From Candidatus Gastranaerophilales bacterium (GTDB lineage Bacteria > Cyanobacteriota > Vampirovibrionia > Gastranaerophilales > Gastranaerophilaceae), in NCBI GenBank assembly GCA_944323425.1, contig CALUSL010000002.1:62001-126000 (forward strand): a DNA stretch of 64,000 bases. The letters are read 5' to 3'. The position numbers and the translations under genes were made by a program. A model generated the notes under the pieces. It worked only from the letters and a program-made list of their open reading frames with translations. It was not told the origin of the DNA and did no database searches. Below are positions 1 to 64,000 of the stretch, piece by piece; the first letter of the stretch is position 1; each line of letters begins with the position of its first letter.

Positions 1-932
1 GTTTTTAAAGAATTTGTTTTTTCAAAAGCTACCCACAAACAAAACAGTCCGACAAGTATTAATGTCCAGGCTCTCTGTGCAATTATGCCCCATACAAAGA
101 GAAAAATACAAAATTGGTATAAAAAATGAGCTACAAAAACGAAAAACATTTTTTTATCTTTTTTAAACAAAAAGATTATTGTCACAATGCAAAACAGAGA
201 AAAAATTGTAATAAATACCGGCGAAATTGAACCATAGATATTAAATATTATATTTTTGTAAGTGTCAAAAATCAGCCCCGGACTAAATATTTGATTGTAT
301 CCCTGCACTGACAAATTTTCATTCTGGCTTCCATATAAATAAAAAACTACAAATAATATGCTAATTATACCTGTCAGAGAAGGATATAAAAATCTTTTTC
401 CACGGTTATCAGCAAAAAATAAAAGTAATAATACAGAACAAAAACAAAGCATTACTACATGTACATTTGCAAGAAGTGCTATCGTTAAAACATACAAATA
501 CGGATGTTCTTTCTGCTTTTTATACAAATACGCCAGCAAAAATAATAAAATCGGTATCAAACAGTAACTTCTGGCAAGTGCAGGATACCAGTATAAAAAT
601 GCAGAACTACATAACACTGATATTTTAGTAAACATATTAAATGGAGATTTCAAAAGCAAAATTCCGCCGGCAATTGTAACTATAGACCAGCTTACTATCT
701 GCATAGATATGACCGGAAAATGTAATTTTGCAAATGGCAAAAGTATAAAATACCATAGCAACGGGTGCCCTTCAGTTCTTACATGACGGATTATTCCACA
801 TATGTCCAAATCTCTTACAACAAGCCATGCCTGTGCTTCATCCCCCCATAGTTCATGGTGCATCATTATACCAGAAGTAATAAAAGCATATATTAATATG
901 ATGATAGAAATAATTATGTACTTTTTATTCAT
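1..932 (-). CDS. GT-C fold membrane glycosyltransferase-like protein, 3' end beyond the window
   Basis: The reading frame is open from an ATG at 932 down to position 1, so the C-terminus is missing. It begins with a hydrophobic helix followed by HHELWGDEAQAWLVVRD and RTEGHPLLWY, then many membrane segments. The acidic DE in the first extracytoplasmic loop is typical of GT-C enzymes that use polyprenyl-phosphate sugars. It is a close paralogue of the next gene upstream (925-2379), sharing DEAQAWLVVRD, TEGHPLLWY, PFAKLH and SMQIVS at the same positions. Its ATG overlaps that gene's stop by 8 bp, so the two are probably translationally coupled. The specific sugar and acceptor cannot be read from the sequence. 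Confidence 0.75.
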   Translation of the reverse strand, partial: MNKKYIIISIIILIYAFITSGIMMHHELWGDEAQAWLVVRDLDICGIIRHVRTEGHPLLWYFILLPFAKLHFPVISMQIVSWSIVTIAGGILLLKSPFNMFTKISVLCSSAFLYWYPALARSYCLIPILLFLLAYLYKKQKEHPYLYVLTIALLANVHVVMLCFCSVLLLLFFADNRGKRFLYPSLTGIISILFVVFYLYGSQNENLSVQGYNQIFSPGLIFDTYKNIIFNIYGSISPVFITIFSLFCIVTIIFLFKKDKKMFFVFVAHFLYQFCIFLFVWGIIAQRAWTLILVGLFCLWVAFEKTNSLK

Positions 933-2379
933 TATTTTTTAACTCATATATATAGAATTTTTCGGATTTTAAAAGTGTACTATCCCCTGATTTGTAGATA
1001 TTTATCAAATTTTTAGGCAGTATTTTAGGCAGTTCGGATGGTTCAAAGACATAACTAAAAATATAGTAGATTTTTTTCCCTTTAAATAGCGATGAAATGT
1101 AAAAAAAGTCCCGGGAATCAATATATGGTGTTAGTATACCGTGATTCCATTTTGAATACGTGTAAAATATTCTCTCCTGAGGGAAATAAAATTTCTTTTC
1201 TGGCAAATATGCAGAAATAGCAGCTGTTGTTACATTATAGTTTGATATAATTACCGCATCAGACGGTATATTATTTTTTATAAATCGGGCAGCTTCTTTG
1301 CTTCCGGAATAGGAATATTTTATATCATTTTTCACAGTTAAAAAAGATATATGAAAGGTAAAAATGAAAAGAACAGCAATTATTGTACAAACAATATTCT
1401 TGACCTTTTTAGTAACTTCCTGCTTATTCAGAATTATCCAGCTGCTGAAAAGCAAAATTAACAAGAGCAAAAACGCTTTTTCCGTGCTCGTTACCCATAT
1501 ATAACGATATACAAAAAACTGAAACAATATGCCTGAACAGGCAACAGAAAAAATTTTTTTGTCGTTTTTCAGTAAAACAATAAAAAAACCTATTAACATC
1601 AAAAGAAATATCACACAAAAATATTCATGTACATTTCCATAAATATTACGAAAAACCGAGATTACAGTCTGAAAACAATTAACCGCAGTTGCTGCCTGAG
1701 AAGAAAATTTTTGCACAAGTGCATTTTCATATCGTCCCATCGCCAGATACAAAATTATTGAAAAATAGTTGACTGCCGAAAACACTACAGGCCATATAGT
1801 TTTCTCTTTATGTGTAATAAGTTCAAAACTAAAAAGCAGCGTCAGCATTGCACAAAAACCAAACATTAAAACGTGTGTATTGGAAAGCAATATTAATAAA
1901 AATGCGTATATATAAGGCTTTTCAAGACGTTTAGGATATATCATTGCACACAAACATAATAATGGCGGAATTAGTGAATAACTTCTTGCAATTACCGAGT
2001 ACCAGTACACAAATCCGGAACTAAACAAAACAGCCGTTTTTGTAAACTTATTAAATGGTGAATAGAACAAAAGCAAAACAGCTGCGCACAAAGAAAGTAA
2101 ACAACTAACTATTTGCATAGAAAAAACTGGCAGGTGAAGTTTTGCAAAAGGAAAAAGAATTGCATACCAGAGAAGTGGATGCCCTTCTGTTTTCACATGA
2201 TTAATTATCCCCAACATCCCCATATCCCTAACCACAAGCCATGCCTGAGCTTCATCCCGCCATAATTCATGATTTATCATTGTTAGAACTGTTATAGCTA
2301 TGAATATAACGAGTAGAAATATGTTAAATATTTTATTAAATCTTTCGGTTTTAAAAATATTGAAAAAATTAGTTTGCAT
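925..2379 (-). CDS. GT-C fold membrane glycosyltransferase-like protein (GT39/ArnT-like)
   Basis: This integral membrane protein of about 484 residues has 10 or more hydrophobic segments and a soluble C-terminal part. The first loop carries ELWRDEAQAWLVVRD, where the acidic pair is the expected catalytic or metal site of GT-C glycosyltransferases. It likely moves a lipid-linked sugar onto a cell-surface acceptor. An upstream ATG at 2397 is possible. The ATG at 2379 overlaps the upstream GT2 gene by only 11 bp and has GAGG 12 nt ahead, so I prefer it. It forms a three-gene minus-strand unit with the GT2 and the truncated paralogue downstream, suggesting one surface-glycan pathway. Confidence 0.75.
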   Translation of the reverse strand: MQTNFFNIFKTERFNKIFNIFLLVIFIAITVLTMINHELWRDEAQAWLVVRDMGMLGIINHVKTEGHPLLWYAILFPFAKLHLPVFSMQIVSCLLSLCAAVLLLFYSPFNKFTKTAVLFSSGFVYWYSVIARSYSLIPPLLCLCAMIYPKRLEKPYIYAFLLILLSNTHVLMFGFCAMLTLLFSFELITHKEKTIWPVVFSAVNYFSIILYLAMGRYENALVQKFSSQAATAVNCFQTVISVFRNIYGNVHEYFCVIFLLMLIGFFIVLLKNDKKIFSVACSGILFQFFVYRYIWVTSTEKAFLLLLILLFSSWIILNKQEVTKKVKNIVCTIIAVLFIFTFHISFLTVKNDIKYSYSGSKEAARFIKNNIPSDAVIISNYNVTTAAISAYLPEKKFYFPQERIFYTYSKWNHGILTPYIDSRDFFYISSLFKGKKIYYIFSYVFEPSELPKILPKNLINIYKSGDSTLLKSEKFYIYELKNNE

Positions 2380-3157
2380 AATACGGCAAATCCTCATTCA
2401 AATCCAATGTTTTTGCACCGTTTTTGAAAATTTTAGATTTGTAAAAGCCAAGTTTTGCCAGCATAAACAACATGCTTACTTTTAAAACCCCGAATCCGTA
2501 TTTGCAGCTTCTCATAAAGTTAATTGAAGATGCATCCGGGAAATATTTTGTCGGACAGCTGATTTGACCGGCAGTAAACCCTTTATAGAAAAGAAGAGCC
2601 AGCATTTCGTTGTCAAAAATAAAATCATCATCACAGTCCTTCAGCGGCAGTGTCTCCAGGACCTCTCTGCTAAAAGCTCTAAAACCTGTATGATACTCAG
2701 TAAGACGCTCCCCTATCATCAGATTCTGAAACAGAGTCAAAAATTTGTTTGCCACAAACTTATACAAAGGCATCCCGCCTTCAAGTGCCCCCTTTCCTAT
2801 AAATCTTGAGGCAATAGCAGCATCATATTCTCCGAATGCAATCATTGATGCCATCGCCGGCACAAGTTTCGGTGTGTATTGATAATCGGGATGAACCATT
2901 ATAACAATATCAGCACCTGTTTTTAATGCCGCGGTATAGCAGGTTTTTTGATTTCCTCCGTAACCCTTATTCACATCATGGACAATTGTCGTTATTCCAA
3001 GCTTTTTTGCCACTTCTTTTGTCTTATCAGACGAATTGTCATCAACCAGTATTATCTCATCAACTATATCCCTATATAATTCTTTATAGGTCTGTTCCAG
3101 TGTCTTTTCCGCATTATAAGCAGGCATAATTACGACAACTTTTTTGTTATTTATCAT
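2369..3157 (-). CDS. GT2 family glycosyltransferase (DPM1/polyprenyl-phosphate sugar synthase-like)
   Basis: This 262-residue protein has a GT-A fold. VVVIMPAYNAEKTLEQT opens the nucleotide-sugar site, followed by EIILVDDNSSDKT and the metal-binding region IVMVHPDYQY. No obvious membrane anchor is present apart from a mildly hydrophobic C-terminal stretch. By family it transfers a sugar from a nucleotide donor to polyprenyl phosphate. That product would feed the two GT-C enzymes encoded directly downstream, an inference supported by the overlapping gene ends. It is the first gene of the minus-strand unit and diverges from the gene at 3225. Confidence 0.8.
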   Translation of the reverse strand: MINNKKVVVIMPAYNAEKTLEQTYKELYRDIVDEIILVDDNSSDKTKEVAKKLGITTIVHDVNKGYGGNQKTCYTAALKTGADIVIMVHPDYQYTPKLVPAMASMIAFGEYDAAIASRFIGKGALEGGMPLYKFVANKFLTLFQNLMIGERLTEYHTGFRAFSREVLETLPLKDCDDDFIFDNEMLALLFYKGFTAGQISCPTKYFPDASSINFMRSCKYGFGVLKVSMLFMLAKLGFYKSKIFKNGAKTLDLNEDLPYYAN

Positions 3158-3191
3158 TTCCCCGTTATCCTCATTCTTCCACAGTTTATAG

Positions 3192-3197
3192 TATAAT
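3192..3197 (+). promoter_or_regulatory. -10 element of the gene at 3225
   Basis: A perfect TATAAT lies 27 bp before the start codon, in the 67-bp gap between divergent genes. A purine-rich GGATGGAG follows at 3204-3211 as a possible ribosome-binding site. No good -35 box is visible. Confidence 0.5.
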
Positions 3198-3224
3198 GAA
3201 AACGGATGGAGAACACAATAAAAA

Positions 3225-5003
3225 ATGGAAAAGATTAGAGAGTTCTTTAAAAAATATTATTTAAACGAGATTCTGTTACTTTTGGGTGTATCTCTTTTTA
3301 TGCTGCTGCTTTTTTATGGAAAATCAGAATCTTTTCTAGTTGATGTGGGACGTGAAGCATATTTGCCATGGCAGGTTATGAACGGAGAAGTTCTATATAA
3401 AGACATTTTTAATGTATACGGTCCCCTCTCCTATCAATTAAATGCTATTATGTATCAGATATTCGGAATAAAACTTTCAACTCTCTATATCGCCGGATAT
3501 ATAAATGCTTTCTTAATACTTATCCTAACATTTTTTATTACAAAAATTTTTACGGGAAGAAAGCTTGCACTGTTGACTTCTTTTATGGTCATGGGTTCTT
3601 GTCTTTTTATAAAAACGTTTTTTAACTTTGTATTCCCATATTCATATGCTGCAGTATACGCACTATCAGGTTATTTACTATCCATTCTGGCTTTCCTTTT
3701 TTATATAAAAAAGAACAAAAATATTTTTCTTTATATTGCATTTTTAACTGCCGGTTATTCGTTTGCAAACAAAATAGAGTATCTACCTTATTTCGCATTA
3801 TTGTTTTTAACTCTGGGGGTTATGTGGCTAATTTACAAGCGGATACACCTTAAAGAAATAATGATTTGTTGCGTATCATTTTTCGCAATACCTTTTTTGT
3901 CTTTTTTAGTTTTAATTATACAGGGAGCTGGATTAAATGATTTTTATAATGCTTTTTTGCAAATAGAAGGACTGTTAGAAACACCGGCATCAAAATATTT
4001 TTATAAAAGTTACGGGCTTTTCTGGAATCAGGAAAATTTCATTTTTTCTATGGATGTATTAAAACATTCTGTTCTGGTTCTGGTACCGGTATCATTATTA
4101 TTTTATGGTCTTAATTACTTAAATTACAGATTTTTAAACTCTAAAATTTTAAAGATTATTTTTGGTTTTGGAAGTGCTGTTTTTTGTTGTTTTATTGCTT
4201 ATCATGTATTCAAATATTTTCAGATGCTTGATAACAAATTTTTCTGCTGGCTGGGAATAGTTAGTATTGCTCTATTAATCGGAGTTTGCATATATGTTCT
4301 TTTAAGACTTTTTAAGAAAACAAAAATATCTAAAAAAGATTTTATGTTCTTTTTCCTATTAATTTCAGCAGTATCCGTTTCTTTAAAAGGAATCTCCGGT
4401 ATTACTACTGAATGCTACGGAACATTTACTATAGCAGCGCTAATCATTCCTTTCGTTGTGTTTGTATCCCGATACATACCCAAACTAATAAAAATTTTAA
4501 ACAAAAAAGTATATTATGAAACTGTCTGCAGTATATGTTTTATTATTGTGATTCTTTTCTTTGCTCTAAACATAAAAAAACTTGCTGACAATAAACTATA
4601 TCCTGTCAGAACAGAACGCGGGATTATTTTTGTTCCGGAATATTTAAAAAATATGTCGCATATTGTGAATTATATAAATACAAAAACAGAAAAAGATGAT
4701 GTGGTAGTGTCAATGCCGGAAGGCGCAATGATAAACTTTTTGACCGGTCGAAAATCACATAACAAATATTATTATCTGATTCCTGTTAATACTCAGATAT
4801 TCGGGGTAGAAAATATTTTATCCGATTTTAGAAAAAATCCTCCGGATTATTTTATAATCAACAATATACCCTACACACCATTCAATGTTTCACATATATG
4901 TTCGTATGCAAAACCGATTTGTGATTATATAGAAGAAAACTATGAGCTAAAGCTCTATACAACCAGTGAACTCGAGTTTTATATTTATAAATTAAAAAAA
5001 TAA
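3225..5003 (+). CDS. Multi-spanning membrane glycosyltransferase-like protein (GT-C superfamily)
   Basis: The 592-residue protein has about 11-13 hydrophobic helices. After the first helix comes DVGREAYLPWQVMNGEVLYKD and a downstream NVYGPLSY. Many ArnT/GT39/GT83-like proteins have this layout, with an acidic loop followed by YGPL. The last 130 residues form a soluble extracytoplasmic domain. It is divergent from the GT2/GT-C unit and likely belongs to the same surface-glycan pathway. The donor and acceptor are unknown. Confidence 0.7.
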   Translation: MEKIREFFKKYYLNEILLLLGVSLFMLLLFYGKSESFLVDVGREAYLPWQVMNGEVLYKDIFNVYGPLSYQLNAIMYQIFGIKLSTLYIAGYINAFLILILTFFITKIFTGRKLALLTSFMVMGSCLFIKTFFNFVFPYSYAAVYALSGYLLSILAFLFYIKKNKNIFLYIAFLTAGYSFANKIEYLPYFALLFLTLGVMWLIYKRIHLKEIMICCVSFFAIPFLSFLVLIIQGAGLNDFYNAFLQIEGLLETPASKYFYKSYGLFWNQENFIFSMDVLKHSVLVLVPVSLLFYGLNYLNYRFLNSKILKIIFGFGSAVFCCFIAYHVFKYFQMLDNKFFCWLGIVSIALLIGVCIYVLLRLFKKTKISKKDFMFFFLLISAVSVSLKGISGITTECYGTFTIAALIIPFVVFVSRYIPKLIKILNKKVYYETVCSICFIIVILFFALNIKKLADNKLYPVRTERGIIFVPEYLKNMSHIVNYINTKTEKDDVVVSMPEGAMINFLTGRKSHNKYYYLIPVNTQIFGVENILSDFRKNPPDYFIINNIPYTPFNVSHICSYAKPICDYIEENYELKLYTTSELEFYIYKLKK

Positions 5004-5013
5004 AACCTAAAAA

Positions 5014-5247
5014 TTATACTTCAATAAAGAGGCGTTTTCCAACAATATTAGGCTTGCCATTATAATAGCCTGCAAAATATCCGCCGCGTACGGGATTATT
5101 TTTGCCGTAAAAATTGGAAGAAGTATTGTTTGAAACGAAAGGATTAGCAAAAGGATTTGCCGACTGCGGTCTTGCTTGAACAGGGTTTACCTGAACCTGA
5201 GCAGGCATTAAAGCTTTATTCAATAAAGAAACGAGGCTTGTTACCAT
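5014..5247 (-). CDS. Small Asn/Pro/Gln-rich protein of unknown function
   Basis: I do not recognise this 77-residue protein. It has an amphipathic N-terminus (MVTSLVSLLNKALMPAQ) and a low-complexity middle (SANPFANPFVSNN). The basic, aromatic, glycine-rich tail contains RGGYFAGYYNGKPN. A strong AGGAAAGGAA ribosome-binding site precedes the ATG at 5247, which supports it as a real gene. It converges on the GT-C gene, with 10 bp between the stops. No signal peptide is evident. Confidence 0.55.
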   Translation of the reverse strand: MVTSLVSLLNKALMPAQVQVNPVQARPQSANPFANPFVSNNTSSNFYGKNNPVRGGYFAGYYNGKPNIVGKRLFIEV

Positions 5248-5387
5248 GATATTCCTTTCCTGATTTCCTTCACATATTACTATATAATAAACTGATATAG
5301 TAAGTCACATTTATTATAATATTATATTACAAAATATTAAAGTATTTTTTTTCAAAAATACATCATCCCGTGTATATAAATATTTTC

Positions 5388-5393
5388 TATAAT
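5388..5393 (+). promoter_or_regulatory. -10 element giving a nearly leaderless mRNA
   Basis: A perfect TATAAT ends 16 bp before the ATG at 5410. Transcription should start around 5400, leaving about 10 nt of leader and no room for a normal Shine-Dalgarno sequence. No clear -35 is seen. Confidence 0.45.
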
Positions 5394-5409
5394 CTGTAAA
5401 AATTAATAT

Positions 5410-5616
5410 ATGGTAAAAAAATGTCCTTTTAATCATGATGAATGCGGAGATTTTTGCGCATTATTTATATCACCGGATGAACTGAACGAACTTGTTGCGA
5501 GCAGATTAAGCAGCATAGGCGCTTTCGACAAGGTGAATGGTTTGTGCTCTCTGAAAAACATGGCACTTGTTCAGAGTCGTACTTTGTTTGAAAAAACTTC
5601 TGTAAACAAGTTCTAG
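5410..5616 (+). CDS. Small cysteine-containing protein of unknown function
   Basis: This 68-residue protein begins MVKKCPFNHDECGDFCALF. Cysteines at 5, 12, 16 and 47 could bind a metal, with the first three in a CX6CX3C pattern. The rest looks helical (SPDELNELVASRLSSIGAF). It lies 67 bp upstream of nusB on the same strand. A TATAAT just upstream supports transcription, but no ribosome-binding site is visible. I do not recognise the family. Confidence 0.5.
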   Translation: MVKKCPFNHDECGDFCALFISPDELNELVASRLSSIGAFDKVNGLCSLKNMALVQSRTLFEKTSVNKF

Positions 5617-5682
5617 TTTTTTTTATTCTTTTGTGTCTTAATTATATACAAGATAGTTAAGAAAGAAATGAAGGACAACAAT

Positions 5683-6348
5683 ATGCAAGCTAGACGTGCT
5701 GCTAGAGAATTGGCATTAATATTATTCTCTCAGTTTGACAAAAAGATTACACAATATAACCAGACAGAATTTGAGGACATTGTCCTAAAATCGGTAAGAA
5801 CACTCACGAACAATGCGGCAGAGGATTTAAAAGTCAGCCTTGGCGCACTTTTCGAAATGAAAGATTTCATAACAAACTACGAATCAGAACATCCGACGAA
5901 TCTCGAGAGACCTATAGACTCTAATAATATTCCGGTTCCGGTGCCAATGACTTCTGATATGATAGGCAGATTGAATGAACTCTCTAATATTGCGGAAAGA
6001 GTAATTCTTGCGCTTGAGATTGCGGAGATGACCGCGCTTGAGCATACAGGTGATGTTAAAAATTATGTATTTCAAATTGCAAATACCTTTAAAGAACACT
6101 CAACAGAAATTGACGGTCTCGTGAAAAAATACGCAAAAGGATGGGATATAGACCGCCTTGTAAAAATAGACAAAGATATTTTACGAATCGCTATAACTGA
6201 AATGCTATTTATTAAAGGCACCCCGATAAAAGTAGTGGTTGATGAGGCGCTTGAACTGGCTAAAAAGTATTCTACAGATGACTCATCATCTTTTATAAAT
6301 GGTATTTTGGGTAAAATTATTGAAGAAAATAAACTGTCTAAAAAATAA
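5683..6348 (+). CDS. nusB: Transcription antitermination factor NusB
   Basis: NusB binds boxA RNA with NusE (ribosomal protein S10) and supports rRNA transcription. The N-terminus MQARRAARELALILFSQFD and the C-terminal block from ILRIAITEMLF to SSFINGILGKI are characteristic. At about 221 residues it is longer than the usual 130-150, with an acidic insertion in the middle (about 55-100). An ATG at 5668 is also in frame. The ATG at 5683 has AAGGA 7 nt upstream and gives the standard NusB start, so I prefer it. It is followed after 11 bp by ftsY, a pairing I recall from cyanobacteria. Confidence 0.92.
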   Translation: MQARRAARELALILFSQFDKKITQYNQTEFEDIVLKSVRTLTNNAAEDLKVSLGALFEMKDFITNYESEHPTNLERPIDSNNIPVPVPMTSDMIGRLNELSNIAERVILALEIAEMTALEHTGDVKNYVFQIANTFKEHSTEIDGLVKKYAKGWDIDRLVKIDKDILRIAITEMLFIKGTPIKVVVDEALELAKKYSTDDSSSFINGILGKIIEENKLSKK

Positions 6349-6359
6349 CCGGAAGTTGT

Positions 6360-7349
6360 ATGTTTGAATTTTTTAAAAGAAAACCAGAAAAAGAAGCAGA
6401 TAACGCCTCTCAACCTGTAGAACAAAAAGAGGGAAAGAAAGGACTTTTTTCTTTAACCTTTGAAGGGTTGAAAAAAACGCTCGAGAAAACAGGAGAGTCT
6501 CTAGTCGGAAATGTTATCAGACAGGTTGAACAAAACGAGGAATTTGACGAATTTATTCTGGATGATATGGAAGAACTTCTCATAAAAGCTGATATTGGAG
6601 TAAATACAGCCACTGAAATTGTGGATAAATTACGAAATAAAAGTCTTATGAAACCGTCCGGTGTAAAAAGTTATCTTCAGGAAGAATTCACAAAAATCCT
6701 CCTCTCAGCCGGAAGTAATGAGCTTTCATACAGAGAAAATGAAATAAATATATACTTCATAACAGGAGTAAACGGTGCAGGGAAAACAACACTTATCGGA
6801 AAACTTGCGCATAGATTTAAACTTCAGGGGAAAAAAGTTCTTGTTGCAGCCGGAGATACGTTTCGAGCAGCTGCGGAAGAACAATTGAATATATGGAGTG
6901 AACGTGCAGGTGCTGATATAGTACGCAATGACGGTGCCGACCCGGGCTCTGTAGTATACGACGCAATACAAAAAGCGAAAAATGAGCGTTATGATGTAAT
7001 ACTTGTTGATACAGCAGGACGTTTACAAAACAAGTACAATCTTATGCAGGAACTTCAAAAGGTAAAAAATGTCATTGATAAAAATGCTCCGGATATGCTC
7101 AGAGAATCTATACTAGTGCTCGATGCAAATACCGGACAGAACGGACTTGCTCAGGCAAAGGTCTTTTCAGAATGCGTAAATCTGACATCAGTTGCTTTGA
7201 CAAAACTCGACGGTTCAGCAAAAGGCGGTATTATAATTGCTATTGCTAAAGAAATGGGACTCCCCGTAAAACTGATAGGCGTCGGAGAAAAGATGGAAGA
7301 TTTAAAGGATTTTGATTCGAGAGAATTTGTAAGAGCCTTATTTGAATAA
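6360..7349 (+). CDS. ftsY: Signal recognition particle receptor FtsY
   Basis: FtsY is the SRP-receptor GTPase that docks ribosome-nascent chains at the inner membrane. The 329-residue protein has a charged N-terminal A region (about 1-35), a helical N domain (about 36-115), and a GTPase G domain. The G domain carries GVNGAGKTT (G1), DTFRAAA, VDTAGR (G3), TKLDGSAKGG (G4) and GVGEKMEDL. A GGAAG ribosome-binding site precedes the ATG. It is co-transcribed with nusB, 11 bp apart, and converges on leuS. Confidence 0.96.
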   Translation: MFEFFKRKPEKEADNASQPVEQKEGKKGLFSLTFEGLKKTLEKTGESLVGNVIRQVEQNEEFDEFILDDMEELLIKADIGVNTATEIVDKLRNKSLMKPSGVKSYLQEEFTKILLSAGSNELSYRENEINIYFITGVNGAGKTTLIGKLAHRFKLQGKKVLVAAGDTFRAAAEEQLNIWSERAGADIVRNDGADPGSVVYDAIQKAKNERYDVILVDTAGRLQNKYNLMQELQKVKNVIDKNAPDMLRESILVLDANTGQNGLAQAKVFSECVNLTSVALTKLDGSAKGGIIIAIAKEMGLPVKLIGVGEKMEDLKDFDSREFVRALFE

Positions 7350-7376
7350 TTAATCTGAATAATGTCTGCAAATTTG

Positions 7377-7411
7377 TAAATAAAAAGCGGCTGAATAATA
7401 AATTCAACCGC
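7377..7411 (-). terminator. Rho-independent terminator of leuS
   Basis: GCGGTTGAAT and ATTCAGCCGC pair in a 10-bp stem with one G-U around a 5-nt loop (7387-7411). On the minus strand the stem is followed by TTTTTATTTA, so it terminates leuS transcription. It may also act on ftsY, but the T-run on the plus side is poor. Confidence 0.8.
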
Positions 7412-7433
7412 ATTCTATATTATTGTTATTAAC

Positions 7434-9923
7434 CTATTTTACAACTATATTCACTAATCTACCCGGAACCACTATTGTTTTAACAACAGTTTTTCCATCC
7501 ATAGCCTGTTTAACTTTTTCACTTGCCAGAGCAAATTGTTCCAATTCATCTTTTGTGGATTCGGCATCAACTTCTATTTTATCTTTAACCTTGCCGTTTA
7601 CCTGCACAACCAGAGTTATCGCAGAAGTTTTGGCAAGTTTGTCATCATATACCGGCCACTCAGATTCATGAATAGACCCTTTAGCACCAATTTGATGATA
7701 AATTTCTTCAGTCAAATGTACCGTAGTCGGCGCCATAAGTTTCAACAATGTAATAAGTGCAAAGCTCAAAACATTCTTGTCTTCATCGTTAAATTGAGCT
7801 TTTTTGCCAACATAGTCATAAATCGCATTAACAAACTCACGATATTTTGAAATCACAGTATTGAACTGGAACTCATTTGAGATATCTTGAGTTATACCTT
7901 TAATTGCAATATGTGTTGTGCGCACCAGATCATTATTCTCTTTGGAAAGTGAAGAAACATCCTCAGGCAATTTGTAATTAAGAATCAAATTGTTCTGATT
8001 TGATGCATACAATCTCCAAACTCTGTTTAAAAATTTGTAACAGCCTTCCACACCGGCATCCGACCAATCGAAATCCCTTGCCGGCGGTGAATCTGAAAGA
8101 ATGAAAAGTCTTGCTGTATCAGCACCATAGTTTTCAAATATTTCATCAGGATCAACTGTATTTCCTTTTGATTTAGACATTTTAGAACCGTCTTTTAATA
8201 CCATGCCCTGAGTTAAAAGATTTTTAAAAGGTTCATCAAAATCAACAAGCCCCAAATCTTTTAATGCTTTTGTAAAAAATCTTGAATACAACAAATGCAA
8301 AATAGCATGTTCAATCCCGCCTACATACTGATCAACAGGCAGCCATTTGTTAACAAGTTCTTTGCTGAATGGGGCATTAGCATTTTTAGCATCAGCATAT
8401 CTAAGGTAATACCAGCTTGAACAAATAAATGTGTCCATAGTATCTGTTTCACGGGTTGCTTTTCCGCCGCAGCAAGGACAAGTTGTTTCTAAGAACGTTT
8501 TTGAAGTTAAAATTGGCGATTTACCTTTTACGCTGAAATCGACATCTTCAGGAAGTTTGACAGGAAGTTTATCTTCAGGTACAGGCTGAGGACCGCATTT
8601 TTCACAATAAACAATAGGAATAGGAGCACCCCAGTATCTTTGTCTTGAAATAAGCCAGTCACGCAATCTGTATTGGGTCTTGAATTCTCCGAAACCTCCA
8701 TCCACAGCCTTTTGCGTAATAGCTTTTTTCGCATCCTCATTGCTCATTCCGTTAAATTCGTTAGAATTTACAAGTACACCTGGTTCTGTATATGCGCATT
8801 CTTTACAATCAGAAGGATTCTCCGGATTTTGAATTACAACTTTTAATGGAAGATTATATTTTTTTGCAAAGTCAAAATCCCTTTCGTCATGAGTAGGAAC
8901 AGCCATGACAGCACCTGTGCCGTATTCAACAAGAGCGTAATCAGCAGTCCATAGTGGGAATTCTTCGCCGGTAAACGGATTTATGCAGTGCGTACCCAAA
9001 GGAACACCTGTTTTTATACGTTCTGTTGAAAGTCTTTCTATTTCAGTCATTTTGCGTGCATTAGCTCTGTAAGCTTCAACAGCATCTTTATTTTCAGGAG
9101 TTGTAAGTTTTTCAATATCTTTATATTCAGGAGCAACAACAAGATAAGTAATACCATGAACAGTATCAGGTCTTGTGGTATAAACAGGAACTTCCAATCC
9201 ATCGATTTCTTTTACTTTAAATCTAAAAATTGCCCCCTCAGATTTACCTATCCAGTTTTTTTGCATAATCTTAACACTGTCAGGCCAACCTTCGAGTTTG
9301 TCTATATCCTGTAATAATTGTTCGGCATAATCAGTAATTTTCAAAAACCATTGAGACAGATATTTTTTTTCAACAACGCTGTCACATCTCCAGCATTTAC
9401 CGTCAATTACCTGTTCGTTGGCAAGAACTGTTGCACACTGGTCACACCAGTTTACAGCAGCTTCTTTTTTGTAAGCAAGACCCTTTTTGTACAATTGAAG
9501 AAAAAGCCACTGAGTCCATTTGTAATAATCAGGTTTGCAGGTAGCAACCTCTCTGTCCCAATCATACATAAGACCAAGTTTTTTCAATTGCATTTTCATA
9601 TAAGAAATATTTTCATCCGTCCATTTTTCCGGACTTTCACCGTGCTGTATTGCTGCATTTTCTGCAGGAAGCCCGAAACTGTCCCATCCTATAGGATGAA
9701 GGACATTAAAGCCGTGCATTTTTTTAAAACGTGCAATAACATCCGTAATCGTATAGTTTCTGACGTGCCCCATATGCAATTTGCCTGACGGATACGGAAA
9801 CATAGACAGGGCATAATATTTAGGTTTTTCAGAGTCATCGTACGTTTTACCGAATTTGTTCTCTTCCCAAACCTTTTGCCATTCTTTCTCTATCTCCTGT
9901 GGAAAATATTGTTCTTTAATCAC
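7434..9923 (-). CDS. leuS: Leucine-tRNA ligase
   Basis: This class I synthetase charges tRNA-Leu. MFPYPSGKLHMGHVRN holds the HIGH motif, GSKMSKSKGN the KMSKS loop, and the long insertion around residues 230-420 is the CP1 editing domain. The zinc-type CPCCGGKAT sits before the catalytic C half. The frame opens at an ATG at 9959, but a TATAAT on this strand occupies 9966-9961, so that ATG lies upstream of the probable transcription start. The GTG at 9923 has AAGGGG 7 nt upstream and begins VIKEQYFPQE, the normal LeuRS N-terminus, giving about 829 residues. Its promoter lies between the gene and the end of murG. Confidence 0.96.
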   Translation of the reverse strand: MIKEQYFPQEIEKEWQKVWEENKFGKTYDDSEKPKYYALSMFPYPSGKLHMGHVRNYTITDVIARFKKMHGFNVLHPIGWDSFGLPAENAAIQHGESPEKWTDENISYMKMQLKKLGLMYDWDREVATCKPDYYKWTQWLFLQLYKKGLAYKKEAAVNWCDQCATVLANEQVIDGKCWRCDSVVEKKYLSQWFLKITDYAEQLLQDIDKLEGWPDSVKIMQKNWIGKSEGAIFRFKVKEIDGLEVPVYTTRPDTVHGITYLVVAPEYKDIEKLTTPENKDAVEAYRANARKMTEIERLSTERIKTGVPLGTHCINPFTGEEFPLWTADYALVEYGTGAVMAVPTHDERDFDFAKKYNLPLKVVIQNPENPSDCKECAYTEPGVLVNSNEFNGMSNEDAKKAITQKAVDGGFGEFKTQYRLRDWLISRQRYWGAPIPIVYCEKCGPQPVPEDKLPVKLPEDVDFSVKGKSPILTSKTFLETTCPCCGGKATRETDTMDTFICSSWYYLRYADAKNANAPFSKELVNKWLPVDQYVGGIEHAILHLLYSRFFTKALKDLGLVDFDEPFKNLLTQGMVLKDGSKMSKSKGNTVDPDEIFENYGADTARLFILSDSPPARDFDWSDAGVEGCYKFLNRVWRLYASNQNNLILNYKLPEDVSSLSKENNDLVRTTHIAIKGITQDISNEFQFNTVISKYREFVNAIYDYVGKKAQFNDEDKNVLSFALITLLKLMAPTTVHLTEEIYHQIGAKGSIHESEWPVYDDKLAKTSAITLVVQVNGKVKDKIEVDAESTKDELEQFALASEKVKQAMDGKTVVKTIVVPGRLVNIVVK

Positions 9924-9960
9924 TGTTTTCCCCTTCTTAATTCCCTTTGAACATAACAAA

Positions 9961-9966
9961 ATTATA
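9961..9966 (-). promoter_or_regulatory. -10 element of leuS
   Basis: TATAAT on the minus strand lies 38 bp upstream of the GTG start. ATGCCA (9989-9984, 17-bp spacer) is a weak -35. Its position decides the leuS start codon and shows that leuS can be expressed apart from the mur block. Confidence 0.6.
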
Positions 9967-9994
9967 ACGAAAAAACAGATTTATGGCATTATTT

Positions 9995-11128
9995 TTATTT
10001 GGACAACGCACATTTTATTTGATTTATTATATTTTTGACTGCATCAGGTTTAGCAAGTCTTTTTGCATTAGTTTGCAAACACACAAGCTTTTCAGTGTCG
10101 TTGATAAGTTCTTCAATCATCAAAGACAAATTATGTGCATTGCATTCAGCATCTTCAAGATATAAAGAAGCGCCCTGCCCCTCCATCTCTCTGGCATTTT
10201 TTCGCTGATGATCTGCTGCAGCATAAGGATATGGCACGAGTATCGAGGCAAGTCCTGATATACATATCTCGGACAAGCTCAAAGAACCGGAACGAGAAAC
10301 CGCTACATCGGAGGCAAGAAGCGGAATATACATATCTTCAAAATAAGGACGAACAATATAATTTTTATTATCCTTGTATTCAGGATAAATTGATTCAAGT
10401 TCTTTTATTGTGTCGTCAAAATTTTTCTTTCCCGTCTGGTGAAGAATTTGCACATCATAATTTGCAAATAAATTCTTAAGAGAATTAATCAAAGCTGAAT
10501 TAATCCTCCTGGCTCCCTGGGAACCGCCCATAACAACAATTGTAAATTTGTCACCAATACCGAGAACCTTACGTGCTTCTTGTTTATTCAGTTTCAGAAA
10601 TTCTTCACGTATCGGATTCCCATTACAAAAAACAGAGCCGGTTCTCACACAAGATTTCGAATTTTCAAAAGCAAGAGAAACAGATTTTGCATAAGGTGCA
10701 ACCGTTTTTGAAACAATACCTGGAACTGCGTCACAGTCATGTATTACAAACGGTGTTTTTGTAATTACAGCAGCAAATAATGCCGGAGCACTCACATACC
10801 CACCTGTGCCAAACACTAAATCAGGTTTATACTTTAAAATATAAAAAATTGATTTTAACGTTGAAAATCCAAGACAGAATATCCACTTAACAAGTTTAAA
10901 ACTCAATTTTCTCGGCATACCCGTAATGTTAACATTCAAAAAAGGATAACCTGCTTTATCCGCAATCGTCTTTTCGAGATTCTTCGGATTTCCTATATAA
11001 TATATTTTTTCTGTATCTTCTTCCTTTCTCAAAGCATCAGCAATTGCCATTGCCGGATAAATATGTCCTCCGGTACCTCCGCCGGTTATAAAATAAATAC
11101 GTTTATCCTTGCTGTTGAGGGTACTCAT
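9995..11128 (-). CDS. murG: UDP-GlcNAc: lipid I GlcNAc transferase MurG
   Basis: MurG makes lipid II by adding GlcNAc to lipid I on the inner face of the membrane. The N-terminal glycine-rich loop TGGGTGGHIYPAMAIADAL, FGTGGYVSAP, MGGSQGARRIN and the C-terminal donor site SRSGSLSLSEI...PYPYAAADHQ match family GT28. At 377 residues it is normal length. Its ATG overlaps the end of ftsW by 26 bp and has AAGGAT upstream, so it is coupled to the mur/fts block. Confidence 0.96.
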   Translation of the reverse strand: MSTLNSKDKRIYFITGGGTGGHIYPAMAIADALRKEEDTEKIYYIGNPKNLEKTIADKAGYPFLNVNITGMPRKLSFKLVKWIFCLGFSTLKSIFYILKYKPDLVFGTGGYVSAPALFAAVITKTPFVIHDCDAVPGIVSKTVAPYAKSVSLAFENSKSCVRTGSVFCNGNPIREEFLKLNKQEARKVLGIGDKFTIVVMGGSQGARRINSALINSLKNLFANYDVQILHQTGKKNFDDTIKELESIYPEYKDNKNYIVRPYFEDMYIPLLASDVAVSRSGSLSLSEICISGLASILVPYPYAAADHQRKNAREMEGQGASLYLEDAECNAHNLSLMIEELINDTEKLVCLQTNAKRLAKPDAVKNIINQIKCALSK

Positions 11129-12299
11129 TAGTTCTTATCCTTTTTATCCGTTTTCTTGATATGTTTAACAATACTCCAACCATACACATTGATACAATTA
11201 AAGAAGTTCCTCCATAACTTATAAACGGAAGAGGAACACCTGTTGCCGGTATCAAAGAGCTGGATACACTCATATTTATAAAAGCCTGAAGCCCGATTGA
11301 AAGCGTAATACCTATAGCCATAAGTTTACCAAACATATCAGTACATCTTGAAGATATAATTATGCCTCTATGAATAAAGGTCCAGAAAAGTCCGATGATA
11401 AGAAAACATCCCAAAAAGCCTAATTCTTCTGCAATTACAGCAAAAATAAAATCAGTATGTCCCTCCGGCAGCCATGCCAATTTTTGTTTTGAATTTCCGT
11501 ATCCAACACCCCAGAAACCGCCTGCAGCAAAAGCAAGTAATGATTGTATAATATTGTATCCTGCTCCGTACGGATCAGATTCTGGGTTTAGCCATATTTT
11601 TATACGCGACATCTGATACCCGTGAAGTAATTTCTGTCCGAATAACAAAAAAGATGTCACAAATAGGCTGATAGCAGCAATTCCCGTAGCTATCATATAT
11701 TTTACAGACCCGCTCACACTTAGATACATAACTGTCGAAATTAACATCAACAAGATTACCATACTGAGGTTAGGCTGTTTATAAACAAGAAACATCATTA
11801 TCAAAATCGGCAAAAAGTATTTGCTAATTTTTTGACTATCAAAAATATCCTTGGTTTTGTAGAAAGCTGCTGACAAAAGTAAAATAACCGCAAGCTTTGT
11901 CATTTCCGAAGGTTGAAATTGTATAGGACCGATATTTATCCATCTTCTGGCTCCGTTTACGACTACACCGAGAGGTGTAAAATCAACCAGAGCAAGCATT
12001 ATTATTACAAACCAGGCAAAAGGTACAGCCCAGTCCTTTAATTTTTTATAATCCAATCTGACGAAATATCTCAAACCGACAAATCCGACTATCATATAAG
12101 CGAACTGTTTTATGGCAAAAGATGCCGGATTTTCACCGGCTTCCATACACTTCGGTGCACCGGCGCTAAAAATTGCCATCAAGCCGATTACAACAAGAAA
12201 TGCAACGACCACCATCAATGTTGTATCCGGTGGCGAAAGCACAACATCTCCGTGCAATCTTTTATTTATAGTTCTATTATTATTTCTTTGATAAGGCAT
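11103..12299 (-). CDS. ftsW: Lipid II polymerase of the divisome, FtsW (SEDS family)
   Basis: FtsW is the SEDS glycosyltransferase that polymerises septal peptidoglycan with a class B PBP. About ten membrane helices are seen. Family blocks include INIGPIQFQPSEMTKLA, LPEGHTDFIFAVIAEELGF and the C-terminal TGVPLPFISYGGTSL. The frame extends to 12356, but the ATG at 12299 overlaps murD by only 20 bp and has GAAGGG upstream, giving about 398 residues. RodA is the main alternative; the position between murD and murG favours FtsW. Confidence 0.93.
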   Translation of the reverse strand: MPYQRNNNRTINKRLHGDVVLSPPDTTLMVVVAFLVVIGLMAIFSAGAPKCMEAGENPASFAIKQFAYMIVGFVGLRYFVRLDYKKLKDWAVPFAWFVIIMLALVDFTPLGVVVNGARRWINIGPIQFQPSEMTKLAVILLLSAAFYKTKDIFDSQKISKYFLPILIMMFLVYKQPNLSMVILLMLISTVMYLSVSGSVKYMIATGIAAISLFVTSFLLFGQKLLHGYQMSRIKIWLNPESDPYGAGYNIIQSLLAFAAGGFWGVGYGNSKQKLAWLPEGHTDFIFAVIAEELGFLGCFLIIGLFWTFIHRGIIISSRCTDMFGKLMAIGITLSIGLQAFINMSVSSSLIPATGVPLPFISYGGTSLIVSMCMVGVLLNISRKRIKRIRTNEYPQQQG

Positions 12300-13626
12300 A
12301 CTCTTTGAATACCCTTCCACGTTCTTCATATCCGCTGAACATATCAAAACTTGCACATGCCGGAGAAAGCAATATTACTTCATTCTGAAGTTCAAAAGCT
12401 TTGTCAATTGATTCATTAAAAGTATCTACAACAATAATATTTTCAAAACCGTTCTTTCTCAACTCCGATTCAAAACGTTCTTTTGCTTCTCCCAATAAAA
12501 TAACAGTATTTATACGTTCTTTGACCGTATTACAAAAATCGGTCAAATCAGTATTTTTGTCACGCCCCCCGGCAATAAGAGTAACTGTTTTTCCCTCAAA
12601 TGAATTCAGCGCAAATATAGCTGCCTCCGGATTTGTTGCCTTCGAATCATTGTAAACAAGCTTCCCTCTGATTTCTCCGACAAATTCACATCTGTGTTCT
12701 GGTGCCTTAAACTCTTTTATTGCTTCAACAATATGCTCGTCAGATATTCCAATTATCTTTGCGGTAATAATAGAAGCCATAACATTTTGATAATTGTGAA
12801 ATCCAACAAGAGGAACATCTTTAAGCTCGATGATTTTTTCTTCTTTTTTACGTTTAAACCATATTGCATCATCTTTTATATAGCAGCAGTTGGTGTTATA
12901 TTCTTTACCAAAAAAGAATTTTTCTCCGCTGTAATTTTCACCGAATTCACGTACTTTATCATCAATCGCACTAAACACAGCAAATGCCGGTTTCTTTTCT
13001 TTTGCAAAAAGTCTTGCTTTTGCAGCAAAATAGTTGTCTAAACCTCCATGCCAGTCTATATGATCAGGTGTAAAATTCATCCATACAGCAATTTGAGGAT
13101 GGAAGCAATGGCTGAATTCAATCTGAAAAGAACTTACCTCACATACATAATAATCATTCTTTTCATTCAACAATGTACACGGAGGAATACCTATATTGCC
13201 GCACGCCGGTGCCTTTAACTCTTTTTCCAGAATAAAGGATGTAAGCATTGTCGTCGTCGTCTTTCCGTTCGTACCGGTAATTGCAATAAAAGGAGATGAT
13301 GTTTCAAGATATGCAAGTTCTATTTCACTGATAACTGGAATTTGTTTATCGCGAAGCTGCTGAAATACCGGAGTTTGAGGAGGTATTCCAGGACTGGTTA
13401 TTGCCGTATATGCCCCATCTAAAAACTCCTCACTATGCCCGCCGAATTCAATTCTTATACCCTTCTTTTCCAATCTGTCAATTAACTCATTATCTTTATC
13501 ACTGCGTTCTTTTTTTTCTGTTATAAAACATTCCGCACCCTTATCTGAAAGATATTCAGCAGCGGCAACACCGCTTTTTGAAAGTCCAAGAATCAAAACT
13601 TTTTTGTCAAACCATTTTCTTTTCAT
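12280..13626 (-). CDS. murD: UDP-MurNAc-L-Ala: D-Glu ligase MurD
   Basis: MurD adds D-glutamate to UDP-MurNAc-L-alanine in the cytoplasm. The N-terminal Rossmann-like LILGLSKSGVAAAEYL binds the nucleotide sugar. AITGTNGKTTTTML is the ATP P-loop, NFTPDHIDWHG and VYNDSKATNPEAA are Mur-ligase motifs, and the C-terminal domain holds LIAGGRDKNTDL and LSPACASFDMF. The 448-residue length is normal. It ends inside the start of ftsW and begins 9 bp after mraY. Confidence 0.96.
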   Translation of the reverse strand: MKRKWFDKKVLILGLSKSGVAAAEYLSDKGAECFITEKKERSDKDNELIDRLEKKGIRIEFGGHSEEFLDGAYTAITSPGIPPQTPVFQQLRDKQIPVISEIELAYLETSSPFIAITGTNGKTTTTMLTSFILEKELKAPACGNIGIPPCTLLNEKNDYYVCEVSSFQIEFSHCFHPQIAVWMNFTPDHIDWHGGLDNYFAAKARLFAKEKKPAFAVFSAIDDKVREFGENYSGEKFFFGKEYNTNCCYIKDDAIWFKRKKEEKIIELKDVPLVGFHNYQNVMASIITAKIIGISDEHIVEAIKEFKAPEHRCEFVGEIRGKLVYNDSKATNPEAAIFALNSFEGKTVTLIAGGRDKNTDLTDFCNTVKERINTVILLGEAKERFESELRKNGFENIIVVDTFNESIDKAFELQNEVILLSPACASFDMFSGYEERGRVFKEYALSKK

Positions 13627-13635
13627 TTTACCCGC

Positions 13636-14601
13636 CTATGCATTCATTTTCCAGAACAGAAATACGGCAGCAGCCGAAAATATTAGTGTAATAAAGGAAA
13701 ATACCGCAACAATTTTATTCTCACTCCATCCGCACAACTCAAAATGATGATGTATCGGACTCATTTTAAAAATTCTTTTTCCGGTAAGTTTATAACTTGT
13801 TACCTGCAATATAACCGACAATGTTTCACACATAAATACAAGTCCTATAGGAATCAGCCAGAGTTCAAACTTACCCATTACCGCTATAGTCCCCAGTATT
13901 CCGCCTAATGCAAGTGAGCCGGTGTCGCCCATAAAAACTTTAGCCGGATATCTGTTAAAATACAAAAATCCAAGACAGGCACCGCCTACAGCTGCAGAAA
14001 TTATCGCAATATCTATATTGTGCATAATCAAGTTTATTCCGACCATTGCCCCCATTGCAATTACCATGTTAGTGGCAGCAAGCCCATCCAGACCATCGGT
14101 AAGATTAACCGCATTGGATACCCCCGTAATCAAGAATATACCGAAAAACGGATACAACCAGCCCAGATTAACAGTATACTCACCAAATGTCAAAAAAGTC
14201 CTTCCGCTTATAGTTACGAATAGAACCGGCAAAACGGATATCGCTATTTGCAAAAAGAGTTTGCCTCTGGCAGTAAGTCCCTTATTTTGATGGTTATGAA
14301 TTTTTTGTATATCATCCTGAAATCCTGCAAACATATAAAATACAAATGTTATTAACAGTAGAAATGCTCCGGTAGATGTTTTTTCAGCCATTAAAAGCGA
14401 AATTACAGCAGCAAGAACAGATGCAAAAACTATAAAAACACCGCCTGTTGTAGGAGTACCACCCTTTTTTGCATGTGTTTCCGGTGCCTCTGCCAGAACA
14501 TACTGGCTGTACATTTTCTTTTTCAAAAATTCTATGTAAGGTACACCGAATAATAAAGACAGAACAAACGCTATTAATCCTGCCACTGCCGCTAAAATCA
14601 T
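13636..14601 (-). CDS. mraY: Phospho-N-acetylmuramoyl-pentapeptide transferase MraY
   Basis: MraY transfers phospho-MurNAc-pentapeptide to undecaprenyl phosphate, forming lipid I. About ten membrane helices are present. Signature blocks are HAKKGGTPTTGGVFI, FQDDIQK (catalytic acidic pair), NLTDGLDGLA, FMGDTGSLALGG and the histidine-rich SPIHHHFELCGW. At 321 residues it is normal length. Its ATG overlaps the murF stop by 1 bp, so translation is coupled. Confidence 0.97.
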   Translation of the reverse strand: MILAAVAGLIAFVLSLLFGVPYIEFLKKKMYSQYVLAEAPETHAKKGGTPTTGGVFIVFASVLAAVISLLMAEKTSTGAFLLLITFVFYMFAGFQDDIQKIHNHQNKGLTARGKLFLQIAISVLPVLFVTISGRTFLTFGEYTVNLGWLYPFFGIFLITGVSNAVNLTDGLDGLAATNMVIAMGAMVGINLIMHNIDIAIISAAVGGACLGFLYFNRYPAKVFMGDTGSLALGGILGTIAVMGKFELWLIPIGLVFMCETLSVILQVTSYKLTGKRIFKMSPIHHHFELCGWSENKIVAVFSFITLIFSAAAVFLFWKMNA

Positions 14602-15932
14602 TATTTTTTCAACTCCTCTATTTCAGAAATTATTTCTTCAAACTTCATTGACCTTGATGCTTTAAATAGTATCAGGGTACCTGCCGGTATATTTTCAACT
14701 ATGTATTTCGCAGCAGATTTATTGTCTGCAAAAGACACTGCCTCATGCTCGCAAGTTTCTGTAATATATTTTGCCAGTTCCCCGACCGTAACCACACTAA
14801 CATCGTTATATCTGTTTATTAGCTTTCCTGCATTTCTATGATATTTTGCCGCATTTTCGCCAAGTTCACCCATATCACCGAGAACAACGACCTTCTTGCC
14901 TTCATAAAGACTCAGAAAAGTATTTAAAGCAGCCTTCATCGATTCAGGATTTGCATTATAACTATCGTTGATGATTTTGTATCCGCCTATTTCCTTAACT
15001 TCCCAGCGTTTTTCTATCGGTCTGTATTCCGCAAGTCCTTTTGCAATTTTTTCAGGCTGAATACCCAGTTTTAACCCTACACATATTGCATATAATGCAT
15101 CCTGAATATTGTGTTCTCCACCAACATTCAGAATATATTTCTGGTCATTAAAAATAAATTCACTGTAATCCGGTGTTTTCGTTAATATTTTGAGCCCAGA
15201 CATTTGAAGGCTTAAATAAATAGTACTACCCTTATATTTATTTGCATTTTTAATAAGGATAGAATCATGCGCATATAAAACACCCTCCGGATGTAATCCG
15301 GCCGTAATTTCACATTTGGCTTTAGCAATATTTTCAATTGTTTTTAATCTGCCAATATGCGCAGAACCGGTATTCACAATAACAGCAATGTCAGGCATAG
15401 AATATTTTGACAAAAGTTTTATTTCTCTTAACCCGCGCATGCCCATCTCTAAAATTAATACTTCACAGTCTTGGGGTTGAGAAAGTATTGTCTGACACAT
15501 ACCTATTTCATTGTTATGATTCAATGGTGATTTATGCACCTTATATGAAGTTTGGAGAACTGAAGCAATCATTTCTTTTGTTGTTGTTTTTCCAGAACTA
15601 CCGGTAACAGCAACAACTATAGGATTAATTTTTTCTCTGCAATATCTGGCTAGTTTTAAATAAGCAACCAGTGTATCTTTTACATACAGAATTATCTTTG
15701 CATCAGAACATTTTACCCTTTTTTTAGAAGTAAAATAGCCCCTGGCGCCTTTATCCATAGCCTGCTGTACAAAATGATGACCATCGAATTTTTCTCCCTT
15801 TAAAGGAAGATATATGTCATCAATACAAATAGTACGCGTATCTGTAGATACAGCAAAACATCCGGCTTTGTTGGTACATTTGATAACAGTAGCTTCCGTA
15901 GCTTTTATAATTTCATCTAACGTGAATTTCAT
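14601..15932 (-). CDS. murF: UDP-MurNAc-tripeptide: D-Ala-D-Ala ligase MurF
   Basis: MurF completes the pentapeptide precursor. VAVTGSSGKTTTKEMIASVL is the P-loop, with DTRTICIDDIYLPLKGEKFDGH in the N-terminal UDP-binding domain and INDSYNANPESMKAAL in the C-terminal part. The frame opens at 15965, but the ATG at 15932 has an AGAGGAAG ribosome-binding site and starts MKFTLDEI, giving 443 residues. It is the first gene of the minus-strand murF-mraY-murD-ftsW-murG block. Its promoter shares the gap with the divergent FtsB-like gene. Confidence 0.95.
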   Translation of the reverse strand: MKFTLDEIIKATEATVIKCTNKAGCFAVSTDTRTICIDDIYLPLKGEKFDGHHFVQQAMDKGARGYFTSKKRVKCSDAKIILYVKDTLVAYLKLARYCREKINPIVVAVTGSSGKTTTKEMIASVLQTSYKVHKSPLNHNNEIGMCQTILSQPQDCEVLILEMGMRGLREIKLLSKYSMPDIAVIVNTGSAHIGRLKTIENIAKAKCEITAGLHPEGVLYAHDSILIKNANKYKGSTIYLSLQMSGLKILTKTPDYSEFIFNDQKYILNVGGEHNIQDALYAICVGLKLGIQPEKIAKGLAEYRPIEKRWEVKEIGGYKIINDSYNANPESMKAALNTFLSLYEGKKVVVLGDMGELGENAAKYHRNAGKLINRYNDVSVVTVGELAKYITETCEHEAVSFADNKSAAKYIVENIPAGTLILFKASRSMKFEEIISEIEELKK

Positions 15933-16015
15933 ACTTCCTCTGCTAAAAATATTACTAAAAATCACTCACAAATACAATGTTTTATCTAATTATATATCAT
16001 AAATTTTTAGTTAGC

Positions 16016-16043
16016 TTGTCAGTTTTGGTTGTTAGGTTATAAT
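16016..16043 (+). promoter_or_regulatory. Sigma-70 promoter of the FtsB-like gene
   Basis: TTGTCA (16016-16021), a 16-bp spacer and TATAAT (16038-16043) form a near-consensus promoter with transcription starting near 16050. The -35 overlaps CTGACA on the other strand (16022-16017), a possible -35 for murF, so the divergent division genes may share control. Confidence 0.65.
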
Positions 16044-16080
16044 ATTATTAATGTGTTTCGTTTTAGGAGGCGCGGAAAAC

Positions 16081-16458
16081 GTGGAAAAACCCGATTTAAT
16101 CCAAAAAACAAAAAACAAAAACAAAAAACGAAAAAATGATATTCGCTTTTATTATTCGTTTTTAACAATAGTTTTGCTTATTTGTCTGGCTCAAATCGGT
16201 ATAAGCGCATTTAAAAATATAACAAAAAGCATAAGTTATCACGGAAAAATTAAGAAAATGAAAGAGTTGAATGAACAGGCTTATGCTGAAAACCAGCGAC
16301 TCAAAGAAGAACTAGAAGATTTTAGCTCAATGAAAAGTCTTGAAGCTATTGCGCGCAACAACTTAAAAATGGCGGGTGAAGATGAAGTTCTTGTCATAAT
16401 AAACAAACCAAAACAAGAACCTGTTCCGGTGTCTAACCAGAAAAAAAAGAAAAAATAA
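16081..16458 (+). CDS. Septum formation initiator family protein (FtsB/DivIC-like)
   Basis: The 125-residue protein has a basic cytoplasmic N-terminus, one membrane helix (FLTIVLLICLAQIGISAF) and an extracytoplasmic coiled coil (KIKKMKELNEQAYAENQRLKEEL). It then has the family block LEAIARNNLKMAGEDEVLVII and a lysine-rich end. FtsB/DivIC bridges divisome proteins. An ATG at 16051 would lie at the transcription start. The GTG at 16081 has a perfect AGGAGG 10 nt upstream, so I choose it. It is divergent from murF, fitting a role in septal growth. Confidence 0.85.
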   Translation: MEKPDLIQKTKNKNKKRKNDIRFYYSFLTIVLLICLAQIGISAFKNITKSISYHGKIKKMKELNEQAYAENQRLKEELEDFSSMKSLEAIARNNLKMAGEDEVLVIINKPKQEPVPVSNQKKKKK

Positions 16459-16488
16459 AAAGCCCCCGCACTTTCTCAGGAGCTTTTA
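16459..16488 (+). terminator. Probable terminator after the FtsB-like gene
   Basis: AAAAGCCCC pairs with GGAGCTTTT (one mismatch) around an 11-14 nt loop, ending in a short TTTTAA. The stem is moderate and the T-run short, so efficiency is uncertain. Confidence 0.5.
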
Positions 16489-16541
16489 ATACAATGGAAC
16501 AGGTATGAAATCGTTCCCTATTATTTACTTAGTCTCACTTC

Positions 16542-16760
16542 TTATTTTAGTGCCACAAGTTTGTTCATAATTCCTAAATCAGAATTAATCATCTTGGCAC
16601 TGGCTATCGCCATGGATCTTCTTTTTTTCGCACCGCGCAGGAGGAATGCTACGCCGTCAGAAATATTGCTGGATGGTTTTTGTGCTTTTTTTATCATTTC
16701 ATACCCTTTAATAAACTGTACATTATTCTTATCGGCATTCTTTCGGGTATCTTTAGACAT
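16542..16760 (-). CDS. Small basic helical protein of unknown function
   Basis: From the ATG at 16760, which has GAGG 5 nt upstream, the product is 72 residues: MSKDTRKNADKNN, then a helical lysine-rich middle and RGAKKRRSMAIASAKMINSD. No membrane segment or known motif is seen. The frame is open to 16808, but the extra residues lack a ribosome-binding site. A similar-sized frame on the opposite strand (16561-16830) has no upstream signal and I take it as a shadow. Whether this is a gene remains open. Confidence 0.4.
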   Translation of the reverse strand: MSKDTRKNADKNNVQFIKGYEMIKKAQKPSSNISDGVAFLLRGAKKRRSMAIASAKMINSDLGIMNKLVALK

Positions 16761-16888
16761 AAGCCTCAAATGTTTACATAAATTTACATTCAAACTAAAA
16801 TCATACATATATTGTAATTTTTTTGACTAATTATTAACTTTATAAGAAAATTAATGATATATGCTTAGACTTGGGATTAGAGTAGTTA

Positions 16889-19800
16889 ATGTTCATTAAA
16901 GAAGTAGAGATTGATAACTTCAAATCTTTTGCCAACAAAGTTAATATACCGTTTTTAGAAGGTTTTACGACTATTTCCGGTCCAAACGGTTCCGGTAAAA
17001 GTAACATCATTGACAGCGTGCTTTTTGCGCTGGGTCTTTCTTCGTCCAGAACATTAAGAGCAGAAAAAATATCACAGTTGATTTCCACCCACACAAGAAG
17101 AAATGAAGCCTTTGTAAAAGTAACTTTCCAGACAGATGATGCAGAAAACAAAGACCTGACTGTGGGAAGAAGAATAAAAAAAACATCCCAGGGTTACAAT
17201 AGCATATATTATCTAAACGATAAAATCGTTACACTGTCAGATATTCATGCTTTACTCGAAAAATACAATATAACCCCTAACAGCTATAATGTCATTATGC
17301 AGGGAGATGTAACCAGCATAACCGGATGTTCTGACGGAGAAAGAAGAAAAATCATTGATGAAATTGCGGGTGTTGCTGATTTTGACAGAAGAATAGAACA
17401 GGCGTCCGGAGAACTCGAAACAGTAGAAAACAGAGTTCAAAAATCTACACTTATTTTAACGGAGGTCGATGCAAGACTTGAACAGCTGTCATCAGAAAGA
17501 GAAGTAGCACTTAAATATAAAAAATTAAAAGAAGAAAAAACAGGACTCGAAAGCCAGATATCTACAGTAAAATACTTTGATATCAAGAAAAATCTCGAAA
17601 GAACGCATGAAAGTATTCTGGATGCAGATAAGAAGAAAAAAGAAGAATCTTCAAAACTAAAAAAACTGGAAGCACAATCATTGCAGGTAAAATCAAAGCT
17701 GGATGAGTTATCTGATCTTGTCAAAGAAAAGGGCGAAGCAGAACAAATCGAAGTCAAAAAGCAGGTTGAAGAGACAAAAGGTAAAATAGACAGAAAAGAG
17801 TCAGCAATAACTTATGCAGATAAAAATATTCAAGATAACCTGAAAACAGTTGAAAATGCAAAAAATGGCATCCAGAAACTTACCGAGAAAAACGAAAAAA
17901 TAAAAGAACAGATTGAACAAAAAAATAATGAACTAGCCTCGCTTGAAGAACAAAAACAGGCTGAAAAAAACAAGCTCATGGGTATTTTACAGGAAGTTTC
18001 CGGTCTTAGCCAGACAGCAGACCAGTATCTTGAACAGAGAAACGCCCTGAGAAAAGAATACGAACAGACAAAGGATGAAGAAACAAAACTCATCCAAAGT
18101 CAGGCGCCGCTTGAAAGCGAATTAAGTAATCTTTTAAAAGAGCTTGATGAAGCAAAAACAAAAGTTGAAGAGCTAGAAGATTTTAAGAAAAATTTCGCAG
18201 GCAACAAAGATATACTAGAAACTCAAGTAGAAGAACTCGGAAAAGAGCTTGAAGATTTTAAAGCGATACAGCAAAATACACTATACGAACTTGACAAAAC
18301 AAAAAATGAAATGGGTGACTTGAACTACAATATTCAAACAGCCTATAGAAAAATAGCCTCAATGGAAGCACAAAAACAGGCATATAATGATGTCAACTTT
18401 GGTCGTGCTGTTGATACTGTACTGAATGCAAAAATATCCGGTGTTCATGCAACTCTTGCACAACTCGGACAGGTTGATAAAGAATATTCAACTGCACTGG
18501 AAGTCGCCATGGGTGGTAGAATGGCAAATGTTGTTGTAGACGACGACGAAGTAGCAAAAATTGCCATTGAAATCTTAAAAAGTGCAAATGCAGGTCGTGC
18601 GACATTCCTTCCAATGAATAAAATCAATAAAGCGCCACGTTCACTGAAACTTCCAAAAGACAAAGGTGTAATTGATTTTGCAATAAATCTTATCGATTTT
18701 GACGATGAATATATTAATGTATTTTTCCATGCATTAGGTGAAACCCTTGTTGTAGAGGATTACAACTCCGCACGAAAGCTTATCGGACAGTACAGAATGG
18801 TTACTCTGTCAGGTGAACTGTTTGAAAAGTCAGGTTCAATCACAGGCGGCTCCGCAAAACGAACAAGTCTTAAATTCAGCCAGACTCAGGATGATGAACT
18901 TGAAAAGTATAAATCCAGATTAAAAGAGTTTGAGAACAATTATGCATCACTTGAAAAGAAAAAATCAGAACTGGAAGAAAAGCTCGATAAAGTCAGAATA
19001 AATTTTTCAAACACAATGACAGAGCACAATAAAGCAAAAATGGAACTTCAAAATTTACTAAAAAATTCTGAAGACAATGAAAGCAATATTGCACAGAAAA
19101 AACAGCTTATTGCAGAAACAGAACCCAAAATTCAAAAATTGGAAAAAGAACTGGAAAAGCTGGAAGAAAAGCATATAGAACTGAATGACAGGACTTTGCA
19201 GCTCGATGACCAGATAAAAGAAATCGAAGCCAAAATGAGTCCTGAAGAATTAACAAACCTGAAAAAACTTACTGAAGAATCAGAAAATATCATCAAGCAA
19301 ATCGAAGCAAAAATTGCCTCCGGTCAAAATGATATAGATGGTTTTAACCGTGAAATCGTTTTCAATGACAGTATTATTGAAACACGCCATAAGGATATTG
19401 AAGGTCTGCATAAAGACAATGAAAACCTTGCTCAGGACAAAATCAGATACAAAGGTGAGATAGAAGAACTTAAACAAGAAATTACTGTTCTCGATGAGAA
19501 GCTTAAAGAACTTAGCTCAAAACTCGCAGAAATTCAAGCAGAGCGTGACAAAGTCAATGAAGAATTTTTAAATATTGAAAAAGACAAAAATATTATACAG
19601 CTCAATATTGAAAAAATTGCTGAACAGATAGAAGCATTTAAATCGAGAAGAAGAGAACTTGAGCCGCAACTCGAAGATATAAGAACAGAACTCAAAGAAG
19701 CAGGTATAGATATAGAAAAGCTTCAGCCGTCGGATATTTCGGTTGATGAGATAACGGCAAAAATTCAAAGATTACAGCGCAGAATGGAAGAGATGGAACC

Positions 19801-20386
19801 CGTTAATATGCGCGCAATCGAAGCATTCGACGAAGTGTCAGAACGCCAGCAGGAATTGAAAACAAAAATTGAAACCCTATCAACTGAGCGAGAACAAATT
19901 CTTGCAAGAATGAAGGGGTATGAGGATTTGAAAAAAGAAACATTCCTCACAACATACAACAATATAAACGACAATTTCAAAGAAATTTTCCACACACTAT
20001 CAGAAGGTGAAGGAACGCTTGTTCTGGACAATCCTGATTCACCTTTTGAAGGTGGTATGACCATAGAAGCAAAACCGAGAGACAAAGAAAAACAAAGGTT
20101 GAACCTTATGTCCGGCGGTGAAAAATCACTGACAGCGTTAGCCTTTGTATTTGCCATCCAAAAGTATATGCCTGCACCATTTTATGCATTTGACGAAGTT
20201 GACGCAAACCTTGACGGTATCAATGTAGAAAAACTTGCAGAAATGGTTAAAAATCAGGCAAAAAATACGCAGTTTGTAGTAGTTAGTCACAGAAAACCTA
20301 TGATAGAATCAGCTAATAGGACAATCGGCGTTACACAAAAAGAAAAAGGAATTACACGCGTCACCGGTGTAAAATTAAGGGACTAA
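16889..20386 (+). CDS. smc: Chromosome condensation ATPase SMC
   Basis: SMC with ScpA/ScpB compacts and segregates the chromosome. The 1165-residue protein has an N-terminal head with Walker A GPNGSGKSN (residues 31-39) and coiled coil to about 500. A flexible hinge (about 505-660; VHATLAQLGQVDKEYSTALE, GGSAKRTS) is followed by a second coiled coil. The C-terminal head has LMSGGEKSLTALA (signature) and FYAFDEVDANLDG (Walker B). Length and architecture are complete. The scpA ATG follows its stop after 1 bp. Confidence 0.98.
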   Translation: MFIKEVEIDNFKSFANKVNIPFLEGFTTISGPNGSGKSNIIDSVLFALGLSSSRTLRAEKISQLISTHTRRNEAFVKVTFQTDDAENKDLTVGRRIKKTSQGYNSIYYLNDKIVTLSDIHALLEKYNITPNSYNVIMQGDVTSITGCSDGERRKIIDEIAGVADFDRRIEQASGELETVENRVQKSTLILTEVDARLEQLSSEREVALKYKKLKEEKTGLESQISTVKYFDIKKNLERTHESILDADKKKKEESSKLKKLEAQSLQVKSKLDELSDLVKEKGEAEQIEVKKQVEETKGKIDRKESAITYADKNIQDNLKTVENAKNGIQKLTEKNEKIKEQIEQKNNELASLEEQKQAEKNKLMGILQEVSGLSQTADQYLEQRNALRKEYEQTKDEETKLIQSQAPLESELSNLLKELDEAKTKVEELEDFKKNFAGNKDILETQVEELGKELEDFKAIQQNTLYELDKTKNEMGDLNYNIQTAYRKIASMEAQKQAYNDVNFGRAVDTVLNAKISGVHATLAQLGQVDKEYSTALEVAMGGRMANVVVDDDEVAKIAIEILKSANAGRATFLPMNKINKAPRSLKLPKDKGVIDFAINLIDFDDEYINVFFHALGETLVVEDYNSARKLIGQYRMVTLSGELFEKSGSITGGSAKRTSLKFSQTQDDELEKYKSRLKEFENNYASLEKKKSELEEKLDKVRINFSNTMTEHNKAKMELQNLLKNSEDNESNIAQKKQLIAETEPKIQKLEKELEKLEEKHIELNDRTLQLDDQIKEIEAKMSPEELTNLKKLTEESENIIKQIEAKIASGQNDIDGFNREIVFNDSIIETRHKDIEGLHKDNENLAQDKIRYKGEIEELKQEITVLDEKLKELSSKLAEIQAERDKVNEEFLNIEKDKNIIQLNIEKIAEQIEAFKSRRRELEPQLEDIRTELKEAGIDIEKLQPSDISVDEITAKIQRLQRRMEEMEPVNMRAIEAFDEVSERQQELKTKIETLSTEREQILARMKGYEDLKKETFLTTYNNINDNFKEIFHTLSEGEGTLVLDNPDSPFEGGMTIEAKPRDKEKQRLNLMSGGEKSLTALAFVFAIQKYMPAPFYAFDEVDANLDGINVEKLAEMVKNQAKNTQFVVVSHRKPMIESANRTIGVTQKEKGITRVTGVKLRD

Positions 20387-20387
20387 T

Positions 20388-21263
20388 ATGACAGAAACAG
20401 CCGAAAATCACGCACAGAGTTTTTATACGGAATCAGCAGCCGCTTCCGCAAGTCTTGATGATATGGAAATGATTTCTACTAACACAGAAAGTCTTGAGCA
20501 GGAAGTATATGAGCAGGCTGATGGAATTGCTATTCTTGTTCAGATGGCAAAATCAGGTAAAATTGACCCCTGGAATGTAGATATTGTTGATATTACAGAC
20601 AAATATCTTGCACATCTTTTCCAGCTGAAATCCCAAAATTTAAGACTTACAGGAAGAACTTTACTTTTTGCAGCAATACTTTTGCGACTTAAATCAAATG
20701 TCCTTGAAGGAATAGACGCGTCGCAATTCGAGGATACTCCCCAGGAAGAGCTGGACTATACTGATGATGACTGGGATGATATGATGGCTGCAGAGTCTGA
20801 AATCAGCACAAATAACGTTATTTCCCTTGACGAAGTTTTGCAAAGAAGGACAAGTGTTCGTCTTAACAGAAGCAGAATGGTCAATTTAAAAGACCTTATT
20901 AAACAACTACAATTCTACGAAGAACTCGATAGAAAACAGGCATTGAAAAACGCTCATGAAAGAGCAAAAAGACGAGTCCGTTCATATGCAAGGCTGACAC
21001 CGGATGATATCGTAAACCTTGCGCATGACGAATATATCGAAAAAAGTGTAGATGTTTTAAGAGAAAATCTGGAAAGAATTTTTGCTACAGAAGAAAAAGT
21101 TGAACTAAAAACATTGACACTGCTTGGAATGGATAAGATTTCAGCATATATTGCTCTGTTATTCCTTTCTGCAGAAAGTGATATTGATTTGGTGCAAGAG
21201 GAATTTTACGGAGATTTGTACGTAGTTCCTTATCATCCGCATCAGCAGCAGGAAACAGCATAA
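20388..21263 (+). CDS. scpA: Segregation and condensation protein ScpA (kleisin)
   Basis: ScpA is the kleisin that bridges the SMC heads. The N-terminal block ILVQMAKSGKIDPWNVDIVDITDKYL and LRLTGRTLLFAAILLRLKS contacts the SMC neck. An acidic linker (EELDYTDDDWDDMMAAES) and a C-terminal winged helix (TLLGMDKISAYIALLFLSAESDIDLVQEEFYGDLYV) follow. The 291 residues are typical, with an extra 35-residue polar N-terminal lead. It is translationally linked to smc. ScpB is not in the window. Confidence 0.93.
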   Translation: MTETAENHAQSFYTESAAASASLDDMEMISTNTESLEQEVYEQADGIAILVQMAKSGKIDPWNVDIVDITDKYLAHLFQLKSQNLRLTGRTLLFAAILLRLKSNVLEGIDASQFEDTPQEELDYTDDDWDDMMAAESEISTNNVISLDEVLQRRTSVRLNRSRMVNLKDLIKQLQFYEELDRKQALKNAHERAKRRVRSYARLTPDDIVNLAHDEYIEKSVDVLRENLERIFATEEKVELKTLTLLGMDKISAYIALLFLSAESDIDLVQEEFYGDLYVVPYHPHQQQETA

Positions 21264-21365
21264 CATATTAAGTTTAGTAAAAAATTTGTACTCAAACTAA
21301 CAAAAAAAATTATTTATGGTATTTTGAATACACATATTGCACGGTCATAAGATAAGGAGTATATT

Positions 21366-21812
21366 ATGCAAATACCACCGGTAACATCAGCTTCTACATC
21401 AGCACAAACTCAACAGACAACTAACACAACTGCGCAAAAAGAGAAAAAATCCGATTTTTATGTTTCCGATATTGTAAACTTTACTAAAAAGCCTGTGTCT
21501 CATCAGGTTGGTATCGGCATAATTACTTTAGGTTCCGCAATTGCCGGTTTCCGCTCAGCTAAAAGTATTGTATTTAAAGCAATAAATACTTTAATAATGG
21601 CTGTAATAGGTTTTGCCGGTGGTGTAGGTCTAACAGAAGCTGCTGACAAGTTTTTAAAAGATAAGAAAACTGCAAAAGCAGAAAAAACCGAGCAAAAAGC
21701 AGCTCCTGCAAGCGAAAATACAGAGAAAAAACAGGAAGTAAAACAAGAAGTGAAACCGGCAGATACAGAGAAAACTGAAAAAGTCGATGACAAAGACGAC
21801 GATAAAGACTAA
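21366..21812 (+). CDS. Small membrane protein with polar ends, unknown function
   Basis: This 148-residue protein has a Thr/Gln/Ser-rich N-terminus and two adjacent hydrophobic helices (about 50-65 and 72-90, GIGIITLGSAIAGF and INTLIMAVIGFAGGVG). A repetitive Lys/Glu-rich tail ends in DDKDDDKD. No signal peptide is seen. AAGGAG sits 7-8 nt before the ATG and a strong terminator follows, so it is a single-gene transcription unit. I do not recognise a family. Confidence 0.65.
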   Translation: MQIPPVTSASTSAQTQQTTNTTAQKEKKSDFYVSDIVNFTKKPVSHQVGIGIITLGSAIAGFRSAKSIVFKAINTLIMAVIGFAGGVGLTEAADKFLKDKKTAKAEKTEQKAAPASENTEKKQEVKQEVKPADTEKTEKVDDKDDDKD

Positions 21813-21835
21813 TAACTAAACACTATAAAAATTCA

Positions 21836-21871
21836 AAAGCTCTCTGTTTTAAGAAACAGGGAGCTTTTTGT
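21836..21871 (+). terminator. Rho-independent terminator
   Basis: AAGCTCTCTGTTT and AAACAGGGAGCTT form a 13-bp stem with one G-U and a 4-nt loop, followed by TTTTTG. It ends the unit at 21366-21812. Confidence 0.9.
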
Positions 21872-21875
21872 ATGT

Positions 21876-21881
21876 TATAAT
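21876..21881 (+). promoter_or_regulatory. -10 element of the HepT/MntA-like pair
   Basis: TATAAT lies 19 bp before the ATG at 21900, directly after the preceding terminator, so the pair has its own short-leader promoter. No clear -35 is seen; the corresponding bases fall in the terminator stem. Confidence 0.5.
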
Positions 21882-21899
21882 CAAAAAAAAGAAGTATTT

Positions 21900-22097
21900 A
21901 TGAAAAAATCCGAACTTGATTTAGCAATACTGATAAAAAGTTTTGAAAACTGGGCAGATTACAGAGAAAAAAGGAATCTTACCTTTCATGAATACTGTGA
22001 TAAAATGACGCTTCCGATACTTGATATAATCCCTGAATTTATTAAGGAGACAGAATTTTTAATAAACAGTCTGGATGGAATTTTGACAGATGATTAA
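21900..22097 (+). CDS. Compact HepT-like HEPN protein (putative toxin of a type VII toxin-antitoxin pair)
   Basis: This 65-residue protein contains KRNLTFHEYCDKM. Arg25, His30 and Tyr32 fit the RX4HXY motif of HEPN RNases of the HepT family, in which MntA adenylylates the tyrosine. Upstream ENWADYREKRNLT and downstream PILDIIPEFIKETEFLINSL resemble the C-terminal half of the nucleotidyltransferase substrate-binding family (HI0074 type). Such proteins are usually 110-145 residues, so the N-terminal helices are missing or condensed, and only 28 bp separate this start from the preceding terminator. Its stop overlaps the MntA-like start by 8 bp. Whether it is a minimal active form or a decayed remnant cannot be told. 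Confidence 0.6.
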   Translation: MKKSELDLAILIKSFENWADYREKRNLTFHEYCDKMTLPILDIIPEFIKETEFLINSLDGILTDD

Positions 22098-22383
22098 AGG
22101 TGTTACGGAAAACGAAGAAAAAATTGTAAAAAATGTACTAAAAGATTATCCTTATACTTTTTATTATTACGGCTCAAGAGTTAAAGGCGATTTTACAAAA
22201 TCCTCTGACCTTGATATCCTTGCTGAGTCAACAGAAGATATAAAAGCGGGGATAATAGAAGAAATTGAGATGAAATTCAACGAGAGTAAAATTCCTTATG
22301 TTGTAAAAATAAGCGACAAAGCCAAAATAGAGAACTATTTTTACGAACTAATCAAACCGTCTCTTGTTAAAATCGAATTGTAA
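22090..22383 (+). CDS. MntA-like minimal nucleotidyltransferase (putative antitoxin)
   Basis: The 97-residue protein has YYYGSRVKGDFTKSSDLDIL. Gly28-Ser29 and Asp40/Asp42 match the GSX10DXD motif of MNT-domain nucleotidyltransferases exactly, and a third acidic position lies further on. In characterised pairs MntA adenylylates the HepT tyrosine and silences it. The start codon lies inside the last codons of the HEPN-like gene (ATGATTAA), so translation is coupled, as expected for a toxin-antitoxin operon. Confidence 0.8.
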   Translation: MIKGVTENEEKIVKNVLKDYPYTFYYYGSRVKGDFTKSSDLDILAESTEDIKAGIIEEIEMKFNESKIPYVVKISDKAKIENYFYELIKPSLVKIEL

Positions 22384-22407
22384 AAAATCCGGCATTTAGC
22401 CGGATTT
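22384..22407. terminator. Bidirectional Rho-independent terminator
   Basis: AATCCGGC and GCCGGATT form a perfect 8-bp stem with a 5-nt loop, with A-run and T-run on either side. It lies between the convergent MntA-like gene and secA and can serve both. Confidence 0.85.
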
Positions 22408-22410
22408 CTA

Positions 22411-25206
22411 TTAATTTTTATTCTGACCGCAGCAATGTTTATATTTTTTACCGCTGCCGCAGGGACAAGGGTCATTTCTTCCTACCTTTTCTCCGGTTTG
22501 TATAAAACTTTCGTCTTCTTCCGCCGGCTGAAATGATTTTGCAGCTTTGGACAACGCGGTATCTATTTCGTTTTCATCTCTACGTTCAACAATTTGTACC
22601 CCGAAACGTGTTCTAAACAGGTATTTAACTGTTTCAGATTGAATTTCAAAAATCATATTATTGAATAAATCATAAGCTTCTTTTTTGTATTCAATAAGAG
22701 GATCTTTTTGTCCGTATGCTCTTAATCCGATGCCGTCTCTGAGCATATCAATATTGTGCAGATGGTCAATCCATTTGTTATCTACAACTCTTAACAGAAT
22801 ATCCTTTTCAATATTCCTCATTACATTATGTGCAGCAAACGGCTCTTCTTTCATATAATTTTCATCATACTGGGAAGCAATATTGTTATAGAAATCAATA
22901 GTTTTTTCTTCATGATCTCTATATGCCTGTATTGCTTCATCTTTGAGCTTATTATACATACTGTCATAACCGAGCCCCTGAATATTTTTAACCTCAATGT
23001 ATCCGAGCTGAGGCACTAATGAATGCAACTCTTTGATTAACCCTTGCATATCTTCGTAAATATATTCCTGCGGATTCATACCGGGAGAAATATAACTTTT
23101 TATCAGCCTGTCAATTTCTCTTTCAATCATATAAAGAATATCAGGATAAATATTCTCGCCTTTCAAAACTTTACGTCTCTGGCTGTAGAGCTTTTCACGC
23201 TGGATATTCATTACATCATCATATTCAAGAACACTTTTTCTTATATCAAAGTGGTAAGTCTCTACCTTTCTCTGCGCTGCTTGTATCTGGCGTGTAATCA
23301 GAGGAGACTCAATTCTCATGTCTTCTTCCGTATTCAGCGTATCCATAAGACTTATAATCTTTTGTCCGCCAAATATTCTCATCAAATCATCTTCAAGAGA
23401 GAGGAAAAATCTTGTTGAGCCGGGATCACCCTGTCTTGCCGCACGTCCTCTAAGCTGATTATCAATACGTCTCGATTCATGTCTTTCCGTACCGACAACA
23501 TGCAAACCACCGGCTTCAACAACCTTCTGATGTTCTTTTTCAGTTATTGCACGTGCTTCAGCAAGTGCAGCGTCTTTTTTATCTTCATAATCAGGAGTAT
23601 TTTCAGGTGTTATATTTCTTTTTTCTAATTCTTCTTTTGCAAGGTATTCAGGGTTACCACCCAGCAGAATATCCGTACCGCGACCTGCCATGTTGGTAGC
23701 AATTGTTACAGCACCGGAACGACCTGCCTGTGCAATGATATATGCTTCTTTTTCGTGATGTTTTGCATTCAACACATTGTGAGGAATGCCTCGTTTTGTT
23801 AGCAAAGAAGAGATATATTCGGATTTATCTATACTAATTGTACCTACAAGAACAGGTCTGCCCTTTTCATGCATTTCAATAATTTCATTAACAACTGCCA
23901 GATATTTTTGTTTCTGTGATTTATAAATAACATCAGGCATATCAATTCTAATATCTTTCTTGTTAGTAGGTATGGTTGTTACTTCAAGATTGTATATTTT
24001 TCCGAATTCTGCTTCTTCCGTCATCGCTGTACCGGTCATACCCGACAATTTCGGATAAAGACGGAACAAATTCTGGAAAGTAATACTGGCAAGAGTTTGT
24101 GTTTCATCCTGAATTTTGACATTTTCTTTTGCTTCTACAGCCTGATGGAGACCGTCAGACCAGCGTCTGCCTTCCATCAAACGACCTGTAAACTCATCAA
24201 CAATAACCACTTCACCATCTTTTACAACATAGTCTGTATCTTTCTGATAAAGTTCTTTTGCTTTTAAAGCCTGCAGAAGATGATGAGCATACTGATTTTC
24301 AACATCAAAAAGGTCGTCAATTCCGAGAAGTTCTTCTGCCTTGTCTATACCTTCTTCTGTCAGAATAACATTTTTGTTCTTTTCATCGACTTCATAGTGT
24401 TTAACTTTTTCAAGTTTCGGAGCAACCTGAGCCATTACTCTGTAGAGTTCTGCTGACTGTTCCAAACGACCGCTTATTATAAGAGGGGTTCTGGCTTCGT
24501 CAATCAAAATACTGTCAACTTCGTCTATGATAGCGTAATTATACGGTCTTTGTACAAGCTGCTCCATACTTCCCGCCATATTATCACGCAGATAATCAAA
24601 TCCAAATTCGTTATTTGTTCCATAGGTAATATCACATGCATAAGCAGCCTTTTTACGTTCAAACTCAAATTCATCTCTTGAATTAGAAAGAATTACCCCG
24701 ACGCTAAGCCCGAGAAATTTGAATATTTTCCCCATCCATTCACTGTCACGTTTTGCAAGATAGTCGTTTACAGTGATGATATGTACACCTTTACCGGTTA
24801 ATGCGTTTAAGTATGCAGGCAAAGTTGCTACAAGAGTTTTTCCTTCACCGGTTCTCATCTCAGCAATATGTCCGTTATGCAAGAAATACCCGCCTATTAA
24901 CTGTACGTCAAAATGACGCATATTCAATACTCTTTTACCTGCTTCTCTAACGACAGCATATGCTTCCGGTAATATTTTATCAAGTGCCGCCTTCTCGAGT
25001 GCTCTATCCTTTTTAAAATCAGAAGAGAATTCTCTGTTATTTAAAATCTCTTTAAACTCATCTGTCTTTGCTCTCAATTCGTCATCAGAAAGAGCCGCCA
25101 TTTCAGGCTCAAGAGCATTTATATGGTCAATAATCGGTTTTACTTTATTAACCTTTTTTTCATTAGGATTACCTAAAAGTGACAGTAACATATCAGTAAT
25201 ATTCAT
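22411..25206 (-). CDS. secA: Preprotein translocase ATPase SecA
   Basis: SecA drives secretion of unfolded proteins through SecYEG. MRTGEGKTLVATLPAYLNAL is Walker A, IIDEVDSILIDEARTPL is Walker B, and TNMAGRGTDI and GLHVVGTERHESRRIDNQLRGRAARQGD are helicase motifs. The C-terminus GRNDPCPCGSGKKYKHCC is the zinc-binding SecB/ribosome-contact tail. The 931-residue length is in the cyanobacterial range. AGGAATTATA precedes the ATG. Confidence 0.98.
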   Translation of the reverse strand: MNITDMLLSLLGNPNEKKVNKVKPIIDHINALEPEMAALSDDELRAKTDEFKEILNNREFSSDFKKDRALEKAALDKILPEAYAVVREAGKRVLNMRHFDVQLIGGYFLHNGHIAEMRTGEGKTLVATLPAYLNALTGKGVHIITVNDYLAKRDSEWMGKIFKFLGLSVGVILSNSRDEFEFERKKAAYACDITYGTNNEFGFDYLRDNMAGSMEQLVQRPYNYAIIDEVDSILIDEARTPLIISGRLEQSAELYRVMAQVAPKLEKVKHYEVDEKNKNVILTEEGIDKAEELLGIDDLFDVENQYAHHLLQALKAKELYQKDTDYVVKDGEVVIVDEFTGRLMEGRRWSDGLHQAVEAKENVKIQDETQTLASITFQNLFRLYPKLSGMTGTAMTEEAEFGKIYNLEVTTIPTNKKDIRIDMPDVIYKSQKQKYLAVVNEIIEMHEKGRPVLVGTISIDKSEYISSLLTKRGIPHNVLNAKHHEKEAYIIAQAGRSGAVTIATNMAGRGTDILLGGNPEYLAKEELEKRNITPENTPDYEDKKDAALAEARAITEKEHQKVVEAGGLHVVGTERHESRRIDNQLRGRAARQGDPGSTRFFLSLEDDLMRIFGGQKIISLMDTLNTEEDMRIESPLITRQIQAAQRKVETYHFDIRKSVLEYDDVMNIQREKLYSQRRKVLKGENIYPDILYMIEREIDRLIKSYISPGMNPQEYIYEDMQGLIKELHSLVPQLGYIEVKNIQGLGYDSMYNKLKDEAIQAYRDHEEKTIDFYNNIASQYDENYMKEEPFAAHNVMRNIEKDILLRVVDNKWIDHLHNIDMLRDGIGLRAYGQKDPLIEYKKEAYDLFNNMIFEIQSETVKYLFRTRFGVQIVERRDENEIDTALSKAAKSFQPAEEDESFIQTGEKVGRNDPCPCGSGKKYKHCCGQNKN

Positions 25207-25285
25207 TATAATTCCTCAAGTCTAAAGTGTTTATTCATCTATGATTTTACCACGCACATAATAAAAATGGAAATTAAACGTATGT

Positions 25286-25328
25286 ATAAAAAGAGCGCTG
25301 AACAATTATATAGTTCAAACGCTCTTTC
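25286..25328 (-). terminator. Rho-independent terminator of ctpA
   Basis: On the minus strand AAAGAGCG and CGCTCTTT close a stem extended by GAAC/GTTC around an AT loop, followed by TTTTTATA. It lies between ctpA and the divergent-side secA promoter. Confidence 0.8.
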
Positions 25329-25353
25329 ATTAATCTCAACTCTTCTTATATTT

Positions 25354-26568
25354 TTACTTCTTTGCTGTTTTATTATCGGGCTGCACCATCTGCAATAGCA
25401 ATTCATTTGCTTTTTTCAGCTGAACATCATCTTTGTTCTTTATATTCTCTTCCGTCAACTCTACAGTTACATCCGGAGCAATACCTTTTTTGTTAATATC
25501 AGTACCGTTTGGTGTCAAATATTTTTGGATTGTAATATTAGCACCGCTGCCGCCGAGAAGCTTGTTAACTTCCTGTACAAGCCCTTTACCGAAAGAATTT
25601 TCACCCACAATCAATGCACGTTTGTTATCTTTCATTGCACCGGCAAAAATTTCACTGGCTGACGCGCTTCCTTTGTTTATAAGGATTACAACCGGTTTGT
25701 CCGTAATGTAATTTCTTGTAGCTTTTGTCGTTTCTTTATATCCGTCTCTATCAACTGTACTGACTATAATTCCACCGTTCAAAAACATATCGGAAATAAT
25801 GATTGCATTACTTAATAAACCGCCCGGGTTAGAACGAAGGTCTATAATATAGCCTTTTTTATCCTCAAACTGCTTTATTGCAGATTCAAATTCACCTGCT
25901 GCATTCTTGCTGATGAAAGAGCTGAGCCTGATATATCCGAGACTATCATCGACTTTTGCCATTGTCGGCGGTTTAGTAGAAACCGATTTGAGTTCAATTT
26001 CAGCACGCTGAATTTTGTATAATTTGTTTTCCTGATTTTTTCTTTTGATTAATAGTGTAACGTAAGTTCCCTCTTCGCCTCGAATCTGGTCTGCAGCTTT
26101 ATCAATTGTTATACCTTTTGTTGATTTACCGTCAATTTCGAGTATCTCATCTTCTGACTGCAAACCGGCTTTTTCTCCGGGAGTATCTTCTATCGGAGCA
26201 ATAATAATAAGCTTTCCTTCTCTAAGTCCGATTTGAATACCGATACCTTTTAAAGAACCTTTGATAGAGCTGGTTTCTTCTTCAAAATCTTTTGGGTTTA
26301 AAAACTTTGTGTACGGGTCATTCAAACTCGTCAGCATAGTATCTATTGCGACATATGCATCTTCGTCAGTCTTAATAACCTTATCGTACTTGTTCTTCCA
26401 GCGTTTCCAATCCTGTTCGTTATTAGTATTGTCAACATATTTTGTGTTTACAAGTTTCCAAACCTGATCATACAGCTGTTGAGGGCTGTATGCAAAAACA
26501 GTATTCGATATAAGAGCAGCTATTGCAACACTAACAACAGGCAGCCACACAAATCCGTATTTTTTCAT
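25354..26568 (-). CDS. ctpA: Carboxyl-terminal processing protease (S41 family, CtpA-like)
   Basis: S41 proteases cut the C-termini of envelope proteins outside the cytoplasm. From the ATG at 26568 (GAGAG upstream) the protein has 404 residues. A signal/anchor helix (WLPVVSVAIAALISNTVFA) is followed by a PDZ domain (about 105-180, KGIGIQIGLREGK, GEKAGLQSEDEILEIDG). The protease core has NKGSASASEIFAG with the nucleophile serine and GENSFGKGLVQ with the general-base lysine. LRSNPGG is also conserved. The TTG at 26580 is a less likely start. Confidence 0.93.
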   Translation of the reverse strand: MKKYGFVWLPVVSVAIAALISNTVFAYSPQQLYDQVWKLVNTKYVDNTNNEQDWKRWKNKYDKVIKTDEDAYVAIDTMLTSLNDPYTKFLNPKDFEEETSSIKGSLKGIGIQIGLREGKLIIIAPIEDTPGEKAGLQSEDEILEIDGKSTKGITIDKAADQIRGEEGTYVTLLIKRKNQENKLYKIQRAEIELKSVSTKPPTMAKVDDSLGYIRLSSFISKNAAGEFESAIKQFEDKKGYIIDLRSNPGGLLSNAIIISDMFLNGGIIVSTVDRDGYKETTKATRNYITDKPVVILINKGSASASEIFAGAMKDNKRALIVGENSFGKGLVQEVNKLLGGSGANITIQKYLTPNGTDINKKGIAPDVTVELTEENIKNKDDVQLKKANELLLQMVQPDNKTAKK

Positions 26569-26707
26569 TTTTTCTCTCAAAATAAATATCCTCTTTTTTT
26601 ATTCAATAACATAATAGCATAAATAAAGCTGTTAAATTTAACTTCGCTCTTTAAATTGACTTAATAATTGTACTTTTTATGACGCATTGTAAGAAAAAAT
26701 GTTTCTT

Positions 26708-29101
26708 TTATATTTCTTTTTGTAAAGTTCCTTGTGCAGCTGCGCAAAAGATATCATCGAGGTTCTCGACACATAATCTCTGTCTATAAGTGTGGATTTT
26801 TTCCAATTCCGTCTCAAGTTCGTCATAAAATTCACTCTCCTTAATTTTATGCATTTCTACAGGGTTTACAAATTCTATCTTTAATAAATCTCTGCCAAGT
26901 TCCTCAGCCCTTATCATATTAAGACCGGTAAACATATCTATACAAAGCCTTACTAAATCATCCGAAAGACCTGAAGCAGCCTCCAAATCTATCAAATTTA
27001 GTTCTCCGTTTTTATTATTAGCAGCATATTTTAACATTCCGGAAAGTGTTCGAACCACATTATCTACAGTGTATTGTTTATTATCATAATTCATAAAATG
27101 TAAAACTTTTGCTCCTGTATTTTTTATTATCAGCTTAGTCAACTCTTCATTCGCAGGATAATCAAAAAACATAATCTGATTACAGCGTGTCAGATTTTTT
27201 CTGGAGCATATTTTTTCATAAATAGTCTTATATGGTTTTAGAAACTCTTTTATTGATTTATCTTCAACAAATATTTCGGTCGAAAGTTTTGTTGTCTCAA
27301 GATATGAACAAATCTGAGAAAAAATATTAGTCTTTTTTCTGTGGTCATATATTTTTAATGCACCCGACTTCTGCAAATTCAAATAATCTGACTTTATATC
27401 CTGAATATCGAGTTGTACAGTAGTTATACCGTTAAATACATTTATTTTCGGATAAAATATTGCGCTGAATTCCTTATTCAAAGGAATATTCAAATCGCTA
27501 TGATTCCAATAAACACATTCAAAAGTCTTTTTATTCGTAGTTTCGCAATATATTTTCAAATGATTATTGTTTGAGCCTATTGTTCTATACTGGGTTAGTA
27601 TTAGATTTTTCATTACAAAAACAGGATTAGGATTTTCCGCCCCGAAAGGTTCAAGCCGCTGTATTGACTTGACCATATCCAAATCTATATCATCCAGCTC
27701 CATATCCACATCAATTGTATATTCAGGTTTTTCACCTTCAAGCATAATATTGATAGTATCGTTTAAAGCCTGCTTTACGGACTCAAAGCTGTGTTTTTGA
27801 GGGTCAAAAGCAAGTCCAGCTGCCTGAGAATGACCACCAAAACCTTCAAATAAATCAGAATTTTGTGCAAGAACTTCATGTAAATGTACGCCTGAAACAC
27901 TTCTTGCCGAACATCTGATAAAACCTGTATTTTCATCTTTGGTCATAAGAAATACAGGTTTGCAGAATTCTTCCACAAGTTTGGATGCAACAATACCTAT
28001 TATACCTATATGCCAGTCTTCTTTATATAAAACCACTGCCGGAGCATCGGAACGTGCTTCAGGCATATGCATTGCTTCGGAAAATATATTATCAGAAAGT
28101 TCCTGCCTTATTTTATTGTAGTTATTTAACGCAGTACAGCATAATTCTATTTCAGTTTTATCGTCAGATATCAGAAGTTTTATAGCTTCGTCTACAGTTG
28201 CCAGACGACCGGCAGCATTGATTCTTGGAGCAATACCAAAGGCTATTGTTTCAGATGTAACACCATTTTCGGCACTATACCCTGCTGTTTCCAAAAGCCT
28301 TTTCAGTCCATAATGCTTACCTTTTGAAACCAGGTTTAATCCAGAAACAACAAGCGTCCTGTTTTCAAGAAGGAGAGGAACAACATCTGCAACCGTTCCA
28401 ACGGCAACAAACGGCAACAACTCATCAACAAACTCTCTTTTTTCATACAAATCCAGCAGAGCACAGGCAACTTTAAACGCAACCCCAACCCCTGCCAGCA
28501 TATTCAAACTTTCTATTTCTTCTGAGCTCAAATCTTTATCAAGGGCATTCATCGCTTTAGGATTTATAATCGCATATGCAGCAGGAAGCTCAGCAGGTGC
28601 TTCGTGATGGTCAGTTATAATAACATCAACCTTAAAACCGTTTGCAAAATTCACCTGAGCCACATCAGATATACCGCAATCAACAGTGATTATAAGTTTT
28701 GCCTTATTTTTTGATATCAGTTTAACAAGTGCCTTTGTGTTCATCCCGTGATTTTCATATTCACGGCTTGGAATATAATATTCAACATCAGCACCGAGAT
28801 AGTTTAATGTTTTATAGAGCAAAGAAGTTGATGTAACGCCATCAGCATCAAAATCTCCGTACACAACAATTTTTTCACCGTTATCAATAGCAGTTTTTAT
28901 ACGCTCTATAGCTTTTTTCATATCAGAAAAAGCATACGGGGATGCAATCGGAGCATCCAGGGGATTAAGAAAATCCCGAATCTTTTTGACAGTATTTAAG
29001 CCTCTTTGCATAAAGAGGTTTTCAAGAAGTTCATCTCCAACAAAGTCAGAGATTTCTTTAGGGATTGGCAATTTATCTTTGATTTTCCAAACTTTTTGCA
29101 T
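26708..29101 (-). CDS. recJ: Single-stranded-DNA-specific 5'-3' exonuclease RecJ
   Basis: RecJ degrades 5' single strands in RecF-pathway recombination and mismatch repair. The DHH phosphoesterase core carries VVYGDFDADGVTST, TVDCGISD, IITDHHEAP and NPKAM. The DHHA1 part has GGHSQAAGLAF, and an OB-fold follows (about 460-560). The 797 residues exceed the usual 560-580. The extra C-terminal domain of about 220 residues (from about 575) is like the extensions of some Firmicutes and cyanobacterial RecJ, and its role is unknown. Confidence 0.93.
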   Translation of the reverse strand: MQKVWKIKDKLPIPKEISDFVGDELLENLFMQRGLNTVKKIRDFLNPLDAPIASPYAFSDMKKAIERIKTAIDNGEKIVVYGDFDADGVTSTSLLYKTLNYLGADVEYYIPSREYENHGMNTKALVKLISKNKAKLIITVDCGISDVAQVNFANGFKVDVIITDHHEAPAELPAAYAIINPKAMNALDKDLSSEEIESLNMLAGVGVAFKVACALLDLYEKREFVDELLPFVAVGTVADVVPLLLENRTLVVSGLNLVSKGKHYGLKRLLETAGYSAENGVTSETIAFGIAPRINAAGRLATVDEAIKLLISDDKTEIELCCTALNNYNKIRQELSDNIFSEAMHMPEARSDAPAVVLYKEDWHIGIIGIVASKLVEEFCKPVFLMTKDENTGFIRCSARSVSGVHLHEVLAQNSDLFEGFGGHSQAAGLAFDPQKHSFESVKQALNDTINIMLEGEKPEYTIDVDMELDDIDLDMVKSIQRLEPFGAENPNPVFVMKNLILTQYRTIGSNNNHLKIYCETTNKKTFECVYWNHSDLNIPLNKEFSAIFYPKINVFNGITTVQLDIQDIKSDYLNLQKSGALKIYDHRKKTNIFSQICSYLETTKLSTEIFVEDKSIKEFLKPYKTIYEKICSRKNLTRCNQIMFFDYPANEELTKLIIKNTGAKVLHFMNYDNKQYTVDNVVRTLSGMLKYAANNKNGELNLIDLEAASGLSDDLVRLCIDMFTGLNMIRAEELGRDLLKIEFVNPVEMHKIKESEFYDELETELEKIHTYRQRLCVENLDDIFCAAAQGTLQKEI

Positions 29102-29149
29102 ATTATTTCTAATCCGGTACTATATCTGACGCCGGCTCTCTTGAAATTT

Positions 29150-29231
29150 TGCGTTCGCTAAAAACATGGTTTCCGCTCGCAAGTGGTGTTCACTTTGTTC
29201 AGCCCCGCCGGATTTCGCTCAACTCCGCCGG
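29150..29231. repeat. GC-rich degenerate tandem repeat of about 20 bp
   Basis: Two 20-bp units lie head to tail at 29192-29211 and 29212-29231, agreeing at about 14 of 20 bases and both ending CCGCCGG. Looser copies with TTCGCT or CGCTCG cores extend left to about 29150. The stretch is far richer in G+C than its flanks. It lies in the 178-bp gap between recJ and the gene at 29279, with no gene in it. Confidence 0.5.
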
Positions 29232-29278
29232 CATCAGCTTACCTTTTCAAATGACATTTAATTACTTTTGAAGTAGGT

Positions 29279-29659
29279 TTAGTTTTCTTCGTCATCTTTT
29301 TCGTCAGCATCTTCTTTTATTTTGTCGACAACGATTTTTGCCATTTCTTTTGCGACAGACTTTTGGACAACAACCGGACTGTTCTCAAGCATATTTATTG
29401 CAGTTCTGACTGTTGCATCAATATCATACCATCTGCCGTTTCCTCTTTCCACATTTCCGTCTTCTACAGCAGCAATAATATCTTCAACGCCCGAATAAGC
29501 ATGCTCGGAAATATTATGTTCAATAATAATTTTTATCAGATTCAATGCAATTTTAATCTGAGTTTCATCATCAGAATCCTCGAGTGTTTTCATTGAACGT
29601 GCAAGGATAGGGTCCTTGTCATACCAACGTCTGTAATTCTGGCTGTATTCTTCTTTCAT
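29279..29659 (-). CDS. Protein of unknown function with two repeated RWYD units
   Basis: The 126-residue protein is mostly helical and acidic at its C-terminus (EDADEKDDEEN). Two units align: YRRWYDKDPILARSMKTLED (from residue 9) and NGRWYDIDATVRTAINMLEN (from about 74). Each is followed by a helix ending in KII or KIV. An internal duplication is therefore clear, but I do not recognise the family. GGAGG precedes the ATG. It lies 21 bp downstream of fixX on the same strand and may be in its operon. Confidence 0.65.
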   Translation of the reverse strand: MKEEYSQNYRRWYDKDPILARSMKTLEDSDDETQIKIALNLIKIIIEHNISEHAYSGVEDIIAAVEDGNVERGNGRWYDIDATVRTAINMLENSPVVVQKSVAKEMAKIVVDKIKEDADEKDDEEN

Positions 29660-29679
29660 GCTGTCCTCCGGATTTACTT

Positions 29680-29970
29680 CTAACTATTTTTATAAACAAC
29701 ACCTTTACCGCTTCTGGGATATTTCCAGCTTATATGCCTGCAAGCAATTCTACATGCTCCACACTCCAGACATTTTTCATAACTTACAGTCATCTTTCTT
29801 TCACTTTCACTGTAGTTATATACATTAGCCGGACATATTATTGTACAAATCTTTTCAATACATTGCAAGCATTTTGATTCATCCGGCACAAGATGGTTTT
29901 CCGAATCGGTTTTATATTTAAGTTTGAACAATTTATCATCTAAGTTTTCGGGTATTTTATCGCTCATCAT
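29680..29970 (-). CDS. fixX: FixX-like ferredoxin partner of FixC
   Basis: The 96-residue protein has a ferredoxin fold. The N-terminal cluster has CLQCIEKICTIICP, and the second has CLECGACRIACRH. FixX-type proteins carry a [4Fe-4S] centre passing electrons between FixC and quinone or low-potential acceptors. The last Cys group is complete. The first is CX2CX4CX3C, partly altered from the classic CX2CX2CX3C, as usual in FixX. Its ATG overlaps the fixC stop by 4 bp. Confidence 0.85.
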   Translation of the reverse strand: MMSDKIPENLDDKLFKLKYKTDSENHLVPDESKCLQCIEKICTIICPANVYNYSESERKMTVSYEKCLECGACRIACRHISWKYPRSGKGVVYKNS

Positions 29971-31268
29971 CTCAAAACTCCAAATACCAATTTTATAGCA
30001 CTAATACCGTCCTTAAACAATTCAGCAAGGCTCCGGTTTTTGAAGAAGTCTTTAGTAAACTTAACAAATTTTCCGCGTTTTTCAATACCATCAGCTTTCG
30101 TAAATATATTAAAAAATTCACAAACTTTTTGCGGATAATACCCGAGAAAAGAAGATGTTCTTTTCGATAGAATATCTATCACGCTTCTGTAAGTTTTTAA
30201 ATCTTTTAAAATAAAACTATTTTCAAGTTTCTTCCTGTATAAACAAAGCATATTAGATGAAAAATCACCCTTTTCAAAAGCCTCAAGAGCCGTTTCACCG
30301 GCAAATTTACCGCTAATCATCGCCATGTTTGTTCCTTCAAAATGAACATTGTTAACGAGCATAGCAGCATCTCCAACGACCATCGCACCGTCTGTATATA
30401 ATTTAGGCATTGCATTATAACCGCCCTCTGGAATCAAATGAGCAGAATACTCAATAAGCTCTCCCCCTTCAATTAACGCGGCAACTGAAGGATGAGCTTT
30501 TAGTTGTTCTAAAAGTTCATATGGTCTGATTTTTTTAGCTTTTAAATCTTCAAGGCAGGCACCTATTCCAAGAGAAATTGAATTTTTGTTTGTATAAATA
30601 AAACCTAAAGCAAGCATGCCGGACAAAGCGCCTCCAACAAGTTCACATGCCGCGCCTTCCTCAGAATTCAAACCAAAACGTTGATTAATAATTTCTTCCG
30701 GCAGTTTAATAACTTCTTTTACCCCAAGCGCTGTTTGTTTAGGCTTAATTTCCTCGCGCAGCCCTATTTGCTGAGCAAGCAGTGAATTTACTCCATCTGC
30801 AATAATTACAACATCTGCAAAATATTCTTCCAAATCCGTTTTTATTCCGACAACTTTACCATCGTTCACAATAAGCTTATTAACAAGAGTATCGGGTACA
30901 AAATAAACACCCTCACGAATTGCCTGTTCTACACACCATTTATCCCATTTTGAACGTATTGCAACAAATGCATTTTTCTTTTCCTTATGGTTTTTATATG
31001 TGATAGTCGTACTTTGTTCTTCGTCCAAAAGCATGTAACTATGGTATGAAACATAACGCTCAATTGGAGCAGACTGTTCATAATCCGGAAAAATCTCCTC
31101 AGCAGCATGCCCGTATATTACACCGCCATACATATTTTTTGAGCCGGCAAAGCTACCGCGTTCAACAAGTATAACCTTTTTGCCGCCTCTCGCGACAGTA
31201 ACAGCCGCACTAACACCAGCCGGTCCTGCACCTATAACTATAACATCCGTCTTGTTTTCGCTGACCAT
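29967..31268 (-). CDS. fixC: FixC-like flavoprotein (electron-transfer-flavoprotein:quinone oxidoreductase family)
   Basis: FixC is an FAD enzyme that accepts electrons from the FixAB flavoprotein in electron bifurcation or ETF oxidation. VIVIGAGPAGVSAAVTVARGG is the dinucleotide-binding site, with GVIYGHAAEEIFPD, IIADGVNS and VVGDAAMLVNNVHFEGTNMA as FAD contacts. The 433-residue length fits FixC rather than the longer eukaryotic ETF-QO. It is coupled to fixX by ATGA. FixA and FixB are not in the window. Confidence 0.88.
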   Translation of the reverse strand: MVSENKTDVIVIGAGPAGVSAAVTVARGGKKVILVERGSFAGSKNMYGGVIYGHAAEEIFPDYEQSAPIERYVSYHSYMLLDEEQSTTITYKNHKEKKNAFVAIRSKWDKWCVEQAIREGVYFVPDTLVNKLIVNDGKVVGIKTDLEEYFADVVIIADGVNSLLAQQIGLREEIKPKQTALGVKEVIKLPEEIINQRFGLNSEEGAACELVGGALSGMLALGFIYTNKNSISLGIGACLEDLKAKKIRPYELLEQLKAHPSVAALIEGGELIEYSAHLIPEGGYNAMPKLYTDGAMVVGDAAMLVNNVHFEGTNMAMISGKFAGETALEAFEKGDFSSNMLCLYRKKLENSFILKDLKTYRSVIDILSKRTSSFLGYYPQKVCEFFNIFTKADGIEKRGKFVKFTKDFFKNRSLAELFKDGISAIKLVFGVLR

Positions 31269-31348
31269 CAGTTTTTCTCTAATCTACTATCCTCAAAATC
31301 AATTATACTATTAATTTTGATTTTTCTGCAATAAACAAATGAACTAAT

Positions 31349-31380
31349 AAAAAAAGACCTCCAAATTTATTTTGAAGGTC
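31349..31380 (-). terminator. Rho-independent terminator of efp-accB
   Basis: On the minus strand GACCTTCAAAA pairs with TTTGGAGGTC, with one mismatch and a short AT loop, followed by TTTTTTTATT. It separates accB from fixC. Confidence 0.85.
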
Positions 31381-31422
31381 CATGCTTTAGTATACTACTA
31401 CTATTATTTTATTGTAATTATA

Positions 31423-31869
31423 TTATTCCACAAACATTAAAATTTGTCCATATTCTACTGCTTGTCCATCCTCAACACAGATTTTCGTAACTTTTCCCGA
31501 AACTTCTGATTCAATTTCGTTCATCAGTTTCATTGCTTCAATGATACATACAACCTGCCCTGCTGAAACAGTAGAGCCAACATTAACAAAAGGCTTAGCT
31601 CCCGGTGATGGTGCAGAATAGTATGTTCCGACCATCGGAGAAGTAATAGGAGTACCTTTTGGTGCTTCTTCTTTTTGTTCAGCCTTTTCTTCAGGCTGAG
31701 ACTGTACAACAGGAGCAGATGCGACAACAGGTGCTGCAGCAACCTGAACCTGTGCTTTTTCTCTTTTTATTATAATAGCCTTTTCCGAATCTTCTAAAGT
31801 TATTTCACTCAAATCATTATCAGCAACAACTTTAGCAAGTTGTTCAATATAATCTATTTCAAATTTCAT
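31423..31869 (-). CDS. accB: Biotin carboxyl carrier protein of acetyl-CoA carboxylase
   Basis: AccB carries biotin between the carboxylase and carboxyltransferase halves of acetyl-CoA carboxylase in fatty-acid synthesis. The 148-residue protein has an N-terminal helical region, an Ala/Pro/Gln-rich linker (about 42-75), and a biotinyl domain. The domain ends in [10 protein letters not shown], with Lys114 the attachment site, and [15 protein letters not shown] also matches. It lies 25 bp after efp, an order I know from cyanobacteria. AccC is not in the window. Confidence 0.96.
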
Positions 31870-31894
31870 AATAGTTCCTTCTATTCACAAAGAG

Positions 31895-32452
31895 TTATAC
31901 TCTATCAAGATACTCATTTGTTCTTGTATCAACTCTTATTCTGTCGCCGTTAGAGATAAAGAACGGAACATTAACAACTGCACCTGTTTCCAGTTTTGCA
32001 GGTTTTGTACCGCCCTGAGCAGTATTGCCCTTTTCAGCCGGAGGTGTATCAACAACTTCAAGTTCAACATGATTTGGAATATCAAGACCGATAATCTTAC
32101 CCTGATACATAAGAATAGAAACATTCATGTTTTCTTTAAGATACTTAACACCATCGCCTATCTGAGCTTCTGTAACAGACATTTGCTCATAATTTTCAGT
32201 ATCCATCATAACGAAGTCAGCACCTTCTTTATAAAGATACTGCATATCTCTTTTATCCAATGTAGCTTTCGCAACTTTTTCACCGGCTCTGAAAGTTTTT
32301 TCTACTACGTTTCCGGTTTCAACGTTTTTGAGCTTTGTACGAACAAAAGCTGCACCTTTACCGGGTTTTACGTGTAAAAATTCAACAACAGACCAGAGTC
32401 CGTTATCTAGTTCAATTGTTAAACCGGTTCTTAAATCATTTACTGAAATCAT
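31895..32452 (-). CDS. efp: Translation elongation factor P
   Basis: EF-P relieves ribosome stalling at polyproline. The 185-residue protein has three domains. [15 protein letters not shown] holds the conserved loop, with Lys32 at the modified position. The C-terminus [24 protein letters not shown] is the family signature. It is transcribed with accB. AAGGAAC precedes the ATG. Confidence 0.97.
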
Positions 32453-32587
32453 TAACTGTTCCTTTATTTAACTGTTTTTTTGAATTTTAACATAAAAATA
32501 AAATCTTGAAAATTATTAAAAATTTTTATTTAACATTTATTATATATGATAAAATTTTATATATAGGAAATTAAAGAGGATGTGTAT

Positions 32588-33334
32588 ATGAAAATAGCAA
32601 TAATATCTGACATTCACGGAAATATGCAGGCACTTGATGCTGTGCTGGATAATATTAAAGAAGAAAATTGCGAAAAAATATTTTGTCTCGGAGATCTGGC
32701 AATGGCTGGCCCCGAACCGTCAAAAATGATTGAACGCATACAAAAACTTATACACGAAACTGATTTTACTCTTATTCAGGGAAATACAGACGAAATGATT
32801 GCTGGCTGTGACAATCAAATGCTTCACATGCTAAGAGAAAACAATCCTGTCATGGCGAATGCTCTGGAAGCAGATGTTCTTGAAGTTTCAGAGTCACAAA
32901 AAAACTTTTTAAGAGATTTGCCAAAAACAAAAGAACTTACCGTTGATGGAGTAAAAATATTGCTTGTACATGGTTCTCCCCGCAAAAACAACGAAAATAT
33001 ATTTCCTGATTTAAAACTGGAAGAAGTAGAAGAGATGATAAAAGGTACAGACGCAAATATTATATTCTGCGGACACACACATGTACCCTGCGGATATCAA
33101 ACAAATACAAACCAGACAGTTGTAAATGTAGGAAGTGTCGGCAGACCATTTTCTGAAAAGCCTAAATCTTGTTACGCCATTTTAGAAACCCAAAATGGCT
33201 CATTCACTATAAAACACAATCTGGTAGACTATGATGTAAAAACGGCATCTGAAATTCTATCCAAAAGAGGTTTTGAGGGATGTGAAAAACTTGCGTCAAT
33301 GCTCCTGCACGCAACCTCACGCTATCCGCAATAA
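32588..33334 (+). CDS. Calcineurin-like metallophosphoesterase (YfcE/MJ0936-like)
   Basis: KIAIISDIHGNMQALDAVL, FCLGDLAMAGP, IQGNTDEM, LLVHGSPR and FCGHTHVPCG give the five metal-binding blocks of class III phosphodiesterases. At 248 residues it contains little beyond the catalytic domain. Two nearby starts exist; the ATG at 32588 lies 7 nt after AGAGGA and is preferred over GTG at 32582. The physiological substrate is unknown. It heads a plus-strand group with rimI and bioY. Confidence 0.85.
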   Translation: MKIAIISDIHGNMQALDAVLDNIKEENCEKIFCLGDLAMAGPEPSKMIERIQKLIHETDFTLIQGNTDEMIAGCDNQMLHMLRENNPVMANALEADVLEVSESQKNFLRDLPKTKELTVDGVKILLVHGSPRKNNENIFPDLKLEEVEEMIKGTDANIIFCGHTHVPCGYQTNTNQTVVNVGSVGRPFSEKPKSCYAILETQNGSFTIKHNLVDYDVKTASEILSKRGFEGCEKLASMLLHATSRYPQ

Positions 33335-33371
33335 AATTGAGTTTTCGAAAAGTATTTGATAAGATTGATGA

Positions 33372-33899
33372 ATGAATAAAATAATTATCAGAAATATGCA
33401 AAAATCTGACGTAGAAGAAGTTGTGAAACTTGAAGAATTGTCCTACGGAAAACATCACTGGTCAAAAGAATCATTTTTTAATGAACTGGAGAATGACCTT
33501 TCTTATTATTATTGTGCTTTTGATGAAAATGAAATGCTGATGGGATATTGCGGATGCTGGCATATTTTTGATGAAGCACACATAACAACTCTCTCCGTTC
33601 GCCCCGAATGCAGAAGGAAAAAAGTAGCACAGGCATTGTTAATAAAAATGTTCGAAGACTGCTACAAAGAAAAAATTAAATATATTACGCTGGAAGTTAG
33701 AGAAAGTAATATTCCGGCTATTTCTTTATATGAAAAAAACGGATTCATCTCAATCGGAGAACGAAAAGGATACTATCAAGACAATAACGAGAATGCGCTT
33801 ATAATGTTTACTGAAAATATATGGTATCAAAAATTCAGCTTGTTATATAATCAAAATAGAGAAGAGCTGTCACAAAAAGCAGAGGTTTTATATGGATAA
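33372..33899 (+). CDS. rimI: GNAT acetyltransferase, RimI-like
   Basis: The 175-residue GNAT fold has ITTLSVRPECRRKKVAQALL, the acetyl-CoA pyrophosphate loop (R-x-x-x-x-G/A variant). It also has ITLEVRESNIPAISLYEKNGF and a tail GERKGYYQDNNENALIM, a typical RimI pattern. RimI acetylates the N-terminal alanine of ribosomal protein S18. The extra 25 residues after the family end are unusual. Substrate assignment rests on similarity only. Its stop overlaps bioY by 8 bp. Confidence 0.78.
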   Translation: MNKIIIRNMQKSDVEEVVKLEELSYGKHHWSKESFFNELENDLSYYYCAFDENEMLMGYCGCWHIFDEAHITTLSVRPECRRKKVAQALLIKMFEDCYKEKIKYITLEVRESNIPAISLYEKNGFISIGERKGYYQDNNENALIMFTENIWYQKFSLLYNQNREELSQKAEVLYG

Positions 33900-34551
33900 A
33901 CCCAAACGATTGAAAGAACAATTGGATGAGTTTGATGCTGCGAATAAAAAAGTAAAATTTACGTTCGGAACTCTGGTCGTAACAGGCTGGTGTGTATTTC
34001 TTATAATTATTGCAACATTTACCCAGATTGACTTTTCACATTATATGCCAGGCACACTCGATCCGATGAAAGGTTCTTTACTAACGATAAAACATTATTC
34101 ATATATACCTCAAATACCGGTTATATTATTTATTGCGGCATTAATAGGAAAACGTTTCGGTATTGCATCAGTAATTATATATATTCTGCTCGGGCTTACG
34201 GTTTTTCCAATATTTGCTCTCGGCGGAGGTATAACGTATTTGTTCCAATACAGTTTTGGATACATAATTGCATACATACCCGCCATTTTTGTCACATCAT
34301 TCATTCTGCAAAATCAATTTACATACGGAAGAATAGCAAAAGCTACATTATTCGGAGTCTTAACGATACATATAATCGGCATATTTTATCTCGTTTTGAT
34401 GGCAATTATTTACAAAGACCCGTTTTCAAATGTTCTCGGATGGATATCTATGCAAAGCGGAGTAAAAATAATATATGATTATATCTTTGGCTTTCTTGCC
34501 ATTCTTCTGGCAAAACCTGTCAGATATATTCTCTGGGTTTCAATGGCATAA
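33892..34551 (+). CDS. bioY: Biotin transporter substrate-binding subunit BioY
   Basis: BioY is the membrane S component of energy-coupling-factor biotin uptake. The 219-residue protein has about six helices. YIPQIPVILFIAALIGKRFG, LTVFPIFALGGGITYLFQYSFGY and IIAYIPAIFV match the family. An additional soluble N-terminal lead (about 25 residues) is present. EcfA and EcfT are not in the window; BioY can work with shared modules or alone in some bacteria. The ATG overlaps rimI (ATGGATAA). Confidence 0.85.
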   Translation: MDKPKRLKEQLDEFDAANKKVKFTFGTLVVTGWCVFLIIIATFTQIDFSHYMPGTLDPMKGSLLTIKHYSYIPQIPVILFIAALIGKRFGIASVIIYILLGLTVFPIFALGGGITYLFQYSFGYIIAYIPAIFVTSFILQNQFTYGRIAKATLFGVLTIHIIGIFYLVLMAIIYKDPFSNVLGWISMQSGVKIIYDYIFGFLAILLAKPVRYILWVSMA

Positions 34552-34552
34552 A

Positions 34553-34583
34553 AAAAAGAACCATTATCAGGTTCTTTTTTTTT
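34553..34583. terminator. Bidirectional Rho-independent terminator
   Basis: AAAAAGAACC and GGTTCTTTTT form a perfect stem around a 7-nt loop, with a long T-run on the plus strand and an A-run before it. It lies between the convergent bioY and the gene at 34605. Confidence 0.9.
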
Positions 34584-34604
34584 ATAAAACTTTGACTAAT
34601 TAAA

Positions 34605-35210
34605 TTATTGCATTGAATAATTTTGTTCATATTCAGGATTTTGTTCGGTATATTGTTCATTAGCCGAGTTATAAGAAGTTGTTGAATCAGTTGATTTAAG
34701 TTTTTCAAGATACAACTGACCATTCTTTACTATCTGATGAAGCTGGGTTAAATCATTTTCAATATTGTTCAGAATTTGTTCAGCATAATTTTCAGCGCCC
34801 TCTTTTGTTCTGATTGCTTCATCTTCTGCCTTAATCTTAATATTTCTGGCTTCTTCTATTGTTCTTTCACGAAGCTCCTGACATTCAGCCAGAACCTGCT
34901 CTTTAATTTTTTCAGCCTCCTGATGAACCTGACTCAATAATTCCGACTCAGAAAGAATTCTTTCAGCTTCGTTTCTGGCATCCATAATAATACGTTCTGC
35001 ACGCTGCTGAGCTTCTATTTGAATTTCTTCGCGTCTTCTCAATAGTGACTCAGCCTCTTTGATATCTTCGGGTATAGACGCATCAATTCTGTCCAGAATA
35101 CCTTCCATATCAGAACTCTTTATAGTAACGAATCCGGGGATAATATGCCAGCCTTTGTCTAATAAAAAATTAGCCCTACCTAAAAGTTCTTTAATTCTAA
35201 GCTGTGTCAT
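34605..35210 (-). CDS. Coiled-coil protein (DivIVA/ATP-synthase-b-like) linked to coaD
   Basis: The 201-residue soluble protein starts MTQLRIKELLGRANFLLDKG. It has a continuous charged coiled coil (about 50-165) with alternating Glu/Arg/Ala, such as AQQRAERIIMDARNEAERIL. It ends in a Gln/Tyr/Asn-rich tail. Similar coiled-coil proteins are found beside coaD in other bacteria (recollection, not tested). No enzyme motif is present, and a scaffold or division-related role is only a guess. It lies 40 bp after coaD in the same orientation. Confidence 0.6.
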   Translation of the reverse strand: MTQLRIKELLGRANFLLDKGWHIIPGFVTIKSSDMEGILDRIDASIPEDIKEAESLLRRREEIQIEAQQRAERIIMDARNEAERILSESELLSQVHQEAEKIKEQVLAECQELRERTIEEARNIKIKAEDEAIRTKEGAENYAEQILNNIENDLTQLHQIVKNGQLYLEKLKSTDSTTSYNSANEQYTEQNPEYEQNYSMQ

Positions 35211-35250
35211 CTCTAATTTACCTTTCTTATAATCTTAATAAATATCTTTT

Positions 35251-35733
35251 TTAGTTAACCGCCGATGCTTTCTTAAAATAATCTGCAACACAGGGAGGTA
35301 CAAATTTCGAAATATCTCCGCCCCATTTTGCTATTTCTTTAACAGTACTTGAGGAAATAAAATTGTATTTCGGTTTTGTTATCAAAAATACCGTAGTTAT
35401 TTCAGGAGCAAGAGCATTATTTGTTTGAGAAAGCTGCATTTCATATTCAAAATCAGATACTGCCCGAAGTCCTCTAATCAATACTTCACAGCCCTTCTGT
35501 CTCGCATAATCAATAGTTAGTCCGTCAAAACTGTCAACTTCAACATTATTATATTCAGCAACGGACTCTTTTATTAATTTCACTCTGTCTTCAGTAGGCA
35601 AAAAGCCGTGCTTTGAGTCATTTTGTAAAACGGCAATAATAACCTTATCGAACATTTTCGATGCTTTATCCAAAACATCAAGATGTCCTTTTGTTATCGG
35701 GTCAAAACTTCCGGGGTATATTGCTGTTTTCAT
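35251..35733 (-). CDS. coaD: Phosphopantetheine adenylyltransferase CoaD
   Basis: CoaD makes dephospho-CoA from 4'-phosphopantetheine and ATP. IYPGSFDPITKGHLDVLDKA carries the T/HxGH nucleotide-binding motif, with LIRGLRAVSDFEYEMQL and the C-terminal ISSSTVKEIA. The 160-residue length is standard. It heads a minus-strand unit with the coiled-coil gene. Its leader has AAGGAC about 10 nt before the ATG. Confidence 0.96.
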   Translation of the reverse strand: MKTAIYPGSFDPITKGHLDVLDKASKMFDKVIIAVLQNDSKHGFLPTEDRVKLIKESVAEYNNVEVDSFDGLTIDYARQKGCEVLIRGLRAVSDFEYEMQLSQTNNALAPEITTVFLITKPKYNFISSSTVKEIAKWGGDISKFVPPCVADYFKKASAVN

Positions 35734-36072
35734 CAGTCGGAGTCCTTATGCATGAACATTGAAATAAATACAAATATATATTATATTTCCACAATACAAT
35801 TATATAATTCTCAAATAAAAATATTACGATTTAAGCAGTAATTATTTTATTTTGTTACAAATCCAAACATTTTTTTACATGCCAGAATCCTTATTCAGCC
35901 TGATTCCCAGAGAATTTAAATAACAAAAAAAAGTTTTTTTGTTATTAACATGTTGTAATAATTTACAAATTGTCAATATTGCGAAGTTGCCAATACCGGA
36001 CATCACAGAGGCATAATACGTATCGTTTTCAAGTTTTGGCGTTGATATTTGTTTAATTTAGTTTTTTTTTGT
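35734..36072. other. Gap of about 370 bp with an AT-rich palindrome; no gene found
   Basis: Between the divergent coaD and GT2 genes no open frame longer than a few codons carries a start signal. The gap holds a perfect 26-nt palindrome core at 35919-35946 (13-bp arms AATAAC plus seven A, 2-nt loop) and, from about 35978, a less AT-rich stretch. I recognised no riboswitch or small-RNA family. The plus-strand promoter lies at its right end. Confidence 0.5.
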
Positions 36073-36078
36073 TATAAT
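36073..36078 (+). promoter_or_regulatory. -10 element of the processive GT2 gene
   Basis: TATAAT lies 41 bp before the preferred TTG start; TTGTTT (36049-36054, 18-bp spacer) is a weak -35. A leader of about 30 nt with AGGGG follows. Confidence 0.55.
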
Positions 36079-36113
36079 ATTTTTCAGAAATACCGATATG
36101 AGGGGTTTTGGGT

Positions 36114-37460
36114 TTGATAGAAAGAATTGTTTTACTATTATTTATCGTGTCTTTATGGGCATTCTTGTTTATTTTCCAAAATTTTATGTCAACATTCTGG
36201 GCAATAGTTTTTCTCTGTGCGTTCATGCTCTCCTACGTCGTTTATATGCAAATAGCCTTGAAACACAGAAAAAGACAGCTCAAAAAAAAGCCCGAAGAAC
36301 TCAATTACAACTACAAACCATTTGTTTCTATAATGATTCCAGCGCACAATGAACAGGATGTCATTGAAAAAACAGTCGAAACAGTTCTTAAGATGACATA
36401 CGAAAAATATGAAGTTATTGTCATTGACGACAGAAGTACTGATAATACAGCAGAAAAATTAAAAGAACTTGAACAAAAATATGAAAAAGTAAAAGCATAC
36501 ATAAGAGAAAAGGACGCATTCCCCGGAAAGTCAGCAGTGCTAAATGAAGCACTAAAAATAGCCAAAGGTGAAGCCATTCTCGTATTCGATGCAGATGCAA
36601 GAATGGACAAAGATTTTTTGACAAACCTTGTACCCCATCTTGAAAAAGACGATGTAGGCGCAGTACAGGCAAGAAAAATCATCATTAACCGTGACGAGAA
36701 TTTTCTGACAAAATGTCAGGATAACGAATATGCTCTGGATACACACTTGCAGGTAAGCAGAGATGCAGTAAAGGGAGCTGTTGAACTCAGAGGCAACGGC
36801 GAGCTTATTAAACGTGAAGCACTTGATGACATCAACGGATGGAATAATTATACAATCACAGATGATCTTGACATGTCGACAAGACTCCACATAAAAGGCT
36901 GGGATGTAAGATTCTGTCCAAACGTATGTGTTTATGAAGAAGGTGTCGTCAAATTTATACCGCTTATGAAACAAAGACGCCGCTGGATAGAAGGAAGTAT
37001 CAGAAGATATCTTGAACATTTCTGGGGTGTTTTATTTTCAAAAGACATGTCTTTACGTGTAAGCATTGATATGATAGCGTATATAACAGAATTTCTTCTT
37101 CCGTTCTGGATGATTTCAGAAATTTGTTTTCAGGCGTTTAAATTCGTAAAAGATTCACCAAATTGCATACTGTCTTCTCTTACCGTTGCAGTTGCTGTTT
37201 GTATATTTTTTATTATCGGGCTTATTTACAGTTCCAGAAAATACAACAAACTTTCAAGATGGGAATCGCTAAAACAATCTGTTCAAACAGGTATTTATCT
37301 TGTCGGAATTTGGTTCCCCGTTGTAGTTGTAATAGTATTCAAAATTATTTTCTGTAAGAAAACAATGGACTGGGGAAAAACTGTTCACGGCGTAACAAAA
37401 ATCAATTCTCAAGAAAACATCCCCATTACTGAAGAACAACAGACACCGGAAACAGTCTAA
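36114..37460 (+). CDS. Processive GT2 glycosyltransferase (cellulose/PNAG-synthase-like)
   Basis: Two N-terminal membrane helices precede a GT-A domain with VSIMIPAHNEQDVIEKT, VIVIDDRSTDNT, FDADARMDK (DxD) and ITDDLDMSTR (acid base). QRRRWIEGSIRRY (QxxRW) is the marker of processive synthases. Three or four helices follow. No c-di-GMP-binding PilZ domain is present. Starts without ATG: TTG at 36114 has AGGGG 8 nt upstream, whereas TTG at 36108 is too close to it. The product could be a surface beta-glucan or amino-sugar polymer; the sugar is not readable. Confidence 0.85.
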   Translation: MIERIVLLLFIVSLWAFLFIFQNFMSTFWAIVFLCAFMLSYVVYMQIALKHRKRQLKKKPEELNYNYKPFVSIMIPAHNEQDVIEKTVETVLKMTYEKYEVIVIDDRSTDNTAEKLKELEQKYEKVKAYIREKDAFPGKSAVLNEALKIAKGEAILVFDADARMDKDFLTNLVPHLEKDDVGAVQARKIIINRDENFLTKCQDNEYALDTHLQVSRDAVKGAVELRGNGELIKREALDDINGWNNYTITDDLDMSTRLHIKGWDVRFCPNVCVYEEGVVKFIPLMKQRRRWIEGSIRRYLEHFWGVLFSKDMSLRVSIDMIAYITEFLLPFWMISEICFQAFKFVKDSPNCILSSLTVAVAVCIFFIIGLIYSSRKYNKLSRWESLKQSVQTGIYLVGIWFPVVVVIVFKIIFCKKTMDWGKTVHGVTKINSQENIPITEEQQTPETV

Positions 37461-38822
37461 ATGAAAATCAATGATGAACTAGAACTAACCGTTGAAAAAC
37501 TTGTTTATGAAGGTTCTGCCCTTGCAAAATACGATGGCATGCCTGTTTTTATTGACGGCGGCTGCCCTGGAGATTTATTAAAAGCAGAAGTTGTAAAATT
37601 AAATAAAAATTATGCGAAAGCAAAAATTAAAGAGATTTTAGCCCCATCTCCACACCGTATAAAACCATTCTGCCCTATTCACAATGTATGCGGCGGGTGC
37701 GGCTGGCAATATATAGCATACGATTATCAACTGGAACAAAAAAGAAATATCGTTGAAGAAACGATAAAAAAAATTACAGGTGAACATATTGAAGTAAAAC
37801 CGGTAATACCCAGCCCTGAAACACGTGAATTTCGCTGTAAGCTACAATACCCCTGCACGCAAACAAAAGTCTCGAAACGAATAATTGCAGGTTATTATAA
37901 AAAGGGTACACATGAAATCGTAAATGTAAAATACTGCCCTATCCAACCGAAAATTATAGGGAAAATTCTGGAATTTATAAGAACAAAAGCAGCTGAATTA
38001 TCCATTACCGCATACAACGAAAAAAAACATAAAGGAGAACTGAGGCACATAATTTTTAGATTCAGCAAGTCAGAAAATAGTTGTCTGATTATTTTTGTTG
38101 TAAATACTCAACAACTCTCTGACAAATTAAAAAAATTATCGAAAGCCGTTATGGAAGAATTTGCACATGTAACGGGCTGCTGCATAAACTACAACACTGA
38201 AAAAACAAACCTGATAATGACAAATGACACAAGGAAAATTCAAGGTGAAAACTTCTATTATGAAAAAATAGGAGATGTAAAATACAGAATCAGTGCAAAC
38301 AGTTTTTTTCAAGTAAATATAGGCTCTGCAGAAAATATTTTTAATACTGTAAAAAATATTATAAAAGAAAATTACAAAACACCTAAAATTCTCGATGCAT
38401 ACTCGGGAGTTTCCAGCTTCGGATTATGGCTGAAAGATATTGCATCAGAAATTACCTGTGTAGAAGAAGCACCATCTTCGTCAAAAGATGCTATAGAAAA
38501 TGTTAAAATTAATAATGCACAAAATTTTACTATTTTAAACGGCGACGCAAAACAAATTTTCCAAAACCTTATTGATAACGGAAAAAAATTTGATATTACA
38601 GTCTTAGACCCGCCGCGAAAAGGTTGCGAACAAGAATCTCTGGATATAGCAGTAAAGTTGACAGACAAAGCTATTATATATGTGAGCTGCAATCCGTCTA
38701 CGCTTGCCAGAGACATTAAATACTTGCATGAAAACGGATTTAAAACTAAATACATTCAACCCGTAGACATGTTCTGCCACTCTTATCATATAGAATCAAT
38801 TGCCTGGCTAGAAAAAGCATAA
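37461..38822 (+). CDS. 23S rRNA (uracil-5)-methyltransferase of the RlmD/TrmA family
   Basis: The 453-residue protein has an N-terminal TRAM domain (about 1-60). A four-Cys iron-sulfur site follows (Cys71, Cys77, Cys80, Cys159; CPIHNVCGGCGWQ). The Rossmann methyltransferase domain has LDAYSGVSSFGLWL. DPPRKGCEQES and IIYVSCNPSTLARDI carry the catalytic cysteine. RlmD, RlmC and TrmA cannot be told apart by eye, so the exact uracil is uncertain. Its ATG follows the GT2 stop with no gap (TAAATG), so it is co-transcribed with it. Confidence 0.88.
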   Translation: MKINDELELTVEKLVYEGSALAKYDGMPVFIDGGCPGDLLKAEVVKLNKNYAKAKIKEILAPSPHRIKPFCPIHNVCGGCGWQYIAYDYQLEQKRNIVEETIKKITGEHIEVKPVIPSPETREFRCKLQYPCTQTKVSKRIIAGYYKKGTHEIVNVKYCPIQPKIIGKILEFIRTKAAELSITAYNEKKHKGELRHIIFRFSKSENSCLIIFVVNTQQLSDKLKKLSKAVMEEFAHVTGCCINYNTEKTNLIMTNDTRKIQGENFYYEKIGDVKYRISANSFFQVNIGSAENIFNTVKNIIKENYKTPKILDAYSGVSSFGLWLKDIASEITCVEEAPSSSKDAIENVKINNAQNFTILNGDAKQIFQNLIDNGKKFDITVLDPPRKGCEQESLDIAVKLTDKAIIYVSCNPSTLARDIKYLHENGFKTKYIQPVDMFCHSYHIESIAWLEKA

Positions 38823-38853
38823 AGAAAACCGGAACCCCGGTCAGAGTTCCGGC
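38823..38853 (-). terminator. Rho-independent terminator of the sigma-factor gene
   Basis: On the minus strand CCGGAAC and GTTCCGG form a perfect 7-bp stem with a 10-nt loop, followed by TTTTCTTTA. It lies between the convergent methyltransferase and sigma-factor genes. Confidence 0.7.
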
Positions 38854-38898
38854 AATAGCGTCACTAAGGAGTTTATGACTTCGACCGGTGTAAAAACC

Positions 38899-39852
38899 TC
38901 AATTCAAATATTCTTTCAGGTGATGCACCTGATGTTTTTCTTTCAGTTTTCTCAATGCGATATTTTCAATTTGTCTTATCCGCTCTTTTGAAAATCCCAT
39001 TTTGTTACCGATTTCTTCCAGTGTCTTTTTGTTCTCGCCATTAAGACCGAATCGTCCTATCAATATATTTTTTTCTCTTTCATTTAATATATCGAGCATA
39101 GACATAACATCGCGATACATAAAATCAGACTGTATAGCAGAATCCGGAGCTTTATAACTGTCGTCAGCAACATAATCCTCAAGAACAAGATCCTCTGCTA
39201 TCGGAGTATCAAGACTCACCGGATCTTTAAAAATTGCATTCTTTATATTAAACAACTTTTTTGGACTCAATTTAAGACGCTCGCCCATTTCCTCATCAGT
39301 CGGCTCTCTGCCAAGTTCTGCAGTCATATCAATAACGGTTTTTTTGTACAATCTTATTTTATCTGCCATATGAACAGGTATCCTGATTGTTCTGGAGTGA
39401 TTAGATATTGCCCGCACAATCGACTGTTTTATCCACCATGTGGCATATGTACTGAACTTAAAGCCGCGTTTGTAATCAAACTTCTCCGCTGCCTTAATAA
39501 GTCCCATGGAGCCTTCCTGAACCAAATCCATAAACAATACCCCCTGCCCGATATATTTTTTTGCAATACTAACAACCAGACGGAGATTTGCCTGTATAAG
39601 CTTTTTCTTTGCAATATCTGCTTCCCTTGTACCGCCTTCTCTTATCTTTTGCCCGAGCAGCCTTTCATCTTCTGCTTTTAAAAGTTTTATGCGACCTATG
39701 TCCTTTAAATAATTTTGAAGTACATCATTTTTTTTCACTATAGTACTAAAGGTGGCTTCTTCAGATTCATCCTGTTCTAGAATAAATTCCCTCTCAAATT
39801 TATCCTCCAAATCCAACTCTTCCACTGTATATTCATTAGCAATTCCTCTCAT
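38899..39852 (-). CDS. RNA polymerase sigma-70 family factor (primary or group 2)
   Basis: The 317-residue protein has region 1.2 ([19 protein letters not shown]) and region 2 ([54 protein letters not shown]). Region 3 (RTIRIPVHM) follows. Region 4 has a helix-turn-helix ([28 protein letters not shown]). The short acidic N-terminus lacks the long region 1.1 of RpoD, which fits cyanobacterial group 2 sigma factors. It could still be the housekeeping factor here. GAGGAAT precedes the ATG. Confidence 0.88.
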
Positions 39853-40000
39853 TGTTAAAATTCCTCATCCTCATTAATTGCTAAAATACCAATCTTTTTA
39901 TTTAGTGACGCAGGTCATTCAAAAAAGTTTCCGTTATGTTACATTTGCTTTATTTTTTTATGGAAATATATTATTATTAGAGGGAAAAGCGGAGGTTTCG

Positions 40001-40660
40001 ATGTTTAACAAAGAAAAAATTCTTGAAATTCTAAATCAGGAAGACACATATATTGACAATTTTATACTCGAAGCCTTTATTAAAAATTGGAAAATAGATC
40101 CGATTTATGAAGATGCCCAGGGTGTTGAGTATTTTGATGAAATGGCAATCGAAAAAATCAGAAACGGTTTAAAACAAAAAAATCCGCCTAAAATCAATGT
40201 CATTGATAAAAATACAATAAAACCCGTGGACATCTCTGTTGAAGCACCTATGGATGATTATGAGCCACAAACCGAAATTGAATCAACTCCGGTTTGCCAT
40301 CCGCAAGTTCCGCAAGAAATTGTAAAAGAAGAACATGTTGAATTACCGATTGAGGTTAAAAAGCGTGTTGATAACGAATTGCAAAATGTTACAATTGATA
40401 TCTCTAACCAGACTCTTGCAATTCTCGCTGAATCTATCGCAAAAAAAATTACATCGGATGTTGCTGATTTCATAAAGAAAACAGATTTTACAGACGGTGC
40501 TGTACAACTTGGCGAATACAAAAAAGACAATCAGATTCTTGCACAAAAAATTGATGAACTAATGACTGATAACAAAATTCTTGTTCAGAGAATAGAAGAA
40601 CTGGAAAAAGAAAATCAGGCATTTAACAAAATTTTCGGCAACATATACTTAAAAAGCTGA
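40001..40660 (+). CDS. Protein of unknown function with N-terminal HTH-like region and C-terminal coiled coil
   Basis: From the ATG at 40001 (GCGGAGG 7 nt upstream) the protein has 219 residues; the frame is open back to 39878 without a ribosome-binding site. Residues 1-60 (EKILEILNQEDTYIDNFILEAFIKNWKIDPIYEDAQGVEYFDE) look like a MerR-type winged helix, with the final part like a specificity wing. A Pro/Glu-rich linker follows, then helices and a leucine-zipper-like coiled coil (about 170-210). The function is unknown; a DNA-binding role is inferred only. Confidence 0.6.
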   Translation: MFNKEKILEILNQEDTYIDNFILEAFIKNWKIDPIYEDAQGVEYFDEMAIEKIRNGLKQKNPPKINVIDKNTIKPVDISVEAPMDDYEPQTEIESTPVCHPQVPQEIVKEEHVELPIEVKKRVDNELQNVTIDISNQTLAILAESIAKKITSDVADFIKKTDFTDGAVQLGEYKKDNQILAQKIDELMTDNKILVQRIEELEKENQAFNKIFGNIYLKS

Positions 40661-40670
40661 TATTCAAATT

Positions 40671-41888
40671 ATGCAGCCTCAAAATTTAAAAGAAAAAATA
40701 GAAAAATTACTATCTCCTGAAGCAAAAAAGATTATTTACGAATGCTCAAAAATCGCAAGAATAAAAGACTTCAGAATTTTTCTTGTGGGCGGAGTTGTTA
40801 GAGATTTATTGTTAGAAAGAAATATTCTCGATATAGATATAACCGTACATGGCGACGCAATTGAATTCTGCAAATTGTTGCAGGAAGAAACAGACTGCCG
40901 TATTATTCAGACTCAAAATGATTTAAAAACAGCAAAAGTAAAATTTGCAAATAATATAGAAATAGATTTTGCATCTACCCGTAAGGAAGAATATCCTAAA
41001 AAAGGTCACTTACCGGTTGTAACCCAAACAGGTTGTATGCTTTCACACGATGTTAAAAGAAGAGATTTTACAATAAATTCAATTGCTGTTGCTTTAAATC
41101 CGGACAGCTTTGGTCTCATAATAGATTACACCGGAGGTCTTGAGGATTTAAAAAACAAAACCCTCAGAATTTTGCATGAAAAAAGTTTTATTGACGATCC
41201 GTCTCGAATAATAAGAGGTCTGAAATTTAGTACAAGGCTTGGATTTGAACTTGATGAAAAGACAAAACAACTGCAGGAAAATTTTTTAAAAAATCCAAAC
41301 AGGGATATTAGCTGGTTCAGGATAAAATCAGAATTGCAGCAGACTTTTTCCCTCAACTCTCCTGATGTTTTAGACAAGTGTATTGAACAAAAAATATACA
41401 AAATATTCTCCGATACAACCAACTGCATTAACGGGCAGGAAGTCTTTAACATTATACAGAAACACCATTCAGAAATAAAAAATTTATGGCTGATATATCT
41501 AGGAGTATTGCTAACAAACAAAGAAACAATTGAATTTTTCAATTTTGAAAAAAATGAAAAAAGAATACTTTTCGATGCTCTTAATATGGTAGAGCAAGGC
41601 AGCAATAGCAATGATTTTTTTGAGATATATAAATTCTTTGAAGGAAAATCTATAGAATCCATCCTTATTTTTTATCTGGTCTCAAAAAATAAAAATGCAA
41701 TTCTGTTTCTCGACAAATTAAGAAAATATCATGTCGAAACAACAGGAGATGATCTCATAAGCATGGGGTTTCTTCCGGGAGCTCAATATGGAGAAATATT
41801 TGACTCTATTCTGAAAGAACGCTTCGCAGGAAATATACACAATAAACGAGAAGAAACAGATTTTATCAAAACTTTAAAAAATAGTTGA
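40671..41888 (+). CDS. cca: CCA tRNA nucleotidyltransferase / poly(A) polymerase family
   Basis: This class II nucleotidyltransferase has FLVGGVVRDLLLERNILDIDITV (the DxD metal site), DFASTRKEEYPKKG, LSHDVKRRDFTINSIAV and DDPSRIIRGLKFSTRLGF. The neck domain supplies nucleotide recognition. The 405-residue length fits CCA-adding enzymes, though polyadenylation cannot be excluded by eye. It sits just upstream of tRNA-Gly. tRNA-Glu in this window lacks an encoded CCA, so such an enzyme is needed. Confidence 0.85.
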   Translation: MQPQNLKEKIEKLLSPEAKKIIYECSKIARIKDFRIFLVGGVVRDLLLERNILDIDITVHGDAIEFCKLLQEETDCRIIQTQNDLKTAKVKFANNIEIDFASTRKEEYPKKGHLPVVTQTGCMLSHDVKRRDFTINSIAVALNPDSFGLIIDYTGGLEDLKNKTLRILHEKSFIDDPSRIIRGLKFSTRLGFELDEKTKQLQENFLKNPNRDISWFRIKSELQQTFSLNSPDVLDKCIEQKIYKIFSDTTNCINGQEVFNIIQKHHSEIKNLWLIYLGVLLTNKETIEFFNFEKNEKRILFDALNMVEQGSNSNDFFEIYKFFEGKSIESILIFYLVSKNKNAILFLDKLRKYHVETTGDDLISMGFLPGAQYGEIFDSILKERFAGNIHNKREETDFIKTLKNS

Positions 41889-41912
41889 AAAATATATTTT
41901 GGCATGTATAAT
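41885..41912 (+). promoter_or_regulatory. Sigma-70 promoter of tRNA-Gly
   Basis: TTGAAA (41885-41890), a 16-bp spacer and TATAAT (41907-41912) form a near-consensus promoter 17 bp before the tRNA. It overlaps the end of the cca gene. Confidence 0.7.
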
Positions 41913-41929
41913 AGACTTACGCGACAATT

Positions 41930-42004
41930 GCGGAAGTAGTTCAGTGGTAGAACACTTCCTTGCCAAGGAAGGGGTCGCGGGTTCGAGTCCCGTCTTCCGC
42001 TCCA
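41930..42004 (+). tRNA. tRNA-Gly (GCC)
   Basis: A standard cloverleaf: acceptor GCGGAAG/CTTCCGC, D-arm with TTCAGTGGTAGAA, and anticodon arm CTTCC-TTGCCAA-GGAAG with anticodon GCC. The T-arm CGGG-TTCGAGT-CCCG follows, then discriminator T and an encoded CCA (42002-42004). A UUCG-loop terminator follows 10 bp later. Confidence 0.95.
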
Positions 42005-42013
42005 TTTAAAAAA

Positions 42014-42034
42014 GACTCTTCGGAGTCTTTTTTT
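42014..42034 (+). terminator. Terminator of tRNA-Gly, first copy
   Basis: GACTC-TTCG-GAGTC forms a stable stem with a UUCG tetraloop, followed by seven T (42028-42034). Confidence 0.9.
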
Positions 42035-42137
42035 GTTGCTTATTTTCCTCTTTATTTAGCGGGACTCGAACCTCCGACTATTATGCAGACAAGCTGCGAG
42101 CTGGAGCAAGCTCCCGCTGTTCCGCTCCATTTAAAAA

Positions 42138-42158
42138 GACTCTTCGGAGTCTTTTTTT
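42138..42158 (+). terminator. Terminator, second copy within the tandem repeat
   Basis: The same GACTC-TTCG-GAGTC stem and T-run, duplicated as part of the second 125-bp unit, ends any leftover readthrough. Confidence 0.85.
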
Positions 42159-42296
42159 GTTGCTTATTTTCCTCTTTATTTAACGGGACTCGAACCTCCG
42201 ACTATTATGCAGACAAGCTGCGAGCTGGAGCAAGCTCCCGCTGTTTTCTCCATTTGTATATTCCAGATAAATCTTTTACACCAGAAAAAAAAGTAC

Positions 42297-42302
42297 TATA
42301 AT
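42297..42302 (+). promoter_or_regulatory. -10 element of the gene at 42334
   Basis: TATAAT lies 31 bp before the ATG, past the tandem repeat; the following leader contains CGGAG. Confidence 0.5.
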
Positions 42303-42333
42303 ATTTTTGTAGTAAAAAACGGAGTATGAAAAA

Positions 42334-42528
42334 ATGATTAGATTGATAGCTATTATAATTATTGCAGCGATTGGATGGTTTGCATACACAAACTGGGGCA
42401 GTGTAACAAAAAATGTGGATATGGAAAAATCAGAAAACGCAATAAAACAGGAAAAGACTATTCAAAAAGTTATAAACACTAGAAACAATGATGCAGCTGC
42501 AACAAACGAAGTTACACAAAGATTCTAA
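42334..42528 (+). CDS. Small membrane-anchored protein of unknown function
   Basis: This 64-residue protein has an N-terminal helix (LIAIIIIAAIGWFAY) followed by a polar tail. CGGAG is 9 nt before the ATG. Its last 41 bp overlap the next frame (hydrolase), so the two may be coupled. No further features are recognised. Confidence 0.5.
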   Translation: MIRLIAIIIIAAIGWFAYTNWGSVTKNVDMEKSENAIKQEKTIQKVINTRNNDAAATNEVTQRF

Positions 42529-43246
42529 AATATTAGAAACAATTGATAATATCAGAATATCTCTAAATCATTTCAAATCAGGCTACGATAATGTAGTCAT
42601 AGTTTGTCATGGCTGGTTTATGACAAAAGACTCAAAAGCCTTTTCTATGCTTTCAGAAGAATTAGCAAAATATTTTGATGTTATCGCATTTGATTTCAGA
42701 GGTCACGGAAAAAGCAGCGGATGGTACACATTCACCGCAAAAGAAGAAAATGATTTAAATGCAGTAATCGATTATGCAAAAACGATAGGCTATAAAAATA
42801 TACACCTGTTGGGTTTTTCGTTAGGTGGAGCACAGGTTTTGAACTTTGCGTCACACAACAATATTTCATCAGTTATAGCAGTTAGCCCGCCGGCTGATTT
42901 TTACAGAATTGAAAACCATGTATGGAAGCCAGAAGCCTGGATTCCGACGCTGTTCAAAAAATTTGAACTCAAAAGATGGTGCTCTATTCGCCCCGGTTCG
43001 ATTTTTCTCAAAAAAACCGCTCCCGTAAATATTGTGCAAAATATAAATTGCCCGACACTATTTATGCTTGGAGCAAAAGATCCCATAGTATACCCGTGGC
43101 ATACAAAAAATCTTTACAAAAAAGCAGTATGCCCAAAAAAAATAGAAATTTTTGAGAGGGGTAAACATGCCGAAGATTTATACCTTGAAGATAAGCACAG
43201 ATTCATAAAAACATGCGTCGAATGGATTAAGGAGAACAGTATATGA
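42488..43246 (+). CDS. Alpha/beta hydrolase
   Basis: IVCHGWFMTKDSKAF gives the oxyanion-hole HG, FDFRGHGKSSGW the loop, GFSLGGAQVL the nucleophile serine elbow (G-x-S-x-G), and DPIVYPWHT plus FERGKHAEDL complete the triad. The 252 residues cover the fold with a lid of moderate length. The start is uncertain: no ribosome-binding site is clear before ATG 42488 or 42491, and it overlaps the previous gene. The substrate is unknown. The next gene starts inside its last codons (ATGA). Confidence 0.8.
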   Translation: MMQLQQTKLHKDSKILETIDNIRISLNHFKSGYDNVVIVCHGWFMTKDSKAFSMLSEELAKYFDVIAFDFRGHGKSSGWYTFTAKEENDLNAVIDYAKTIGYKNIHLLGFSLGGAQVLNFASHNNISSVIAVSPPADFYRIENHVWKPEAWIPTLFKKFELKRWCSIRPGSIFLKKTAPVNIVQNINCPTLFMLGAKDPIVYPWHTKNLYKKAVCPKKIEIFERGKHAEDLYLEDKHRFIKTCVEWIKENSI

Positions 43247-43692
43247 TTACAGATAAACTACAAAATGCAAAATTTTATTATTCACTGGGAGAAAGATTTA
43301 AAACAGCATTTGAGTATTTGGAAAATACTAATCTTGTTTCACTAAAAAACGGAAAATACGAAATTGACGGAGATAATATTTTTGTATCAGTTCAGGATTA
43401 TGAAACAAAACCCATTGAACAGGGCAGATGGGAAGCACATAAAAAATACGCTGACATACAATTTTTAATAAAAGGTGCTGAGCAGCTCGGATACACAGAT
43501 ATTTCAAACCTACAGCCGGAAACAGGGTATGATGAAGAAAAGGACATATTATTTTTAAAAGGAAATGGTCAATTCACAAAAGCATCAGAAGGAGACTTTC
43601 TTATATTTTTCCCCCAAGATGCTCATATGCCCTGTATTAGTCAGGAAAAACCTGTATATGTAAAAAAAGCTGTTGTAAAAATAAAGTTATAG
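43243..43692 (+). CDS. YhcH/YjgK/YiaL family protein (cupin-like, sugar metabolism)
   Basis: The 149-residue protein has GRWEAHKKYADIQFLIKGAEQLGY and DFLIFFPQDAHMPCIS, with conserved metal-binding His and Glu of this beta-barrel family. EKPVYVKKAVVKIKL ends it. Family members act on sialic acid or related sugars (NanQ); the specific sugar here is not known. It is coupled to the hydrolase by a 4-bp overlap. Confidence 0.85.
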   Translation: MITDKLQNAKFYYSLGERFKTAFEYLENTNLVSLKNGKYEIDGDNIFVSVQDYETKPIEQGRWEAHKKYADIQFLIKGAEQLGYTDISNLQPETGYDEEKDILFLKGNGQFTKASEGDFLIFFPQDAHMPCISQEKPVYVKKAVVKIKL

Positions 43693-43784
43693 TTATGAAC
43701 ATGTAAATACCGTAAACTATTGAACAACCCTGTTGTTTATGCGAATATAGCAGGTAAGGAATTAAATGAATAAAGGAAGAAGTT

Positions 43785-46241
43785 ATGCGAATTTCATTAG
43801 AGTGGCTGAACGAATATATTGATTTGACAGATATTGAACCTGAAAGAATTGCTCATGAACTTACTATGAGTGGATTAGAAGTTGAAGAAATAGAAAAAAC
43901 AGGACCCAAATTTACAAACATAATTACTGCTCAAATAAAGAAAATCGATCAACACCCTAATGCTGACAAACTACATCTTGTAACAGTAGACCTTGGTAAT
44001 ACTGAAAAAACAGTAGTTTGCGGAGCACAAAATATTGAAGAAGGACAGATTATTCCATACGCTTCTGTCGGATCCAAAGTTTTAAACAGAAAAACAGGCG
44101 AACAGTTTGAACTGACACCGGCAAAAATCAGAGGAGTGGAATCACAGGGCATGCTATGTTCTCAAGATGAACTCGGGCTTGACGGTATGCAGGAAGAAGA
44201 CGGTATACTTATATTAAATAGAATATACAAAAATCTGAAACTTGGTGAACCCCTGGAAAAAGTTCTTGATATAAAAGAAGATATTGTGCTTGATGTTGCA
44301 CCGACGGCAAACAGAGGAGACGAAATGTCTATCATCGGTGTTGCCAGAGAACTTTCTGCAATTTTCAACAGAAAGTTAAATTTCTCCCCTCTTCAGGACA
44401 CAGAAAACCGTAAAGCTGCAGATTTTAAAGTTGAAATTATTGATGAAGATACTTGCAAATACTATTCATTAGGTTTGTTGAAAGATGTTGTTATAAAGCC
44501 CTCACCAGATTGGATGCAAAGAAGGCTTGTTGCATGCGGAATCCGTGCTATTAACAATGTTGTGGATATCACAAACTACGTACTTTTAGAATACGGAAAT
44601 CCGCTTCATGCTTTTGATATGGATAAATTAAACGGATATCTCTGTGTCAGAAGGGCAAAAGAGGGAGAAAAGCTGACAACGCTGGATGGAGTTGAAAGAA
44701 ATTTGACAAGAGATTCCGTTCTTATCGCGACTAAAGAACACGGTGTTTGTGCAGCAGGGGTTTTTGGCGGTGCAAACAGTGAAGTAGATGAAAATACAAA
44801 AAATATTGCTCTTGAATCAGCATATTTTACACCGGCAACAAACCGTCGTTCAGCCAGAAGTATAGGATACAGAAGCGAAGCAAGCGCCAGATATGAACGA
44901 GGTGTCGATATTGAATCCACAAAACCTGCATTGCTGAGAGCTATGCAGCTTATGGTAGAATATGCGGATGCAAAGGTCGATGGAATTGTTGAAACAGGGA
45001 AAAACAAACTTGATGACATTGAAATAACATTAAGATATGCCCAAATAAAAAGAATTCTCGGTTCGGAAATTGAAAAAGAAAGATGTATTGAAATTGCAGA
45101 AAAACTCGGTTTCGAGCTTCTTGGAAAAAATGATATAGCCGCAAAATTTAAAGTTCCTTCATTCAGAGCAAATGATGTATACAGAGAAATAGATCTTATT
45201 GAAGAGATTTCAAGAATATACGGTTATGACAAATTCGCACCGACACTTCCCAAAAATACGCAATCTCCTGAAATTACATACGAATCACGTGTTTTAAAAC
45301 AAATACATAACATGTTTCTTGGATGTGGTTTCTATGAAGCAGTCACTTCATCTCTTGTTGGAGATCCGATATACAGAGAATTTTCGATACCATACAATGA
45401 AGAAAAAGCCGTTAAAGTTCAAAATCCTCAGAGCGAAGACCATACAATGCTCAGAGAGACATTAATGGCAAATATTTTAAATACAGTAAAATATAATCTC
45501 TCAAACGGACAAAAAAATGTATGGGTTTATGAAATCGGAAAAACTTATATGATTGAAAAACCTGCGGATGAAAAATTCACAGGTGTTAAGGAATGCAGAA
45601 TGATATCAGGCGCTGTCACAGGCTCATTCGCAAATGACAAATGGACAAAAAGACCAGAACCTGACTTCTTCTTCATCAAGGGACTTATGGAAAATCTTTT
45701 TGAGTTACTGGGAGTACAAAACCGTATCCAATACAGATCATGCTCTGACAAAGATTTTCTTCACCCCGGAAAAAGTGCCAAAATTTTACTTTTAGGAAAA
45801 CAGCCTGAAGAAATAGGATATTTCGGTGAAGTACATCCAATTTTGAAAGACAAACAAAAATTCTTACAGGATGTTTATATTTTTGAAATAAACCTTGAAA
45901 AACTTTTGACAGCTATTCACAATACAACACCACGCTACAAAAAATTATCCCAATTCCCTGAAGTGCAAAGAGACATTGCATTTATTGTACCGGAAAATAT
46001 AAGTAATGAAGAAATTTCTAAAATTATAAAAAAGGCTGTTAAAAATAATCTTTACAACGGTCAGGAACTCTTTGATGTATATCAGGGAGAACACGTAAAA
46101 GAAGGATTTAAAAGCGTTGCATACAGAATCAAAATGCAGGATAAAGAAGCTACATTAACTGATGAAATGGTTGAAGAACAAATGAATTCAGTTCGAGACG
46201 CACTAAAAAAATCCATTTCTGATTTAAGTTTCAGAGAATAA
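43785..46241 (+). CDS. pheT: Phenylalanine-tRNA ligase beta subunit
   Basis: PheT, with PheS, charges tRNA-Phe and edits mischarged tyrosine. The 818 residues contain an EMAP-like tRNA-binding domain (about 40-150, NADKLHLVTVDLG, GVESQGMLCSQDELGL) and the B3/B4 editing region (DVAPTANRGDEMSIIGVARE). The B5 and core class II-like fold follow, with a C-terminal anticodon-binding domain (KKLSQFPEVQRDIAFIV). The PheS subunit is not in the window. AAGGAAGAAG precedes the ATG. Confidence 0.97.
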   Translation: MRISLEWLNEYIDLTDIEPERIAHELTMSGLEVEEIEKTGPKFTNIITAQIKKIDQHPNADKLHLVTVDLGNTEKTVVCGAQNIEEGQIIPYASVGSKVLNRKTGEQFELTPAKIRGVESQGMLCSQDELGLDGMQEEDGILILNRIYKNLKLGEPLEKVLDIKEDIVLDVAPTANRGDEMSIIGVARELSAIFNRKLNFSPLQDTENRKAADFKVEIIDEDTCKYYSLGLLKDVVIKPSPDWMQRRLVACGIRAINNVVDITNYVLLEYGNPLHAFDMDKLNGYLCVRRAKEGEKLTTLDGVERNLTRDSVLIATKEHGVCAAGVFGGANSEVDENTKNIALESAYFTPATNRRSARSIGYRSEASARYERGVDIESTKPALLRAMQLMVEYADAKVDGIVETGKNKLDDIEITLRYAQIKRILGSEIEKERCIEIAEKLGFELLGKNDIAAKFKVPSFRANDVYREIDLIEEISRIYGYDKFAPTLPKNTQSPEITYESRVLKQIHNMFLGCGFYEAVTSSLVGDPIYREFSIPYNEEKAVKVQNPQSEDHTMLRETLMANILNTVKYNLSNGQKNVWVYEIGKTYMIEKPADEKFTGVKECRMISGAVTGSFANDKWTKRPEPDFFFIKGLMENLFELLGVQNRIQYRSCSDKDFLHPGKSAKILLLGKQPEEIGYFGEVHPILKDKQKFLQDVYIFEINLEKLLTAIHNTTPRYKKLSQFPEVQRDIAFIVPENISNEEISKIIKKAVKNNLYNGQELFDVYQGEHVKEGFKSVAYRIKMQDKEATLTDEMVEEQMNSVRDALKKSISDLSFRE

Positions 46242-46294
46242 AGCGCAAATTTATTTATTCAGCGCCGTTAGTACAAAAAACAAAAGGAATTAAT

Positions 46295-47695
46295 ATGTCT
46301 AAAGTTTATAAAATCAGCTTCGGCGCAATAAAAACAAAAAATGTAGAATCAAAAAAATCTACAGAACGAAACGAATTCATAAATACAGTATCAAAACCTG
46401 ATACTTTTGAAAAAACAAATACATCCAGACATACAGGCTTTTTTAAAAGTGCAATAATGGCAGCTGCAATGACGCTGGGAATTGCAGCATCACCATTGAA
46501 TACAAATGCCCAACAATACAAAGTCATAACAACTTCTGACTGGATTGTAGGAAAAACTACAAGCGATAAGAGTGTATACGGTCTTGCTAAAAGATTCAAT
46601 ATGACACCGGAAAAATTTAGTGAAACATTTGATGTACCATTAGACGGCGTAAAACGCGGATATGTATTCAAAGTCCCATCTCATAAAGTTGATAACGGGG
46701 AAACTCTTTCATCAATCGCAAAAATGTATAAAATGGATGTAAAACTCCTCGCACAAATAAATGATATCGACATGGAAAAAGATGCAGCGTTAAAACCCGG
46801 TGAATACATTTTTATACTGCCTAATACAAAGCCACAGAAAAAAACAGCGAAAAAATCCACTGTATCTACTGTATCAGCAGACAATGCTAACAAAATAATT
46901 TACACCTCTACCGGTAAAAAATGGACCGTTCAATCTCTTCACGAACACGTCCAAAATACGGCACTGGAAAATGGCAGACCTGCGAACAGACCACTGCCTG
47001 CTGTAAACAAAAACAGTAGAATATCTGCAGAAGTAAAAATATACCAGCCTGCAGGCAATGGAAAACTAAGTGATAAAACTATAATTATCAATACCGGACA
47101 CGGATATAATGCGAACGGTGAATTTGATGCCGGAAAAAGCAATGCTGTGCTTGCAAAAAATAATTCAGGGAAAATTGTTGAAACCACAAATTTCATAGGA
47201 AACAGAGGAAAGGCTCTTGAAGAGTGGAAAATTAACAGAGAACTCAGTATAGATCTTGCAGAAGAACTCGTTAAACAGGGTGCAAAAGTCGTATTTATCA
47301 GCGGCGGAGAAAATCTTGCGGAAAAAGAAATAAGAAACACAAAAGCAGATATGCTCATAAGTCTGCACAGCAATTCCGATGAAAACGATAAAGGAATCCA
47401 AATTCTATATAATATTAGAGGAAGCCTTGATAAAAAGGACAAGCAGCTTGCTGATGTTCTACAAAGCAATTTTGAATCAAACTCAAGACTCAGAGGCATA
47501 AATGAGCAAAAGGGTCGTTCACTCGACGCCCTCAGCGCTTCAAAATTAAAAACACTTGCAATACCTGCTGTGATGATAGAAACCGGAAATCTTCAGAATG
47601 AAGATGATATTCACAGACTCAATGCCGGGTACTTTAAAAAAGCACTTGTTCAGCAAATTGGAAAAGGAATTGTAGAATATTTTGAAAAATATTAG
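46295..47695 (+). CDS. N-acetylmuramoyl-L-alanine amidase with LysM domain(s)
   Basis: This Amidase_3-type zinc enzyme cleaves peptidoglycan stem peptides. It starts MSKVYKISFGAIKTKN, then a hydrophobic signal-like segment (about 52-73) after an unusually long 50-residue lead. One clear LysM (about 130-176, VDNGETLSSIAKMYKMD) and a looser LysM-like stretch (about 80-127) precede the catalytic domain. The catalytic domain has INTGHGYNANGE (His269), a Glu near 310 in EEWKINREL, LISLHSNS (His358) and MIETGNLQNEDD (Glu429). It probably acts in the cell wall at division. Confidence 0.85.
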   Translation: MSKVYKISFGAIKTKNVESKKSTERNEFINTVSKPDTFEKTNTSRHTGFFKSAIMAAAMTLGIAASPLNTNAQQYKVITTSDWIVGKTTSDKSVYGLAKRFNMTPEKFSETFDVPLDGVKRGYVFKVPSHKVDNGETLSSIAKMYKMDVKLLAQINDIDMEKDAALKPGEYIFILPNTKPQKKTAKKSTVSTVSADNANKIIYTSTGKKWTVQSLHEHVQNTALENGRPANRPLPAVNKNSRISAEVKIYQPAGNGKLSDKTIIINTGHGYNANGEFDAGKSNAVLAKNNSGKIVETTNFIGNRGKALEEWKINRELSIDLAEELVKQGAKVVFISGGENLAEKEIRNTKADMLISLHSNSDENDKGIQILYNIRGSLDKKDKQLADVLQSNFESNSRLRGINEQKGRSLDALSASKLKTLAIPAVMIETGNLQNEDDIHRLNAGYFKKALVQQIGKGIVEYFEKY

Positions 47696-47739
47696 TTATA
47701 GCACTTTCTTTTGATAAACAATAAAGCTATAATATTTTT

Positions 47740-48972
47740 ATGGATATAGATATAGAGGTCAAAAATTTAACATCAAAAGATGAAAAAGCTGCTCTAAAAT
47801 CAGCACAATTTCTGCTGAATAGCGGTAATATCGAAATGTTTAATGCGCTGTTAAAAAAAAGCGAATTTTTGTTTGATTTTGTAAAACAAAATGTCAATAA
47901 ACGACTGACAAAAGCTCTAACAGAAACAAATTACAAAAATTTGTTTAAATTTTTGGACAACTATAGTCCGGATTACGAAGACTTCATTGCTTCTTCATTT
48001 GCAAAATATGCAAATGAAGATTTGACTGATGAAATACTCGAACTGTTGCAAAATGGTACCGAAAACCAAAAAACCTATGCAGCAAAATACTTTTCATATA
48101 TACCTGATACAATAGCAGCTGACAATCTTTTAGAATATGCTTTTTCGGATAACGAACCTCTCGCATTCAATTCTGCACAAGCACTGGGTAAAATGGAAAA
48201 TAAAGAATCCTATGAAAAAGCACTATCTATGCTAAAAGATGATGATGATTTCAAAAAACTTGATGCAGTAAAATTTTTAGTTGCATACGGAAACAGGGAT
48301 GCTGTATTGCCGATTCTTGAATCACTAAGTACAAGTTCCATGCCTGAAAATATAGCAGGCGAACTTCCTTTTCTTGAACCGCTTCCGGAAATTATGAAAA
48401 CAAAGCCGAAAGGAATTGTCCTGCCCTGTATTCACAATATATTATCAGGATTAACAGAAATTCTCCCGCTTTCACAGGTTTTTGATTTTGAACTCTATGA
48501 TGTACTTGCCTTTTTAATTGAAAAAAATAAAACTGAAAAGGATAGCCATATTGCCGTGATATTACTCAAAGCTCTTGCGCAATTTTCAACAATTTGTGAA
48601 ATTGAAAGCTATACATTTGACGAGGACAAAAATACAAAACAAGAATTGAACGCAATATATGAATTGTTAAAAAATCAGCCTGAATCTTTCTGGAATGAAC
48701 AAAAAAATCTGATTTTAAAAGAACTTGAACTGGAAAAATCCCGTATACTACCGGCTTTACAAATAATATCAGAATTAAAATTAACAGAAGCTTGTAAAAA
48801 TTTGAAAAACTTGCTAAACAGCAATGATGAAATAATTCTATGCGAGACTATTTCAGCAATAAAATCTATCGGCAAGCTAGATGAAAATGAAATCTCAAAA
48901 GATGAAGTACTTAATAAAATCCATAGTGAAAATATAAAAGCCATTATTTTAAACATGTTTGTATTAACATGA
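47740..48972 (+). CDS. HEAT-repeat-like alpha-solenoid protein, unknown function
   Basis: The 410-residue soluble protein is almost wholly helical, with two-helix units such as LAFNSAQALGKMENKESYEKAL, LDAVKFLVAYGNRDAVLPIL and ILCETISAIKSIGKLDENE. These resemble HEAT/PBS-lyase repeats, which mediate protein contacts. No catalytic motif is seen. It is next to tatD, with 4 bp between stop and ATG, and both may be in one unit with tlyA. No specific partner can be named. Confidence 0.65.
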   Translation: MDIDIEVKNLTSKDEKAALKSAQFLLNSGNIEMFNALLKKSEFLFDFVKQNVNKRLTKALTETNYKNLFKFLDNYSPDYEDFIASSFAKYANEDLTDEILELLQNGTENQKTYAAKYFSYIPDTIAADNLLEYAFSDNEPLAFNSAQALGKMENKESYEKALSMLKDDDDFKKLDAVKFLVAYGNRDAVLPILESLSTSSMPENIAGELPFLEPLPEIMKTKPKGIVLPCIHNILSGLTEILPLSQVFDFELYDVLAFLIEKNKTEKDSHIAVILLKALAQFSTICEIESYTFDEDKNTKQELNAIYELLKNQPESFWNEQKNLILKELELEKSRILPALQIISELKLTEACKNLKNLLNSNDEIILCETISAIKSIGKLDENEISKDEVLNKIHSENIKAIILNMFVLT

Positions 48973-48976
48973 TTTT

Positions 48977-49744
48977 ATGCTGATAGACACTCATGCACAT
49001 ATAGATATGGATGATTATTCTGCTGATTTTCAAGAAATGCTGAAAAGAGCGGAAGAAAACGGTGTGAAAAAAATTATAATTCCCGGTGTCGAGCCATCGA
49101 CTTTCGAACGAATATTCAATCTCACTGAAAAATACGAAAATATATACGGCTGTGTAGGAATACATCCGGAAGAACTCGATTCATACAACGAAGACGCCGA
49201 AGAAAAAATAAAATATTATTTACAAAAACATAAAATTGTTGCTCTTGGTGAAGTGGGTCTTGATTACTACTGGGACAAAAGCAGAATTGAATTACAAAAA
49301 GAAATCTTTGAAAAACAAATCTATATGGCAAAAGAAGCGGGAAAACCTATAGTCGTTCATGACAGGGAGGCACATCAGGATACATTTGAAATCCTGAAAA
49401 AAACAGGTGCAAAGGAAACAGGCGTAGTTATGCACTGCTTTTCAGGCAGCCCCGAATTTGCGCTGCAATGTGTAAAAGAAGGCTTTTTCATTGCTCTTGG
49501 CGGTGTTGTTACTTTTAAAAATGCAAAAAAAATGAAAGAAGTGGCTCAGGTTGTACCGCTTGAATCCCTTCTTGTCGAAACTGATTCACCATATCTTACT
49601 CCGGTACCATTCAGAGGCAAAAGAAACGAACCATCATACGTTAAATACTCTGCAGAAGAAATTGCAAAACTCAGAGAAACTACCTTTAATGAAATTTCTG
49701 ATGCCACAACAAAAAATGCACTGAAAGTTTTTCACATAGAATGA
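48977..49744 (+). CDS. tatD: TatD family metal-dependent DNase
   Basis: DTHAHIDMDDY (HxH), GVGIHPEE-like GCVGIHPEE, GEVGLDYY, VVHDREAHQD, MHCFSGSPEF and LVETDSPYLTPVPFRGKRN make the full TatD metal-binding set. The 255-residue length is typical. It acts on 3' ends in DNA repair and quality control. The tlyA-like ATG overlaps its stop by 4 bp. Confidence 0.93.
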   Translation: MLIDTHAHIDMDDYSADFQEMLKRAEENGVKKIIIPGVEPSTFERIFNLTEKYENIYGCVGIHPEELDSYNEDAEEKIKYYLQKHKIVALGEVGLDYYWDKSRIELQKEIFEKQIYMAKEAGKPIVVHDREAHQDTFEILKKTGAKETGVVMHCFSGSPEFALQCVKEGFFIALGGVVTFKNAKKMKEVAQVVPLESLLVETDSPYLTPVPFRGKRNEPSYVKYSAEEIAKLRETTFNEISDATTKNALKVFHIE

Positions 49745-50613
49745 AAATAAATGCAATAAGTTTTAGCGGATTTAAATATCGAAAGAAAAAGAATAAAATG
49801 CCCAAAAAAGAAAGACTGGACAAAATACTTGTAGATAAAGGATACTTTGACACAAAAAGCAAAGCGCAGGGCGCTATTATGGCTGGCGATGTCAAAGTAA
49901 ATGACGAAGTCATCACAAAATCAGGACATCTTTTTGAACTAAAAGATAATACTAAAATAGAAGTAAAAACATTCCCCTATGTTTCAAGGGGCGGACTTAA
50001 AATAGAAAAAGCAATAAAAGAATTCGATATAAATCTAAATGACAGAATTTGTCTTGACGCAGGCGCTTCGACCGGAGGTTTTACGGACTGCATGCTTCAA
50101 AATGGAGCAAAAAAGGTATATGCCGTAGATGTTGGATACGGACAGATTGCGTGGAAAATAAGAAGTGACAAACGTGTCAAAACAGTTGAGCGCACAAATA
50201 TAAAAAACTGTACACGGGCTGACATATACGGAAAAAATGATGAATTGCCAGATTTTTGTGCAATGGATTTGTCTTTTATCTCAATAACAAAAGTACTTGA
50301 GAATATAAAAAGATTGATGAAGCCTGAAAATATTGAAATTGCAGCACTTATAAAACCCCAGTTTGAGGCAGGTAAAGAACTTGTCGGCAAAAATGGAGTT
50401 GTCAGAGAAAAAAGCACTCATGAACTGGTTATAAAAAATGTAATTGAATTTTCCCAAACTATCGGTTTATACCCCCAAAAACTGACATATTCACCTATCA
50501 AAGGACCCGCGGGAAATATAGAATATCTGATATTGCTTTCAGACAGGTCATCTGATTTTGATATGGAAGAAATAGAGTCAGTCGTAAACGCAGCAAACTC
50601 TCAGATGGAATAA
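49741..50613 (+). CDS. tlyA: TlyA family RNA methyltransferase
   Basis: TlyA-type enzymes 2'-O-methylate rRNA. An S4 RNA-binding domain (about 23-80, LDKILVDKGYFDTKSKAQGAI) precedes a Rossmann methyltransferase (LDAGASTGGFTDCML, MDLSFISITKVL, IKPQFEAGKE). The 290-residue frame includes a 19-residue lead MKINAISFSGFKYRKKKNK before the usual TlyA start MPKKERLDK. The ATG at 49741 overlaps tatD by 4 bp, but neither ATG has a strong ribosome-binding site, so the true start could be 49798. The lead carries an FSG tag like that in the amidase. Confidence 0.88.
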   Translation: MKINAISFSGFKYRKKKNKMPKKERLDKILVDKGYFDTKSKAQGAIMAGDVKVNDEVITKSGHLFELKDNTKIEVKTFPYVSRGGLKIEKAIKEFDINLNDRICLDAGASTGGFTDCMLQNGAKKVYAVDVGYGQIAWKIRSDKRVKTVERTNIKNCTRADIYGKNDELPDFCAMDLSFISITKVLENIKRLMKPENIEIAALIKPQFEAGKELVGKNGVVREKSTHELVIKNVIEFSQTIGLYPQKLTYSPIKGPAGNIEYLILLSDRSSDFDMEEIESVVNAANSQME

Positions 50614-50616
50614 AAA

Positions 50617-50645
50617 AGGGAAAGAATATATTTCATTTCCCTAAA
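50617..50645 (+). terminator. Weak stem-loop after tlyA
   Basis: AGGGAAA and TTTCCCT pair over a 12-nt AT-rich loop. There is almost no T-run (TAAAAG), so function as a terminator is uncertain. Confidence 0.4.
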
Positions 50646-50690
50646 AGATTACTTTCTTAAAAAGTATACGTCGCTATGAAGAATTTTATA

Positions 50691-50710
50691 TATGCATAAA
50701 TATATGCATA
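50691..50710 (+). promoter_or_regulatory. Twin TATGCATA palindromes, possible operator
   Basis: Two perfect 8-bp palindromes, 50691-50698 and 50703-50710, have centres 12 bp apart. They lie 58-77 bp before the ATG of the ribbon-helix-helix-like microprotein. Repressors of that class often bind repeated short palindromes, so self-regulation is possible. Confidence 0.35.
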
Positions 50711-50767
50711 TATATTATCATAAATAGTGGGAATGTTAAACCATACAATTATGTATATTATCATTAT

Positions 50768-50944
50768 ATGGATATTGATTTAATGCATAAATTAACTAAA
50801 AATAAAGACAAACGAGTCACAATGATGTTTAATAATGATCTATGGGAAATGTTTAAAAACGCTTGTGAACAAGAAAACTCAAAACCGACACCGGAATTTG
50901 AAAAATTTATGCTAAAATTTCTTGCAAATAAAGGTTTGTTATAA
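50768..50944 (+). CDS. Ribbon-helix-helix-like microprotein
   Basis: This 58-residue frame is shorter than usual cut-offs. After a basic lead it has KRVTMMFNNDLWEMFKNACE and TPEFEKFMLKFLANKG: a short strand followed by two helices, like CopG/ParD/Arc proteins. No ribosome-binding site is clear before the ATG at 50768; an internal ATG at 50783 is another choice. No toxin gene follows: the next feature is tRNA-Glu. It may be an orphan regulator. Confidence 0.45.
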   Translation: MDIDLMHKLTKNKDKRVTMMFNNDLWEMFKNACEQENSKPTPEFEKFMLKFLANKGLL

Positions 50945-51006
50945 AAATTCTTGTACTATTTATTTGTTTTAGTGGTATAGTGAGATTGTAAAAATTCTAT
51001 TCCTAA

Positions 51007-51078
51007 AGCGGCATCGTCTAGGGGTTAGGATAGCAGATTCTCATTCTGTTGACACGGGTTCGAATCCCGTTGCCGCCG
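51007..51078 (+). tRNA. tRNA-Glu (CTC)
   Basis: The D-arm GTCTAGGGGTTAGGAT is typical of tRNA-Glu. The anticodon arm GCAGA-TTCTCAT-TCTGT gives anticodon CTC, and the T-arm is ACGGG-TTCGAAT-CCCGT. The acceptor stem pairs as GCGGCA/TGCCGC at positions 2-7, but A1 faces C72. The discriminator is G and no CCA is encoded. A likely -10 (TATAGT, 50976-50981) is upstream. Confidence 0.85.
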
Positions 51079-51267
51079 TATTATTACAAAGGAATATTGA
51101 TATATTTTGGGATTCTCGCAGCGGTCTCTGCACATTTTAATGAGCAATGAATTTTTGAAAATTTGAACTATTAAGAATATGCCATCCATGCCTGTCATTA
51201 TCATTCATTGTTTAGTGCTTTAGAATGACATTGTATAGATTCTGTTTATACAGACGTTTTTCACCGG

Positions 51268-52302
51268 CTAATCAGTTAGGTTAATAATATTATGCCAATT
51301 AGATTTAGTTGTATATGCATCTTTTTCTAAAATACCATTTTTGTACTTTTCCATGTCAATTGAGCCAGGCACGTACGTTCTTTCACCTTCTATAAAATTT
51401 AACCCCTGCCGGTATTTTAATGACCCTTTTCTAAAAGGTTTTAATTTTCCAAAAATCTGCTCTAAATGAATTTTTGCATTATCTTTATCAAAAATTTGTT
51501 CTTTTCCGTTTAAAACCATTTTGTAATCTATTTTTTCCCTCAACCCTAATTCTCTAAGCATTTTTTGGAAATCTTCCAGTGACTTACCAGTGCTTTCTGC
51601 CATTTTTATCTGCGCCTCCTCAGATTGCCCCAATAAATCTCCGACAATCCTTCTCGGATAATTTTCAGATATTGCATCTAATAGTCCGTCAACAGAAGTT
51701 CTATAAGCCATTTCCGTCTGTCTTGTATGTCTAAATTCATGCATTAAGTACTCGATGATATCGGTTTTTTCTTGTCCGTTAAATTTTTTTGAAAGATTCA
51801 AGCATAAAGTAATAACACCTTTTGTAAGATCCCAGCTTGCATCAAACATTTTGGGTTTATCAAATATCAGGGGGATGTTAAGATCTTTATAACCAAAATC
51901 ATTCTTTATTTGTTCAAATGCTTTTTGACAAAATTCTTTTGAATCTTTTATATAGCTCAACTGCTGATATGCGTTCATTTTTTCTACTGCTTTTTCCGGA
52001 GAAACCTTTTTGCCAAATATAGAAGAAAAATAACCTGCAATCATTTTTATAAAAGGCATATTGGGTTTTTGTTTTCCAAAAATACTATCTTCAAAAGCAA
52101 GGCTCGATTCATCAAACGAAAAATTTGCTTTTGCTAATATTTTTTTGTCTCGAGACGATATACTTACAACATCATTTTTCAGAGCTGTCTGTCCGGTTCT
52201 TATGCTGTATTTAGTCTTAATCTTTTCCAGCAAGTTTGTTTTCTTAAACTGTTTTGAAATATAACTATTTCTATGTAATAAACGGGTATTTTTTATAGAC
52301 AT
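51268..52302 (-). CDS. Putative zinc metallopeptidase-like protein (HEFRH motif)
   Basis: From the ATG at 52302 (GGAAA upstream) the protein has 344 residues. IEYLMHEFRHTRQTEMAY places His188-Glu189 and His192 as an HExxH zinc-protease motif, preceded by a predicted beta stretch (KGVITLCLNLSKKFNGQ). A third ligand is not obvious; a Glu/Asp further on is needed. No signal peptide is seen. The N-terminus is basic (MSIKNTRLLHRNSYISK). It follows a small gene by 16 bp. I do not recognise the family; activity is inferred from the motif only. Confidence 0.6.
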   Translation of the reverse strand: MSIKNTRLLHRNSYISKQFKKTNLLEKIKTKYSIRTGQTALKNDVVSISSRDKKILAKANFSFDESSLAFEDSIFGKQKPNMPFIKMIAGYFSSIFGKKVSPEKAVEKMNAYQQLSYIKDSKEFCQKAFEQIKNDFGYKDLNIPLIFDKPKMFDASWDLTKGVITLCLNLSKKFNGQEKTDIIEYLMHEFRHTRQTEMAYRTSVDGLLDAISENYPRRIVGDLLGQSEEAQIKMAESTGKSLEDFQKMLRELGLREKIDYKMVLNGKEQIFDKDNAKIHLEQIFGKLKPFRKGSLKYRQGLNFIEGERTYVPGSIDMEKYKNGILEKDAYTTKSNWHNIINLTD

Positions 52303-52318
52303 AAATCGATTTCCAATA

Positions 52319-52729
52319 TTATTTTTCAATAACGGTCTTTTTAAAAATATTATTATGCGGCACATCATTGCCCATACGTATAAGTTTTTCCAGAGCAAAC
52401 TTTATTGGATTTTTAATTTTTGAGGATTCAGTTAAAAAAGTGACAACTTTTTCCTGTCTCAAATCTTGCATAGTTTTGGGAACGATAACATCTGATTTTG
52501 GAACAAAACGCGTGAAACTAATAAAAGGGAACCCTTTGGAGGTAACACCCGTATCAACAAGAAGTCTTGTTCTCAAGTACGATGATTCAATATTTTTCCT
52601 TGCCTGATTTAGTTTTTCGAATTTTCCATGCTGAATCGCATAATCAGCTATCTGTTTCATTGATTCACTATTTAAAAATCTTGCTTTGAAAGCGGGTCTG
52701 CGCGCAGTACTGTAATTGTTCTTTATCAT
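52319..52729 (-). CDS. Small protein upstream of the metallopeptidase-like gene, unknown function
   Basis: The ATG at 52729 has GGAG 5 nt upstream and gives 136 residues; the frame is open back to 52783. It starts MIKNNYSTARRPAFKARF, with the F-x-A tag, then helical segments, a strand-rich KGFPFISFTRFVPKSDVIVPK, and a basic helical end. No catalytic motif is seen. It is the first gene of a two-gene unit and lies between that gene and the valS terminator. Its role is unknown. Confidence 0.55.
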   Translation of the reverse strand: MIKNNYSTARRPAFKARFLNSESMKQIADYAIQHGKFEKLNQARKNIESSYLRTRLLVDTGVTSKGFPFISFTRFVPKSDVIVPKTMQDLRQEKVVTFLTESSKIKNPIKFALEKLIRMGNDVPHNNIFKKTVIEK

Positions 52730-52781
52730 CTTTTCTCCTTTGAATATACTGCAACAAAACATGTGAATAAAAATTATTGCC

Positions 52782-52812
52782 AATAAAAAACGGGCTTTTT
52801 AAAATCAGCCCG
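52782..52812 (-). terminator. Rho-independent terminator of valS
   Basis: On the minus strand CGGGCT and AGCCCG pair over a 10-nt AT loop, followed by TTTTTTATT. The stop of valS is 8 bp upstream of the stem. Confidence 0.85.
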
Positions 52813-52820
52813 CCTTTTTA

Positions 52821-55469
52821 TTATTTCAATGTTTCTATAAGCTCTTTGATTGCATTTATCTGCGTATTGAGCTCATCCGCCCGCGCTCTTGTTTCTTCAA
52901 TAAGTTCTTTAGGTGCTTTTTCGACAAAATTCTTATTCTTTAGTCTGCCCTCAAGACTCATTCTTTCTTTATCCAATTTTTCAATTTTCTTATTCTGGCG
53001 GGCAATTTCTTCATCAAAATTAATAAGCCCTTCAAGAGGAATAATAATTTTAGAATTTCCCACAACAGCAGAAGCTGATTTTTTAGGCATTTGCGTATCT
53101 TCAGCTTTAAAATCAACGCTTTCTATTCTTGCCAGACGTTTCAAATATGGTACAACCGCTTCAAAAACGGGTTTTTCAGCAGCACTGGCAAGGACCGTAA
53201 TATCCATCTGTGCAGAAAGCGGAATATTCAAGCCCTGACGTACGTTTCTTAATGATTTAATTGTTTCAAAAACCAGTTCCATCTCTTTATTTTCTGTTTC
53301 AAAAACAAATTCTTTTTTGTACGTCGGGAACTCTGCTTTAATAATTCCGACAGTGTCCTTATCCTGAGGAATCAGCTGCCAGATAGCCTCAGTAATGTGC
53401 GGCATTATAGGGTGCAACATTCTCAATGACATATCAAGAACATATCTCAAAACTCTCTGAGTATTAGCTTTTTGAGTTTCATCCTGAAGCTGAATTTTAG
53501 CAATCTCAACATACCAGTCGCAATACTCATTCCAGAAAAAGTCATAAAGAATATGAGCTGTTTCACCTATACGATAGTTCTTTATATTTTCATTAACATC
53601 TTTAGAAGTCTGGTTCAATCTATGCAGAATCCATTTGTCAGCGATTGTCAAACCTGTCATATCAACAGGTTGATTATCCACACCTTCCAAATTCATAAGC
53701 ACAAATCGAGACGCATTCCATATTTTGTTAGCAAAATTTCTACCGTACTCAAATTTGTCATCAGAAACTTTAATATCCTGACCGCCGTATGTAGACATAG
53801 ATGTTAGAGTAAATCTCAAAGCATCACAGCCATATTTGTCTATTATTGTAACAGGGTCAACAGTATTACCCTTTGATTTTGACATCTTTTGTCCTTTTTC
53901 GTCACGGATTAATCCATGGATGTAAACAGTAGAGAATGGTGCTTTTCCGGTAAATTCATACCCCATGGTAATCATTCTTGCTACCCAGAAGAAAATAATA
54001 TCAAAACCTGTCACAAGAGTAGAGGTCGGATAGAATTTTTTGAAATCCTCAGCCTCTGTATTTGGCCAACCCATTGTTGAAAATGGCCACAAGCCAGAAG
54101 AAAACCACGTATCTAAAACATCAGTTTCCTGAGTATAATTTTCCGGATCTGGATTTTCTTTCGCTACAACCATCTCTCCGGTGACATTATGATAATATGC
54201 AGGTATTTGATGTCCCCACCACAATTGTCTCGAGATACACCAGTCACGGATATTTTCCATCCAACCAAGATAATTTTTCTCCCATTTTTCAGGAATAAAT
54301 TTAATTTCACCCGTTTTTACTGCCTTAATAGCAGGCTCAGCAAGCGGTTTCATTTTTACAAACCACTGTTCGGAAAGCAGCGGTTCAATTGTTGTATGAC
54401 ATCTTTGACACTTGCCAACATTGTGCTCATGGTCAACAATTCTAATTAAATCATTATGATACTTTAGCATGCCTATAATTTTTTCGCGTGCTTCATATCT
54501 GTCTAATCCGTGTAACTCAGCCGGAACCTCAGCGCAAGCCTTCATCTTGCCCTCACCATCAATAACCCATATCGGTTTTAAGCCATGACGTTTTCCGATT
54601 TCATAGTCATTCGGGTCATGGGCAGGTGTAATCTTCAACGCACCGGTTCCAAATTTTTTGTCAACGTATTCATCTGCTATAATCGGGATTTCTCTGCCTG
54701 TCAATGGCAAGCATACAGTCTTTCCGACCAAATCTTTATATTTATAGTCGGTTGGATTTACAGCTATAGCAACATCTCCGAACATTGTCTCTGGACGTGT
54801 TGTTGCAATTACTATTGCACCCGCTTCATCCTTCAATGGATAACTGATTTCCCAGAGATGACCTGCCTCTGTTTCATATTCTGTTTCAACATCAGAAATA
54901 GCTGACTGGCAACGAGGACACCAGTTAACAATATAAGATCCCTTATAAATTAAACCTTTTTCATAAAGTCTTACAAAAACTTCTTTTACAGCATCCGAAC
55001 AGCCCTTATCAAGGGTAAACCTTTCTCTTGAACGGTCAAATGAAGCTCCCAAACGTTTACACTGGTCGAGAATTGCACTCTTATGTTCATTTGCCCAGTC
55101 CCAAGTTCTTGCCAGAAATTTTTCTCTGCCCAGCTCATGACGGTTGGTACCTTCAGCTCTTAGCTGCTTTTCAACAACATTCTGAGTCGCAATACCAGCA
55201 TGGTCAGTCCCAGGCACCCACAATGCTTCATAACCTGACATTCTATGATACCTGACCAAAATATCCTGCAAAGTCTCATCTATCGCATGTCCCATATGCA
55301 AAACACCGGTTACGTTCGGAGGAGGAATAACTATAGAGAAATGAGGTTTAGGTGATTTGGAATCAGCCTTAAAGCACTCATTTTCTTCCCAGAATTTGTA
55401 AATCTCTGCTTCCGTTTTGTTTGCGTCATATGTAGTCGGCAAATCACTGTAACTTTTTGTCTGCATCAA
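52821..55469 (-). CDS. valS: Valine-tRNA ligase
   Basis: ValS charges tRNA-Val and edits threonine. IPPPNVTGVLHMGHAID holds HIGH, GLIRDEKGQKMSKSKGN the KMSKS loop, and the insertion at about 190-420 the CP1 editing domain. The C-terminus (from about 800) is the coiled-coil arm that holds the tRNA. The 882-residue length is normal. The frame begins MMQTKSYSDL at 55469; a start at the second Met is equally possible. Confidence 0.97.
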   Translation of the reverse strand: MMQTKSYSDLPTTYDANKTEAEIYKFWEENECFKADSKSPKPHFSIVIPPPNVTGVLHMGHAIDETLQDILVRYHRMSGYEALWVPGTDHAGIATQNVVEKQLRAEGTNRHELGREKFLARTWDWANEHKSAILDQCKRLGASFDRSRERFTLDKGCSDAVKEVFVRLYEKGLIYKGSYIVNWCPRCQSAISDVETEYETEAGHLWEISYPLKDEAGAIVIATTRPETMFGDVAIAVNPTDYKYKDLVGKTVCLPLTGREIPIIADEYVDKKFGTGALKITPAHDPNDYEIGKRHGLKPIWVIDGEGKMKACAEVPAELHGLDRYEAREKIIGMLKYHNDLIRIVDHEHNVGKCQRCHTTIEPLLSEQWFVKMKPLAEPAIKAVKTGEIKFIPEKWEKNYLGWMENIRDWCISRQLWWGHQIPAYYHNVTGEMVVAKENPDPENYTQETDVLDTWFSSGLWPFSTMGWPNTEAEDFKKFYPTSTLVTGFDIIFFWVARMITMGYEFTGKAPFSTVYIHGLIRDEKGQKMSKSKGNTVDPVTIIDKYGCDALRFTLTSMSTYGGQDIKVSDDKFEYGRNFANKIWNASRFVLMNLEGVDNQPVDMTGLTIADKWILHRLNQTSKDVNENIKNYRIGETAHILYDFFWNEYCDWYVEIAKIQLQDETQKANTQRVLRYVLDMSLRMLHPIMPHITEAIWQLIPQDKDTVGIIKAEFPTYKKEFVFETENKEMELVFETIKSLRNVRQGLNIPLSAQMDITVLASAAEKPVFEAVVPYLKRLARIESVDFKAEDTQMPKKSASAVVGNSKIIIPLEGLINFDEEIARQNKKIEKLDKERMSLEGRLKNKNFVEKAPKELIEETRARADELNTQINAIKELIETLK

Positions 55470-55642
55470 AATAGCCTCTCTTAATTCATTTCAATGACTA
55501 TAAAATACCACAAAGAGAAGAATTTTTCTAACAGTGCTTATAAAACTTTTTAAAGCACTTTATTCAGTATCCTCATTCCACAATCATTCTCATTTTTATG
55601 CAGTCCGACTATGCCTTTTTCTTACTATAGATTGATGTTATA

Positions 55643-56515
55643 TTACTGAGGAAGCAAGCTCAATACAAGCATTGAACGTGTATTTGCCTGCGCCATCATA
55701 GAAGATGCTGTTTGCTGTAATATCATATTTCTCGTATAATTAGCCGTTTCTGTCGCAATATCAGCCTCCATCACAGTAGAATATGCAGCCGTATAATTTT
55801 CATACTTGGTATTTAATGATGCCAGAATAGAGTCCATCCTATTCTGTGCAACGCCGGCATTAGAGACACGCTCTTTTACTATATCAGAAGCAGCGTCAAT
55901 CTGGTCAATAAACTGAGCCGCAGCAGAAGCAGTCGCAAATGCTTCTTCTACAGTCGCAAACATTGCAGTCGAACCTGTAATATTCAATGAATCAGTATCC
56001 GTCTTTAGAAAGACATTTTTTATCTGCAATGAGTTGAGGGTCGGATCTGAGTTTGCTCCTATCTGTATTCTTACACCGGTACCGGCATCAACAGAACCAT
56101 CCAATAACTTTATGTCACCAAAACTTGAGTCTTTAGCGAGTCTGTTTATTTCATCAATTCTTGATTGAGCTTCATTTATTATCTCAGTCTTTTGAGCATC
56201 TGTTAATGTTTCATTTGATGCCATTGTTGCAAGATCCCGGATACGTTCAAGCTCATCGTTAATTGATTGCAAATCGCCTACAGCGGTCTGAGCCATATTA
56301 TAGCCCATCTGTACATTAGAATAAGCCACCCGCATACCGCTAAGTTGATTATTCAACTCTGAAGCGTAATAATATCCGGCAGGATCATCTGCCGCAGAAT
56401 TTATTCTGTAGCCTGTTGTAAGACGTTGCAGACTGGTGTTCAAACTGTTACCAGCCGCATTAAATGCGTTTGTGGCACGCAAATACGCCATATTTGTATT
56501 TATTGAGAGAGACAT
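55643..56515 (-). CDS. Flagellin (short, D0/D1 domains only)
   Basis: Flagellin polymerises into the flagellar filament after export through the flagellar type III apparatus. The N-terminal SLSINTNMAYLRATNAFNAAGNSL, RLTTGYRINSAADDPAGY and the C-terminal NYTRNMILQQTASSMMAQANTRSM are the D0/D1 signatures. The total is 290 residues, with only a short variable middle (about 150-210), so surface-exposed domains D2/D3 are essentially absent. The ATG at 56515 has AAGGAAT upstream; the frame is open to 56548 but passes through a hairpin. A sigma-28-like promoter lies upstream. No other flagellar genes are in the window. Confidence 0.93.
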   Translation of the reverse strand: MSLSINTNMAYLRATNAFNAAGNSLNTSLQRLTTGYRINSAADDPAGYYYASELNNQLSGMRVAYSNVQMGYNMAQTAVGDLQSINDELERIRDLATMASNETLTDAQKTEIINEAQSRIDEINRLAKDSSFGDIKLLDGSVDAGTGVRIQIGANSDPTLNSLQIKNVFLKTDTDSLNITGSTAMFATVEEAFATASAAAQFIDQIDAASDIVKERVSNAGVAQNRMDSILASLNTKYENYTAAYSTVMEADIATETANYTRNMILQQTASSMMAQANTRSMLVLSLLPQ

Positions 56516-56540
56516 TTTAAATTCCTTTTCATTTTTTACC

Positions 56541-56557
56541 GTTCTCATCCTGAGAAC
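56541..56557 (-). promoter_or_regulatory. Leader hairpin with a GGA loop, possible CsrA site
   Basis: On the minus strand GTTCTCA-GGA-TGAGAAC is a perfect 7-bp hairpin with GGA in the apical loop, in the flagellin leader 26 nt before the ATG. The Shine-Dalgarno region AAAAGGAATT also holds GGA. This two-site layout matches known CsrA control of flagellin in Bacillus. Confidence 0.5.
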
Positions 56558-56658
56558 AGTCGATACGCATACACCAAAACGAACTCCATCTTCAGCCCCA
56601 TCGCAAAAGACAGACTCGAATCAGCCCTGTATACTGTTTGTTTTATTTGTAGATAAGT

Positions 56659-56685
56659 TTATGGGGAGGGATTTCTATCCCTTTA
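56659..56685 (-). promoter_or_regulatory. Sigma-28 (FliA)-like flagellin promoter
   Basis: On the minus strand TAAA is followed by a 15-bp spacer and CCCCATAA. This fits TAAA-N15-GCCGATAA at 4 of 4 and 6 of 8 positions. The spacer carries a GGGAT/ATCCC inverted repeat. The predicted start is near 56652, giving a leader of about 137 nt. Confidence 0.55.
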
Positions 56686-56820
56686 CATGTACAGTATAGA
56701 ATTTTTTTCATCCGACATGAAGAGAAATTGATATAATATTTACAATTTGCAATATAATTTTTATATATATTATTAATACAAAGCTAATATTATTTACTAT
56801 CAATGTAACATTTTGTGTCG

Positions 56821-56840
56821 TTTGAACAATCAGGTTCAAA
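56821..56840. promoter_or_regulatory. Perfect inverted repeat in the flagellin-prs gap
   Basis: TTTGAAC-AATCAG-GTTCAAA, 7-bp arms with a 6-bp loop, lies in an AT-rich gap with no gene. It could bind a regulator or fold as a small hairpin. No T-run follows in either direction. Confidence 0.4.
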
Positions 56841-56940
56841 CCGAATAGCAAAATTTATTTTTTCGCTTTTTCTATCATGTAAACAAGAAACAATAATACA
56901 TAATTTTGCAATATTCCATGCAAAATAAAATACTTGTTGC

Positions 56941-56946
56941 TATAAT
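56941..56946 (+). promoter_or_regulatory. -10 element of prs
   Basis: TATAAT lies 32 bp before the prs ATG; the leader holds AAAGGAAGGAA. No convincing -35 is seen. Confidence 0.55.
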
Positions 56947-56977
56947 TTATATGTAATATTTAAAGGAAGGAATAGAC

Positions 56978-57988
56978 ATGGAATTGACAATGGATTTCCC
57001 TCAGCGTGAAAAGGTTATAAATCCTACACATGATATTAAACTTTTCGCGGGGCGTTCGCATACGAAACTTGCTAATGAAATAGCAGAATATCTTGGAACA
57101 ACAGTCGGTCCGATGATTATTAAAAATTTTGCGGATGGTGAAATCTATGTTCAGGTTCAACAGAGTATAAGAGGTGATGACGTTTTCGTTATCCAGCCTT
57201 TGTCCAATCCGGTTAACGAAAATCTCATGGAACTTTTGATTATCATTGACGCTTTCAAAAGAGCCAGTGCAAAATCAATTACAGCAGTAATTCCATATTA
57301 TGGCTATGCAAGACAGGACAGAAAAACCTCCGGAAGAGAAGCAATTACAGCGAAATTGGTTGCAGATTTATTGACTACGGCCGGTGCTGACAGAGTTCTG
57401 GCTATGGATTTACACACAGGTCAGATTCAGGGATTTTTTAATATTCTTGTTGACCATGTTTATGCAACACCGGTTCTTACAGAATATTTCAAAAATTTAA
57501 ATATAGATAAATCAAATCTTGTCGCAGTAAGTCCTGATACAGGCGGAGTACAAAGAACCAGATATTTCGCAAAAACACTTGACTGTCCGCTCGCCATTGT
57601 TGACAAAAGACGTGATAAACACAATGAAGCAATTGCAGACCATATTATAGGCGATGTAAAAGGAAAAACTTGTATTCTGGTTGATGACATGATTGACACA
57701 GCCGGTACTATCTGCGAAGCATCAAAACTCTTAAAACGAGAAGGCGCAGAAAAAGTTTATGTTTGTGCAGCTCATGGAGTATTTTCCGGTCCCGCACTTC
57801 AAAGGCTGGAAGAAGCACCTGTTGAAGAGGTTATTGTAACAAACTCTATTCCGCTTGAAAGAAATTATATACCCTCAAAAATTAAACAGCTTAGCGTTGC
57901 CCCGATACTTGGTGAAGCTATTTCAAGAATTCATGACAATGAATCAGTAAGTTCACTGTTCGGATTTGAAAAAGAGTACAAATCATAA
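56978..57988 (+). CDS. prs: Ribose-phosphate pyrophosphokinase
   Basis: Prs makes PRPP from ribose 5-phosphate and ATP for nucleotide, His and Trp synthesis. NFADGEIYVQVQQSIRG, YYGYARQDRKTSGREAI, MDLHTGQIQGFFN and ILVDDMIDTAGTI (PRPP-binding loop) are family signatures. The 336 residues include an N-terminal lead of about 18 residues. AAGGAAGGAATAG precedes the ATG. It is a single-gene unit closed by a terminator. Confidence 0.97.
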   Translation: MELTMDFPQREKVINPTHDIKLFAGRSHTKLANEIAEYLGTTVGPMIIKNFADGEIYVQVQQSIRGDDVFVIQPLSNPVNENLMELLIIIDAFKRASAKSITAVIPYYGYARQDRKTSGREAITAKLVADLLTTAGADRVLAMDLHTGQIQGFFNILVDHVYATPVLTEYFKNLNIDKSNLVAVSPDTGGVQRTRYFAKTLDCPLAIVDKRRDKHNEAIADHIIGDVKGKTCILVDDMIDTAGTICEASKLLKREGAEKVYVCAAHGVFSGPALQRLEEAPVEEVIVTNSIPLERNYIPSKIKQLSVAPILGEAISRIHDNESVSSLFGFEKEYKS

Positions 57989-58015
57989 CGCTTAAGCTTG
58001 TAAATAAGAGAGAGT

Positions 58016-58045
58016 AGGCAGGTAAAATTTACCTGCCTTTCTCTT
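58016..58045 (+). terminator. Rho-independent terminator of prs
   Basis: AGGCAGGTAAA and TTTACCTGCCT pair in an 11-bp stem with a very short loop, followed by TTCTCTTT. Confidence 0.9.
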
Positions 58046-58121
58046 TAATTTTCGGGATTGTTGTATTAAATTTGTTTGGTGTAAAATTAAGTACAGAAAT
58101 TAATTATCAGGAGCGTTAAAA

Positions 58122-59576
58122 ATGGATAATAAGGAAGTAAGAGTAAGAATTGCACCGTCACCGAGCGGAAATTTGCATATAGGTACTGCAAGAACAGCCT
58201 TGTTCAATTATCTTTTTGCAAAGAAAAATCACGGAAAATATATACTGAGAATTGAAGATACAGACCTCGACCGTTCCAGTCAGGCGTATATTCAAAACAT
58301 TTACGACAGCCTGAAAGCACTTGGCTTAAACTGGGACGAAGGTCCGGATGTAGGAGGTCCATACGGTCCTTACCAACAATCCGAAAGATTTGATATATAT
58401 CCGAAATATGCACAAAAACTTATCGATGCAGGATATGCTTATGAATGCTTCTGCACGCAGGAAGAACTTGATGCAGAAAAACAGGAATCAATCAAAAATA
58501 AAAGACCACATGTATATTCAGGTAAATGCCGCCACCTGTCAGAGGAAGAAAAAGAAAAACTCAGAGCAGAAGGAAGAAAACCATCTATCAGATTTCATGT
58601 TCCGGATAGCGGAGAAACAAAGTTTACTGATATGGTTAAAGGCGACTTAAAATTTGATAATAGCTTGATTGGCGACTTTGTAATTATGAAGTCAAACGGC
58701 ACACCGACATACAACTTTGCCGTTGTAATCGATGACATGGAAATGAAAATTTCTCATATTATTAGAGGTGAGGACCATATTTCAAATACAGCAAAACAAA
58801 TCCTTATCTATGAAGCACTCGGAGCTGAAATTCCTCAATTCGGTCACCTTGGAATGATTCTTGCACCTGACAGAAGCAAACTTTCGAAACGTCATGGAGC
58901 AACTGCTGTTTCAGAATTTGTGGAAAAAGGCTATTTAACAGAAGCACTGGTAAATTTTGTTGCGCTTCTTGGATGGTCTCCATCCGATGGACATGAAATT
59001 AAGACATTGGACGAAATTGTTGAAGATTTCAGAATTCACGAAGTTTCATCGTCAAATTCAATATTTGAATACGACAAGCTTAACTGGATGAACGGTCAAT
59101 ATATCAAAAAAATGGACATTAAAAAACTTGCCGAACTGGTCAGACCGTTCCTTTCAATGTATGACCTTTCCGAAATGTCACAAGAAAACTACGAAAGAAT
59201 GATAGAAGTAACAAGAGAACCTATCACTATTCTCTCTGATCTGGTAAATGATGTTAAATACTTCTTTGGTCAGGATGCAGAAATAGAACCGGATGTACAA
59301 ACCAAAATATTGGACAGCGAAGATGGTCAAAAAGTTCTCAGATATGTAGTAGAAAATGAACTGGATAAATGGGACTTTGAAGACTCTGAAAAACTTCATG
59401 AACAACTTGCTGACCTGAGAGCCTACTTTAAAGAACAGGGCATCAAACCCAAAGAAACAATGTGGGCAATCAGAGCAGCGGTAACAGGAAGAACTCATGG
59501 CGCTGACATGGTTGCTATACTTCAAATTCTCGGCAAGGAGCGTTCCGTTCGCAGGATAAAAGCTGCCACAAAATAA
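58122..59576 (+). CDS. gltX: Glutamate-tRNA ligase
   Basis: GltX charges tRNA-Glu (and often tRNA-Gln). PSPSGNLHIGTARTALFNYLFA is HIGH, RSKLSKRHGA is KMSKS, and GEDHISNTAKQILIYEALG matches the family. The 484-residue length is normal. It is followed with 1 bp between stop and ATG by bioG and then bioC, so the biotin genes are co-transcribed with it. The glutamylated tRNA could be tRNA-Glu at 51007. Confidence 0.95.
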   Translation: MDNKEVRVRIAPSPSGNLHIGTARTALFNYLFAKKNHGKYILRIEDTDLDRSSQAYIQNIYDSLKALGLNWDEGPDVGGPYGPYQQSERFDIYPKYAQKLIDAGYAYECFCTQEELDAEKQESIKNKRPHVYSGKCRHLSEEEKEKLRAEGRKPSIRFHVPDSGETKFTDMVKGDLKFDNSLIGDFVIMKSNGTPTYNFAVVIDDMEMKISHIIRGEDHISNTAKQILIYEALGAEIPQFGHLGMILAPDRSKLSKRHGATAVSEFVEKGYLTEALVNFVALLGWSPSDGHEIKTLDEIVEDFRIHEVSSSNSIFEYDKLNWMNGQYIKKMDIKKLAELVRPFLSMYDLSEMSQENYERMIEVTREPITILSDLVNDVKYFFGQDAEIEPDVQTKILDSEDGQKVLRYVVENELDKWDFEDSEKLHEQLADLRAYFKEQGIKPKETMWAIRAAVTGRTHGADMVAILQILGKERSVRRIKAATK

Positions 59577-59577
59577 T

Positions 59578-60225
59578 ATGAAACAGTATTTTTTAGATAA
59601 TAAAAGCAACACACTAATTTTGTTTTTTTGCGGCTGGGGAATGGATGAAAAGCCATTCAAGCCGCTTAAAACAAAATATGATATGTTGCTATTGTATAAT
59701 TACAGTGAGTTGTCACTGGATTTTGACTTCACAAAGTATGAAAAAATCCATCTAATGTCATATTCATACGGAGTCTTTGTTGCAGCCATGCCTGTCCATA
59801 ATCTGCCAGAATTAGCATCAAAAACGGCCATCAATGGAACGTTAAAACCAATTGACAATCATTATGGAATCCCGGAAAAAATTTTCAATCTTACTCTTAA
59901 CAATATGACATTAGAAACTGCTATAAAGTTTAGAGAAAGACTTTTTGACAATCAGGAACATTTCAGACTTTTTAACAAAAATCTGCCGGCAAGAGATATT
60001 GATGATTCAATGTATGAACTTGCTCAGCTGAAAAACTATTTTAAAAATGATGTATACTATGAATATGACCGAATTATTATTTCTGATTCCGACCGGATTA
60101 TACCGGCAGGTAACCAGAAAAAATACTGGTTAGATTTACAAAAACACACAAATACAAAAATAATAAAAGGTGGGCATTTCCCGTTTTACAACTATGAATT
60201 TATCGAAGATTTGATAGAACTATGA
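59578..60225 (+). CDS. bioG: Pimeloyl-ACP methyl ester esterase BioG
   Basis: BioG removes the methyl ester from pimeloyl-ACP after chain extension, committing it to biotin. The 215-residue alpha/beta hydrolase has LFFCGWGMDEKPF (family start), MSYSYGVFVAAMP with the nucleophile serine, and GGHFPFYNYEF with the histidine. These match the DUF452/BioG group rather than BioH. Its stop overlaps bioC by 4 bp, confirming a BioC-BioG pair. Confidence 0.85.
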   Translation: MKQYFLDNKSNTLILFFCGWGMDEKPFKPLKTKYDMLLLYNYSELSLDFDFTKYEKIHLMSYSYGVFVAAMPVHNLPELASKTAINGTLKPIDNHYGIPEKIFNLTLNNMTLETAIKFRERLFDNQEHFRLFNKNLPARDIDDSMYELAQLKNYFKNDVYYEYDRIIISDSDRIIPAGNQKKYWLDLQKHTNTKIIKGGHFPFYNYEFIEDLIEL

Positions 60226-60968
60226 TTAACAAAGAACTGGTAAAATCAAGATTTGAAAAAAGCATAGATACTTATGATAAAAATGCAATAGTCCAAAAAG
60301 CAATGGCTGAGGAGCTTACAGAGAAAATCCGTAAATATTGTGGGACCAATTTTCCGGAAATATTCGAGTTTGGCTCAGGTACCGGCTTTCTAACCTCCTG
60401 CATAGCAGAAAAAATAAACTTTTCGCATTACTATGCTAATGACATTGTTGAAAAATCAGAAAGTTTTGTAAAAAAAATTATATCTGATTGCCAGTTTATA
60501 TGCGGCGATATTGAGTCAATTGAAATTGTAAAAAAGTTTGATTTGATTATCTCTAATGCATCTATGCAATGGATTTCCGAAATTGAGCCGTTAATGCAAA
60601 AGCTAAAATCAGCATTAAATCCCGGTGGAGTACTGGCATTTACAACTTTTGGTGAACAAAACTACAAAGAGATAAAAGATACTACAGGGCTTGCTCTAAA
60701 TTATTTAAAAACAGATACTCTAATCCAATTATACGAAAAATTTTTTAGCATAGAGTATATGGAAGAAAAGACGGAAACTTTATTGTTTGATACACCAATG
60801 GATGTTCTAAAACATATTAAAGACTCCGGTACTAATGGTATTCATACAATCAACTGGACAGTAAAAAAGTTAAAAGACTTTGAAAAATTCTACTCACTAA
60901 AATTTAACCAAAATGACAAAGTCAAACTTACATACAACCCTATTTATGTCATTCTAAAACACAAATAG
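60222..60968 (+). CDS. bioC: Malonyl-ACP O-methyltransferase BioC
   Basis: BioC methylates malonyl-ACP so that the fatty-acid enzymes can build the pimeloyl chain of biotin. KSRFEKSIDTYDKNAIVQKAMAEEL is the BioC N-terminal signature. IFEFGSGTGFLTSCIAEKI is the S-adenosylmethionine loop, and FDLIISNASMQWISE, NPGGVLAFTTFGE and TYNPIYVILK complete the fold. At 248 residues it is complete. bioF, bioA, bioD and bioB are not in the window. Confidence 0.92.
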   Translation: MINKELVKSRFEKSIDTYDKNAIVQKAMAEELTEKIRKYCGTNFPEIFEFGSGTGFLTSCIAEKINFSHYYANDIVEKSESFVKKIISDCQFICGDIESIEIVKKFDLIISNASMQWISEIEPLMQKLKSALNPGGVLAFTTFGEQNYKEIKDTTGLALNYLKTDTLIQLYEKFFSIEYMEEKTETLLFDTPMDVLKHIKDSGTNGIHTINWTVKKLKDFEKFYSLKFNQNDKVKLTYNPIYVILKHK

Positions 60969-61021
60969 ACTAACCGGTGAAAACATGATAAAATCTAAGA
61001 AAAAATGAATGGAGTAAATAA

Positions 61022-61198
61022 ATGGCAAGAATAGTAAGACCCACATGGGCAATCAGATGTGTACAATCAAGCTGCAGAGAACTTTTTGAAGTTGCAATTC
61101 TCGAAAACGGCAAACAACAAGAAGTAATTTGCCCAAAATGCGGAGAACATTATTTATATCCTGTTGTCAATGAAGACGACGACAACTACGCTCAATAA
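61022..61198 (+). CDS. Zinc-ribbon-like microprotein
   Basis: The 58-residue frame starts at an ATG with GGAG 8 nt upstream. It has CVQSSCRELFEV and CPKCGEHYLY, a treble-clef-like Cys pair set (CX4C and CX2C), and an acidic tail NEDDDNYAQ. Its stop is separated from the next ATG by 1 bp (TAAAATG), so the radical SAM gene is probably translated by coupling. The function is unknown; such proteins can bind RNA or zinc. Confidence 0.65.
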   Translation: MARIVRPTWAIRCVQSSCRELFEVAILENGKQQEVICPKCGEHYLYPVVNEDDDNYAQ

Positions 61199-61199
61199 A

Positions 61200-62132
61200 A
61201 TGCATGAATTTTACGGCACTGACAAAAGATACAATCAGTTTAGCGCTTATTTAAAACATAAATTCGGTCAAAAAGTATACAAAATAACTCTTGACGCGGG
61301 TTTTAACTGTCCGAATCGTGACGGAACAATATCTACCGGAGGATGTATATTTTGTGATGACGGAGGAAGTTTTTCGCGTGCACATTCGAATTTACTAACT
61401 ATAGAAGAACAAATTCAAACGGGCATAAAAAATCTGTCTGAAAAATTTAAAGCACAAAAATTCATGTCGTATTTTCAGGCATACACAAATACTTACAAAC
61501 CCGTAGAAGAGCTTGAAGAAATATACAACTCAGCACTAAATCACCCTGATATAGTAGGTATATCTATAGGAACACGTCCTGATTGTGTTGATAAAAAAAA
61601 GTTAGATTTGATTGCCTCTTATACAAAGAATTATGAAACATGGATTGAATACGGTCTGCAATCAGTGCACGACCGTACACTACAATACATAAACCGCGGA
61701 CATGATTACAAAACATTTGAACATGCCTGTGAAGAAACTAAGAAAAGAGACATCAAAGTTTGCGTGCATGTAATACTTGGACTTCCGTATGAGACAAAAG
61801 AGGACATGCTAAAAACAGCAAAAACATTGGCAAATCTGGGAGTTGACGGAGTAAAAATACATGACCTGTGTGTAATGAAAAACACCAAACTCGCAAAAAT
61901 GTATGAAGAACAAGAAATAGCACTACTTGAAGAAGATGAATATGTTTCTCTGGTTTGTGATTTTCTCGAAGTACTGCCACCGGAAACAACAATCCACCGC
62001 CTCGCCGGAAACGGACTACAAGAACTAAAAATTGCTCCATTATGGCTTAATAAAAAATTTGAAATATTAAATAAAATTGACAGAGAGCTCATAAAGAGAA
62101 ATTCGTGGCAGGGAAAACGCTACAAAAATTAA
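61200..62132 (+). CDS. Radical SAM protein, YhcC/TIGR01212 family
   Basis: ITLDAGFNCPNRDGTISTGGCIFCDDGG carries the cluster cysteines (CX7CX2C), the family-specific spacing of YhcC-like proteins. IGTRPDCVD, EYGLQSVHDRTLQYINRGHD, VHVILGLPYETKEDML and IHRLAGNG fit the family. From the ATG at 61200 it has 310 residues; an upstream TTG at 61164 is inside the zinc-ribbon gene and less likely. The substrate of the family is not established. The gene is closely linked to the zinc-ribbon gene. Confidence 0.85.
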   Translation: MHEFYGTDKRYNQFSAYLKHKFGQKVYKITLDAGFNCPNRDGTISTGGCIFCDDGGSFSRAHSNLLTIEEQIQTGIKNLSEKFKAQKFMSYFQAYTNTYKPVEELEEIYNSALNHPDIVGISIGTRPDCVDKKKLDLIASYTKNYETWIEYGLQSVHDRTLQYINRGHDYKTFEHACEETKKRDIKVCVHVILGLPYETKEDMLKTAKTLANLGVDGVKIHDLCVMKNTKLAKMYEEQEIALLEEDEYVSLVCDFLEVLPPETTIHRLAGNGLQELKIAPLWLNKKFEILNKIDRELIKRNSWQGKRYKN

Positions 62133-62186
62133 ATAAATTGGAAGTGTAATTTTTTTCTTTTCTGCCAATCTTTGCTTATAAAAGCC

Positions 62187-63506
62187 CTATCCTATAAAAT
62201 TATATTCTTCAATGAGTTTTTTAGCCCAGCTGAAAATGTTGATTAATTCATAAGGTTTGGGCAGATACAAGTCTGCACCGGTATTTAATATCATTTTTTT
62301 ATCATGTACAACTGTCGACATTATAATTTTTATATTTTTATAATCAGAACTTTTTTTCAGTTTCTGCGCAATAGTTAACCCCAACAAACTGTCGTCAGCA
62401 CCAGCATCAAGAATAACCAGCGCCGGTGAAAAGTTTCTTATTGTTTCAAAAGTTTTGTCAAAATCGGTTATAGCCTCTGTTTCGTACCCCTGCAATTCTG
62501 CAGATGTTTTCAGCAAGAGATTAAGAGCTGCATCCGGTTCGATTATGAGTATTTTGTTATTATAGCTTTTTTGTTTTACAGCATCTGCAGCACTGATTTT
62601 AGGTCTTTCCATTATAAACCCTGAGCCGGGTTTTGTTCTTGCCAGTTTATAAGTATTATACAGGTCATTTATTGCTGTTTTTACACTGTTATAAACCTTA
62701 TACTCGCCCGAAATTATTCCTATGCTTGTTGAAACAAGAGTAATTCTTTTTCCTGCATTATCATCTCCGCGGAGAATAATATATCCTTGATTTGCATCTT
62801 CGTCCGAATAAAACTTGTCCACAATCGTATCAAATGCATAAGTCAAAAATGAAGCTATATGTTCAGCTTTGTATGTGTTTGTTAAAATCAAAAATTCGCC
62901 GTAAGCCAGCTCGCCCAGATAATCTGTTTCATCAAGCGTTGATGTAATTATAGCGGTATATGTTTGAACCATTTTATCCGCTGCAAGTTCCCCGTATATT
63001 TCTTTGTAAAATTCAAAATCATTTATTTTGATAAGTAAAGCAGCCCAGTTTTTGTTTTCCTTCAATATTCTATTAAAAATTTTCAAGGAAATCTTTGAAT
63101 CCGGCAGTCTAGTTTTTTCATTCAAATAACTTTCATAATATCTTCTCAAATGAGCATTTATTCTTGCACTAAATTCCTCTGAATCAATTGGTTCACTTAG
63201 ATAATCATCAGCACCTGCCTCAAGAGCTTTTAGTTTGTCCTGAAGATCGTCAGATTTTGAAATGGTAATTACAATAGGTCTTGAGGTATAACTCAACATT
63301 CTGATTTTTTTACAAGCTTCATCAAGTGTCAAATCAATACTGTCAGATATCAAAACCAAATCCGGTTCATACTCATATAACAGCTCAAAACCCTCCTCTA
63401 TTTTTGATGTAACAAAGGCACTGATGCCGTTTTGCTCAAGAATACGTCTGTATTTTGTGGAGAGTTCTTTTCTTTTATCCAAAATGAGAACAACTTTTGA
63501 GAGCAT
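62187..63506 (-). CDS. Response regulator with pseudo-receiver, degenerate GGDEF and receiver domains
   Basis: The 439-residue protein has REC1 (1-120), a GGDEF-like domain (about 130-310) and REC2 (about 315-439). In REC1 the phosphoacceptor position is Ser54 (PDLVLIS, with Asp55 next), and the usual KP is EP (YLSEPID). In the GGDEF domain the signature reads AYGEF, so it should not make c-di-GMP. REC2 keeps ALVILD and LPKPYEL. The gene is 4 bp or less from the kinase gene and is its likely partner; the output may be protein contact. Confidence 0.8.
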   Translation of the reverse strand: MLSKVVLILDKRKELSTKYRRILEQNGISAFVTSKIEEGFELLYEYEPDLVLISDSIDLTLDEACKKIRMLSYTSRPIVITISKSDDLQDKLKALEAGADDYLSEPIDSEEFSARINAHLRRYYESYLNEKTRLPDSKISLKIFNRILKENKNWAALLIKINDFEFYKEIYGELAADKMVQTYTAIITSTLDETDYLGELAYGEFLILTNTYKAEHIASFLTYAFDTIVDKFYSDEDANQGYIILRGDDNAGKRITLVSTSIGIISGEYKVYNSVKTAINDLYNTYKLARTKPGSGFIMERPKISAADAVKQKSYNNKILIIEPDAALNLLLKTSAELQGYETEAITDFDKTFETIRNFSPALVILDAGADDSLLGLTIAQKLKKSSDYKNIKIIMSTVVHDKKMILNTGADLYLPKPYELINIFSWAKKLIEEYNFIG

Positions 63507-64000
63507 TTACTTGCCCCCCTGTATCTTTTTGCTGCACTGATTTGTATAAGACGCCGCAGGCAGCGTTATTGTAAAAATTGTGCCATGGTCATCAGGTTTC
63601 GTTGAACTTTCTGCAATTATTGAACCATTCATTTTCTCAACAAGATTTTTTACGATAAATAAGCCGAGTCCGCTGCCCTGGGTTTTACTGGTCAGGTGAT
63701 TTTCAATCCTTGCAAACTTTTCAAAAATTTTATCAAGATTTTCTTTAGAAATACCTGTGCCATTGTCTTTTACTGCAATACGAACATTGTTTTCATGGTT
63801 GTTTGCCGTAATTTTCACTGTAGAATTTTGTTCTGAATATTTTGCCGCATTATCTAAAATATTAATCATTATTTGCTGAAATTTATTTTCATCAACGAGT
63901 GCAGGCATTATATCTTTTTCACATTCAAAAATAAAATTATGCGACTTGTATTGATTTTTTACAATCATCAATGACTGCTCAATCTGATTTTTTATATTAA
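63507..64000 (-). CDS. Sensor histidine kinase, C-terminal part (cut by window edge)
   Basis: The frame runs on to 64000 without a start, so the sensor and HisKA parts are missing here. The N box ILDNAAKYS, G1 VKDNGTGISKENLDKIFEKF and G2 GSGLGLFIVKNLVEKMNGS of the HATPase_c domain are present. The last 35 residues hold a polar tail (TNQCSKKIQGGK). It is directly followed by the regulator on the same strand. The signal sensed cannot be told. Confidence 0.9.
   Translation of the reverse strand, partial: NIKNQIEQSLMIVKNQYKSHNFIFECEKDIMPALVDENKFQQIMINILDNAAKYSEQNSTVKITANNHENNVRIAVKDNGTGISKENLDKIFEKFARIENHLTSKTQGSGLGLFIVKNLVEKMNGSIIAESSTKPDDHGTIFTITLPAASYTNQCSKKIQGGK

Follow-up and report, generated by a model that had tools for sequence, protein, structure and literature searches.

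The best-known role of CsrA is that of a global regulator in Gammaproteobacteria; what it originally did is a matter of debate. In B. subtilis it has two sites in the leader of the flagellin mRNA hag, one of them over the Shine-Dalgarno sequence (PMC7652899); fliW adjoins csrA, and CsrA has a C-terminal extension and N55, a residue on which the binding of FliW depends in both Bacillus and Campylobacter (PMC7829508). The flaA leader of C. jejuni is 45 nt long and forms two stem-loops (SL1/SL2), with GGA in a stem-loop and again at the ribosome-binding site, and compensatory changes in the stem; it also sequesters or localises CsrA (PMC4894983). In the E. coli glgC leader and CsrB, a GGA in a hairpin loop tethers CsrA, from where it bridges to the Shine-Dalgarno sequence; CAGGAUG is the repeat element of CsrB, and typical SELEX ligands of CsrA have a stem of mostly 4 bp or fewer and a six-nucleotide loop (PMC7652899).

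The flagellin leader described here resembles all three. It shares with hag the two putative sites, the neighboring fliW and csrA and the form of the CsrA protein, but fliW–csrA is distant from the flagellin genes, of which there are several, each with its own stem. With flaA it shares the GGA in a stem-loop, the GGA at the ribosome-binding site and the compensatory changes, but it has a presumed length of about 137 nt, counted from a guessed transcript start, and its Shine-Dalgarno site is predicted by folding to be single-stranded. The tethering loop would correspond to that of glgC, and the loop sequence includes the CsrB repeat, but the E. coli system is controlled by sRNAs, whereas FliW is the expected antagonist here.

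The flagellin gene and its leader

The window analyzed is a 64,000 nt stretch (C2:62001-126000) of a 2.03 Mb genome (G000), the nearest named relatives of which are MAGs of Candidatus Gastranaerophilales. This agrees with a previous sequence-only reading of the window, which had placed the locus among the non-photosynthetic relatives of Cyanobacteria. The features of the flagellin gene and its leader are as follows.

55643–56515, minus strand: flagellin gene, 290 aa (MSLSINTN...), ATG at 56515–56513, stop codon ending at 55643
56522–56528, minus strand: Shine-Dalgarno region with GGA (56525–56523), putative second CsrA site
56538–56560, minus strand: hairpin ACUGUUCUCA-GGA-UGAGAACGGU, loop GGA at 56550–56548, putative high-affinity CsrA site
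56567–56634, minus strand: weaker, longer stem in the 5' portion of the leader (RNAalifold, four species), some pairs being broken in G002
56659–56685, minus strand: TAAA-N15-CCCCATAA (TAAA at 56685–56682, CCCCATAA at 56666–56659), putative promoter of unproven type

The encoded protein has Flagellin_N (3.6e-31) and Flagellin_C (1e-14) domains, and its orthologues in the three other members of the genus are 89, 88 and 69% identical. An open reading frame list made by program had placed a start at 56548, inside the hairpin; since in the relatives the ATG at this position falls out of frame, it was rejected in favor of 56515. An Rfam search of the window returned two tRNAs and nothing else.

A hairpin with a perfect 7-bp stem that presents GGA in the loop, and a further GGA in the Shine-Dalgarno region, had both been claimed for this leader, and both are borne out by the sequence. 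GTTCTCA-GGA-TGAGAAC forms the 7-bp stem, which reaches 10 bp once flanking U-G, C-G and A-U pairs are added. The loop GGA begins at −35 relative to the flagellin ATG and the Shine-Dalgarno GGA at −10 (AAAAGGAATTTAAA-ATG), so that the two lie 25 nt apart, start to start. When the 136-nt leader was dinucleotide-shuffled 20,000 times, an equally strong GGA-loop hairpin arose in only 4 of the shuffles, and the 63 nt around the hairpin have a folding z of −3.15, while that of the whole 193-nt region is ordinary (−1.04). The stem, of 8–10 bp with a loop of 3 or 5 nt, is longer than in typical SELEX ligands, and the affinity for CsrA may be lower for this reason. Immediately 5' of the hairpin lies a GCGTATCG(TC) block (56561–56571, minus strand) that is also present at the corresponding position in L045, L046, L049 and L051, and is among the best-conserved parts of the leader over two genera.

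Conservation of the hairpin in the genus and its sister genus

The genus comprises four genomes, each with an orthologue of the window flagellin. Alignment of their leaders, which the sequence-only reading had proposed as a check for covariation, revealed the hairpin and its GGA loop in all four species, with one pair varying between U-G (two species), C-G (one) and U-A (one). The Shine-Dalgarno region is identical in G001, G002 and G003. In the sister genus g6, the hairpins of the window-type flagellins are altered: GGUCUA-UGGAU-UAGGCC in G117, CUA-CGGAU-UAG plus an outer stem in G073 and, judged by eye, a stem enclosing AAAGGAA in G136, and of the nine window-type flagellins examined there the other six have no clear GGA loop. 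Retention throughout the four-species genus, together with changed or missing hairpins in the sister genus, indicates an element that is robust at the level of the genus and is subject to turnover from one genus to another.

CsrA, FliW and FliA of the source genome

Searches for csrA, fliW and fliA, also proposed with the original reading, detected all three. Profile matches to csrA (PF02599, 81.1 bits against a cut-off of 27) and fliW (PF02623, 129.4 bits) are adjacent on C3, 49 bp apart, with csrA (94 aa) immediately downstream of fliW. The pair is remote from the flagellin genes and is flanked by genes for a repeat protein and a TPR-like protein. The CsrA has the RNA-binding residue R44, the FliW-binding residue N55 and the C-terminal extension; L4, R44 and N55 are kept in all 30 CsrA sequences from related loci. 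It matches the FliW-bound CsrA of Geobacillus (5dmb_D) over residues 2–70, and the match to gammaproteobacterial CsrA is shorter (52–54 residues). FliW in turn matches 5dmb_A, and solved FliW structures were found at 1e-14 to 1e-18. A FliA/WhiG-type sigma factor was identified by TIGR02479 (234.1 bits, curated cut-off 189.6). FlgM (PF04316) gave no match in the genome, while three control genomes did match, although a diverged FlgM could escape this search.

CsrA-type sites on other flagellin leaders

The comparison was extended to 115 distinct, mutually related flagellin leaders, which were collected by similarity to the window flagellin and represent 14 genera of the family. Hairpins were scored by the number of base pairs, plus half for each G-C and minus half for each G-U pair. 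GGA is the leading loop trinucleotide at −45 to −30, with 31 of the 115 leaders scoring at least 5.5 and 24 at least 7, and the only trinucleotides that come near it are those overlapping it (AGG, GAT, ATG). Among about 127 non-flagellin leaders of the source genome, one reached 5.5 and none 7. The stems that hold the loop can be wholly different in sequence, as in taaagta-CGGA-tacttta and agctgcttgc-ACGGAC-gtgagcagtt, or atttttaca-GGA-tgtaaaaat and actgtttaca-AGGA-tgtagacagt. Stem arms pair much better with their own partner than with arms swapped among leaders, both in the full set and in 47 dissimilar leaders (4.02 versus 2.33, sd 0.26; 0/2000).

A GGA lies within the Shine-Dalgarno zone of 111 of the 115 leaders. 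The CsrA-consensus core AC(A)(N)GGANGU is present at −45 to −28 in 53 leaders, against 0.27 expected from shuffles that ignore the kinship of the leaders; the trinucleotide, swapped-arm and csrA-minus controls keep kinship at least partly. Either the core or a GGA-loop hairpin was found in 68 leaders from 11 of the 14 genera, and the site was absent from the sampled leaders of the other three. In the source genome it occurs in four of the five typical flagellin leaders. One flagellin, L021:17376-19462, carries a GLUG-repeat insert, and its N- and C-terminal parts are in different, overlapping frames, the result of a frameshift, an assembly error or a programmed shift.

The specificity of the site was examined in 191 family genomes with the pattern ACANGGAWGT, 5–35 nt, AAAGGAG, an overlapping double match being counted once. 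There were 57 matches, 51 in csrA-bearing genomes and 6 in others, compared with 9 and 7, respectively, for the reversed-pattern control. At least 43 of the 57 directly precede a listed flagellin; of the rest, two that were read are flagellins too, and more are near-identical in sequence to one of these. Both matches in the source genome are flagellins, and the window flagellin is itself missed because its loop and Shine-Dalgarno sequence differ from the pattern. In G111 (L202:1555-2388), a CsrA-type hairpin (UUUACAUGGAUGUAAG) and AAAGGAG stand ahead of a gene for a 277-aa protein without a flagellin start, which is a possible candidate for a non-flagellin CsrA target.

Co-inheritance of csrA, fliW and flagellin

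Among the 191 family genomes, mostly MAGs, flagellin was detected in 76, fliW in 72 and csrA in 70. All 70 csrA-bearing genomes have both fliW and flagellin, and none of the 115 flagellin-free genomes has csrA or fliW. The two genes are adjacent in 68 of the 70, the other two cases being broken by contig ends. In a phylum-level set, FliW was found in 71 of 386 genomes, including 19 from outside the family; in four of these 19 (G195, G199, G201 and G209) a flagellar hook-type frame (FlgL-like, by eye) is followed by fliW and csrA. Two family genomes that are about 99% complete, G053 and G085, have flagellin with csrA and fliW undetected, and a CsrA-type site still precedes the flagellin of G053.

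The putative promoter region

The original reading had also described a sigma-28-like promoter upstream of the flagellin ATG. The sequence TAAA-N15-CCCCATAA is indeed present, and the genome encodes FliA, but the box is not in register over the genus and its consensus is near chance genome-wide. Transcription of the flagellin by FliA from this box, which would be compatible with control by CsrA, is thus a tentative proposal that we consider somewhat doubtful. The box agrees with the FliA consensus (TAAA-N15-GCCGATAA) at 6 of 8 positions in the −10 and lies some 150 nt upstream of the gene, the sigma factor scores above its curated cut-off, and no other 6-mer is as enriched upstream of the family flagellins as TCCCCA (22 leaders against 2.9 expected). 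On the other hand, TAAA is lost in G002 and the spacing is 16 instead of 15 in G001 and G003, TAAA-N14-16-CCGATAA matches the genome 17 times and its reversed control 10 times, none of the 17 matches being at a recognised flagellar gene, and the anti-sigma search noted above (FlgM) was negative. A sigma-70 scan found no minus-strand promoter upstream of the window flagellin. Given the enrichment of TCCCCA, the box may in part be a genuine element of this lineage; the longer TTCCCCA (56660–56668 in the window) occurs in about 21–22 leaders against 3 expected, and may belong to a promoter specific to the lineage.

A palindromic, operator-like element, TTTAGTATGGAA..TTCCATACTAAA, is common to the genus and is located 100–200 nt upstream of other flagellins, including those on C8 and C18 of the source genome (upstream regions L016, L017 and L014) and at L021:15762 and L021:16927. 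It is missing upstream of the window flagellin. The element suggests a second, transcriptional regulator of flagellins.

Proposed mechanism and alternatives

Taking B. subtilis hag (PMC7652899, PMC6529632) and C. jejuni flaA (PMC4894983) as models, we consider it very probable that the window leader is a translational switch, repressed by CsrA and relieved by FliW. One pocket of a CsrA dimer would hold the GGA of the hairpin loop and the other that of the Shine-Dalgarno region, and the bridging protein would shut ribosomes out of the leader. FliW would then bind the C-terminal part of CsrA and release it, and unexported flagellin, by binding FliW, would restore repression. Binding, repression and the switching of partners are inferred here from Bacillus and Campylobacter. 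What the sequences themselves provide is the sites, their spacing and conservation, the specificity for flagellin, the fliW–csrA pair and its co-inheritance with flagellin. The likeness to Bacillus hag control that was originally suggested is supported by the csrA–fliW pair, the two GGA sites and the conserved hairpin; two of the three outcomes named in advance as refuting it, a genome lacking csrA and fliW and a hairpin that is not conserved, did not occur.

A stable stem just before a Shine-Dalgarno sequence can stabilise an mRNA, and the stem in the window is stronger than those of usual CsrA ligands, so the hairpin might be a structural element (for mRNA stability or ribosome standby) with a coincidental GGA in its loop. 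This is improbable, since unrelated stems elsewhere hold the loop GGA at the same distance, which no non-overlapping trinucleotide does, and the matching pattern is nearly confined to csrA-bearing genomes. Less probable still is a terminator or attenuator, for which a stable stem in a leader would be suitable; the hairpin is followed by AAAAAAUGAAAAGG instead of U, a terminator scan found no such site, and this reading was rejected. An unlikely alternative, although the most plausible of the three, is that CsrA does bind but that the leader serves mainly to sequester or localise it rather than to repress the window flagellin. The flaA mRNA titrates CsrA in C. jejuni (PMC4894983), and several flagellin leaders of the source genome carry sites, but the GGA in the Shine-Dalgarno region favors direct repression, and the pattern search finds almost no other target genes that titration would protect.

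Significance

Direct translational control of flagellin by CsrA and FliW, the reading preferred here, is a known module, and the lineage is new for it: the open-access papers searched describe neither CsrA nor FliW in Melainabacteria, and neither is mentioned in PMC3787301, PMC4040986 or PMC5877343. A non-photosynthetic gut relative of the Cyanobacteria appears, from its sequence, to brake flagellin synthesis with the switch of Bacillus and Campylobacter. Nearly all flagellated members of the family have the csrA–fliW pair and those without flagella do not, and this strict tie between csrA and flagella is the most interesting by-product of the analysis. Whether CsrA is a dedicated flagellin regulator here, rather than a global one, is in our judgment evenly balanced: it would be inherited only with fliW and flagellin, act on several flagellin mRNAs through independent stems around the same GGA loop, and possibly replace the FliA–FlgM checkpoint. 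Since csrA occurs only with fliW and flagellin across the 191 genomes, and the target pattern that can be detected is mostly flagellin mRNA, the idea that flagellin control is the ancestral or minimal job of CsrA becomes directly testable in this family. If CsrA is indeed dedicated to flagellin in these bacteria, they would provide a living example of its proposed original role.
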